Origin: Bacteroidales bacterium
GTDB taxonomy: Bacteria; Bacteroidota; Bacteroidia; Bacteroidales; P3
Length of the DNA: 37,267 bases
Assembly: GCA_017480145.1 (NCBI GenBank)
Contig: JAFVBF010000079.1
Location: 1-37,267, forward strand
Direction: 5' to 3'
Shown here: positions 1 through 37,267 of the stretch, in pieces
Layout of the letters: every line of letters begins with the position of its first letter
Position numbering within the stretch: the first letter of the stretch is position 1
The notes under the pieces: generated by a model
Seen by the model: the letters and a program-made list of their open reading frames with translations, nothing else
Told to the model about the DNA's origin: nothing
Databases searched by the model: none
Position numbers and translations under genes: made by a program

Positions 1-1
1 C

Positions 2-424
2 CTGATGCCCTATCTGATTTGGCTGGTCTACCACTTCCTCGGAGGCGGGCTGCCCGAGGCGTGGCCTAATCTGACGGCTTTGCCGGAAGGCTTCTCCATC
101 CGGTTGCTGCCAACCAGCGTGGCAGGCTATGTGGAGAACGGTTTCTTCCTCCTTCTGCTGCTGGCGGGTTGGCTGTATGGGTCCAGCCTGCGCAGCAACC
201 GCACAGAGGTGGCCAACCTGAACAACGCGCTGGTCATGTCCTTCCTCCTGATAGGCTTCCTGTCGCTGTTCTACGTGTCGCTGCTGCCCGTGGCGCAGAC
301 CTCTTTCGCCATACCTTTTGCCTACATCGTGTCACTCCTGTTCCTCAGTGTCCCTAAAGGCTGGTTCTGGAATCTGCTGCTGGGGCTCTACATTGTGGCC
401 AGCGTTACGATGCCTTTTCTATAA
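2..424 (+). CDS. C-terminal part of a multi-pass membrane protein (possibly DUF6427-like)
   Basis: The frame is open to the left edge of the window, so the gene is cut and the ATG at position 5 is probably internal. The visible ~140 residues are very hydrophobic and hold about four membrane segments (roughly residues 1-12, 42-58, 74-94 and 100-138), separated by a short polar stretch with Arg and Asn near residues 62-70. The protein ends in a hydrophobic helix without a soluble tail. No catalytic motif is visible. The size and pattern recall the C-terminus of the Bacteroidota DUF6427 membrane proteins, but that is only an impression. A 94-base gap without an evident terminator separates it from rnhB. 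Confidence 0.55.
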   Translation: MMPYLIWLVYHFLGGGLPEAWPNLTALPEGFSIRLLPTSVAGYVENGFFLLLLLAGWLYGSSLRSNRTEVANLNNALVMSFLLIGFLSLFYVSLLPVAQTSFAIPFAYIVSLLFLSVPKGWFWNLLLGLYIVASVTMPFL

Positions 425-518
425 GCCAGCCCCTTGCTGCCGCAATTAAAACCATAGCCGTCGTAATAAAATAATTCGCGAGATTCGATAGTATTCGCCT
501 TCTGCCAACCAATCGTAA

Positions 519-1130
519 GTGATGCTCCTACAGTCCATGACCATAGACAAGACCGAATGCGGGTGTGACGAAGCCGGGCGGGGATGCCTGGCCGGGCCGG
601 TCTATGCCGCCGCCGTCATCCTGCCGCGGGGCTACGCTAACGAGATGCTCAACGACTCGAAGCAGCTGACGCATCGCCAGCGCGAGCGGCTGCGCGACCA
701 GATAGAGCACGATGCCGTGGCGTGGGCCGTGGCTGCCGTCGAGGCCGACGAGATTGACCGTACCAACATCCTGAAGGCCTCGTTCCATGCCATGAATATG
801 GCGGTGAGGCAGTTGGCGGTGACTCCCGAACTGCTGCTGATAGACGGCAACCGCTTCTACAACGAGACAGACCTGCCCTATGAGTGTGTGGTGAAAGGTG
901 ACGGCAAGTTTATGTCCATCGCTGCCGCCTCCATTCTGGCCAAGACCTATCGTGATGCCCGCATGGCGCAGCTGCACGAACAGTATCCTGAATACGGGTG
1001 GGACAGCAACAAGGGATACCCCACGCAGGCCCATTATGCGGCCATAGAGCGTTGCGGCATTAGCCCCTGGCATCGCAAGTCTTTCCGCCTTAATCGCCAG
1101 ATGGACTTCTTGTCGGCACTCGAATCTTGA
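519..1130 (+). CDS. rnhB: Ribonuclease HII
   Basis: RNase HII cuts the RNA strand of RNA-DNA hybrids and nicks DNA at single embedded ribonucleotides, in the cytoplasm. The 203-residue length fits the family. Visible motifs are CDEAGRGCLAGPV (residues 16-28, acidic residues D17 and E18), the DSK motif (46-48), LLIDGN with D109, the KGDGK loop with D128, ASILAKTYRD (137-146) and the GYPT motif (166-169). These supply the family's acidic active site. The start is uncertain: GTG at 519 is followed at once by ATG at 522, and ATG at 537 also leaves every motif intact. It lies in a plus-strand run of housekeeping genes, 37 bases before the DUF6913 gene. Confidence 0.96.
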   Translation: MMLLQSMTIDKTECGCDEAGRGCLAGPVYAAAVILPRGYANEMLNDSKQLTHRQRERLRDQIEHDAVAWAVAAVEADEIDRTNILKASFHAMNMAVRQLAVTPELLLIDGNRFYNETDLPYECVVKGDGKFMSIAAASILAKTYRDARMAQLHEQYPEYGWDSNKGYPTQAHYAAIERCGISPWHRKSFRLNRQMDFLSALES

Positions 1131-1167
1131 AAAGAGAGTTAGGATTGTCATACCATATAAAGATAAA

Positions 1168-1767
1168 GTGACCAATAACGCCCCAAACGCCAGCCCTATG
1201 CCTAATGTCTTTCAAACCTACGGACGCCAGTCTGCCATCAAGAAGCTGCAATCCAAGCAGCCTCGCAAAAGCTTGAAACGCTATGACGACGTGCATCGTA
1301 TGCTGTGGATTTTCGAGTTGACAGACGAAGCCTCGTGGTCGCTGTTGAATCGTTGTGTGCAAGAGTTCGAGTCGGCGGGCAAGGAGGTGTGGCTTATAGG
1401 GCTCGTGTCGCAAAAGACACGTCCCGACTATGTGGTGGCGCAGTCCCATTGTTGCGTGTGTCAGGAGAAGGATGACTTTGGCTTCTGGGGCAAACCCAAG
1501 TCTCATGTCGTGGAACGTACCTTGTCGCAGCCTTATGACTTGGTGGTGGACACTATTGGTGTCCCCAACTTCTTCTCGCAGTATGTGGCCCTGTCGGCAC
1601 AGGCCGGCCTCCGCATCGCCTACGAAGACACCTCGGCCCCGCTGCCGATGGACTGGCAGGTGCGCAATACCGATGTCTTCGATTTCGTCATCAGAGGCGA
1701 TGCTCCTATGGACCTTCGCTATTATCTGGACAAAGTAGTGGAATATCTTAGAGTTATCACGAAATAG
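1168..1767 (+). CDS. DUF6913 family protein, function unknown
   Basis: A soluble protein of about 199 residues resembling the Bacteroidota DUF6913 family. The N-terminus is basic (residues ~19-40). It then shows alternating strands and helices, with the pattern FGFWGKPKS (about 104-112) followed by YDLVVDT (about 123-129) and a Gly/Ala-rich helix. In related proteins a D-x-x-F-W/F-G-x-P pattern precedes 'YDLLID'. No catalytic residues can be named. The GTG at 1168 is the longest start; the ATG at 1198 is equally plausible because the first ten residues are low-complexity. It ends 10 bases before dapA, which suggests co-transcription. Confidence 0.75.
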   Translation: MTNNAPNASPMPNVFQTYGRQSAIKKLQSKQPRKSLKRYDDVHRMLWIFELTDEASWSLLNRCVQEFESAGKEVWLIGLVSQKTRPDYVVAQSHCCVCQEKDDFGFWGKPKSHVVERTLSQPYDLVVDTIGVPNFFSQYVALSAQAGLRIAYEDTSAPLPMDWQVRNTDVFDFVIRGDAPMDLRYYLDKVVEYLRVITK

Positions 1768-1777
1768 AAACAAGCCT

Positions 1778-2668
1778 ATGACAAAAGCTTTATTCAATGG
1801 TACGGGCGTCGCCTTGGTGACACCGTTTCGCAAGCAGGAGACCATCGATTTCTCGACCTTGGAGGGTCTGGTCAATTATGTCATTGACAACGGCGTGGAC
1901 TATATCGTCGCACTGGGTACTACCAGCGAGGCGGCCACGATGACCGAGCGCGAGCGTGCCACGGTGCAGGAATACATCGTGGAGACCGTGGCCGGACGCG
2001 TACCCATCATGCTGGGTGTGGGCGGCAACAATACGCAGCAGGTGGTGGATCACCTCAACCACACCACCTTTGATGGTATTGCCGGCGTGCTGTCCGTGGC
2101 GCCTTATTATAATAAGCCCAACCAGAGAGGACTGCTACAGCACTTTCGACAGGTGGCCGAGGCATCGCCTGTGCCCGTGGTGCTCTACAACGTGCCGGGA
2201 CGCACGGGGGTAAACCTCATGGCCGAGACCACGCTCCAGATAGCCCAGGAGGTGGGCAACGTCATTGCTATCAAGGAGGCCAGCGGCAACATGGCCCAGA
2301 TTATGGAAATCATACGCAACAAGCCAGACGGATTTCGCGTGCTTTCGGGCGACGACGCATTGACGCTGCCCATGATAGCAGCTGGTGCCTCTGGCGTCAT
2401 CTCGGTGGCGGCCAATGCTTTGCCAAAGGAGATGAGTGCCATGGTGCGACTGGCTCTGAAGGGCGATTTCAAGAAGGCTCTGCCGTTGCACTACAAGATG
2501 CTTCCGCTCATGAACGCCATGTTTGAGGAAGGCAATCCCACAGGTGTGAAGGCCTTGTTGGAGATAGAGGGTCGCATCTCCAACTATTTGCGTCTGCCGC
2601 TGGTGAAGTCCAGCAAGACGCTCTCCAACAAATTGTCAGCCCTGTACAACGAATTCATGACCAAGTAG
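1778..2668 (+). CDS. dapA: 4-hydroxy-tetrahydrodipicolinate synthase
   Basis: DapA condenses pyruvate with L-aspartate semialdehyde, the first committed step of lysine and diaminopimelate synthesis, in the cytoplasm. The protein is a full-length (296-residue) TIM barrel. The Schiff-base lysine is K166 in the IKEASG motif. Y137 and R142 lie in LYNVPGRTG, T48/T49 in GTTSEA, and Y110/Y111 in APYYNKP; these match the catalytic triad and substrate-binding positions of the E. coli enzyme. The stop codon overlaps the GTG start of the next gene by one base, so translation of the two is probably coupled. No deviations from the family are seen. Confidence 0.97.
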   Translation: MTKALFNGTGVALVTPFRKQETIDFSTLEGLVNYVIDNGVDYIVALGTTSEAATMTERERATVQEYIVETVAGRVPIMLGVGGNNTQQVVDHLNHTTFDGIAGVLSVAPYYNKPNQRGLLQHFRQVAEASPVPVVLYNVPGRTGVNLMAETTLQIAQEVGNVIAIKEASGNMAQIMEIIRNKPDGFRVLSGDDALTLPMIAAGASGVISVAANALPKEMSAMVRLALKGDFKKALPLHYKMLPLMNAMFEEGNPTGVKALLEIEGRISNYLRLPLVKSSKTLSNKLSALYNEFMTK

Positions 2669-3099
2669 TGACGGCCGAAGAATACACAAATCACGTTCGT
2701 AACGTGATGGCTGGCGACCGTTATGCCACCGAGGTTACGGGTGTAGTGCTGCGTGAGGCTGGCGATGGCATATCCGTCTGTATGCTGCCTTTGGACAACC
2801 GCCATCGCAATGCCCGTGGCGGCGTGATGGGGGGCGTTATGTTCACGTTGGCCGACTTCGCCTTTGCCGTGGCGGCCAATGGCGCCTGTCTATCGGCGGG
2901 CGACCCGCTGGCTTGGGTCAGCACCTCGGCAGATGTCCACTTTCTGTGCCAGCCCAAGGGCGACACCCTTACGGTGCGTTGCCAGAGGGTGCGTCAGGGA
3001 CGGACGCGCTGCTACTATCAGGCTGTCATACAGGATGAGGCCGGACGACAGGTGGCTGTGGTCTCGATAGAGGGGATGCACGTGGCAGAAGGGGGCTGA
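2668..3099 (+). CDS. PaaI-type hotdog-fold thioesterase
   Basis: A 143-residue single hotdog domain of the PaaI/DUF4442-like acyl-CoA thioesterase group. The signature lies at about residues 46-66, where NARGGVMGGVMFTLADFAFA resembles the family pattern N-x-x-G-x-x-H-G-G-x-x-x-x-L-A-D, with Val-Met in place of the usual His. The second half has the alternating strands of the fold. The GTG start at 2668 overlaps the dapA stop, and the stop is followed directly by the ATG of the polyprenyl synthetase with no gap. ATG at 2707 is an alternative start. The substrate is unknown. The missing His makes the catalytic details uncertain, although many PaaI-like enzymes rely on the Asp (D60 or nearby) instead. 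Confidence 0.85.
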   Translation: MTAEEYTNHVRNVMAGDRYATEVTGVVLREAGDGISVCMLPLDNRHRNARGGVMGGVMFTLADFAFAVAANGACLSAGDPLAWVSTSADVHFLCQPKGDTLTVRCQRVRQGRTRCYYQAVIQDEAGRQVAVVSIEGMHVAEGG

Positions 3100-3903
3100 A
3101 TGAACCGCGAAATAACCAATAAACTTTCAATGACACAGAATGAAATACGGCAAGTGGTTGCCGACCAATTTCGACTTTTTGAAGAAGAATATCACCGCCA
3201 CACCTACTCGGGCGTGCAGCTTATGCAGGAGGTCAACGACTATGTGGACCGCCGCTCGGGCAAACGGCTGAGACCGCTGCTTTTGCTGCTTGCCGATGGC
3301 GGTCGCGACATCGTTCGCGCGTCGCGTCTGGCAGCGGCCATGGAAATGCTGCATAGCGCCTCTCTGATGCACGACGATGTGGTTGATGAATCGACGGAAC
3401 GGCGTGGACAGGAGAGTGTGAACGGCCATTGGGGCAATGCAGTGGCGGTGCTCTGTGGCGACTACTATTTGTCTCGTGTCATGAATATCATGAACGAACT
3501 GGACGAGAAAGAGGCCACGCGCATTGTGAACAATGTGGTGAAGGAAATGTGCGAGGGCGAGCTGATTCAGCAGCAATACCTTCGGGGCGGCGTGTTCGAC
3601 AAAGGCAGCTATATGGACGTGATATACAAGAAAACGGCTGTTTTGATGCGCTCCTGCTGCGAATTGGGCAACCCGTTGCTACGCGAGTTTGGCGAGCATT
3701 TCGGCATGGCCTTTCAGCTGCGCGACGACCTGATGGACTATGGCACCGAGGAAACCAAGACGCTGCCACCATTGAAAGAGCTGCAGGCGGCATTTGAACA
3801 GCGCATAGAGGCAGCGGTAGACAGCCTTTCCAAACTGCCGGAGACTCCCTATACAAAGGCTCTCAAACATTTGGCTCTTAATTTGCTGCAACTTTCAGCC
3901 TAA
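3100..3903 (+). CDS. Short (trans-type) polyprenyl synthetase family protein
   Basis: Family members add isopentenyl diphosphate units to an allylic primer to make isoprenoid chains. Seen here: GKRLRPLLLLL (residues 54-64), the first aspartate-rich motif HDDVVDE (D92, D93, D96) with the following RR pair (R101/R102), the K178-T179 pair, and the second aspartate motif LRDDLMDYG (D209, D210, D213). The protein is only 267 residues against roughly 320 for usual members. The usual G-x-D-L-x-E-G-K segment and the helices behind the second motif are missing; DDLMDYG runs almost directly into a short TLPP and a C-terminal helix pair. Both Asp motifs are present, so activity is possible but product length or function may differ. 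An alternative start is ATG 3130. Confidence 0.85.
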   Translation: MNREITNKLSMTQNEIRQVVADQFRLFEEEYHRHTYSGVQLMQEVNDYVDRRSGKRLRPLLLLLADGGRDIVRASRLAAAMEMLHSASLMHDDVVDESTERRGQESVNGHWGNAVAVLCGDYYLSRVMNIMNELDEKEATRIVNNVVKEMCEGELIQQQYLRGGVFDKGSYMDVIYKKTAVLMRSCCELGNPLLREFGEHFGMAFQLRDDLMDYGTEETKTLPPLKELQAAFEQRIEAAVDSLSKLPETPYTKALKHLALNLLQLSA

Positions 3904-3915
3904 AGTCCTGCTGAC

Positions 3916-5340
3916 ATGAACAAGCGCATCCTCGGGCTGGCGCTGCCCAACATCGTCACCAACATCACGGTGCCGTTGCTTGGCATGGTGGATATGGCGG
4001 TGGTGGGGCATCTGAGTGCGGCGCATATCGGGGCAATCTCCATTGGCGCCAGCATTTTCAACCTCATCTACTGGAACTTCGGCTTCCTGCGCATGGGTAC
4101 CAGTGGCTTCACGGCACAGGCCTACGGTGCGTGCGACTATCGTGAGGCGGTGCGTATCCTCATACGCTCGCTGGCTGTGGCACAGGCCATAGCATTGCTA
4201 TTGCTGCTTTTGCAGTGGCCCATCTCTCGCCTCTCATTGGCCATCTTCGAGGGTGGTGAGGAGGTGATGCAGATGGCAATGACCTATTTCTTCATACGCA
4301 TCTGGGCGGCTCCTGCCACGCTGGGCAATTATGCCGTCAAGGGCTGGTTCATAGGTATGCAGGACTCCAAAACACCTATGTGGATAGCCATCATGCTCAA
4401 TGTGGTCAATATCGTGTGCAGCCTGCTGTTCGTCTTGCTGTGGCATTGGGACATCGCTGGCGTGGCCTGGGGCACGGTCATCGCCCAGTACAGTGGTTTC
4501 GTAGTGGGCCTTTTCCTCATCTTTCGTCGCAACAGTGGCCTGTTTAAAGCCTATGTGGAAGGCTCGGTCAGGATGGATGCGAAAGGACGTCCTCTGGTAT
4601 GCGCCGCAGCACAGCGCATACCCTGGCATACGCTGTTGGCCGATTCGCTGCGTTGGCATCAGATGAGACGCTTCTTCAAAGTCAATGCCGACATCTTCCT
4701 GCGTACGGTGTGCCTTTCATTGGTGTTCACCTTCATCACCGCTGCCAGCGGACGTATCAGCGATGAGGTTCTGGCCATTGATGCCTTGCTCCTGCAATTC
4801 TTCACCTTGTTTTCCTACATCATGGACGGTTTTGCCTATGCCGGCGAGTCTCTGGTAGGACGCTACATCGGGGCGCGCGACAGTGCCAACCTCCGCCTTT
4901 CCGTCCGGCTGTTGCTGCTGTGGGGGCTCATTCTCACCGTGCTATTCACCATCCTTTACGCACTCTTTGACGAGCAGTTTCTGCGTCTTTTTGCCAGCGA
5001 TGAGGCTTTGATAGCTGCCTCTCGCCAATACCTGTTCTGGGTTCTAATCGTGCCTGTCTGCGGCTTTGCTGCCTTCCTGTTCGACGACATATTCATTGGC
5101 GCTACGGCCAGCCGCGTCATGCGCAACACCATGTTTGCCGCCACGATAGCCTTTTTCGTCGTCTACTATGGCGGGCGATACCTCTTTCTGCATGTCAGCA
5201 CAGGCATAGAATCCCATGCGACACTGCCCGAAGTGCTCCACAACAACATCCTCTGGACGGCATTCATGGTCTATCTCCTCATGCGCGGCCTGCTACAGGC
5301 CTTCTCGCTCCGACGCTCTGTTTATGCCTTGGCCGCATAG
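3916..5340 (+). CDS. MATE family efflux transporter (DinF-like)
   Basis: A 474-residue inner-membrane protein with about twelve membrane segments in two halves, typical of multidrug and toxic-compound extrusion (MATE) antiporters. The N-terminus LALPNIVTNITVPLLGMVDM with a following VVGHL is the characteristic first-helix pattern. Members exchange cations or drugs against H+ or Na+. The central cytoplasmic loop at about residues 200-250 is rather long and basic. The gene lies 12 bases after the polyprenyl synthetase on the same strand and probably closes that transcription unit. It is followed by a run of eight G (including the last base of the stop) and then the gcvT promoter. The substrate cannot be told from sequence. 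Confidence 0.93.
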   Translation: MNKRILGLALPNIVTNITVPLLGMVDMAVVGHLSAAHIGAISIGASIFNLIYWNFGFLRMGTSGFTAQAYGACDYREAVRILIRSLAVAQAIALLLLLLQWPISRLSLAIFEGGEEVMQMAMTYFFIRIWAAPATLGNYAVKGWFIGMQDSKTPMWIAIMLNVVNIVCSLLFVLLWHWDIAGVAWGTVIAQYSGFVVGLFLIFRRNSGLFKAYVEGSVRMDAKGRPLVCAAAQRIPWHTLLADSLRWHQMRRFFKVNADIFLRTVCLSLVFTFITAASGRISDEVLAIDALLLQFFTLFSYIMDGFAYAGESLVGRYIGARDSANLRLSVRLLLLWGLILTVLFTILYALFDEQFLRLFASDEALIAASRQYLFWVLIVPVCGFAAFLFDDIFIGATASRVMRNTMFAATIAFFVVYYGGRYLFLHVSTGIESHATLPEVLHNNILWTAFMVYLLMRGLLQAFSLRRSVYALAA

Positions 5341-5396
5341 GGGGGGGCACGCCCATCCCCCACGCTGGCGAATCCGGATGTAAATCATTTTTTTTG

Positions 5397-5404
5397 TATA
5401 TTTG
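5397..5404 (+). promoter_or_regulatory. Bacteroidota-type -7 box before gcvT
   Basis: TATATTTG matches the TAnnTTTG -7 consensus exactly. It sits 56 bases before the gcvT ATG, which would give a leader of about 50 A/T-rich bases. No convincing -33 TTTG is seen at the usual distance. Confidence 0.7.
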
Positions 5405-5460
5405 TACCTTAATTTAGTCGTTGAGAAAAATACAAATAATTAATAACAAATAATATAACA

Positions 5461-6567
5461 ATGAAAACCACTCCGTTTACCGAAAACCACATCGCCCTCG
5501 GTGCCAAGATGGCCGAGTTCGCCGGTTACAACATGCCTATCCAGTATGAAGGCCTCACCATCGAGCATCACAATGTGCGCAACAATGTTGGCGTTTTTGA
5601 TGTCAGCCACATGGGTGAGTTCCGCGCCAAAGGCCCGATAGCCAAGAAGTTCATGCAGTACTGCACCGTCAATGACGTCGAGACCCTGACCGACGGCAAG
5701 GTGCAATACACCTGCCTGCCCAATGGCAATGGTGGTATTGTGGACGATATGCTGGTCTATCGTATCAGCGACGAGGAGTATTTTATGGTTCCCAATGCCG
5801 CCAACATTGACAAGGACTGGAACTGGATGAGCCAGATTGCCGACAAGATGGGCATGACCCTTGGTGTCGATTTCATGAACGAGAGCGAGCAGTGGGCACA
5901 GCTGGCCGTGCAGGGTCCCAACGCCCTCAAGGCCATGCAGAAACTGACAGACAAGAACGTGGTTGATATGGAGTACTACACCTTCCAGATTCTCACCTTT
6001 GCCGGTGTCGAGGGTGTCATCTTCTCCACCACGGGCTATACCGGTGCTGGCGGATGCGAGATTTACATCCCCGTGCAGTATGCCCAGAAGGTCTGGAACG
6101 CCGTTTTCGAGGCTGGCAAAGAGTTCGACATGAAGCCCGCCGGCCTTGGCTGCCGCGACACCCTGCGTCTCGAAAAAGGCTTCTGCCTCTATGGTCATGA
6201 GATTGACGATACCATCAGCCCGCTGGAAGGTGGTTTGGCCTGGATTACCAAGCTGAAAGCCGAAAACAACGTCTTTATCAACAAAGAACTCATCCTGGCT
6301 CAGAAAGCCGCTGGCGTGAAACGCAAAATCGCCGGTTTTGAGATGATTGACCGTGGTATCGCCCGCAACGGCTACGAAGTCTGCGACGCCCAGGGCAACA
6401 AGATTGGTGAGGTCCGCAGCGGCTCTCCCAGCCCCAGCACAGGCAAGAACATCGGCACCGCCCTGCTGAAAGCCGAGTATGCCAAGGCCGGCACCGAAAT
6501 CTATATTAAGATTCGCGAGAAACTCCTCAAGGCCGTCACCGTCAAGATGCCCTTCTACGAGGGTTAA
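5461..6567 (+). CDS. gcvT: Aminomethyltransferase, glycine cleavage system T protein
   Basis: GcvT transfers the methylene group from aminomethyl-lipoyl H protein to tetrahydrofolate and releases ammonia. The protein is full length (368 residues). It shows GVFDVSHMGE (about 42-51), VDDMLVYR (about 94-101), the substrate-pocket motif GYTGAGGCEIY (about 196-206) and CRDTLRLEKGF (about 231-241), followed by the C-terminal beta-barrel domain. Its own promoter lies at 5397-5404. The last 16 codons and stop (6517-6567) are repeated at 7464-7514 with three synonymous changes. The HEPN gene begins only 10 bases after the stop, so it is probably read with gcvT. The other glycine cleavage genes are not in the window. 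Confidence 0.97.
   Translation: MKTTPFTENHIALGAKMAEFAGYNMPIQYEGLTIEHHNVRNNVGVFDVSHMGEFRAKGPIAKKFMQYCTVNDVETLTDGKVQYTCLPNGNGGIVDDMLVYRISDEEYFMVPNAANIDKDWNWMSQIADKMGMTLGVDFMNESEQWAQLAVQGPNALKAMQKLTDKNVVDMEYYTFQILTFAGVEGVIFSTTGYTGAGGCEIYIPVQYAQKVWNAVFEAGKEFDMKPAGLGCRDTLRLEKGFCLYGHEIDDTISPLEGGLAWITKLKAENNVFINKELILAQKAAGVKRKIAGFEMIDRGIARNGYEVCDAQGNKIGEVRSGSPSPSTGKNIGTALLKAEYAKAGTEIYIKIREKLLKAVTVKMPFYEG
6517..6567 (+). repeat. Direct repeat copy 1: 3' end of gcvT
   Basis: The last 16 codons and stop of gcvT match 7464-7514 at 48 of 51 positions, offset by exactly 947 bases. All three differences are third-position transitions that leave the peptide unchanged (GAG/GAA, CTC/CTT, TAC/TAT). Confidence 0.95.
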
Positions 6568-6577
6568 TCGTTAAAGA

Positions 6578-6988
6578 ATGGACACCGCGGAGAAAGTTGA
6601 ATACTGGCTCGGCATCGCCGATTACGACCTTGACACCGCCGAGGCGATGTATTCTACAGGGCGCTGGCTCTATGTAGCATTCATGTGTCATCAAGTTATA
6701 GAGAAGACATTGAAAGCCTACTGGTGTGCCACGCAGGAGGACGAACCGCCGTATATCCACAACCACAAGCGTCTTGCCGACGGCTGTGGATTGTATGCCA
6801 GTATGAGCGTGGAACAGAAAGACTTCCTGAACACGGTGACGACATACAATATCGAGGCACGCTACCCCGAGAGCAAGGATGCGCTTGCGCGAAAGCTTGA
6901 CGAGGAGGCCTGCCGATATATAATTGACCAAACCATAACATTGCAGACATGGATAAAGGGGCAGCTCTCAGCCGCGACGAGGCATTAG
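6578..6988 (+). CDS. HEPN domain protein of a HEPN/MNT pair
   Basis: A 136-residue all-helical protein of the PF05168-like HEPN type. The sequence shows the typical opening (YWLGIADYDLDTAEAMY), the helix with CHQVIEKTLKAYW (about 37-49), the HNHKRLADGC segment (about 61-70) and EARYPESKD (about 93-101). HEPN partners of minimal nucleotidyltransferases act as RNases or as substrates of AMPylation in type VII toxin-antitoxin systems. The R-x4-6-H RNase motif is not evident: the usual place reads RYPESKD without His. It overlaps the downstream nucleotidyltransferase gene by 40 bases in another frame. Start ATG 6578 lies 10 bases after gcvT. Toxin activity is inference. Confidence 0.88.
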   Translation: MDTAEKVEYWLGIADYDLDTAEAMYSTGRWLYVAFMCHQVIEKTLKAYWCATQEDEPPYIHNHKRLADGCGLYASMSVEQKDFLNTVTTYNIEARYPESKDALARKLDEEACRYIIDQTITLQTWIKGQLSAATRH

Positions 6989-7266
6989 ATCTTGTCCGGC
7001 AGTACAAGCACATCATTGCACGGCATTTCCCTCAGGAGCCTCGCGTGCTGATGTATGGTTCCTATTCCAAAGGCAATGCCAATCGTGACAGCGATATTGA
7101 TGTGGCAGTGGTGGTGTCTACGTATGGCGACCGCAAGATGGAACTCTCCAAAGCCCTGTGGCGTGATGTGGATGATGTCAGCCTGCTCATCGAGCCCGTC
7201 TTGATTTCCGAAGACCATCCTTCTCCACTCTACGACGACGTGATGCGTACTGGCATAGTGGTGTGA
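6949..7266 (+). CDS. Minimal nucleotidyltransferase (MNT) of the HEPN/MNT pair
   Basis: A 105-residue DNA polymerase beta-like nucleotidyltransferase. The signature GSYSKGNANRDSDIDVAVVV (residues 37-56) contains the GSxxxG motif and the metal-binding D49/D51 pair. The third acidic position is probably E82 in LLIEPVLI. In known HEPN/MNT systems such as MntA/HepT, this protein AMPylates and silences the HEPN partner and so serves as antitoxin. The ATG at 6949 lies inside the HEPN gene (40-base overlap), consistent with translational coupling. A strong hairpin terminator begins 15 bases after the stop. The pair sits between the two gcvT-end repeats. Confidence 0.9.
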   Translation: MDKGAALSRDEALDLVRQYKHIIARHFPQEPRVLMYGSYSKGNANRDSDIDVAVVVSTYGDRKMELSKALWRDVDDVSLLIEPVLISEDHPSPLYDDVMRTGIVV

Positions 7267-7281
7267 CATTCAAAGATTAAA

Positions 7282-7320
7282 CAATAGAAGAGGCCTGCAA
7301 ATTGCAGGCCTCTTCTATTG
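7282..7320. terminator. Strong hairpin terminator after the MNT gene
   Basis: A perfect 17-bp stem (starting CAATAGAAGAGG) closes over a 5-base AAATT loop and is followed by TTTCTATAACTTTT. Symmetry and A/T-rich flanks would allow action in both directions. It ends the gcvT-HEPN-MNT transcript. Confidence 0.88.
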
Positions 7321-7463
7321 TTTCTATAACTTTTGCTTCCTTTTTACTCAACCCTTGGTAATCTTTTTGCCTCGGTGTGAAGTAGTAATAGTGCGGTAAA
7401 CCTATTCATTCTGTTAATATTCGGCGAATAACCAATGTTCGTCTTTTCTTTGATGGATTTTTT

Positions 7464-7514
7464 GAAAAACTCCTTAAGGCCGTCACCGTCAAGATGCCCT
7501 TCTATGAGGGTTAA
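7464..7514 (+). repeat. Direct repeat copy 2: orphan gcvT 3' end
   Basis: It encodes the same last 16 residues (ending MPFYEG) and stop as gcvT, but nothing upstream of about 7464 resembles gcvT. It is therefore a stranded 3' end rather than a gene. A terminator hairpin follows 33 bases later, as would be expected behind an original gcvT. Confidence 0.93.
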
Positions 7515-7546
7515 AAAATGATGTGATAACTATTTTGTTCACGAAT

Positions 7547-7577
7547 GAGGGTGTCGTAAAGAACACCCTCTTCTTGT
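7547..7577 (+). terminator. Hairpin terminator behind the orphan gcvT end
   Basis: GAGGGTGT and ACACCCTC form a perfect 8-bp stem over an 8-base loop (7547-7570), followed by TTCTTGT. It may be the ancestral gcvT terminator, now separated from the gene by 947 bases. Confidence 0.75.
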
Positions 7578-7639
7578 ATGGGTAATACAGCAAACACATT
7601 ATTAAGTGCTTATGCTGCGTTAATACAATAAAAAACGTC

Positions 7640-7843
7640 ATGTCAGAGAAAGAATTGAACGACTATCGCCTAACTCCGATGGAGGAATCAATTGACGAGA
7701 TGCTTTCTGTCATCATGAAAGAGGCTGCAGCAGAAGCCTCGGTTCAATTTCCCCTCTGGTTTTACAACAACCGTATATGTTCCATCTTCAGTTGGTGTAA
7801 AAGTGGGTTCAACAGAAACTGTAATCGTTACTTTTGTCCCTGA
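7640..7843 (+). pseudogene. Broken 5' end of a Bacteroidales hypothetical gene
   Basis: The first ~33 residues (motif DYRLTPMEESIDEMLSVIMK) look like the N-terminus of a small Bacteroidales family whose members begin with 'DYxLTxLEEPTDEML' and continue into a charged helix. Here the likeness stops at about residue 33 (near 7738). The rest (QFPLWFYNN onward, rich in Cys and Phe) is the reverse complement of the small secreted gene on the other strand and reads like noise until the stop. The A-rich leader before ATG 7640 is compatible with translation of a 67-residue product. I call it a truncated gene start; the family memory is by eye only. Confidence 0.5.
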
Positions 7844-8014
7844 AGTGCTCGGTATTGCACTAACAACTCGAAACGAGCAACCGTCAGTCATTTCTCCTGT
7901 CGCCACAATAGTGCTGCGATCGTTTTTCGGCTCAGATTTTGTAAATGCACTCAACGTCATTGCTCCAGCAACAACACCAGCAATTAATGTCATCGTCAAA
8001 ATGTTTTTCTTCAT
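7688..8014 (-). CDS. Small secreted protein, function unknown, with a probably altered C-terminus
   Basis: A 108-residue protein with a clear N-terminal signal sequence: KK, then a hydrophobic core (ILTMTLIAGVVAGAMTLSAF), with likely cleavage near residues 22-25. The mature part is Thr/Ser/Val-rich with alternating strands (KVTITVSVEPTF, YTVVVKPEGK), suggesting a small periplasmic or surface beta-domain. From about residue 90 the frame runs into the complement of the broken gene at 7640 and reads GFCCSLFHDDRK, unlike the rest. The original end was therefore probably near KPEGKL, and the present tail a product of rearrangement. It has no recognised family and no operon partner. Confidence 0.55.
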   Translation of the reverse strand: MKKNILTMTLIAGVVAGAMTLSAFTKSEPKNDRSTIVATGEMTDGCSFRVVSAIPSTSGTKVTITVSVEPTFTPTEDGTYTVVVKPEGKLNRGFCCSLFHDDRKHLVN

Positions 8015-8307
8015 TTTTAATTGTCGCCAGCTATCCCATTGACACGTCTGTTTTGATTAAAAACATTTAATTGTAGTTCCGATGAGGTATGCACATAAAA
8101 AGATCGTGGAACTTGTTAGTCTTCATCGGTTCTCTTAAGGTATTGGACTACCTATTATTTCCCCAATTACAACGTATAAGTCCACGCAAACGTGGAAGCG
8201 CTGTCGCTAAAGCAGGGGGAAATACTCTGAAAGTGTCCATGTTTTAGGAAAACCAGTTCTGCTACTTCGCTTTTTTCTGCAAATAAAAATATGTCGCAAA
8301 AAGTTAG

Positions 8308-8315
8308 TACCTTTG
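8308..8315 (+). promoter_or_regulatory. Bacteroidota-type -7 box in the gap before the DUF1015 gene
   Basis: TACCTTTG followed by CA is an exact TAnnTTTG match. The predicted transcript would start near 8321, cross the decayed frame and reach the DUF1015 gene about 230 bases on. Confidence 0.6.
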
Positions 8316-8347
8316 CAACCGTGGAAAGAGTGAGTATTTGAGAATAG

Positions 8348-8509
8348 CAATATGAACATAACGTTTATGAGAAGAAAAGCGGAACGCTGAATGGTGTGGA
8401 ACCCGTATGGATCACCGCCCAATACAGGTTGCTGTTCCACAGTAGCCCGAATGAGGACGGAATCTTGCGCGATTTATCCCAGAAATTCGGCTGGGTCTGT
8501 ATGTTATAA
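8348..8509 (+). pseudogene. Decayed 3' remnant of an unknown gene
   Basis: A 53-codon stretch runs from directly after a TAG (8345-8347) to TAA (8507-8509) without any ATG near its beginning. The translation is protein-like (NVYEKKSGTLNGVEPVWITA, then a segment with SSPNEDGILRDLSQKFGW) with balanced charge and few rare residues. This suggests the end of a once longer gene whose front has been lost. I do not recognise the family. It could instead be chance. Confidence 0.35.
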
Positions 8510-8548
8510 TAGAAAAAAAATAATTAATTTCCCCAAAAAGACAATTCT

Positions 8549-9814
8549 ATGAGTATTATCAAACCTTTCAAGGGCTTTCGCCCGCCCGTCGACATCGTCG
8601 AGAAACTGGCTTCACGTCCTTACGACGTACTGAACTCCGAAGAGGCCCGCGAGGAATGCGAGGGCAACCCCTACAGCCTGCTGCACGTCACGAAGGCTGA
8701 GATTGACCTGCCCAAGGGCACCGACGAGCATTCGCCCGAAGTGTACCTCCAAGTCGTGAAGAACTACAACAAGTTCAAAGACCTCGGCTGGCTGGTGAAG
8801 GATGAGGAGGAGAAACTCTACATCTATGCCCAAAGCATGAACCCCACGGATGCCAACGCCAGATGGCAGTACGGCATCGTGGCCTGCGCCTACAGCGAGG
8901 ACTATGTCAACAAGGTCATCAAGAAGCATGAGCTGACCCGCAAGGACAAGGAAGAAGACCGCATGAAGCACGTCCGCATCACCAACGCCAACGTTGAACC
9001 CGTGTTTTTCGCCTATCCCTCTATCGCCCGCATTGACGAGATAGTGGCCGGCATCACTGCCAAGAAGCCCATCTACGACTTCATCGCCAAGGAAGACGGC
9101 TTCGGCCATCGCTTCTGGGTGATTGACGATAAGGCCACCATCGCCGAACTTGTCGACATCTTTGACAAGCAGGTTCCTGCCATGTACATTGCCGATGGTC
9201 ACCATCGCAGTGCTGCTACCGCCCTCGTGGGACAGGAGAAGAAGGAACAGAACCCCAACCACACCGGCAAGGAGGAGTACAACTACTTCATGACCGTCAT
9301 TTTCCCAGACAATCAGCTCAACGTCATTGACTACAACCGCGTGGTGAAGGACCTCAACGGCCTGTCTAAGGAACAGTTCCTCAATGCCCTCAACGAGGCT
9401 TATACCGTAGAGGATATGGGCACAGAGATTTACAAACCCGCCAAGTTGCACGAGCACAGCATGTATCTGGATGGACATTGGTATAAGATGACCGCCAAGG
9501 CTGGCAAGTATGACGACAACGACCCCATCGGAGTGTTGGATGTCAAGATTCTCTCCGACCATGTGCTTGACAAGATTCTCGGCATCAAGGATCTCCGCAC
9601 CGACAAGCGCATCGACTTCGTGGGCGGTATCCGCGGCCTGGGCGAGCTGAAGCGTCGTGTGGACAATGGCGAGATGAAGGTCGCCTTCGCCCTCTATCCT
9701 GTCAGCATGAAACAGATTATCGACATCGCCGATACCGGCAACATCATGCCTCCCAAGACCACTTGGTTTGAACCCAAGCTGCGCTCCGGTCTCGTAATTC
9801 ACGAGCTGGCATAG
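8549..9814 (+). CDS. DUF1015 family protein (predicted small-molecule kinase-like)
   Basis: A full-length 421-residue soluble DUF1015 protein. The opening IKPFKGFRPP with ASRPYDVLNSEEAR (about 21-34) and the central MYIADGHHRSAA (about 212-223) are family signatures; the GHHR motif recalls the ParB/serine-kinase fold. In other Bacteroidales the gene usually neighbours serA and serC, so a link to serine metabolism is suspected (recollection, not seen here). In this window neither partner is adjacent: upstream is a rearranged gap, downstream a terminator. The start is ATG 8549 after an A-rich leader. The activity is not established by sequence. Confidence 0.88.
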   Translation: MSIIKPFKGFRPPVDIVEKLASRPYDVLNSEEAREECEGNPYSLLHVTKAEIDLPKGTDEHSPEVYLQVVKNYNKFKDLGWLVKDEEEKLYIYAQSMNPTDANARWQYGIVACAYSEDYVNKVIKKHELTRKDKEEDRMKHVRITNANVEPVFFAYPSIARIDEIVAGITAKKPIYDFIAKEDGFGHRFWVIDDKATIAELVDIFDKQVPAMYIADGHHRSAATALVGQEKKEQNPNHTGKEEYNYFMTVIFPDNQLNVIDYNRVVKDLNGLSKEQFLNALNEAYTVEDMGTEIYKPAKLHEHSMYLDGHWYKMTAKAGKYDDNDPIGVLDVKILSDHVLDKILGIKDLRTDKRIDFVGGIRGLGELKRRVDNGEMKVAFALYPVSMKQIIDIADTGNIMPPKTTWFEPKLRSGLVIHELA

Positions 9815-9850
9815 TACCTGGCATATACACATTTATTGATAATCAGAAGT

Positions 9851-9891
9851 GTAGTATGTAAGGTATGGTTCCCTTACATACTACGCTTTTT
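9851..9891 (+). terminator. Terminator after the DUF1015 gene
   Basis: GTAGTATGTAAGG and its exact complement CCTTACATACTAC form a 13-bp stem (9851-9884), followed by GCTTTTT. The ATG at 9865, which would otherwise be the longest start of the next gene, lies in the loop. Confidence 0.9.
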
Positions 9892-9903
9892 AATGTATAT
9901 CTT

Positions 9904-10893
9904 ATGAAACTTCTCCAAGATCCTATTACCTCATTGGCCATGGGTGCTGGTGTCAATACGCCTCCAGCTGATACTGCCATCATGCCCAAGACCGAGTTTG
10001 ACAGTGTTCGTCAGACCGTGAAAGATAGTTTGCAAAACATGGATGCACATCAAATGCTTGACGTGCTGACAGGCAAGAACACCCTGCTTCGTGACGCCAC
10101 ATCCTCGCTGATTGAGATGACCATGTCTTTCATCCCCAAGCTGCTTGTGGCAATCCTTATTCTATGGCTGGGATTCAAATTATCACGCGTATTGAAACGG
10201 TCGCTCGTCAAATTGTTAGAGCGTCGGGGGGCAGAGGCATCATTGAAAACCTTTTTGGGCTCCTTCATCGATGTGCTGCTGAAAATTCTCATCGTCATCA
10301 TGGCCATGGATGTCATCGGCATCAAGGCCACATCTTTTATCGCGGTTCTCGGTGCTCTGGGTCTGGCTGTGGGTATGGCCTTGCAGGGCACATTGCAGAA
10401 CTTTGCCGGCGGTGTCATCATTCTGCTGCTCAAGCCCTTCAAGGTGGGCGATTACATTGAGTGCGGCGGCATCAAGGGCTACGTCCGCGAAATCCGCATC
10501 TTCCACACCATCATTCAGCCTTTCAATGCACGTACCATTGTGGTCCCCAATAGCGAATTGTCCAACAAGTCGTTGATTAACCACACCAAGGAACCCCGCA
10601 TCCGTCTGGATGTCAAAGCCAACGTGGCTTATGGCACCGATTTGAAAAAGGCGCAGGCGTTGCTAATGGACCTCATGATGAACGACCCGCTCATAGAGAA
10701 AGAACCCAAGAAGCCTGCCGTCTTCGTCAGTGGGCTGCTCGACAGTTCGGTAGAACTAACTCTCTGGATATGGGCCACGATAGAGAACTACTGGACTGTG
10801 GCCGGCTACATCAACGAGCGTATTTACGACACGTTCAATGAGAACGACATCCAGATACCCTTCCCGCAGATTCACGTCCATACCGACAAGTAG
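9904..10893 (+). CDS. MscS-family mechanosensitive ion channel
   Basis: A small-conductance mechanosensitive channel that opens when membrane tension rises and releases solutes. From ATG 9904 the protein has 329 residues: an N-terminal polar segment, membrane helices at about 78-100 and 120-140, and the pore-lining third helix with GALGLAVGMALQGTLQNFAG (about 145-164). The beta domain follows (KPFKVGDYIE, about 173-182), then the alpha/beta domain ending in IPFPQIHVH, the classical MscS C-terminus. The upstream in-frame ATG at 9865 is rejected because it lies in the loop of the preceding terminator hairpin. The gene lies between that terminator and the DUF4421 gene. Confidence 0.95.
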   Translation: MKLLQDPITSLAMGAGVNTPPADTAIMPKTEFDSVRQTVKDSLQNMDAHQMLDVLTGKNTLLRDATSSLIEMTMSFIPKLLVAILILWLGFKLSRVLKRSLVKLLERRGAEASLKTFLGSFIDVLLKILIVIMAMDVIGIKATSFIAVLGALGLAVGMALQGTLQNFAGGVIILLLKPFKVGDYIECGGIKGYVREIRIFHTIIQPFNARTIVVPNSELSNKSLINHTKEPRIRLDVKANVAYGTDLKKAQALLMDLMMNDPLIEKEPKKPAVFVSGLLDSSVELTLWIWATIENYWTVAGYINERIYDTFNENDIQIPFPQIHVHTDK

Positions 10894-10943
10894 GGTAGGG
10901 CAGACCTGCATGTAATACAGAGGCTTACCGTCCAACCATCGTG

Positions 10944-12047
10944 ATGAATCCTCGCACAAGTCTGTGGGTCATACTGATGATGCTGACTTTTCCAGCAGTG
11001 GCACAACAGAGGGATGTTCAGTCCAATATGTCACTGCTGGATTGGTTTGCCCAATGGCGTACCCGGACGCTGGTCTCTGGCATGGACTCCGGCTACATTG
11101 ATATTCCCAAACTCCCGTGGCTGGTGTCTCTCAATTTTGATTTGCGCCGCGACCATTTTGGGCTTATCATTCCTAATGCGCTTAACATTGGGACGGGCAA
11201 GGCTCATTTCTACTCCAACTTCTATGGCAAGCCCACGGTCGGCGCTTATTATAGAGGATGGGGATTGGCTTTGGGGCGCGGCCTTTCAAGTCGCCCCGAA
11301 ACCCACTTCACATTCACCTCTTATGGGCAGAAAATTGGATTTGACTTCAACTACGAGCAGGTGGGATATATGAAGTGCGATTTTTCTATCAGCGATATCG
11401 AACGCCGGGAACTACTACTCAGGGAGCAACTCATTGTGGACAGGGAAGACGCTGCCTTTGTTATGGTGAATGTCAATGCCTATTACGTCTTCAACAGCCG
11501 CAGGTTCTCTTACGGGTCGGCGTTGAGTCAGGCCTCCATGCAGCAACAGAGTGCTGGCAGCTTTTTGGCGGGTGCCTCCTATTTTCAGACCACGATGGAT
11601 TTTGGCGGCAGCACCTTGGCGCAGTATCTTATGGCCGACAGAGCCGAACTGACCACCCGTCAGATTGCTTTGGCGTTCGGACATGGCTATAACTTTGTGC
11701 CAGAATCCGACAAGCGTTTCCTGCTGCATGGTTCTCTCCTTGCCGGAATGCTTATCCCGGTGTACAACTCAGTGCATTTCACCCCCATGAATCAGAACAG
11801 TTCCAATTGGGATGAGTCGGCACGTCAGTATTTCATTGCTCGCCGTATGGATTTGGAAAACTATTCTACCGACTACCGTATTTCGGTTGTGATACTGTTT
11901 CGCGGGGCTGCCTACTGGAACATCTCCCCCCGTTTGGTGACGGGCATTACTTGGCTTGTGACAGCTTATCCTGCGCTGCGCCGTGCCGTGGTGGACACCT
12001 ACGGCGTCTCGTGGGGCATTTTCCCCTATTTTGGCTATCGTTTTTAG
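10944..12047 (+). CDS. DUF4421 family outer-membrane beta-barrel-like protein
   Basis: About 367 residues with an N-terminal signal sequence (LWVILMMLTFPAVAQQ, cleavage after AVA near residue 20). Alternating aromatic strands follow, with G-x-G turns (YYRGWGLALGRG, FTSYGQKIGFDFNY), and the protein ends in GYRF, a terminal aromatic typical of outer-membrane barrels. These traits fit the Bacteroidota DUF4421 family, whose members are predicted outer-membrane proteins of unknown role. GTG 10941 directly precedes ATG 10944; I prefer the ATG. It heads an envelope-related block (DUF4105, two DUF3857 genes) on the same strand, with a 32-base gap to the next gene. Confidence 0.82.
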   Translation: MNPRTSLWVILMMLTFPAVAQQRDVQSNMSLLDWFAQWRTRTLVSGMDSGYIDIPKLPWLVSLNFDLRRDHFGLIIPNALNIGTGKAHFYSNFYGKPTVGAYYRGWGLALGRGLSSRPETHFTFTSYGQKIGFDFNYEQVGYMKCDFSISDIERRELLLREQLIVDREDAAFVMVNVNAYYVFNSRRFSYGSALSQASMQQQSAGSFLAGASYFQTTMDFGGSTLAQYLMADRAELTTRQIALAFGHGYNFVPESDKRFLLHGSLLAGMLIPVYNSVHFTPMNQNSSNWDESARQYFIARRMDLENYSTDYRISVVILFRGAAYWNISPRLVTGITWLVTAYPALRRAVVDTYGVSWGIFPYFGYRF

Positions 12048-12079
12048 TGTTTTATAACAGGATGTAACATCTCAGAATC

Positions 12080-13276
12080 ATGAAACCGCACAAATTTCTA
12101 TCCGTATGTGTTCTTTTGCTGCTCTCGGTTGTCCTTCGCGGCCAGCAGCTTCAGGTCTCACTGAGCGACTCCGCCTTCGCCTCGCTCCTCACTTGTAGTG
12201 CTGGCAACGATTTCTACACCACCTTTGGACATTCGGCTATTCGGGTATGCGACCCTGCGGTGGGGATGGACATCGTTTATAACTATGGCGTTTTCGATTT
12301 CGACACGCCTCATTTCTATTGGAAGTTCGCCTGCGGCAACCTGAATTACTGCTTGGCTCGCACTTCTTTCGAACATTTCATCTGGGGCTATGCCGAGGAA
12401 GGCCGCTCCGTGCAGGAACAACGCCTCCGTCTGACCTCGCAGGAGCTGAATAATCTGTTTGTACTGCTCGAAACCAATTATCTACCGCAGTATCGCTACT
12501 ATCGTTACGATTTTTTCAAAGACAATTGCGCCACCCGTGTGCGCGACATAATTAACGGTTGCCTGTCGCATCGTACGGCTTTCGTGCCTCGTGAGGTTCC
12601 TCAGGCCAGAACCTATAGGCAGCTGCTTCGCGGATATACGGAAAACGACCTTCTCTGGTGGCAAAATGGGATAGACATGCTGCTCGGAATGCGCTGCGAC
12701 CGCAAGTGCAACAGCATGGAGTATATGTTTCTGCCCATCGAACTCTATTGCCAGTTGGATTCCGCACAGACCGTGACGCTCTCTGAACATGGCGATAGCG
12801 AGTCGCTTCCGATTTCGTATGGTGCAACGACGCTCCTCCCCGCTTCGGCACAGACCAATACCGAGCAGTGCCATCCATGGACAAACCCTGTCATAATCTT
12901 CTGGGGGCTGATGTTTTTGGTCCTTGCGTTATCTGTCATGGCTGGCGTCTGGGACTGGAACATCTCATGGCTGGATGTAGTGCTATTTGTCTTGATGGCT
13001 GTGGCCTCTCTCTTCATTCTTTTCTTCTGGATAGTGTCGTCCTATGATTGTACCAAATGGAACCTGAACATTCTATGGGCGTCGCCACTGTTCTTCTATT
13101 TCGCAGTACGCCCCAACAGCAGTCCTTTATGGTTGTGGATTGTTCAGATGGTCATGCTTACGGCCGCCTTGATTGTTGGCTTCACGGGGGTGCAGTCCAT
13201 CCCCCATATTGCCTATCCGATAATTCTCACGTTGTATATTAGAATCGTTAGTAAAATATTAAATCATAGAAAATGA
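12080..13276 (+). CDS. DUF4105 / Lnb-N-terminal-like envelope protein
   Basis: A 398-residue protein with a signal sequence (LSVCVLLLLSVVLRGQQ). The periplasmic DUF4105 domain shows TTFGHSAIRV (about 50-59), YNYGVFDFDTPHFYWKFACG (about 73-92) and FFKDNCATRVRD (about 145-156). The C-terminal third carries about four or five membrane helices (about 272-395). The invariant FGHSAIR His and DNCATR Cys suggest a papain/NlpC-like hydrolase or acyltransferase fold (inference). The domain is also the N-terminal region of Lnb, the maturation-linked part of lacto-N-biosidase. The stop overlaps the next gene by ATGA (13273-13276), so the two are probably translated together. Confidence 0.87.
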   Translation: MKPHKFLSVCVLLLLSVVLRGQQLQVSLSDSAFASLLTCSAGNDFYTTFGHSAIRVCDPAVGMDIVYNYGVFDFDTPHFYWKFACGNLNYCLARTSFEHFIWGYAEEGRSVQEQRLRLTSQELNNLFVLLETNYLPQYRYYRYDFFKDNCATRVRDIINGCLSHRTAFVPREVPQARTYRQLLRGYTENDLLWWQNGIDMLLGMRCDRKCNSMEYMFLPIELYCQLDSAQTVTLSEHGDSESLPISYGATTLLPASAQTNTEQCHPWTNPVIIFWGLMFLVLALSVMAGVWDWNISWLDVVLFVLMAVASLFILFFWIVSSYDCTKWNLNILWASPLFFYFAVRPNSSPLWLWIVQMVMLTAALIVGFTGVQSIPHIAYPIILTLYIRIVSKILNHRK

Positions 13277-15192
13277 AGAACCTTCGTCAAACATTATTGA
13301 TTCTGGGTCTGGCTCTGCTGCCCGTTGTGCTCTCGGCGCAGACACACCAGCGGACGCTCTACGACTCTACCTACGTGGTCATGGAAGAGTCTGGACTCAG
13401 CCATTTTTACAAGCACGTGCGAATCCGTATGGAGGATCGCATCGGCTGTCGCAACAACAGCGTGGTCAAGGCCTCCTACGACCCCCAGTCGGCCTACGTC
13501 GAATTTCGTGATGTACGCGTCCATCGTGCCAACGGCAAGGTGGAAAAGATTGATGCGCCCGTAAGCGACTATATCACCCCCTCCACACGCATCTTCTGGC
13601 GCGCCTCTGAAAAGATGGTCGAGGTTGGCCATTTGGAGCCCGGCGACGAGTTGGAGTATGCCACCTATAAGAAAGGCTTTACGTATGCCTTGTTGCAGGA
13701 CGAGCCTGGCGACGAGATGTACATTCCGCCCATGCGGGGACATTATTACGAGATTGTGCCGTTCTACGCCTCACAACCTGTCGACGTGCGTGTCTATAAA
13801 CTCAGCATTCTGAAGACCAAATTCCTCCAGTATGAGGTCTATAACGACGATGCCGAGGCCGACCGTCAGGTGGCAATGGACAAGGCCGATGCCGGAGACC
13901 GTTGGATTTACACCTTCACCAAACGTGACATCCGGCCCTTCAAGTCCGAACCCTCCATGCTGGCAGGCAACGACCTTTTCTGCAAACTACTCCTCTCCAC
14001 GGCTCCCGACTGGCAGAGCAAGTCTCGTTGGTTTTATGGCGTCAATGAGGATTACGGCAGCTTCACCGCCACGCCCGAGATGCAGCGCAAGGTGAATGAG
14101 CTGGTGGCCAATGCCAAGACCGAGTTCGACACGCTGAACATCCTCACCCACTGGGTGGCCGACAATATGCGCTATGCAGGCCTTACGATTGGCCATGGCG
14201 AGGGTTTCACGCTGCACAATGTGCAGATGAATTTCACTGACCGTTGCGGCGTCTGTAAGGATAAGGCTTCGCTGCTCATCGCCATGCTCCGTGCGGCAGG
14301 CAAGCAGGCTTTCCCCACCATGACCATGGCTCGCTCCCGCATTGACCGTATTCCTGCCGACCAGTTCAATCACTGCGTCTGTGCCGTGCGCCTCAACAAT
14401 GGACGCTTCCAGTTGATAGACCCCACCTGGGTGCCCAACGTTCGCGAGTTGTGGTCCAGTGCTGAGCAGCAGCAGGGCTATCTGATTGGTTCGCCAGAAG
14501 GCATTGACCTGCAATATACGCCCATTTCCGATCCCGAAGACCACTACATCCGTATTTCTGGACGCAACGAGATTGACAAAAACGGCACGATGCGTGGCTC
14601 TTTTACCATCACTGCCGAGGGACAGAGCGATGCTGCCGTTCGTGGGGTCTTTGCCGGAAGACAGAGTGAGTGGCAGCGCAATTTGGAACTGGAACTGCTT
14701 CGTGTGGCTCCGCAGGCGCATATCACTTCTGTGAAGCATACCGACAACGACCGCTATCTTGATCAACCCGTCAGCATCACCTATGCTTACGAGATTCCCG
14801 ACTATGCCGTAGTCACATCCGACGAAATCGTATTCACTCCTCTCACCGCTCGCAACCTCTACCGCTGCGCCATGGGCCATTTGGGCTTTGCCGATACTAT
14901 GGAGCATCGGCAGCATGGTTTTCAGGATCGTTGCTCCCGGCTGATCCAGATTACCGACACCATCACCCTCCCTCGTGAGTATAAGCATCTTCATTTCCAG
15001 CCTGTTTTTGGCGTGGCCGACCCCTCTGCCAGTTTTGGCTGCCAGTATTGGATGGAGGGCAACCGCCTTTATTTCGCCGAGACGGTCATGATGGGCAAGC
15101 GCGTCTATGAGCCACGCGACTGGATGTTCGTCCGCCAGTGCATCAAGTTCCAGAATCTCTTGGCCAACAATCCTGTAGTCCTCACCCGTTAA
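13273..15192 (+). CDS. DUF3857 and transglutaminase-like domain protein, catalytic triad intact
   Basis: A secreted or periplasmic 639-residue protein: signal peptide (LLILGLALLPVVLSAQ), an N-terminal DUF3857 beta-sandwich (about 25-240), a transglutaminase-like core (about 265-400) and a C-terminal beta domain (about 420-639). The core carries CGVCKDKA with catalytic C328, NHCVCAVRL with H367, and LIDPTW with D383, so a Cys-His-Asp triad is complete. Such proteins are frequent in Bacteroidota but their substrates are unknown; protein or peptidoglycan-like amide chemistry is possible. The start overlaps the DUF4105 stop by four bases. The next gene is a shorter paralogue. Confidence 0.9.
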   Translation: MKNLRQTLLILGLALLPVVLSAQTHQRTLYDSTYVVMEESGLSHFYKHVRIRMEDRIGCRNNSVVKASYDPQSAYVEFRDVRVHRANGKVEKIDAPVSDYITPSTRIFWRASEKMVEVGHLEPGDELEYATYKKGFTYALLQDEPGDEMYIPPMRGHYYEIVPFYASQPVDVRVYKLSILKTKFLQYEVYNDDAEADRQVAMDKADAGDRWIYTFTKRDIRPFKSEPSMLAGNDLFCKLLLSTAPDWQSKSRWFYGVNEDYGSFTATPEMQRKVNELVANAKTEFDTLNILTHWVADNMRYAGLTIGHGEGFTLHNVQMNFTDRCGVCKDKASLLIAMLRAAGKQAFPTMTMARSRIDRIPADQFNHCVCAVRLNNGRFQLIDPTWVPNVRELWSSAEQQQGYLIGSPEGIDLQYTPISDPEDHYIRISGRNEIDKNGTMRGSFTITAEGQSDAAVRGVFAGRQSEWQRNLELELLRVAPQAHITSVKHTDNDRYLDQPVSITYAYEIPDYAVVTSDEIVFTPLTARNLYRCAMGHLGFADTMEHRQHGFQDRCSRLIQITDTITLPREYKHLHFQPVFGVADPSASFGCQYWMEGNRLYFAETVMMGKRVYEPRDWMFVRQCIKFQNLLANNPVVLTR

Positions 15193-15225
15193 AATATCGT
15201 CATCATTCACGCAAAAACAAGCCTT

Positions 15226-16680
15226 ATGAAAAAGATATATGCTATAATCATCTGGGTGCTGGCACTGCTGCCCCTTCTGTCTGCTCAGGATGCCGAGTAT
15301 CGCCTCATTCGCCACACCTATAGGGTCAATGCCGATGGCAGCATGGACTACACCTTCCGCAAGGAACTCAAGTTGCTGCGCAATCGCTCGTTCGCAGCCT
15401 ATGGCGAAACCTATATCCCCTACAATCCAGCCTTTGAGACGCTGACCATCAAGGAGGCTTACACCATCCGTCAGGACGGTTCACGCGTTGCAACGCCCGA
15501 CAACGCCTTTGTCCCCCAGCTGCCCGCACGATGCCTCAATTGCGCCCGTTTTAGCGGCATCCGAGAGATGGTCGTGGTTCATACGGCTCTGGAGTACGAT
15601 GCCGTCAGTGTGCTGGAATATACCATTCATCGCAACAGCCCCGTGCTCGAAGCCTCCATCCAGTTGCAGCAGGATTGCCCTGTGCAGCGTTTCGAGATTA
15701 TCGTCGATTTGCCCCAGTCGCAGACCCTCGATGTCCGCTATAGCACGCCGCTCGAAGGCTACAATCATCCGGTCTCCCTGGCTGACGACCACACCTATCA
15801 CATCACGGCAACCAATTTGAAGCCCACGGTGATAGATTCCTATCTGCCTGCTGCTAAGTTTCTTTACAATATCGTCACGCTCTCCAATGGGCAGAAACCG
15901 GCTCTCAATACTGCCTTGACCACGATTCCGCAGGCGGAGACGCTGCTGCAGGAACTGCGTAAGGACGATTTGGCGGCCTATGCCGTGGCCCTCCGCAACT
16001 ATGTGGCCGATTACATCCGCACCAATGCTGTCGAGCCAGCCCTGTTGCAATATGCCGTGGCCCCATCCGACCAAGTGTGGGCTTCGGGCTGTGGCACCCT
16101 TGAGGATAAGGCTTTGCTGCTGGCCTCGCTGCTTGCTCAGGCTGGATTCTCCGTCCACATGGATGCCGATAATCCTTTGGCCGTGGATGTGGTGTTGGAT
16201 GGCATGGAGCAGCAGTTGCGCATCAACGATAAGCGTCAGCCTCGTCCGCTTGGGGTCGCCCTCGACGAGATGCGTCATTTGCAGGTGCAGAAAACCCTGG
16301 AGTGGAAGGCCGATGAATTGGCCGATGGCTACTACCGCGTCACGTTGCCCGTAGAGGACAAGGCCCTCAACGTGTCGGCTGCGGGTCTCACATCAGTGCG
16401 TACGGCTCCTGTCCAAGTGCGTCAGTGTGAGGAGGTTTATGACTACACCCTCCAGCTTCCCAAAGGCTACAGCCTGGTGGGTGGTAAGGTCAAGAAGTCC
16501 TTATCAGTCAAAGGGCTTGGTCAGGTGGACATCCAGATTAAGCAGAGCGGCCGCAAACTTACTATCAGCCGCAAGTTAGTATTGGAGAAAGACATCGTCA
16601 TGCCGCAGGACTACACCTCGTTTCTTAAACTGATGCAGCTCTGGAGCCAGTACCGCGAACTCTATGTCAAGGCCAGATAA
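15226..16680 (+). CDS. DUF3857 protein with a degenerate transglutaminase-like core
   Basis: A 484-residue secreted protein with signal sequence (YAIIIWVLALLPLLSAQ). Domain order is as in the preceding gene: DUF3857 (about 20-215), transglutaminase-like region (about 235-345), beta-rich C-terminus. In the core, CGTLEDKALLLASLLAQAGF aligns with CGVCKDKA of the neighbour, placing L292 where the catalytic Cys should be; the DKA that follows is kept. The NHC motif is replaced by NPLAV, removing the catalytic His. The domain therefore probably binds rather than cleaves or cross-links. It lies 33 bases after the active paralogue and likely arose by duplication and loss of catalysis. Confidence 0.82.
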   Translation: MKKIYAIIIWVLALLPLLSAQDAEYRLIRHTYRVNADGSMDYTFRKELKLLRNRSFAAYGETYIPYNPAFETLTIKEAYTIRQDGSRVATPDNAFVPQLPARCLNCARFSGIREMVVVHTALEYDAVSVLEYTIHRNSPVLEASIQLQQDCPVQRFEIIVDLPQSQTLDVRYSTPLEGYNHPVSLADDHTYHITATNLKPTVIDSYLPAAKFLYNIVTLSNGQKPALNTALTTIPQAETLLQELRKDDLAAYAVALRNYVADYIRTNAVEPALLQYAVAPSDQVWASGCGTLEDKALLLASLLAQAGFSVHMDADNPLAVDVVLDGMEQQLRINDKRQPRPLGVALDEMRHLQVQKTLEWKADELADGYYRVTLPVEDKALNVSAAGLTSVRTAPVQVRQCEEVYDYTLQLPKGYSLVGGKVKKSLSVKGLGQVDIQIKQSGRKLTISRKLVLEKDIVMPQDYTSFLKLMQLWSQYRELYVKAR

Positions 16681-16710
16681 GGCATTGTTGGGCAACTTCT
16701 GCCATAGGTG

Positions 16711-16739
16711 TTGCGATTATGTTTTTTTTCGTATTTTTG
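16711..16739 (+). promoter_or_regulatory. pckA promoter
   Basis: TATTTTTG (16732-16739) matches the TAnnTTTG -7 box. A TTG at 16711-16713 lies 18 bases upstream as a possible -33 element. The predicted leader is about 97 bases and contains a 16-codon frame (16768-16818). Confidence 0.65.
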
Positions 16740-16842
16740 CACACTGATAATTAGGGGTAGGGAATATATGGCTAAAATCATACGGAATCCCACCTCCTTT
16801 CGGCAACGTCAAGAATAAATAACCTATTTAAAAACTGATAAC

Positions 16843-18456
16843 ATGAACGAGAAGATTCTCAAAGCATTGGAAAGTTACGGTATCACCGGAACCAAGAAGT
16901 TGTATTATAACCTCTCTTATGAGGAACTTTTCAAGATGGAGATGGATCCTTCGCTGACAGGCTATGACAAGGGCCAGCTCACCGAACTCGATGCCATCAA
17001 TGTGATGACGGGTATCTACACAGGCCGTTCGCCTAAAGACAAATACATCGTAATGGATGAGAAGTCGAAAGACACGGTGTGGTGGACCAGCGACGAGTAT
17101 AAAAACGACAACCACCCCGCTTCCGAGGCCACCTGGAAGGTCATCAAGGATCTGGCTAAGAAAGAACTCTCCAACAAAGACCTGTTCGTGGTCGATGCTT
17201 TCTGTGGGGCCAACAAGGACACCCGCATGGCTGTCCGTTTCATTGTTGAAGTGGCTTGGCAGGCTCACTTTGTCACCAATATGTTCATCAAGCCTACGGC
17301 TGAGGAACTCAAGGACTTCGAGCCCAGCTTCATCGTTTATAATGCCAGCAAGGCCAAGGTGGAAAACTATAAGGAACTGGGTCTGAACAGCGAGACCGCT
17401 GTCATGTTCAATATCACCAGCCGTGAGCAGGTCATCCTCAACACCTGGTACGGTGGCGAAATGAAGAAAGGTATGTTCAGCATGATGAACTACTATCTGC
17501 CGTTGCAGGGCATCGCCTCAATGCATTGCTCCGCCAACACCGATATGGAAGGCAAGCACACGGCCATCTTCTTCGGACTCTCCGGCACGGGCAAGACCAC
17601 CCTCAGCACCGACCCCAAGCGTCTGCTCATTGGTGACGACGAGCATGGCTGGGACGACGAGGGTGTGTTCAACTACGAGGGCGGCTGCTATGCCAAGGTC
17701 ATCAATCTTGACAAGGACAGCGAACCTGACATCTACAATGCCATTCGCCGTAACGCACTGTTGGAGAATGTCACTGTGGATGCCAATGGCAAAATCAACT
17801 TCGCCGACAAGAGCGTCACCGAGAACACACGCGTCAGCTATCCTATCGACCATATCGAGAAGATTGTCCGTCCCATCAGTGCCGCTCCGGCCGCCGAGAA
17901 TGTCATCTTCCTCAGCGCCGATGCTTTTGGCGTGCTGCCTCCTGTCAGCATCCTGACGCCCGACCAATGCAAGTATTACTTCCTCAGCGGCTTCACGGCC
18001 AAGCTGGCTGGCACCGAGCGTGGCATCACCGAGCCTACCCCGACCTTTAGTGCCTGCTTTGGTCAAGCCTTTCTCGAACTGCATCCCACCAAGTATGCCG
18101 AAGAACTTGTGAAGCGTATGGAGAAGAGCGGTGCAAAGGCCTATCTGGTCAATACCGGCTGGAACGGTACGGGCAAGCGCATCAGCATCAAGGACACCCG
18201 TGGCATCATCGATGCTATTCTGGATGGCTCTATTGACAAGGCTCCTACCAAGAAGATTCCTTACTTCGACTTTGAGGTTCCCACCGAACTTCCCGGCGTG
18301 GACAGCAAGATTCTCGACCCGCGCGACACCTATGCCAACGCAGCCGAGTGGGAAGAGAAGGCCAAAGACCTTTCCGCCCGCTTCATCAAGAACTTCGACA
18401 AGTTCACTGGCAACGAGGCTGGCAAGGCTCTTGTGGCAGCAGGCCCCAAACTTTAA
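16843..18456 (+). CDS. pckA: Phosphoenolpyruvate carboxykinase (ATP)
   Basis: Converts oxaloacetate and ATP to phosphoenolpyruvate, CO2 and ADP. In Bacteroidales it often runs towards oxaloacetate, fixing CO2 on the way to succinate or propionate. The 537-residue length is normal. Visible motifs are TGRSPKDKY (60-68; substrate Arg R62), GGEMKKGMF (204-212; K208/K209), MHCSANTD with H228, the P-loop GLSGTGKTT (245-253; K251) and GDDEHGWDD (264-272, metal site). It has its own promoter (16711-16739) and terminator (18479-18517) and so is a single-gene unit. Nothing unusual is seen. Confidence 0.97.
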
Positions 18457-18478
18457 TCTATCAGCAGTAAATTAATGC

Positions 18479-18517
18479 AGCCATCCCTCGGAAGAGGTTT
18501 CGAGGGATGGCTTTTTT
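18479..18517 (+). terminator. pckA terminator
   Basis: AGCCATCCCTCG and CGAGGGATGGCT form a perfect 12-bp stem over a 10-base loop, followed by six T. It ends only 10 bases before the next start codon. Confidence 0.93.
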
Positions 18518-18526
18518 CTACACTTT

Positions 18527-19411
18527 ATGAAAGATATTGTTTTGGCAGGAGGCAGTGGTACCCGCCTTTACCCCATCACCAAGGGAGTGAGCAAGCAACT
18601 GCTGCCCATCTACGATAAGCCGATGGTCTATTATCCCATCAGCGTGCTGATGCTGGCTGGCATCCGCGACATTCTTGTCATTTCCACCCCCTACGACCTC
18701 CCCGGCTTCAAACGTCTCCTTGGCGATGGTTCGGATTATGGCATTCGCATCGAGTATGCCGAACAGCCTTCGCCCGACGGTCTGGCTCAGGCTTTTATCA
18801 TTGGCGAGCAGTTTGTGGGTGACGATAGTGTCTGCCTGGTGCTTGGCGACAACATCTTCCACGGGGCTGGCTTCTCAGCCAAGTTGTACGAGGCGGTGCG
18901 CGCTGCCGAACAGGACGGCAAGGCCACGGTGTTTGGCTACCGTGTCAGCGACCCCGAACGCTATGGTGTGGCCGAGTTTGATGATGCCGGCAACTGTCTT
19001 TCTATCGAAGAAAAACCACAGCATCCTAAAAGCAACTATGCCGTGGTGGGGCTTTACTTCTACCCCAACAGGGTGGTGCGTGTGGCCAAGGGGGTCAAGC
19101 CCTCGGCTCGTGGTGAACTCGAAATCACTTCTGTCAACCAGCGGTTCTTAGAAGATGGCGAACTGAAGGTGCAGCGTCTGGAACGTGGCTTCACCTGGCT
19201 CGACACGGGTACGCACGACTCGCTGGCTGAGGCCTCCACTTACGTGGAAGTCATCGAGAAACGCCAGGGACTCAAGATTGCCTGCTTGGAAGCCATCGCC
19301 TTCCGTCGTGGCTGGATTACTGCCCAGCGTATGCGTGAACTGGCCCAGCCCATGATTAAGAACCAGTATGGCCAATACCTCTTGAAGGTAATTGACGATG
19401 TGGCCTCCTGA
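18527..19411 (+). CDS. rmlA: Glucose-1-phosphate thymidylyltransferase
   Basis: Forms dTDP-glucose from glucose-1-phosphate and dTTP, the first step to dTDP-rhamnose and related sugars for surface glycans. The 294-residue length is typical of RmlA/Rfb[12 protein letters not shown] (residues 6-16) with [12 protein letters not shown] behind it is the nucleotide-binding signature; LGDNIFHG (about 106-113) supplies the metal-binding Asp, and [11 protein letters not shown] the sugar-site Glu and Lys. The start ATG lies 10 bases behind the pckA terminator, and no good -7 box fits between, so its promoter is unclear. No rmlB, rmlC or rmlD accompanies it in the window. Confidence 0.95.
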
Positions 19412-19440
19412 TATAAAAATGTGTTTTAGCCTCTTTCGTT

Positions 19441-20013
19441 ATGAGAACCAAACTTTATTTTTCCCTCACCGCCCTTATTTTGGTGGCATTAGGCGTTATC
19501 TGCGTTCTTAACCCTCTTCGCACATTCCAGTCAGTGGCATGGCTTATAGGCGTATTGATTCTCGCCTTGGTCGTTGTGACGTTTCTTTTTGCCCCGCGCA
19601 AGGAATCCTCGCTGCCCAATGTGTCTGCCACCATGCAGCTTTCTGTCTTCCAGATTATTGTCAGTGCCATTTTCATGCTGAACAGCTGGGTTGGCGAGTC
19701 TGCATTGATAGTGGTCTTTGCCATGTGGCTGATGAACGAAGGCATTAGTGTTATTTTTGGTGCCGTCGATTACCGTCGTGTGGGCTATCAGCAGTGGTGG
19801 CTTATGCTTATCTTTGGCGTGCTTAGCGTTGGTCTTAGTTTCTTTGCGATATGCCACCCCGATGCAACAGCCGTCGCCATTACCTCCCTGTTGGGCATCA
19901 GCCTCATCTCGCTGGGTGCCGTGCGTTTGGCCGCTTTCCCTGCGGTTAGCCGTATGCAGCGGCAACTGAAAGAGGAGCGTCGTGCAGCCGAAAATGCAAA
20001 AAATGCTAAATAA
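19441..20013 (+). CDS. HdeD/DUF308-like membrane protein
   Basis: A 190-residue inner-membrane protein with six predicted membrane segments in three helical hairpins (about 6-24, 32-52, 66-84, 88-107, 118-136 and 143-163) and a basic, highly charged cytoplasmic tail (about 168-190). The repeated hairpin architecture with NPLRTF near the first loop and CHPDAT before the last hairpin is the pattern of HdeD/DUF308 proteins, first known from the E. coli acid-resistance island. The role is unknown. It follows rmlA by 29 bases and may share its transcript. Confidence 0.82.
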   Translation: MRTKLYFSLTALILVALGVICVLNPLRTFQSVAWLIGVLILALVVVTFLFAPRKESSLPNVSATMQLSVFQIIVSAIFMLNSWVGESALIVVFAMWLMNEGISVIFGAVDYRRVGYQQWWLMLIFGVLSVGLSFFAICHPDATAVAITSLLGISLISLGAVRLAAFPAVSRMQRQLKEERRAAENAKNAK

Positions 20014-20172
20014 TCCGTCAGCATTTGTTCTATTCGACAGCCTCTCTTGTAGATTTCCCCAGGGCGAGTTCATGGGTCTTTTTATTTCCTCCATGGGTTT
20101 ACTGTGCAGCGACAGCTCCTTCTTCATGGGGATTTCCCTTCCAAAAATCCCCTCTAATCAAAATAAAAGTCT

Positions 20173-20180
20173 TACCTTTG
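20173..20180 (+). promoter_or_regulatory. -7 box starting a short terminated transcript
   Basis: TACCTTTG followed by CA is an exact TAnnTTTG match. A start near 20186 and the terminator at 20386-20430 would define an RNA of about 245 bases. Confidence 0.6.
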
Positions 20181-20334
20181 CAGGCAAAAGCAAGCAAAAA
20201 ACATATTCTCCGTATATGTCGAGTGCAGGCGAGCAAGTATGCCTGTCAATGCGAAGAATAATGACTAATTTACTCCAAACCGTTATGGGATTTATTTCCA
20301 ATAATATTTGTAATCTTCTGAAAATCAGGTTTAT

Positions 20335-20344
20335 GGGGGGGGGG
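20335..20344 (+). repeat. Homopolymer of ten G
   Basis: Ten consecutive G follow TTTAT. Tracts of this length are prone to slippage during replication and are a known basis of phase variation in other bacteria. Confidence 0.9.
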
Positions 20345-20385
20345 CTATTCTCTGATTTAGAGCAAGTTGGCTTTTCCTATAGCAT

Positions 20386-20430
20386 AACCCCGTCGGGACG
20401 ATATGATCCTCCCGACGGGGTTTCCTTTTT
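20386..20430 (+). terminator. Strong terminator upstream of the polymer cluster
   Basis: AACCCCGTCGGGA and TCCCGACGGGGTT make a 13-bp G+C-rich stem (20386-20422), followed by TCCTTTTT. Confidence 0.92.
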
Positions 20431-20629
20431 GGAGTCCGTTCACATTAGATGTTTCCTCTGTCATCCTCCTTTTTGTTAGGGGGGTGGCTTGTCTGCGATA
20501 GGGTTGTGCGGTGCCCATGGCGGGCTAAGTCGTGACTGGAGGCTCGCATATGTAATCAGGCGGATTCATGCCCGCCGAAAAATTATATAGAGACAACCAT
20601 AAATCATTCATCAAAAAGGGCCCAGTAAT

Positions 20630-21040
20630 ATGGGAAAGAGATTTGCTGTCAGTGTTATTGAGACCGATAAGCCCCAAGAGGTTCAGCCGCAAAGTGACGG
20701 TGAGCCGTTGGACAAGGCTTTGGATTGCCGCCGTGGGCGTCCCAAAGGAGCCAAAGGGCGGTCCAGCAAGGCTGACCAACTGAAGGCGACGGTGCTGGAA
20801 CTGCACAATCAGGGGCTTTCCATCAGCGAGATAGCCCATCGGCTGGGCATCAGTCGCAACACTGCCTCACGCGCTCTGCACCTGAGCGTCGCCCCCTTCC
20901 CTTCGGATTTTCATCTCACCATGGACTTCATTCGCCACCAATTGAAACTCTCCCAGAGCATCGTTTATGCTAATGGTGGCAACTGCTCTCGCTTCAGCGA
21001 TGCTTTTCTGCTGCTGGATAGGTTGGAGCAGAGGATGTAA
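20630..21040 (+). CDS. Small DNA-binding protein with resolvase-type HTH
   Basis: A 136-residue protein. After an acidic N-terminus comes RRGRPKGAKGR (34-44, AT-hook-like) and a helix-turn-helix (about 50-84; LSISEIAHRLGISRNTASRA) like the C-terminal DNA-binding domain of Hin-type serine recombinases. The catalytic recombinase domain is absent, so it is more likely a regulator or architectural protein. The remaining ~50 residues form a helical tail of unknown role. ATG 20630 is preceded by AAAAAGGG. It lies 11 bases before the TagD-type gene and probably heads the polymer operon, so it may regulate it (inference). Confidence 0.75.
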   Translation: MGKRFAVSVIETDKPQEVQPQSDGEPLDKALDCRRGRPKGAKGRSSKADQLKATVLELHNQGLSISEIAHRLGISRNTASRALHLSVAPFPSDFHLTMDFIRHQLKLSQSIVYANGGNCSRFSDAFLLLDRLEQRM

Positions 21041-21051
21041 AAAATAATAAT

Positions 21052-21462
21052 ATGACGATAGGATACACGACAGGGGTCTATGACCTTTTTCATATCGGGC
21101 ACCTCAACCTGCTGAAGAACGCCAAGGGAATGTGCGACAAACTGATAGTAGGCGTGACGGTGGACGAGTTGGTGGCTTACAAGCACAAGCGTGCATTCGT
21201 TTCTTTTGAGGATCGCATTGAGATTGTGCGGAGCATCAAATACGTTGATGCCGCCATCCCGCAGTATGACATGGATAAGCTCGCGACCTGCCGCAAACTG
21301 GGTGCCTCGTTGCTTTTTGTGGGTGACGATTGGTATGGCACCGAGAAGTGGCAGCACTATGAGGACGAAGCTGCGCAATATGGGATCAAGGTGGTCTATT
21401 TCCCCTACACCCAGGGCGTGTCATCGACCAAGATCAATGAGGCTTTAAACAAACTTAGATAA
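21052..21462 (+). CDS. tagD: Glycerol-3-phosphate cytidylyltransferase (TagD type)
   Basis: Predicted to make CDP-glycerol from CTP and sn-glycerol-3-phosphate, the activated donor for glycerol-phosphate polymers. The 136-residue length matches TagD/TarD. The nucleotidyltransferase signature GVYDLFHIGHLNLL (8-21) has the HxGH motif at H14-H17. VTVDELVAYKHKR (about 35-47) and VGDDW (about 96-100) fit the family, and QGVSSTKI (121-128) stands for the usual RTxGISTT. Ethanolamine-phosphate or other cytidylyltransferases share these motifs, but two downstream CDP-glycerol glycerophosphotransferase-like genes favour glycerol. Two bases separate it from the next gene. Confidence 0.9.
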   Translation: MTIGYTTGVYDLFHIGHLNLLKNAKGMCDKLIVGVTVDELVAYKHKRAFVSFEDRIEIVRSIKYVDAAIPQYDMDKLATCRKLGASLLFVGDDWYGTEKWQHYEDEAAQYGIKVVYFPYTQGVSSTKINEALNKLR

Positions 21463-21464
21463 TC

Positions 21465-22514
21465 ATGGTTGACAAAGAGTATTGCATGAGTTCTTTTCTG
21501 GCATTCCGCTACATTGTGGATAATGACAAGCAGTTTGCCGATGGACTACGGCATTTGTGCTGTCCTCGGGTGCCGCTGGCAGAAAAACAATCAGTACGAA
21601 GTGCCGAGGAAATAGATACGGCTATTCGAAACACGTTCCGTCTGATATCCCATGAAAAAAAAGCGTTGTTGCTCTCGGGAGGGGTAGATAGTTCTATTCT
21701 TGCGTCCTATATGCCCGAAGGGAGTGATGCCTACACGTTTAGGTTTATGGGTGGGTCTTTCCAGTCCGACGAACTCCACAGGGCGGAACTGATTGCCGAT
21801 CGCAACAGGCTGCGGCTGCATTATGTGGACATAGATTGGACTACCGTGGATCGCCATCTTCCCGCCGTGATGCGCAACAGGCAGGCTCCCGTGCATTCCA
21901 TAGAGCCGCAGATTTATCAGGCTGCGTTGCAGGCCAAGGCCGATGGGGTCACGATGGTGGTGATTGGCGATGAGGCTGATTATGCATTTGGCGGCATGGA
22001 TGGGCTATATGCAGAAGACTGGGGATTCGACACGTTTGTTCAGCGTTATATTTACGTCAATCCTGCCGAGGTGCTTGTAAATCCAGTAAGTATCAATGAT
22101 TTCTTCGAACCCTACAGACTGGGGCCAAAGAGCCTCAACTGGATAAAACTGATGGATGAACTGATGGTGGACGAAAGCCGCCTGTCGTATCTCAACGCCT
22201 TTACTGCGGCTCGGATCAGTTATATCGACCCTTACGCTACGCTGCGTATGTCCGCCCCGCTCAACATTGACAAGCTGCGCCAAGGACAGTCGAAATATCT
22301 GTTGCGCGAGCTCTACACGATGAAATATCCAGACCTCTCGCTGCCCGAGAAACTGCCCATGCCGCGCCCTGTGGATGCCTATTTCGCCGACTGGCAAGGC
22401 CCGGCAAGACCCGAGTTCCGAAAAAATATCGACATCTCGAAATACACTGGCAACCAGCGCTGGCTTATATGGTGCCTGGAGCGATTCCTGAATATTTTGG
22501 ACGACATCCACTGA
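21465..22514 (+). CDS. Asparagine-synthetase-like ATP-pyrophosphatase without glutaminase domain
   Basis: A 349-residue protein with the synthetase half of AsnB. The PP-loop SGGVDSS is at residues 71-77, with AYTFRF (about 89-94) and GDEADYAFGG (168-177), corresponding to the G-x-G-A-D-E-x-F-x-G-Y region. The N-terminal Ntn-type glutaminase domain is missing, with only a short linker-like part (SFLAFRYI, 10-17) left. It may therefore use free ammonia, a separate amidotransferase, or form another adenylate-dependent bond, for example amidating a uronic acid or attaching an amino group in the polymer. ATG 21486 is an alternative start. It belongs to the tagD operon. Confidence 0.85.
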   Translation: MVDKEYCMSSFLAFRYIVDNDKQFADGLRHLCCPRVPLAEKQSVRSAEEIDTAIRNTFRLISHEKKALLLSGGVDSSILASYMPEGSDAYTFRFMGGSFQSDELHRAELIADRNRLRLHYVDIDWTTVDRHLPAVMRNRQAPVHSIEPQIYQAALQAKADGVTMVVIGDEADYAFGGMDGLYAEDWGFDTFVQRYIYVNPAEVLVNPVSINDFFEPYRLGPKSLNWIKLMDELMVDESRLSYLNAFTAARISYIDPYATLRMSAPLNIDKLRQGQSKYLLRELYTMKYPDLSLPEKLPMPRPVDAYFADWQGPARPEFRKNIDISKYTGNQRWLIWCLERFLNILDDIH

Positions 22515-22539
22515 CCCATAGTAAGTACATCAGATATTA

Positions 22540-22929
22540 ATGCACATTAATATGATGAATGACTCACTAATGCACACCGTGGTACCCCGTGTGACAAAAT
22601 GGCTGGACAGCCTATACAAGGCTATCGTGTATGGCGACTTCTTCATTGCCATCTCGCCACGGCTTTTCGACTGCTGTCTCCGAAAGGGCAGGAAACCACA
22701 GAGTTCAATATTACAGCAACTATCCTCAAAAGATGGTCTAAGGGTTGTTTTTCATCCTTCAGAGTGCCGCCAGATGCATTTCGGATCGAGTATTTCATAT
22801 AGTGGCACGATGTCCTGCATTCAGATGGTTTTATCATATGGCCACCAACCGACCCAAAACCATTTTCGCATTTTCTGACATTCCTGACAAAGAGGAAAAT
22901 AATGTTTTTTTTCAAACGCAAACAATAGG
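22540..22929 (+). pseudogene. Decayed 5' end of a glycerophosphotransferase-like gene
   Basis: The first ~70 codons (ATG 22540 or 22552) read YGDFFIAISPRLF and LQQLSSKDGLRVVF, clearly related to YKDLFIAISPRLF and LQQLKSKELLKVVF in the intact gene at 26141. After about 22755 the likeness appears only in fragments in other frames: FILQSAAR and DRVFHIVARCPAF in the third frame, then GFIIWPP in the second. At least two frameshifts and the loss of the whole C-terminal catalytic domain are therefore inferred. The next intact gene starts at 22937 with its own ribosome binding site. This is a relic of an earlier copy in the cluster. Confidence 0.72.
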
Positions 22930-22936
22930 AGAACCC

Positions 22937-23815
22937 ATGAACAAAGTGATTCACCGTATTTATAACAAGCCCATTGACCAACGTTGGGAAATAGGCTTCC
23001 TTGATGTATGCATCGATGATTTGTTGAAAGGCAAACCCTATAGAATTAATATTATAAAACACCATTACACTCAAGGGTGGTTTGCAGACCCGTTTGTTTT
23101 GGATGTTACAGATGATGAAATTTTTCTCCTTGTAGAGGAATGGCATTACGCCAATCGCAGAGGGCGCATTTCAAGGCTGGCAATTGATAGAAAGACGCTT
23201 GAATTATTGGAGGTTACTCCCGTATTGCAGTTAAACTCTCATCTATCGTTTCCTGCCATTCGAAGGGTGGATGATGAGGTATTTGTCTATCCGGAGAATG
23301 CAAAGGGGAAGGGTTTAGCGATGTATCATTATAACAAACTGGGTAGGGTGTTTGAAGCGTGCGAGGTTTTGACCTCTATGCCACTACTTGACGCCGTCAT
23401 CACGAATGGGTTTGGCCCTGAGTATATATTTGCGACTACTCTTGACAATCCCAGCAGGCAACTCCGGTGGTTTGAGGTCGTTGAAGGCAGGGCTGTAGAG
23501 CGAGGAATAATTTCTTTTGCCGACGATACAGCCCGCAATGCTGGCGATTGGTTTGTATGCGACGGAAAAATGTATCGGCCGGCACAGGATTGTAATCAAA
23601 GATACGGCGGATCAGTGATACTGCAAGAGGTCCATTTCGAGGGTGGAGCATTCACGTTTACAGATACTGTAAGAATAACTACTACGAGCAAGCGATACAA
23701 TACGGGGTGTCATACATTGAATCAGTTCAAGGATGTGTGTGTGGTTGATGTGCATGGCTATAAGTACCCAAAGTTGGCCAAGATGTATAATTCTTTGTTC
23801 TGTCGAAAGCAATAG
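22937..23815 (+). CDS. GINT1 N-terminal-like beta-propeller protein, probable glycan-locus enzyme
   Basis: A 292-residue protein. WFADPFVLDVTDDEIFLLVE (about 39-58), GRISRLAID (about 67-75), HLSFPAIRR (about 93-101) and VFVYPEN (about 106-112) recur as propeller blades. This is the pattern of the N-terminal domain of glucosamine inositolphosphorylceramide transferase 1 and of related bacterial proteins in surface-glycan loci, some also resembling GH43-type propellers. ATG 22937 has a good site (AGGAG) seven bases upstream; a longer frame from 22745 passes through the decayed gene and is rejected. Its exact reaction is unknown. The A+T-rich composition begins here. Confidence 0.7.
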   Translation: MNKVIHRIYNKPIDQRWEIGFLDVCIDDLLKGKPYRINIIKHHYTQGWFADPFVLDVTDDEIFLLVEEWHYANRRGRISRLAIDRKTLELLEVTPVLQLNSHLSFPAIRRVDDEVFVYPENAKGKGLAMYHYNKLGRVFEACEVLTSMPLLDAVITNGFGPEYIFATTLDNPSRQLRWFEVVEGRAVERGIISFADDTARNAGDWFVCDGKMYRPAQDCNQRYGGSVILQEVHFEGGAFTFTDTVRITTTSKRYNTGCHTLNQFKDVCVVDVHGYKYPKLAKMYNSLFCRKQ

Positions 23816-23850
23816 GCACTTGGTTCTCTTGCTGATGCAAAAAAAGTTAA

Positions 23851-24939
23851 ATGAATAGAATAAAAATGAAAATAATGTTTTATAATGATGACATTTCTGT
23901 GTCCTCGGGAGGCACAGAGCGGGTCATCACAAATCTTGCCAATCAGTTCTCTAATGATGGGCATGACGTAATATTCCTTACATATATCAAGGGAAATAAA
24001 GAGTATCCTTTGAATGGCGAAATCAAGAGAATCATCCTTGCACCGGCAGCCCAGCAGCGACAAGGTAATTGGAAGGCAAAGGTAATAATCGGTCTCAGAA
24101 AAGCTGTTCGGGAAACGCATCCTGACGTTCTGATTACCTTCGGAGTGGGGATGATAAACCGATCGATGGTGGCCACGATTGGTCTGCCCGTGAAAAATAT
24201 TATATCATACCAATGTTCTCCATATTGGGATTTCAGGTCAGCAGTTAATAGGTATATGATGCAAACATTGCATCAAAGAACAGACGGAATTGTCTTCCAG
24301 ACGGTAGAGGCCAGGGATTATTTGCCACGGCGAATGCAGTCAAAAGGAAAAATCATTTTTAATCAGGTTGACGAAAAGTTTTATGGTATCTCATACGATG
24401 GCGAAAGACGTGACATCGTTTCTGTTGCTCGATTGAAGGGGATGAAGAACCATAAAATGCTAATCAATGCATTTGCGAAGATTTCGGACAAGATTAGCGA
24501 CAACTTATTGATATATGGCTCTGGGGAATTATACGATGCATTGCAGGCACAGATAAAGGGACTGCATTTGGAAAAACGCGTATTCTTAAAAGGGTTATGC
24601 GATGATATCCCTAATGCCATAAAGTCTGCAAAATTATTTGTTCTGTCTTCAGATCATGAGGGATGCCCCAACGCCCTAATGGAAGCCATGGCATTGGGTA
24701 TTCCCTGTATCTCTACGGCTTGTAAAGGGGGTGGTCCTCAGATGCTCTTTGGCGAAGAATTGAAGGACTGCCTTGTGCCGGTTGATGATGCAGAGGCAAT
24801 GGCTGATAAGATGCTTGAATTGCTTGAAGACGATGATGCGAGAAATAGGGTGGCGACAATCTGCAAGCAAAAATCTTATTCTTACCAGCCCCATGAGGTC
24901 TTTAAAGACTGGGCATCGTATGTTATGAAATTCAAATAG
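23851..24939 (+). CDS. Family 4 (GT-B) glycosyltransferase
   Basis: A 362-residue retaining glycosyltransferase with two Rossmann-like halves. The N-terminal half opens with MKIMFYNDD followed by SSGGTERVITNLANQF (about 19-34), the acceptor-side glycine-rich loop. The C-terminal half has DIVSVARLKGMKNHKMLINA (about 189-208), LIYGSGELYDAL and the donor-site motif SDHEGCPNALMEAMALGIP (about 269-287), with the conserved E-x7-E. It probably adds a hexose or N-acetylhexosamine to the growing glycan on the cytoplasmic side. ATG 23851 or 23866 may be the start. It is visibly A+T-richer than the housekeeping genes and lies seven bases before the next gene. Confidence 0.93.
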   Translation: MNRIKMKIMFYNDDISVSSGGTERVITNLANQFSNDGHDVIFLTYIKGNKEYPLNGEIKRIILAPAAQQRQGNWKAKVIIGLRKAVRETHPDVLITFGVGMINRSMVATIGLPVKNIISYQCSPYWDFRSAVNRYMMQTLHQRTDGIVFQTVEARDYLPRRMQSKGKIIFNQVDEKFYGISYDGERRDIVSVARLKGMKNHKMLINAFAKISDKISDNLLIYGSGELYDALQAQIKGLHLEKRVFLKGLCDDIPNAIKSAKLFVLSSDHEGCPNALMEAMALGIPCISTACKGGGPQMLFGEELKDCLVPVDDAEAMADKMLELLEDDDARNRVATICKQKSYSYQPHEVFKDWASYVMKFK

Positions 24940-24946
24940 ACAGGGC

Positions 24947-26113
24947 ATGAAGCTATTGATAAGATTCACCATCGGATTGATAAAATTTCTTGTGGCATTT
25001 TGTATAACGCCAAACAAAAAAGATAGGATAGAGCGAGAGCAAATTATGCTGATTTCGGAGAAAGGAAAAGACGCAAGAGATAATGGCTATCACCTGTTTT
25101 TATGGATAAAGCAACACCATCCTGAATGTAGGACTTATTATGTGATCAGCAATGATTCGCCTGATCGCCATCGCTTGGATAAATATGCCGATAGTATTAT
25201 CGAATATGGGTCTTTGCGTGCTTGTGTTTTTTTCTGGAGGGCTAAATACCTGGTGAGCACGCACCAGCGGGCAGGCCATACGCCGATACCATTTGTTCTC
25301 AGCAGGGTCTTAGGACGGTATTTTGGCATATACAAAGGGAAGAAGGTTGTGTTTTTACAGCATGGTATTACAAAAGACTTTATACCACGCATGACATACG
25401 AAAATACAAACTATGATCTCTTTGTGTGCGGTGCATTGCCCGAATGGCAGTATATGACTTCTGTCTATGGATACCCGTCCGCGATAGCGCAATACACAGG
25501 GTTCTGTCGATATGATAACTTGCTGACAAATGATGCAAGAAAACGCCAGATTCTTGTTATGCCGACATGGCGTAAATATCTGGAACATAATTTTACGGAA
25601 GATTCCAAATACGTTTCCTCATACAAAGGCTTTTTGCATAACGAACAGCTTCAATCACTTTTAGACCGATATGATTATACTTTGATATTCTATCTACATC
25701 ACATGGCACAGCCTTACATACATCTTTTCCGAGATAACAAGCTAAGCAAAAGAATCACTATAGCCGATGCTGCACATTATGATGTGCAAACACTTCTTAA
25801 GGATTCGGCCTTGCTGGTTACAGATTATTCAAGTGTGTATTTCGATTTTGCATATATGAAAAAGCCTATCATCTTTTATCAGTTTGATTATGATGAGTAT
25901 AGGGCGGGACACTTTAATGCGGGATGGCTGGATTATAAGAACTCATTTGGCGCTACAACCACGCAAGAATCTGACCTCGTGGCTCATGTGGAATATTATT
26001 TGACGCATGATATGCAAATGGAACCGCATTATCAAAAATTTGTTGATTATTGTTTCCCGATAAGAGATTCAGATAATTGCCAACGCGTATATGATGCAAT
26101 TATTAACTGTTAA
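24947..26113 (+). CDS. CDP-glycerol glycerophosphotransferase (TagB/TagF-like), first copy
   Basis: A 388-residue GT-B-fold enzyme predicted to move glycerol phosphate from CDP-glycerol to a glycan or lipid-linked acceptor. Motifs: VFLQHGITKDF (about 136-146), the catalytic-region His followed by Gly; LVMPTWRKYL (about 202-211); and VTDYSSVYFDFAYMKKP (about 291-307), the conserved donor-binding segment. An N-terminal amphipathic helix (1-25) could hold it at the membrane, as in Gram-positive TagF. The upstream tagD would provide the substrate. Codon and base use are A+T-rich. Twenty-seven bases separate it from the second transferase. Confidence 0.9.
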   Translation: MKLLIRFTIGLIKFLVAFCITPNKKDRIEREQIMLISEKGKDARDNGYHLFLWIKQHHPECRTYYVISNDSPDRHRLDKYADSIIEYGSLRACVFFWRAKYLVSTHQRAGHTPIPFVLSRVLGRYFGIYKGKKVVFLQHGITKDFIPRMTYENTNYDLFVCGALPEWQYMTSVYGYPSAIAQYTGFCRYDNLLTNDARKRQILVMPTWRKYLEHNFTEDSKYVSSYKGFLHNEQLQSLLDRYDYTLIFYLHHMAQPYIHLFRDNKLSKRITIADAAHYDVQTLLKDSALLVTDYSSVYFDFAYMKKPIIFYQFDYDEYRAGHFNAGWLDYKNSFGATTTQESDLVAHVEYYLTHDMQMEPHYQKFVDYCFPIRDSDNCQRVYDAIINC

Positions 26114-26140
26114 AATCATCCTCAGCTTAAATCCAACGCT

Positions 26141-27487
26141 ATGTTACTGAATAAGTTTTTGTCTGGTTTCGGAGGACGTTACGTAATAATGAAAGTTATA
26201 GATTCGATATGTAAATCAATAACATATAAAGACTTGTTCATAGCAATCTCTCCGCGTCTATTCAAGCGTCGGATGAAGGTGGTTAGAATAATGCAGGAAG
26301 AAACCCTTCAACAACTCAAGTCTAAGGAGTTGTTGAAAGTCGTTTTTTTTCTGCAATCATCTACTACGTGGGAGTACGATAATTTATATTGGTTGATGAA
26401 AGAGTCTGGTAGATATGACCCTTTAATAGTGATAATACCCTATAATTACAGCTTGGGCAATAAGTGGAGTGTAATCCGGAAAAACATGCAGGATTGTTGC
26501 CTTTTTTGTGAAAAGAGAGGGTACGAATTTATTTCAGCTTATAATGATGAAAACAAAAGATGGATTGATGTCCGTAGATTTGTTAATCCTGATGTCGTGT
26601 TTTTCTCTTTCACTCAGAAATTCTGCAATCACAGATATTATATATACAATTTTGAGGATAAATTGACCTTATATTGCCAATATGCAACTCCAATAGCTAT
26701 TGATTATCAACCAATACATAATAAACGATTCCATAACCTATTATGGAAAACCCTGGCTTTTACCGAATATCACCACCAATTAGATATACAATATTCAAGA
26801 TGTCGTGGTGATAATTCTGTTGTCATAGGACTTCTTCCTGCGGAAAAGTTAATTGATGTAAATTATCAGCCGATAGATGTGTGGAAAAAGCAGTCTGTCC
26901 GCAAAAAAAGGATTATTTGGGCACCTCATCACACCATAGGAGAGTCGGGCGATTTTGTCTTTTCTACATTTCTCGAATATGCAGATATTATGTTGTCCAT
27001 GGCCTCGAAGTATGCCAATGAGGTACAATTTGCATTCAAGCCACATCCCGCTTTGATTATTAAGCTGTCTGCAATATGGGGACAAGAGAGGGCCGATGAG
27101 TACTATAAGAAATGGGAAGAATTGCCCAACGGACAACTTGAGACGAGCGATTATGTAGACTTATTCCTCACTTCTGATGCAATGATTCATGATTGTGGCG
27201 GTTTCCGTATACAGTATCTATGTACTCAAAAACCTGTAATGTACCTGATGCATAGTGATAAGATTTATGAGGAAAGCAATCTGTTCGGAAAACAATGTCT
27301 GGATTTGCACTATCACGGATATCAGGCGGACGATATAGATGCATTTATTAATCAGGTTGTTATTGACGGTGATGATACTCTGAAACAGCAGAGGGAGGCC
27401 TTTTTTGACGAAAACATAAAGTTCAAGGAAGGGAAGACCCCTTCAGAGAGAATCCTCGATGTTATATCTACTTCTGTGTGGGGCTAA
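26141..27487 (+). CDS. CDP-glycerol glycerophosphotransferase-like protein, second copy
   Basis: A 448-residue distant member of the TagB/TagF group. The N-terminal half (YKDLFIAISPRLF about 28-40, VVFFLQSSTTWEYD about 67-80) is shared with the decayed gene at 22540. The C-terminal half has IIWAPHHTIGE (about 264-274), FAFKPHPAL (about 299-307) and SDAMIHDCGGFRIQYL (about 345-360), where HDCGG takes the place of the usual TDYSS. A different acceptor or a phosphosugar substrate is possible. The start may be 26141 or ATG 26189. It is the last and most A+T-rich gene of the cluster. Confidence 0.8.
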   Translation: MLLNKFLSGFGGRYVIMKVIDSICKSITYKDLFIAISPRLFKRRMKVVRIMQEETLQQLKSKELLKVVFFLQSSTTWEYDNLYWLMKESGRYDPLIVIIPYNYSLGNKWSVIRKNMQDCCLFCEKRGYEFISAYNDENKRWIDVRRFVNPDVVFFSFTQKFCNHRYYIYNFEDKLTLYCQYATPIAIDYQPIHNKRFHNLLWKTLAFTEYHHQLDIQYSRCRGDNSVVIGLLPAEKLIDVNYQPIDVWKKQSVRKKRIIWAPHHTIGESGDFVFSTFLEYADIMLSMASKYANEVQFAFKPHPALIIKLSAIWGQERADEYYKKWEELPNGQLETSDYVDLFLTSDAMIHDCGGFRIQYLCTQKPVMYLMHSDKIYEESNLFGKQCLDLHYHGYQADDIDAFINQVVIDGDDTLKQQREAFFDENIKFKEGKTPSERILDVISTSVWG

Positions 27488-27521
27488 TGCAGTTAATTTC
27501 ATTTGGTTATTTACTCTCCCT

Positions 27522-27547
27522 GGCAATATGAGCAACCGCTCATTGCC
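27522..27547. terminator. Weak hairpin between convergent genes
   Basis: GGCAAT-(AT)-GAGC pairs with GCTCATTGCC around a 4-base loop, with a 2-base bulge and no strong T-run on either side. It separates the polymer operon from the convergent LysR gene. Confidence 0.35.
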
Positions 27548-27553
27548 TGCGAC

Positions 27554-28453
27554 TTACTGAAAAAGGGGTGAGTATGGTGAGGCGACAAAAGTCCTAATGC
27601 ATTTGAAGAACTCTTTGACGGCATTGCGCTGATACATCCCCTTGACATATACAAGCGACGCATACATGTTGTCACGTGCCTCGCGGATGGGGATGGCCCT
27701 ATAGCCCTCTTCCTCATAGATGACGCTTTCTGGGAGGATGGCTACGAGTTGGCATGACTTTACCATATGTATCATTGTGTATATTTCGTTAATCTCCATT
27801 AACGGTCTTAAATCAACGGCATGTTTGCGTAGCAGCCCGTCGACTATCGTGCGTGCATTCATCCCTTTGGCGGGTATGGCAACGAGAAACGTTTTCAATT
27901 GGCTTAGTCTTACTTCTTTAATCTCGGCTAACGGGTGTCCATCGGCAACAACAGCGCACAGCCTCGACTCAAACAGTGGCACCTCTTCTAATAGTGGGTC
28001 GTTGGTTAGTAGATTATAGGTTAGGGCAAAGTCTATTTCGCGATTATGTAAGAGAGAGGTCAGCTTGTCTGCGCTTTCGAACTGGACATCAAACTGTATG
28101 TCCGGGTATTGCGGACAGAATAGCTGCATTGTCTTGGTGAGCAAAACAGAGAGTCCGTACGTGGCACCTATGCGAAGTCTTCCTGTCTTCAGACCTTCCA
28201 TATCGTGAAGTTGTTGTCGCCCTTGTTCTGCGGTTTCCAGCATCTGACGGGCAAAAGGTAAAAACTGACGTCCAGCCTCTGTCAATGAAATACGCTTGCC
28301 TATGCGTTCGAACAGTTGGACCCCAAGGTCTTCTTCCAATTGCTTAATCTGCTGAGAAAGGGTACTCTGCACTACAAAACAATCCTGTGCCGCTAATGAA
28401 AAATTCTCTGTCTCGGCACTCTTTACGAAGTATTTTATCTGTCTCAGTTCCAT
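27554..28453 (-). CDS. LysR-type transcriptional regulator
   Basis: A 299-residue LysR protein. The N-terminal winged HTH (1-60) starts MELRQIKYFVKSAETENFSL, with STLSQQIKQLEEDLGVQLFE (about 29-48), the recognition and wing region. It is followed by the linker helix and a periplasmic-binding-like effector domain (about 90-295). It resembles the OxyR/CynR/HcaR branch, but no OxyR cysteine pair stands out (single Cys near 196-236). It is read divergently from the DsbA-like gene; a perfect inverted repeat (28500-28516) coincides with its own -7 box and sits just upstream of the neighbour's, so autoregulation and control of the neighbour are likely. Confidence 0.93.
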   Translation of the reverse strand: MELRQIKYFVKSAETENFSLAAQDCFVVQSTLSQQIKQLEEDLGVQLFERIGKRISLTEAGRQFLPFARQMLETAEQGRQQLHDMEGLKTGRLRIGATYGLSVLLTKTMQLFCPQYPDIQFDVQFESADKLTSLLHNREIDFALTYNLLTNDPLLEEVPLFESRLCAVVADGHPLAEIKEVRLSQLKTFLVAIPAKGMNARTIVDGLLRKHAVDLRPLMEINEIYTMIHMVKSCQLVAILPESVIYEEEGYRAIPIREARDNMYASLVYVKGMYQRNAVKEFFKCIRTFVASPYSPLFQ

Positions 28454-28499
28454 TTTATATCGTTTTTATCGATGAATCTTATCGAAACATTCAGTATTG

Positions 28500-28507
28500 C
28501 AAATATA
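28500..28507 (-). promoter_or_regulatory. -7 box of the LysR gene
   Basis: TATATTTG on the minus strand matches TAnnTTTG exactly, about 47 bases before the LysR start codon. Confidence 0.65.
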
Positions 28508-28516
28508 CCATATTTG
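28500..28516. promoter_or_regulatory. Inverted repeat, probable LysR operator
   Basis: CAAATAT-ACC-ATATTTG is a perfect 7-3-7 dyad. Its left arm overlaps the LysR -7 box, and it lies 13 bases before the divergent -7 box at 28529. Confidence 0.6.
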
Positions 28517-28528
28517 GTCGGAAGTAAG

Positions 28529-28536
28529 TAATTTTG
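28529..28536 (+). promoter_or_regulatory. -7 box of the DsbA-MBL unit
   Basis: TAATTTTG matches TAnnTTTG. The leader to ATG 28573 is about 30 bases and includes the ribosome binding site AAAGGAG. Confidence 0.6.
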
Positions 28537-28572
28537 CATTGTCAAATTCATAAAACAAAGGAGATAAAGACA

Positions 28573-29274
28573 ATGAAAATCGTTTACTGGAGCGACTATG
28601 CTTGCCCTTACTGCTACATTGGCGAGGCCCGTTTGAAGAAAGCCATCAAAGAGATGGGACTGGAAAATCAAGTGGAAATAGAAACCCGAGCCTTCGAACT
28701 TGACCCGGGTGCGCCAAAGACGGTAGAGACTGTCACCGTTGAGCGTTTTGCAAAAAAATATCAACTCTCAATAGAGGAAGCACAGCAGCAGATAGATCAT
28801 ATCTCGCAACTTGGAATTGACGAGGGTATCGACTTCCGTTACGCAACAACACTCTATACCAATACCCGCGACGCCCACCGGCTAACGAAATTGGCGCAGA
28901 CCAAGAACGACCACGTGTTAGAAAACCGCGTAAGCGAATTGCTGTTCGATGCCTATTTTACCAGAAACGAGAAACTTGCCGACCACGACGTGCTATTGCG
29001 CGTGGCTCGTGATGCCGGACTGGACGAGGCGGAGGCAAAGGCTGTGCTGGAGTCGAATCGCTTTGATGATGAGGTGCGTTTTGACGAGCGTGAAGCTGTG
29101 ATGCGTGGTGTACGAGGCGTACCTTATTTTATGTTTAACGGCAAGTTTGTCCTCCCGGGTGCCTTGTCTGTTAGAGCATTCAAACACACGTTGGAAAAAA
29201 CACTCAAAGACCTACAGGAAAACACCGTCAGCGTAGATGGGCATCTTTGTGGCCCAGAGGGTTGCGTTTTATGA
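28573..29274 (+). CDS. DsbA family (FrnE-like) oxidoreductase
   Basis: A 233-residue thioredoxin-fold protein with an inserted helical domain. The active site CPYC (C11-C14) follows a short strand (MKIVYWSDYA), and RGVRGVPYFMFNGKF (about 177-191) contains the cis-Pro motif. This is the FrnE/2-hydroxychromene-isomerase-like branch, usually cytoplasmic; no signal peptide is present. The C-terminus carries an extra Cys pair (HLCGPEGCVL, last ten residues), which might relay electrons or bind metal. ATG 28573 is preferred over 28534 because of AAAGGAG upstream and the usual N-terminus. The stop overlaps the next start (ATGA). Confidence 0.93.
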   Translation: MKIVYWSDYACPYCYIGEARLKKAIKEMGLENQVEIETRAFELDPGAPKTVETVTVERFAKKYQLSIEEAQQQIDHISQLGIDEGIDFRYATTLYTNTRDAHRLTKLAQTKNDHVLENRVSELLFDAYFTRNEKLADHDVLLRVARDAGLDEAEAKAVLESNRFDDEVRFDEREAVMRGVRGVPYFMFNGKFVLPGALSVRAFKHTLEKTLKDLQENTVSVDGHLCGPEGCVL

Positions 29275-29909
29275 TTTACCGAATTATTGTTAAGGATGTT
29301 TTTGCCGTCAATTGCTATTTTTATATAGACGACGAGACACGACATGGATTCCTCATTGATCCTGGCGCACAAGCAGTTCGTATTGTGAATAAGATAGCAG
29401 AAAGTGGATGGACGATAGAACGCATTCTGCTCACTCATGGGCACTTCGACCACACGGGTGCCGTAGCCGAGATAGCACGGATGTTGGGTATCCCTTACAG
29501 CATTCATCGTGCTGGAGCAAAGTATCTTACCGATACTCGTTGGAATCTGAGCGCCTATTGCGACAGGAATGTCCTTTTGAATGATGCTGAGTATTTCGAC
29601 GATAATGACGTTATCCGTCTTGATAGCAACCCTTCATTCTATCTAAAGGTAATACATACCCCTGGCCATACCCCCGACAGTGTGGTCTTCTATAACAAAG
29701 AAAATCATATTGCCTTTGTAGGCGACACCATCTTTCGCGATTGTCCAGGCACCACACGATATATTGGTGGCAACGAGGCTGATTTATTTGACAGCATATT
29801 GAAAAGAGTCATGGCCTTGCCCGACAATACTATTCTTTATTCTGGACATAGCGAGCCTACTTCCGTAGGTCGTGAACGACCTGCCTATCATGTGCATTAT
29901 GATTGTTAA
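29271..29909 (+). CDS. Metallo-beta-lactamase fold hydrolase (glyoxalase II-like)
   Basis: A 212-residue MBL-fold protein of the YcbL/GloB type. The metal motif THGHFDH is at residues 55-61 (H56, H58, D60, H61), HTPGHTPDSV (about 125-134) gives the third His, FVGDTIF (about 145-151) the bridging Asp, and YSGHSEPTSVG (about 187-197) the last His. Such enzymes cleave thioesters such as S-lactoylglutathione or related thiol adducts. The start overlaps the DsbA-like stop by ATGA, so the two are translationally coupled; together with the LysR gene they suggest a thiol or electrophile response. ATG 29271 is chosen for that coupling. Confidence 0.92.
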   Translation: MIYRIIVKDVFAVNCYFYIDDETRHGFLIDPGAQAVRIVNKIAESGWTIERILLTHGHFDHTGAVAEIARMLGIPYSIHRAGAKYLTDTRWNLSAYCDRNVLLNDAEYFDDNDVIRLDSNPSFYLKVIHTPGHTPDSVVFYNKENHIAFVGDTIFRDCPGTTRYIGGNEADLFDSILKRVMALPDNTILYSGHSEPTSVGRERPAYHVHYDC

Positions 29910-30066
29910 TATGTTTTAATTCCTGTGTCAAAATGACCTTGAAGTGAAACACGGCAGAAGCCTGTTCTGATTTTGGCGCGCAGTTTCAGAAGGAGTGAGT
30001 AGCCTGATTCCTAATGCCGGTATGACATCCACAGAGCAAAAACCGCCTTGGTTGGCAATAATTTCG

Positions 30067-30074
30067 TACCTTTG
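30067..30074 (+). promoter_or_regulatory. -7 box of the Rpn-type gene
   Basis: TACCTTTG followed by CA is an exact match, only 19 bases before the ATG at 30094. The leader would be about 13 bases. Confidence 0.7.
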
Positions 30075-30093
30075 CAAATAATACTGCAAAATC

Positions 30094-31011
30094 ATGGGAC
30101 ACAAGCCGTACATAAGTTTTGACTGGGCGCTGAAACGCCTGCTTCGTGACAAGGCTAATTTTGACGTTCTGGAGGGATTCCTTTCCACGCTGCTGGAACA
30201 GCAGGTCCACATCGACCACCTTCTGGAGAGCGAGTCGAACAAGGACAACGAGGATGCCAAGTCAAACCGCGTGGATTTGCTCTGCGAGAATGACAGGGGA
30301 GAGCTCCTCATCATCGAGGTGCAGGGTGAGTCGGAATTTGCCTACTTCCAGCGCATCCTCTTTGGCACCTCCAAGCTGCTCTCGGAGTACATCAACCGTG
30401 GAATGAACTATGATAACGTCAAGAAGGTGTATTCCATCAACATCGTCTATTTTGACCTCGGACAGGGCAAAGACGTGGTCTATCATGGAAAGACCGAGTT
30501 CAGAGGCATCCATAACGATGAGGTGCTGCAATTGTCGTCTTTCCAGCGCCAGCGGTTTAGTGTGGACGAGGTGTACCAGCTTTTTCCCGAGTATTACATA
30601 TTAAAGGTGAACGATTTCAACCGCTGGTCGAAGGTGCCGCTTGAGCAGTGGCTGTACTTTCTATCCACCAGCGACATCCCGGAAGATGCCGATGCCCCCG
30701 GGCTTCAGGCTGCTCGAGAGAAGATGCGTTACATACAGATGAGTCGAGAAGAACGCCAGGCCTACGACCGCTATCTTGACAACCGTGTCATATTGCAAGA
30801 CAATATTATCACGGCTCGTGGCGAGGGACGATTGGAAGGATTTTATGAAGGACGCGAAAAAGGCCTGTTGGAGGGACATAACACGGGACTTCAGGAGGGT
30901 AGGGCTGAAGGTGTGTTGGAGACTGCACGCAAATTAAAATCACTGGGTGTCGCCGATGCGTTAATCAGTCAAGCCACAGGACTTGATACTGATACTATCG
31001 CCACATTATAA
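30094..31011 (+). CDS. Rpn family PD-(D/E)XK nuclease / transposase-like protein
   Basis: A 305-residue protein of the recombination-promoting nuclease group. It starts YISFDWALKRLL (6-17), has the nuclease core NRVDLLCENDRGELLIIEVQ (58-77; D61, E75, Q77 in the D-ExQ form of the family) and the helix FAYFQRILFGTSKLLSEYI (about 82-100). A C-terminal Gly-Glu repeat (about 246-276: EGRLEG, EGREKG, EGHNTG, EGRAEG) is typical of these proteins. E. coli RpnA promotes RecA-independent recombination; other members have been tied to phage defence. It is a stand-alone gene with its own promoter and no terminal repeats, so it is not an intact insertion sequence. Confidence 0.92.
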   Translation: MGHKPYISFDWALKRLLRDKANFDVLEGFLSTLLEQQVHIDHLLESESNKDNEDAKSNRVDLLCENDRGELLIIEVQGESEFAYFQRILFGTSKLLSEYINRGMNYDNVKKVYSINIVYFDLGQGKDVVYHGKTEFRGIHNDEVLQLSSFQRQRFSVDEVYQLFPEYYILKVNDFNRWSKVPLEQWLYFLSTSDIPEDADAPGLQAAREKMRYIQMSREERQAYDRYLDNRVILQDNIITARGEGRLEGFYEGREKGLLEGHNTGLQEGRAEGVLETARKLKSLGVADALISQATGLDTDTIATL

Positions 31012-31075
31012 TGCTTTCGGCAGGAGGTGGCTCCCATTAGGCATTTTGGCTATATTTTGGTAGATTGTTTTGAGT

Positions 31076-31106
31076 CAATTCCTATATCGGTTTCTATTAG
31101 GAATTG
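31076..31106. terminator. Hairpin between the Rpn and helicase genes
   Basis: CAATTCCTA and TAGGAATTG form a perfect 9-bp stem over 13 bases, directly next to the helicase stop codon (31108) of the convergent gene. It probably serves both strands; the T-run is short. Confidence 0.5.
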
Positions 31107-31107
31107 T

Positions 31108-34100
31108 TTACATTGCCTTTAGGTTGTCCATGTTGTGGTATCCCTTTAATTCTTTTGCATAGTCTATCAGCTGGGCGAAAAGCGGAATGCGGCAGAGCAG
31201 GGGAGCATTGCCAATGAGATACTCGTGTTGGCGGGCGCGGGTGAGTGCCACATTCAATTTTCGATCTATCGTCACACCGTTTTCTTCAAAACTTGCCTCG
31301 GTGATGAAATCGAGCTGATAGGGCTGTTGGACGGTGAAACCGTAGATGATGTAGTCGCGCTGGCTGCCCTGATAACGTTCCACGGTATCTATCGTAATGT
31401 TTTCCAGTTCGGTGATGCCGAGTCCCTCAATGGCGTTGCGCACGGTGGCAATTTGGTTGCGATAGGGCACGATGATTCCAATCGTGTGGTCTATGCTGAA
31501 TTTGGAATGCTCGCAATGATATATTTCCCTCGTCAACTGGGCGATAAGTCGTGCTTCGGGTTGATTGACTTTGTCGGACGATATGTCAGGATTGGGCAGG
31601 ACATTGAAGAATGCAAATCTTTGTGACTGGACAATTCGACGCAGCCCGTCGGGTTCGCCGATGGTGGCGTCGTCCAAATGGATTGCTGGCAGAGTCTCTG
31701 TCTGGTGGGGTATGGGAACGGGGCGCAACAGCCCTTGGTAGAACCATCGACTGGGAAAATCGGCAATGGCGGAGTGCATTCGTCCCTGCCGGTGCAGCAT
31801 GTACACCACGTCCGGGTCATCTCGATATTGCTTCAACAAACGCTCGAAGAGCGACAGTCGACAGTCATCAAGATGTATCTTTTTCAGGAGCGGATCATTG
31901 ACGCATGATTCTTTTATCGATTGTTGAACCACGGCTGGCAGTTGTTTGTGGTCGCCTATCATGACCACCCGTTCTATGGCTGCCACGCCGCCGCTATGGG
32001 CGGCAAGCAGGCCTATGATTTGCGGCTCCAGTAGTTGAGAGGCCTCGTCAATGATGGCGAGCGAGAAATGTTTTAGTTTGAGTAACTCGGGACTGCTATT
32101 GATGGCAGCAGTTGTGCCAACAATGATACGGGTCTCTGCCAGTGCCTTCCGAAGTTCGTCTATGCGTGTACAGCTGCGAATCCGGTGGCTCAATAGGTAG
32201 GGGACGGCGGCCGAGCCACAGGCGGCTTCGCCGCCAAAGCGTATGAAGTCAAGCTTCTGTTCAATCAGTTTCTCACAAATCTCATCTACAGCTCGGTTGG
32301 TATAGGCCATGAGCAGTATCTGGCTGTCGGCGGAGTGAAGTTCCTCTCTCAGGGTGTTCACCAGCCCGTAGGAGGTTTTGCCCGTGCCCGGAGGGCCAAT
32401 AATCAGAAATAGTTCGCGTGCTCGTTTTACTCGCCGTACCAGGTCATTAAAGTCGCCATAGTCACCTTGGATATCGAGGGTGGGGTCAATGCGTGGATGG
32501 CGTTGCAGCAGGATGAGATCCCGCCGTTCTTTAGGGGCAGAGAGAAAACCGTGCAGTGCCCGGCAGGCTCCGCCATAGGAGGCATCCAGATAGTCGTGCT
32601 CTATGGCCCAAAGGTTGTTGGCATGGCGTCGCAGGGGCATGGCGTCGCCTTGTGCGGCACGTAGCCTCAGTCTGAGTCTGTCGCGGCCAATCGTTAGCAA
32701 GGTCCCTCTGAATACCATTGTCTTCCGCACGTCGGGCGCATCTCCGTACTTGTATGGATAGAGTATCACGATGTCTCCGGGACGAAAATCGGCCATCTCG
32801 TTTGTGCCGTCAGTCCCATAGCCGAGCACCACCTCTGTCACGCTTCCACAATGTTTTTCACTGGGTTCTATCAGCGTCAGGTTGTTATAGATGCTTCCGG
32901 TTTGGATTTTTTCTTCCAGCGATTCATGCCACACCGAGGCAAATCCTGTATATTGTCTGTGGCTGCCTACTTTTGACAGCAGATGTTCGCGTGCCACAAA
33001 GGTCAGAAAACGGAAATAGTATGCCCGTTCCAATGGTGAGGCCTGCTGTATCGGATTCAGCAGGCTCTCCAGTTCCGGACGAGTATATTGTTCCCATAGC
33101 TTCCCCTTGGTTCCAAGGGTATTCAGTTGTTCCACTGTCAGATACTCCAGCACCCTCATGCCTCCGTCTGCATAGCTCAGTTCATTGCGCACTATTCCGT
33201 TGCGCATCATCAGTGCCTCGAACACCAGCCGTGGCGCATAGCCCACGCCTAACAGGCTGTTGGGGTACATCGAATACATCACAAATGCCTGTAGACCGTT
33301 GCCATTCTGATGGTTGCGCTGGTATACTTCTCTGTAGTTGTAGCGCAGCAGGGTCATATATAGCAGTGTTTGCACATAGTGCTGCTCTTTCAGCACGGGC
33401 GTTTCGGGGTCTGACTGCGGCCATCCGCACTTGCCCGACTTGTGCTCTATGAGCACCTTGTGGTCTAATTGTAGGAAGTCCATACGCCCCTGAATGCCAA
33501 GCATCTCGGAGAAAAAGGAGGGCTCCAGCATCACCTCGCTGGCGTCATATCCGCGCACCATTGAGGGCAGGGTCTGTCTCACGGCGCGTTGTATATTGGT
33601 TTGGCGCAGTTTCGCCGACCTATGGAAGTCGTTTCCTATCGGAGTGTTCATCAGTGGCAGTGCCGCTCGTTCAAAGAAGTGCTGCGCGCTTTCGGCATAG
33701 CTTGGTGTGGTGTCGTCCTGGTGCATGGCTTCGTCCAGCAGTTGGTCGGCAAATTGTCCCAGCAGGATGGCCTCTGAGCAGGGCGTGGGTTTCAGCCGAT
33801 GGATTAGAGCCACCATGGGTGAGCGGCTGTAGCTCTCAAAACAAGAGGCTATGGTGGTAATGTCCACCAGGTAGTCCGGCTCCAGAATTAGCAGTCCGGG
33901 ATAGAGCACGCCCTCGTGCTCCACGGGATAGACTACGTTGATCTGTGCTTGAGGGAATAGCATCTCGGCCAGCGGACTCCAGTCGTAGCCGTGGTTGTTC
34001 AGCGAGCTGCCAGCATAGCGCACGGTCACGGTCTCTCCATTTTCTGCCGTGGCATAGAGGTTGGTTTCATCCCATCGGTTCACGACAACTCGCATCACCG

Positions 34101-34509
34101 TCGTCAGGGGACTCTGATAGCTGGGAGGTTTGGGGTTGGCGGCAAAGAGGGCGGCAGCCTCTTCGGGAATAGCCTCGTGGCATACGAGGCTCACCATTCT
34201 GCATAAAGCCTCGTAGTCTTCTCTTAGCGAGACAGTCAGCTCCGTGTCTTCGGCCATCCCACAGCCTTGTCGGCGCAGTCTGGAGCGCACAGCGTTCACC
34301 TGCCGATGCAGTGCCGGGTCTGTGGCATGGTGCTTCAGCAGGTAGTCTGTCTTGGCGAAGGTGCCTGACAGATGCAGGTCGGCAAATTGGGTATGTTGGT
34401 CCAGTAGCTGCCGGAAGGTTCTGTTCATCAGTGAATACGCCTTGCGCACAGGCTCGGATTTCACTGCCCTCAGTAGCTGCTCATAATAGTAGGATGCCTC
34501 TTCCGTCAT
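31108..34509 (-). CDS. Dna2-like superfamily 1 helicase with RecB-type nuclease domain
   Basis: A 1133-residue protein. After a helical N-terminus, a PD-(D/E)XK nuclease lies at about 335-385: GIQGRMDFL with the Asp, then LIEHKSGKCG (E-x-K pattern) and the QHYVQTLLYMTLLR helix. The SF1 helicase follows: Walker A GPPGTGKTSYG (about 701-711), TNRAVDEICEKL, Walker B LAIIDEAS (about 813-820), GDHKQLPAVVQQS (about 850-862), TVERYQGSQRDY (about 1040-1051) and LNVALTRARQ (about 1083-1092). The layout is that of eukaryotic Dna2 and its bacterial relatives, which process 5' flaps or DNA ends. It starts 4 bases after the TPR gene stop, so the two form an operon. Confidence 0.92.
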   Translation of the reverse strand: MTEEASYYYEQLLRAVKSEPVRKAYSLMNRTFRQLLDQHTQFADLHLSGTFAKTDYLLKHHATDPALHRQVNAVRSRLRRQGCGMAEDTELTVSLREDYEALCRMVSLVCHEAIPEEAAALFAANPKPPSYQSPLTTVMRVVVNRWDETNLYATAENGETVTVRYAGSSLNNHGYDWSPLAEMLFPQAQINVVYPVEHEGVLYPGLLILEPDYLVDITTIASCFESYSRSPMVALIHRLKPTPCSEAILLGQFADQLLDEAMHQDDTTPSYAESAQHFFERAALPLMNTPIGNDFHRSAKLRQTNIQRAVRQTLPSMVRGYDASEVMLEPSFFSEMLGIQGRMDFLQLDHKVLIEHKSGKCGWPQSDPETPVLKEQHYVQTLLYMTLLRYNYREVYQRNHQNGNGLQAFVMYSMYPNSLLGVGYAPRLVFEALMMRNGIVRNELSYADGGMRVLEYLTVEQLNTLGTKGKLWEQYTRPELESLLNPIQQASPLERAYYFRFLTFVAREHLLSKVGSHRQYTGFASVWHESLEEKIQTGSIYNNLTLIEPSEKHCGSVTEVVLGYGTDGTNEMADFRPGDIVILYPYKYGDAPDVRKTMVFRGTLLTIGRDRLRLRLRAAQGDAMPLRRHANNLWAIEHDYLDASYGGACRALHGFLSAPKERRDLILLQRHPRIDPTLDIQGDYGDFNDLVRRVKRARELFLIIGPPGTGKTSYGLVNTLREELHSADSQILLMAYTNRAVDEICEKLIEQKLDFIRFGGEAACGSAAVPYLLSHRIRSCTRIDELRKALAETRIIVGTTAAINSSPELLKLKHFSLAIIDEASQLLEPQIIGLLAAHSGGVAAIERVVMIGDHKQLPAVVQQSIKESCVNDPLLKKIHLDDCRLSLFERLLKQYRDDPDVVYMLHRQGRMHSAIADFPSRWFYQGLLRPVPIPHQTETLPAIHLDDATIGEPDGLRRIVQSQRFAFFNVLPNPDISSDKVNQPEARLIAQLTREIYHCEHSKFSIDHTIGIIVPYRNQIATVRNAIEGLGITELENITIDTVERYQGSQRDYIIYGFTVQQPYQLDFITEASFEENGVTIDRKLNVALTRARQHEYLIGNAPLLCRIPLFAQLIDYAKELKGYHNMDNLKAM

Positions 34510-34513
34510 ATCG

Positions 34514-35650
34514 CTACCAGGCCAGTCCGTGCTTCACACACCATTGTTGCGCCGTCTTATTGCCCAGTTTGGCCGATTTTTTGTAGCAGTTTTTCTCCTT
34601 CTGGGCATTGTTCTGCTTGTTATAGAGGTCGGCCATCATGAGGTAGGTTTCTGCGTCGGTGTTGTCCAGTTGCGTGGCGCGGATGTAGGCCTGCACGGCC
34701 TTGCGGTATTCGCCTGCGGCGGTATAGGCTCGGCCCTGGCCCTTGTGTCCTTCGGGCGACTGTGGGTCCACCACCGTGGCACGTTTAAAATGAGCCTGTG
34801 CCTGCTCGTAGTGTCCGTCGTCGCAGTAGATGTTGCCTATGCGTATCAGGGCGTTCACATTGTTGCTGTCCATCTGTAGCACCCGTTCGTAGCAGGCTAT
34901 GGCCTTGTCGCCGTTGCCTCTTAGGGCGTAGGCCCTTCCCAGACAGACGTATAGCTTGGCCGACTTCGGGTGAAGCTTCAATCCTTTTTTCAAGTGGATA
35001 ATGGCCGTCTCGCTGTTGTTTCGCAGGCAGTACATCGTCCCAAGGTTATAGTAGGCGTCCACATCGCTGCTGTCCAGGTTCACCGCCTTACGGAAGTGTT
35101 GCAGAGCCTCGTTGTCGGCTCCCTTGCGAAAGCATATAACCCCCATCACGTTGTGGGCCCGTGCATTCTTAGGGTCGGCCTTCAGCGCCTTGTCAGCCCA
35201 TCCGTAGGCGTTCACCTGCTGCCCCTTGGCACTGGCCACCAGGGCCAGCGTCGCCATCGGCGATGCTTTCTCGCCCAGCTCTATGGCCTTCTCGGCGGCG
35301 GTACGCGCCTCGTCCCAGTGTTTCATCTCCGCCAGGCATCGTGCCAGATGGGCCAGCCCCTCTGCCGACGGCGCTTTCTGCAGCATCTCTGCCGCCATGG
35401 GGTAGCGCTCCATCCCTTCCATCATGATGCCGTAGCGCAGATAGGCTTCTTCCGCTACCGTATCCATCTCCAGGGCCTGCCGATAGTAGCCCTCCGCACG
35501 TTCCGTCAAGCCGTTGGCTTCTGCCGCCATGCCTTTTTCTACCAACTCCATAGAGGTTTGGCCGTTGGTCTCTGTCCCCCACAGTAGTAGCAATCCAATA
35601 AAAAATAGCTGTAAAATATTCTCTAACCGAGACGTACCCTTGACTTTCAT
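34514..35650 (-). CDS. Secreted tetratricopeptide-repeat protein
   Basis: A 378-residue protein: signal sequence (LQLFFIGLLLLWGTETNGQ, cleavage near residue 31), then about nine to ten TPR units to the C-terminus (for example DAYYNLGTMYCLRNNSETAI and AKLYVCLGRAYALRGNGDKA). It acts as a protein-interaction scaffold in the periplasm or at the envelope. The start is ATG 35650; a longer frame from 35665 would begin inside the -7 box. With that box at 35655-35662, the mRNA would start at or within two bases of the ATG, so translation may be leaderless. It is the first gene of a unit with the Dna2-like helicase. Confidence 0.9.
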   Translation of the reverse strand: MKVKGTSRLENILQLFFIGLLLLWGTETNGQTSMELVEKGMAAEANGLTERAEGYYRQALEMDTVAEEAYLRYGIMMEGMERYPMAAEMLQKAPSAEGLAHLARCLAEMKHWDEARTAAEKAIELGEKASPMATLALVASAKGQQVNAYGWADKALKADPKNARAHNVMGVICFRKGADNEALQHFRKAVNLDSSDVDAYYNLGTMYCLRNNSETAIIHLKKGLKLHPKSAKLYVCLGRAYALRGNGDKAIACYERVLQMDSNNVNALIRIGNIYCDDGHYEQAQAHFKRATVVDPQSPEGHKGQGRAYTAAGEYRKAVQAYIRATQLDNTDAETYLMMADLYNKQNNAQKEKNCYKKSAKLGNKTAQQWCVKHGLAW

Positions 35651-35654
35651 TCCG

Positions 35655-35662
35655 CAAAGGTA
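35655..35662 (-). promoter_or_regulatory. -7 box overlapping the TPR gene start region
   Basis: On the minus strand TACCTTTG follows a T-run and ends four bases before the ATG at 35650. A transcript beginning the usual few bases downstream would have practically no 5' leader. Confidence 0.65.
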
Positions 35663-35694
35663 CAAAAAAACTGTTTACCCATGGCCCGAAAACA

Positions 35695-35725
35695 CAAAGA
35701 GAGTGCTCGTTGGGCACTCTCTTTG
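35695..35725 (-). terminator. Terminator of the GT2 gene
   Basis: CAAAGAGAGTGC and GCACTCTCTTTG form a perfect 12-bp stem over seven bases. On the minus strand TGTTTTC follows. It separates the GT2 gene from the TPR-helicase unit. Confidence 0.85.
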
Positions 35726-35753
35726 TCATGTTTGGCTTAATCGTTACATACGT

Positions 35754-36590
35754 TCATACGTTCAGCATTCGTATTCGCAGGCCGCTGTTGTATATCATGC
35801 GCACCAACCATACGGGCAGCAGACGGAATAGAAATCGAGACAGTGGGTACAGGTATCGAAAAGAACAAGGTCCGTAAAGCCTGCGGATGCCGTGCATATA
35901 AATCCTAAACTCATTCCATGCCTTGGCACGACTGCGCCGCTTGTAGACCGTGGCGTCGCGACGAAACCTCAGCGTCACCATGCCAAGGTTCGCAATTCTA
36001 AATCCCGCCGCCAGCACGTCGAACCACAGGGCTATGTCTTGGCTCGTTCTATAACGCTCGTCATATTTCAGCACGTCAAACATCTGGCGGCGCATCATCA
36101 CTGTGGGATGCGCCAACGGAGAAGCCTTGCAGATGTAACTGCATATCTCGTCTGGGCAGGTGGGGTAAGTCCGTTTGGCTATGCATTCATGCTGGTCATC
36201 AAACTCTACCAGTTGCCCGCCTACCACATGGATGTCAGGATGTGCTTTCAGGAATGTCACCTGTCGTTCAAAACGTTTCGGTTCCGAAATGTCATCGCTG
36301 TCCATGCGGGCAATCAGGTCTGTGGCAATGTGCTGTATGCCTCTGTTCAGAGACTTTGTCAAACCAAGATTCTGCTCGTTTTTCAGAATCAGGAGTCTGT
36401 CATCCAGCATCAGTCGCCATTTTTCTACCGTCTGATGCAGCGATTGCGACAATGGGCCATCCTCCACCAGTACAATTTGGTCTGGTTTCAACGTCTGATC
36501 CAACCACACACTCTGCATGGCCCTGTCGAAATAATCTGGCCTATCAGCCCCGTAGACCGACATCAACACCGAAAGTGTCAAAGAACTCAT
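35754..36590 (-). CDS. Family 2 (GT-A) glycosyltransferase
   Basis: A 278-residue inverting glycosyltransferase. It starts with the nucleotide-binding strand LSVLMSVYGADRPDY (6-20), continues with VLVEDGP (about 40-46), NLGLTKSLNRGI (about 74-85) and the metal-binding ARMDSDD (94-100, DxD motif). LAHPTVMMRR (about 153-162) and the catalytic-base region YRTSQDIALWFDV (about 174-186) follow. The C-terminus is basic and hydrophobic (about 235-270), suggesting membrane association. It is most like capsule and lipopolysaccharide transferases of the SpsA/WcaA type. It stands alone between a terminator and a 480-base gap. Confidence 0.92.
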   Translation of the reverse strand: MSSLTLSVLMSVYGADRPDYFDRAMQSVWLDQTLKPDQIVLVEDGPLSQSLHQTVEKWRLMLDDRLLILKNEQNLGLTKSLNRGIQHIATDLIARMDSDDISEPKRFERQVTFLKAHPDIHVVGGQLVEFDDQHECIAKRTYPTCPDEICSYICKASPLAHPTVMMRRQMFDVLKYDERYRTSQDIALWFDVLAAGFRIANLGMVTLRFRRDATVYKRRSRAKAWNEFRIYMHGIRRLYGPCSFRYLYPLSRFLFRLLPVWLVRMIYNSGLRIRMLNV

Positions 36591-37068
36591 AAAGAAAAAA
36601 CTACAGGAAAAATATTCCCGGTTTTAGGTTACCTTAACCTCGCCCCCCCCTCACATTTCTTGCACACTCCTTTATCCAAAATACCCGCAAAACTGCACAC
36701 TCCACTGTACACTTCTTGGGATTACGTAACTGATTTTTTAGCGAGCAATCCTTCTTGCTTACATTGTCAAAGATGGCATCGAGTATGCCGTATTCCGCAC
36801 ACTTCCCCTCCGGATATTTTGTTTCCTATACTGAGGAAAAATAATCCAACTGCCGGTTTTTAGTATTGGGTTAATTCTCAGGGCTATACTGATTCATGGC
36901 GGACAATACTCTGGACTCATCCCTTTCGTGCGTCAAAGAATAGACATATCTAAAAAGTTCTTTGTTATAGACGGACATCAGTACAGATATTGTCATTTGC
37001 TGTCAAGGACTTACATAATACATCCGCAGCAGGAACCCCCATCACTGCAGAAGCATTGCCATTTGCTG
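36591..37068. other. 478-base gap with imperfect repeats
   Basis: It includes a run of eight C (36643-36650) and two exact copies of TGCACACTCC (36661-36670 and 36694-36703) with weaker relatives near 36709 and 36796. The first of two 34-base repeats that duplicate the end of the right-edge gene lies at 36989-37022. I see no plausible gene in either strand. No clear -7 box serves the GT2 gene. Confidence 0.7.
36989..37022. repeat. Direct repeat copy A, beyond the stop of the right-edge gene
   Basis: It matches 37055-37088 at 31 of 34 positions, offset by 66 bases. On the minus strand it still reads YYVS then Pro and a stop in frame with the gene end. Confidence 0.85.
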
Positions 37069-37088
37069 TCAAAGACTAACATAATACA
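37055..37088. repeat. Direct repeat copy B, covering the stop of the right-edge gene
   Basis: On the minus strand it encodes the last residues YYVSL and the TGA stop (37069-37071), then the shared sequence after the stop. Confidence 0.85.
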
Positions 37089-37267
37089 GCCCCCTGAACC
37101 CCTCAAAGCAGGCATCAAAGCACACCTTCTGCCCGTCACGGCTCCACCGGGGGTGCAAATCGCAACGTGTGTCGTTGTCATAGCGGAAGGGGGCGAAAAC
37201 TCGGGCTATTTCTTTCGACAATTTGCCCTCCGGGTCATCATCGCGCAATAGCTTTATACCCGCCACC
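37069..37267 (-). CDS. C-terminus of a PD40/TolB-like beta-propeller protein, cut by the window edge
   Basis: About 65 C-terminal residues are visible. The motif TRCDLHPRWSRDGQKVCFDA (about 33-52) followed by GFRGLYYV is the last blade of a PD40/WD40-like propeller, as in TolB-like proteins, oligogalacturonate-lyase-type enzymes and propeller lipoproteins of Bacteroidota. The Met near the edge is not necessarily the start; the gene most likely extends beyond 37267. The final residues and stop lie in a repeat that recurs 66 bases downstream. Confidence 0.75.
   Translation of the reverse strand, partial: VAGIKLLRDDDPEGKLSKEIARVFAPFRYDNDTRCDLHPRWSRDGQKVCFDACFEGFRGLYYVSL

What the first reader, a model, noticed from the sequence alone, without database searches (positions are those of the whole stretch)
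6517..7514. HEPN/MNT islet framed by two copies of the gcvT 3' end
The last 16 codons and stop of gcvT occur twice, exactly 947 bases apart (6517-6567, 7464-7514), with the HEPN/MNT pair between them. All three differences are synonymous third-position transitions, so copy 2 looks like the end of another functional gcvT allele rather than a drifting duplicate. A terminator behind copy 2 looks like the original gcvT terminator. This suggests that a small mobile or recombining islet entered at the gcvT end while rebuilding the gene. No integrase is visible, so the islet may move by homologous recombination or with help in trans.
Basis: partly seen in the sequence, partly recalled or inferred. 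Interest (0 to 1): 0.78.

Follow-up and report, generated by a model that had tools for sequence, protein, structure and literature searches.

The report
Toxin-antitoxin genes stacked behind gcvT
In a group of rumen bacteria, small toxin-antitoxin gene pairs have repeatedly landed right behind the housekeeping gene gcvT; the newcomer seems to bring its own copy of the gene's end and to push the old end downstream as a scar, apparently without any recombinase on the inserted DNA.

Summary
In detail: the last 51 nt of gcvT (6517-6567) recur at 7464-7514 (48/51), with a HEPN/MNT pair between. Comparison of 80 gcvT loci of one genus shows a recurrent hotspot. Eight of 80 carry a displaced gcvT 3' end, in about six independent events with mostly unrelated cargo. 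In three events the sequence behind the displaced end follows gcvT directly in relatives (empty site). The window has no strict empty site; behind copy 2 lies a zeta-antitoxin relic whose gene sits behind gcvT in relatives. In the seven pairs examined the similarity ends at the stop codon while its 5' edge varies (33-125 nt); no tyrosine integrase lies on the gcvT contigs. This fits incoming DNA that carries its own gcvT end: homologous exchange on one side, illegitimate joining on the other. The window's gcvT-DUF1015 gap holds one intact and two relic toxin-antitoxin systems. HEPN/MNT modules elsewhere in Bacteroidales are often framed by direct repeats too, but for them alone the excess over matched blocks is not significant. 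Known relatives: homology-facilitated illegitimate recombination, displaced effector arrays, minimal mobile elements, insertion with long target duplication. Verdict: real; new variant of a known kind.

The parts
5461..6567 (+). gcvT, complete aminomethyltransferase gene (368 aa)
   Evidence: PF01571/PF08669; TIGR00528 and NF001567 above cut-off
6517..6567 (+). copy 1 of the gcvT 3' end (in the gene); inferred to be supplied by the incoming DNA
   Evidence: identical (51/51) to the gcvT ends of three main-clade genomes L040, L055, L057 while the windows of the gene body average 78-88% to that clade; suggestive only
6578..6988 (+). HEPN protein gene (136 aa), starts 10 nt after the gcvT stop, same direction; no RX4-6H motif found
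   Evidence: PF05168 E 2e-20; motif scan
6949..7266 (+). MNT nucleotidyltransferase gene (105 aa) overlapping HEPN; GSx10DxD motif at residues 37-51
   Evidence: PF01909; NCBIfam MntA antitoxin below cut-off (34.2 of 60 bits); motif
7279..7323 (+). strong hairpin behind MNT (22-bp perfect arms), likely terminator
7324..7463 (.). filler of unknown origin between the module and copy 2
   Evidence: query 7320-7463 in 120 same-genus genomes: only short weak hits (30-35 nt, E 0.001-0.005) in three other genomes
7464..7514 (+). copy 2: displaced gcvT 3' end ending at the stop codon (scar)
7547..7570 (+). hairpin behind copy 2, candidate for the original gcvT terminator
   Evidence: sequence
7640..7743 (+). 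relic of a zeta-toxin antitoxin gene (first residues; 33 aa at 85%); in L057, L069, L083 and L096 this gene starts roughly 105-115 nt behind gcvT
8366..8503 (+). relic of a HigB-type toxin (8366-8467, 85% over 34 aa) running into a HigA C-terminal match (8417-8503, 50%)
8549..9814 (+). DUF1015 gene, the far border of the variable gap
   Evidence: PF06245; found behind gcvT on the same strand in 55 of 80 loci

Best explanation
The gap between gcvT and the DUF1015 gene is a capture hotspot in this genus. Incoming DNA that carries a gcvT 3' end followed by cargo recombines with the resident gcvT: on the left by homology within gcvT, so that the gene stays whole and receives the donor's last codons; on the right by a homology-poor join that falls inside the resident gcvT 3' end (equivalently: a circularised fragment with a short gcvT end enters by a single crossover). 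The resident's own last 33-125 nt of gcvT are thereby displaced and left behind the new cargo as a scar, followed by the resident's old downstream DNA. Repeated rounds stack cargo, newest next to gcvT. Cargo is often a toxin-antitoxin pair, here HEPN/MNT, placed where gcvT transcription can read into it, and addiction would help it to persist. Shown: architecture, recurrence, empty sites for three events, variable 5' edges, no tyrosine integrase on the gcvT contigs, relics. Inferred: one-sided homologous entry, read-through expression, the role of addiction.
For: Displaced ends in 8 of 80 gcvT loci, about six independent events. Sequence after the displaced end follows gcvT directly in relatives: L044 vs L099 (1-548, 95.6%) and L058 (4-269, 97.7%); L083 vs L056 and L082 (0-600, 88.5%); L102 vs L054 and L060 (first 59 nt, 91.5% and 86.4%). 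In the seven pairs examined the similarity stops within 0-1 nt after the stop codon while the 5' edge varies; a target duplication made at insertion has no reason to stop there, homologous donor DNA does, because the spacers differ between species. Differences in the five less decayed pairs are 9 of 13 third-position (p=0.009). Independent islets share no ends beyond one 14-nt match (L102/L085, E 0.006) and no terminal inverted repeats were found. 31 tyrosine-recombinase matches in the eight two-copy genomes, none on the gcvT contigs. Precedent: in E. coli, conjugated DNA cut to linear form mostly gave partial duplications of the homologous gene (109-950 bp in 14 sequenced clones), ascribed by the authors to single crossing-over of a circular molecule (PMC3240628, passages). 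The window's gap holds one intact and two relic TA systems; a TA gene follows gcvT within 130 nt in 10 of 54 recognised gcvT genes vs 11 of 436 other genes of the same loci (p=1.6e-5).
Against: No donor locus for the window was found and the 140 nt before copy 2 have only short weak hits in 120 genomes. A donor tract in gcvT is only weakly visible: L044 vs its relative L058 has 7 differences in the last 85 nt vs 34 in 1015 (p=0.03, cut-off of 85 chosen after looking); for the window the 51/51 match of copy 1 to three main-clade genomes could reflect common codon use. Copy 2 of L083 is no closer than copy 1 to the end of its empty-site relative L056 (101 of 108 each). Displaced ends are at most 125 nt; a random join along gcvT would give longer ones too, so loss of long repeats must be assumed. 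Natural competence of the host is untested (a ComEC-family gene is present, but the control shows it in E. coli too).
Confidence: 0.6

Rival explanations
1. Site-specific integration: the gcvT 3' end is an attB and small islets with a matching attP are moved by a recombinase acting in trans; the element supplies the gene end and displaces the old one.
For: Same overall architecture as integration into gene 3' ends (general knowledge); three of about six events have 5' edges close together at -33, -35 and -39.
Against: 5' edges of the others lie at -51, about -60 to -90 and -125; independent islets share no ends beyond one 14-nt match; no tyrosine integrase on the gcvT contigs; with a pattern allowing 2 mismatches no copies away from gcvT in 120 genomes. 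Serine recombinases were not searched.
Confidence: 0.15
2. Insertion with long target duplication: the nearly bare toxin-antitoxin gene pair inserts behind genes or promoters and the insertion event itself duplicates some tens of nucleotides of local DNA, as proposed for restriction-modification systems.
For: HEPN/MNT modules (the window included) are framed by direct repeats of local DNA in 16 of 77 cases vs 5 of 416 shifted windows; toxin-antitoxin blocks 17 of 83 vs 27 of 413 other blocks (p=2e-4; 16 of 82 vs 28 of 414 without seeds chosen afterwards, p=9e-4). Similar modules often share sequence only from about the HEPN start to the MNT stop.
Against: HEPN/MNT alone against intergenic-bounded blocks of the same loci: 16 of 77 vs 12 of 105, p=0.098. 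At gcvT the duplication stops at the stop codon in all seven pairs examined and the less decayed copies differ in a coding-like way, unlike a fresh local duplication.
Confidence: 0.17
3. Old tandem duplication of gcvT and its downstream DNA, with the second gcvT mostly deleted.
For: Second copy lies downstream in the same orientation.
Against: DNA after copy 1 and after copy 2 is different, and copy-2 flanks match empty sites in relatives; no further gcvT remnant was found in the window's downstream 7 kb.
Confidence: 0.03
4. Assembly artefact of a metagenome bin.
For: The genomes are fragmented (the window's own has 86 contigs, 81% complete) and the matching named records are mostly metagenome bins.
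Against: Eight genomes show it with different cargo and diverged copies; a false join does not by itself create an additional gcvT end fused to unrelated DNA at several different edges (inference).
Confidence: 0.03

Closest known systems
Homology-facilitated illegitimate recombination (HFIR) and single crossing-over of circularised fragments
   Same: One side homologous, other side homology-poor; partial duplication of the homologous gene (109-950 bp in E. coli, PMC3240628 abstract and passages).
   Different: Natural, recurrent events in rumen Bacteroidales behind a housekeeping gene; duplications 33-125 nt; competence untested. Classical HFIR gives deletions rather than duplications (same passages).
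Sequential displacement of T6SS effector-immunity modules in Vibrio cholerae (and Rhs 3'-end displacement)
   Same: Upstream homologous anchor, new module next to it, old pieces pushed downstream; HFIR proposed by the authors (PMC5361080, passages).
   Different: The anchor gene gcvT is not a toxin and keeps its product; cargo is often toxin-antitoxin genes; the scar is a non-functional gene end.
Minimal mobile element (Saunders and Snyder 2002; definition as quoted in PMC8627216, passages)
   Same: Different contents between two conserved genes (gcvT, DUF1015), no integrase seen nearby.
   Different: Leaves a partial copy of one border gene; the far border was not found in 25 of 80 fetched stretches; exchange by homology on both sides not shown.
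Insertion with long target duplication of restriction-modification systems (Nobusato 2000, Furuta 2010; not read, seen only as cited in PMC3874152 and PMC1643837)
   Same: Addictive gene pair framed by direct repeats of local DNA, of variable length in the order of 100 bp.
   Different: Toxin-antitoxin cargo; at gcvT the repeat stops at the stop codon and the less decayed copies look like alleles.
HEPN/MNT (type VII) toxin-antitoxin systems (PMC2701414 passages; PMC11586414 start of abstract in a listing)
   Same: PF05168 gene followed by an MNT gene with GSx10DxD; reported as recently inserted or lost between close relatives.
   Different: No RX4-6H motif in this HEPN (motif recalled); toxicity untested; MNT scores below the NCBIfam MntA cut-off.

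Membership tests
HFIR product | homologous exchange at one side | tested here: inconclusive
   gcvT intact and similarity between copies ends at the stop codon; donor tract only weakly visible
HFIR product | homology-poor join with 3-10 bp microhomology at the other side | tested here: inconclusive
   variable join points in gcvT; donor side unknown for most events, 3-nt GTC/CCG overlaps seen by eye in L065 and L044
Site-specific integrative element | fixed attachment core and shared element ends | tested here: not met
   5' edges vary 33-125 nt; independent islets share no ends beyond one 14-nt match
Site-specific integrative element | integrase gene on the element | tested here: not met
   no tyrosine recombinase on the gcvT contigs of eight genomes; serine recombinases not searched
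Minimal mobile element | variable content between two conserved genes | tested here: met
   DUF1015 gene behind gcvT in 55 of 80 loci, gap 49-7854 nt, varied contents; of the 25 without it, 8 stretches are shorter than 5.3 kb and 17 are 6 kb or longer
Minimal mobile element | no transfer mechanism other than homologous recombination | tested here: inconclusive
   no tyrosine integrase near; a Y1-transposase-like gene was recognised by eye behind copy 2 in L087 and L092
Insertion with long target duplication | repeat is made from target DNA at insertion and abuts the insert | tested here: inconclusive
   suggestive at other loci, not significant for HEPN/MNT alone with the stricter control; at gcvT the less decayed copies differ like alleles
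HEPN/MNT toxin-antitoxin | adjacent HEPN and MNT genes with GSx10DxD | tested here: met
HEPN/MNT toxin-antitoxin | RX4-6H motif of HEPN (motif recalled) | tested here: not met
HEPN/MNT toxin-antitoxin | toxicity neutralised by the partner | not testable with these tools
   needs expression tests

The most novel reading that the evidence does not exclude
Toxin-antitoxin pairs in rumen Bacteroidales spread as nearly bare gene pairs without any recombinase of their own: they ride on short pieces of neighbouring gene ends or promoters, regenerate the neighbour, leave a displaced copy as a scar, and are then held by addiction, so that gene ends such as that of gcvT become layered records of successive toxin-antitoxin invasions.
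Probability: 0.3. Interest if true: 0.75.

Novelty: new variant of a known kind. Interest (0 to 1): 0.55.

Why it matters
How chromosomal toxin-antitoxin genes move when they sit in no transposon, phage or plasmid is an old open question. Displaced gene ends give ordered scars that can be searched for in any genome set, turning the question into one that can be counted. It also gives a way to recognise capture by one-sided homologous recombination behind housekeeping genes.

Tried and rejected
Tandem duplication rejected: DNA behind the two copies differs and relatives have empty sites. Att site of fixed extent rejected: edges vary, no off-site copies with the pattern used. Further short hits of the gcvT end (ending at -7) in L038, L046, L051, L060, L063, L075 and L092 (second hit) were looked at and appear to be similarity to one coding stretch of the DUF1015 gene (judged by eye), not att sites; three other weak hits (L078 minus strand, L082 at -93..-62, L083 at +4735) were not followed and not counted. 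Unusual synonymous conservation of the gcvT end as a sign of an overlapping site: only slight, and equally high elsewhere in the gene. HEPN/MNT at other places of the genus (L010, L011, L012, L014) gave only weak framing repeats (best L014 43 nt, 72%, E 4e-4; L012 45 nt, 69%, E 0.002). The first control of framing repeats (shifted windows, 5 of 416) was too lenient because most windows fall in genes; the intergenic-bounded control raised the background to 12 of 105; control hits in L166, L169, L193, L203 and L214 contain genes that look like toxin-antitoxin genes (by eye; HigA-like, GNAT, RelE-like, zeta, PIN). For one search, L143-L147, L148 and L153 were left out as repeats of loci already held, 4 mixed blocks were dropped, and one- or two-gene blocks with one recognised toxin-antitoxin gene counted as such. 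An empty site for L196 was sought: 51 of 59 genomes matched, many with the gene end alone, but no shared downstream flank, so no proof. Papers by Nobusato 2000 and Furuta 2010 were not read (the latter not held); seen only as cited. On print: one search found 0 papers in the held library with both 'toxin-antitoxin' and 'homology-facilitated illegitimate'; one search listed 20 of 355 papers, none of the 20 with gcvT; one search listed 10 of 601, one with a single mention of gcvT; some searches were broader and only their listings, plus the passages named elsewhere, were seen. So I saw no report of this hotspot, but most subscription papers are not held.
Full report
What is there. gcvT (5461-6567) is complete. 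Ten bases after its stop codon a HEPN gene starts (6578-6988), overlapping an MNT gene (6949-7266). A 22-bp perfect hairpin follows (7279-7323), then 140 nt of filler, then a second copy of the last 51 nt of gcvT (7464-7514; 48/51), then a hairpin (7547-7570). The three differences are synonymous third-position transitions. The repeat is far above chance, and a degenerate 35-nt pattern of the gcvT end matches only these two places in the assembly.

Comparison within the genus. Of 120 same-genus genomes, 89 matched the region. I fetched 80 stretches; 79 contained a gcvT end (L049 did not; genome G054 gave two), which with the window makes 80 loci. Eight carry a second gcvT 3' end downstream: the window (period 947), L044/G021 (828), L065/G080 (858), L083/G025 (1238), L102/G083 (2890), and L085/G044, L087/G007, L092/G046 (about 610-645; shared cargo and shared right end, so counted as one event; L085's copy has an internal loss). 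That is about six independent events. A whole-genome pattern search (up to 2 mismatches) matched 82 of 120 genomes and found second copies only beside gcvT; one genome, G054, has the end on two contigs. In 190 genomes of the family, the 14 matches outside the genus are single (the pattern is fitted to this genus, so misses are likely there).

Empty sites. In L044 the sequence after the displaced end equals the sequence directly behind gcvT in L099 (1-548, 95.6%) and L058 (4-269, 97.7%; L058 is also its closest relative over most of gcvT). In L083 it equals that of L056 and L082 (0-600, 88.5%), in L102 that of L054 and L060 (first 59 nt, 91.5% and 86.4%). For the window, none of 120 genomes has the first 100 nt after copy 2 (G085 has a 30-nt weak hit); the next stretch, the start of a zeta-antitoxin gene, is found about 90-125 nt behind gcvT in G025, G048, G054 and G103, 1.6 kb behind it in G052, and elsewhere in G069, G080 and G117. 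HEPN/MNT sits 10-60 nt behind gcvT, without a detected displaced end, in L033-L038.

A stacked gap. The DUF1015 gene lies downstream of gcvT on the same strand in 55 of 80 loci at 49 to 7854 nt; L089 (49 nt) and L110 (77 nt) have almost nothing between. Of the 25 loci without it, 8 stretches are shorter than 5.3 kb and 17 are 6 kb or longer, so the border is not universal within that range. Cargo next to gcvT includes HEPN/MNT, Unstab_antitox-ParE, zeta systems and an HTH pair (families), and also other genes such as a lipoprotein-like gene (L085, L087, L092) or a radical-SAM-like cluster (L102) (by eye). With an automatic ORF call, a toxin-antitoxin gene followed gcvT within 130 nt in 10 of the 54 gcvT genes it recognised, against 11 of 436 other genes in the same loci; it misses some seen. 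In the window the gap contains the intact pair plus relics of a zeta antitoxin (7643-7741) and of HigB/HigA (8366-8503).

How it works. Similarity between the two gcvT ends stops within 0-1 nt of the stop codon in the seven pairs examined, but begins at -33, -35, -39, -51, -64 and -87 (one event), and -125. If insertion itself duplicated target DNA, the duplicated stretch would usually run some way into the spacer. If the incoming DNA carried its own gcvT end, similarity must stop at the gene end, since spacers differ between species. Differences in the five less decayed pairs are 9 of 13 at third positions (p=0.009), in the older L087 6 of 18 and L092 9 of 13. Independent islets share no ends beyond one 14-nt match (L102/L085, E 0.006), and no terminal inverted repeats were found. 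Of 31 tyrosine-recombinase matches in the eight genomes none lies on a gcvT contig; serine recombinases were not searched. I therefore favour one-sided homologous entry with a homology-poor second join, or single crossover of a circularised fragment, for which partial gene duplications of 109-950 bp are an experimental precedent (PMC3240628, passages). The short lengths here may reflect loss of longer, unstable repeats; that is an assumption. A donor tract is only weakly supported (L044 vs L058, p=0.03 with a cut-off chosen after looking; window copy 1 identical to three main-clade ends), and copy 2 of L083 is no closer to its empty-site relative L056 than copy 1 (101 of 108 each).

Beyond gcvT. 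A search of species genomes gave 194 HEPN relatives, of which the best 80 loci were kept, mostly rumen Bacteroidales; six of them lie behind gcvT. With the window that makes 81 modules, 77 with enough flank; 16 of 77 (the window included) have a direct repeat between the 300-nt flanks, against 5 of 416 shifted windows. Examples: 74 nt including the 3' end of an upstream gene in L196, 49 nt of leader in L175, 96 nt of terminator and promoter in L172 (roles by eye). Against intergenic-bounded blocks of the same loci the excess is not significant for HEPN/MNT alone (16 of 77 vs 12 of 105, p=0.098). For toxin-antitoxin blocks in general, in both locus sets, it is 17 of 83 vs 27 of 413 (p=2e-4), or 16 of 82 vs 28 of 414 without seeds chosen after seeing the result (p=9e-4). 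Related sequences are not independent, so these p values are optimistic. Similar modules often share DNA only between about the HEPN start and the MNT stop, though coding constraint adds to that. A scan of 890 genes in these loci (which were chosen for gcvT or HEPN) found 12 gene-end duplications, five of them at gcvT and seven at other genes; it missed the gcvT cases of L065, L085 and L092.

Known kinds. Displaced pieces behind an anchor gene, with HFIR as the proposed cause, are described for T6SS effector arrays, and mentioned there for Rhs loci (PMC5361080, passages). Restriction-modification systems were reported to insert with long, variable target duplications (PMC3874152 and PMC1643837, passages; originals not read). 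A ParE/ParD-like pair fenced by 152-bp direct repeats is described in Microcystis (PMC7935541, passages). HEPN/MNT modules were noted as recent insertions or losses between close relatives (PMC2701414, passages). The present case combines these: a housekeeping gene as anchor, toxin-antitoxin cargo, recurrent scars across species. It is a new variant of a known kind.

Noticed in passing
window 8366-8503: Relic of a HigB toxin running into the C-terminal stretch of a HigA antitoxin just upstream of the DUF1015 gene, a third toxin-antitoxin system in the same gap.
   Followed up: partly
L196 3840-4780; G249:C72:23377-29127; G206:C31:7503-8696: The 3' end of another gene (reads like a ComM-type gene, by eye) is duplicated around HEPN/MNT in L196; in relative G249 a 96-nt copy of the same gene end lies 5.2 kb downstream of the gene, and G206 has two copies of about 160 nt of it 1 kb apart: a second possible gene-end hotspot.
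   Followed up: partly
L087 and L092, about 0.6-1.7 kb behind the gcvT stop (oriented downstream coordinates): Repeated copies of a roughly 70-nt unit (several in L092) and a Y1-transposase-like gene (by eye) lie just behind the displaced gcvT end.
   Followed up: no
L044 3343-4065: A PIN-like toxin-antitoxin pair on the minus strand (by eye) is framed by an almost perfect direct repeat of at least 41 nt that abuts both ends and looks like a promoter region.
   Followed up: partly
window 6578-6988: The HEPN protein lacks the RX4-6H motif although the MNT partner keeps GSx10DxD; the pair may not act like characterised type VII systems.
   Followed up: no
L102 2747-2890 (oriented downstream coordinates from the gcvT stop): The end of a zeta-toxin gene, up to a stop codon by eye, is joined directly to the displaced gcvT end, suggesting an earlier zeta module whose front part was later replaced.
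   Followed up: partly
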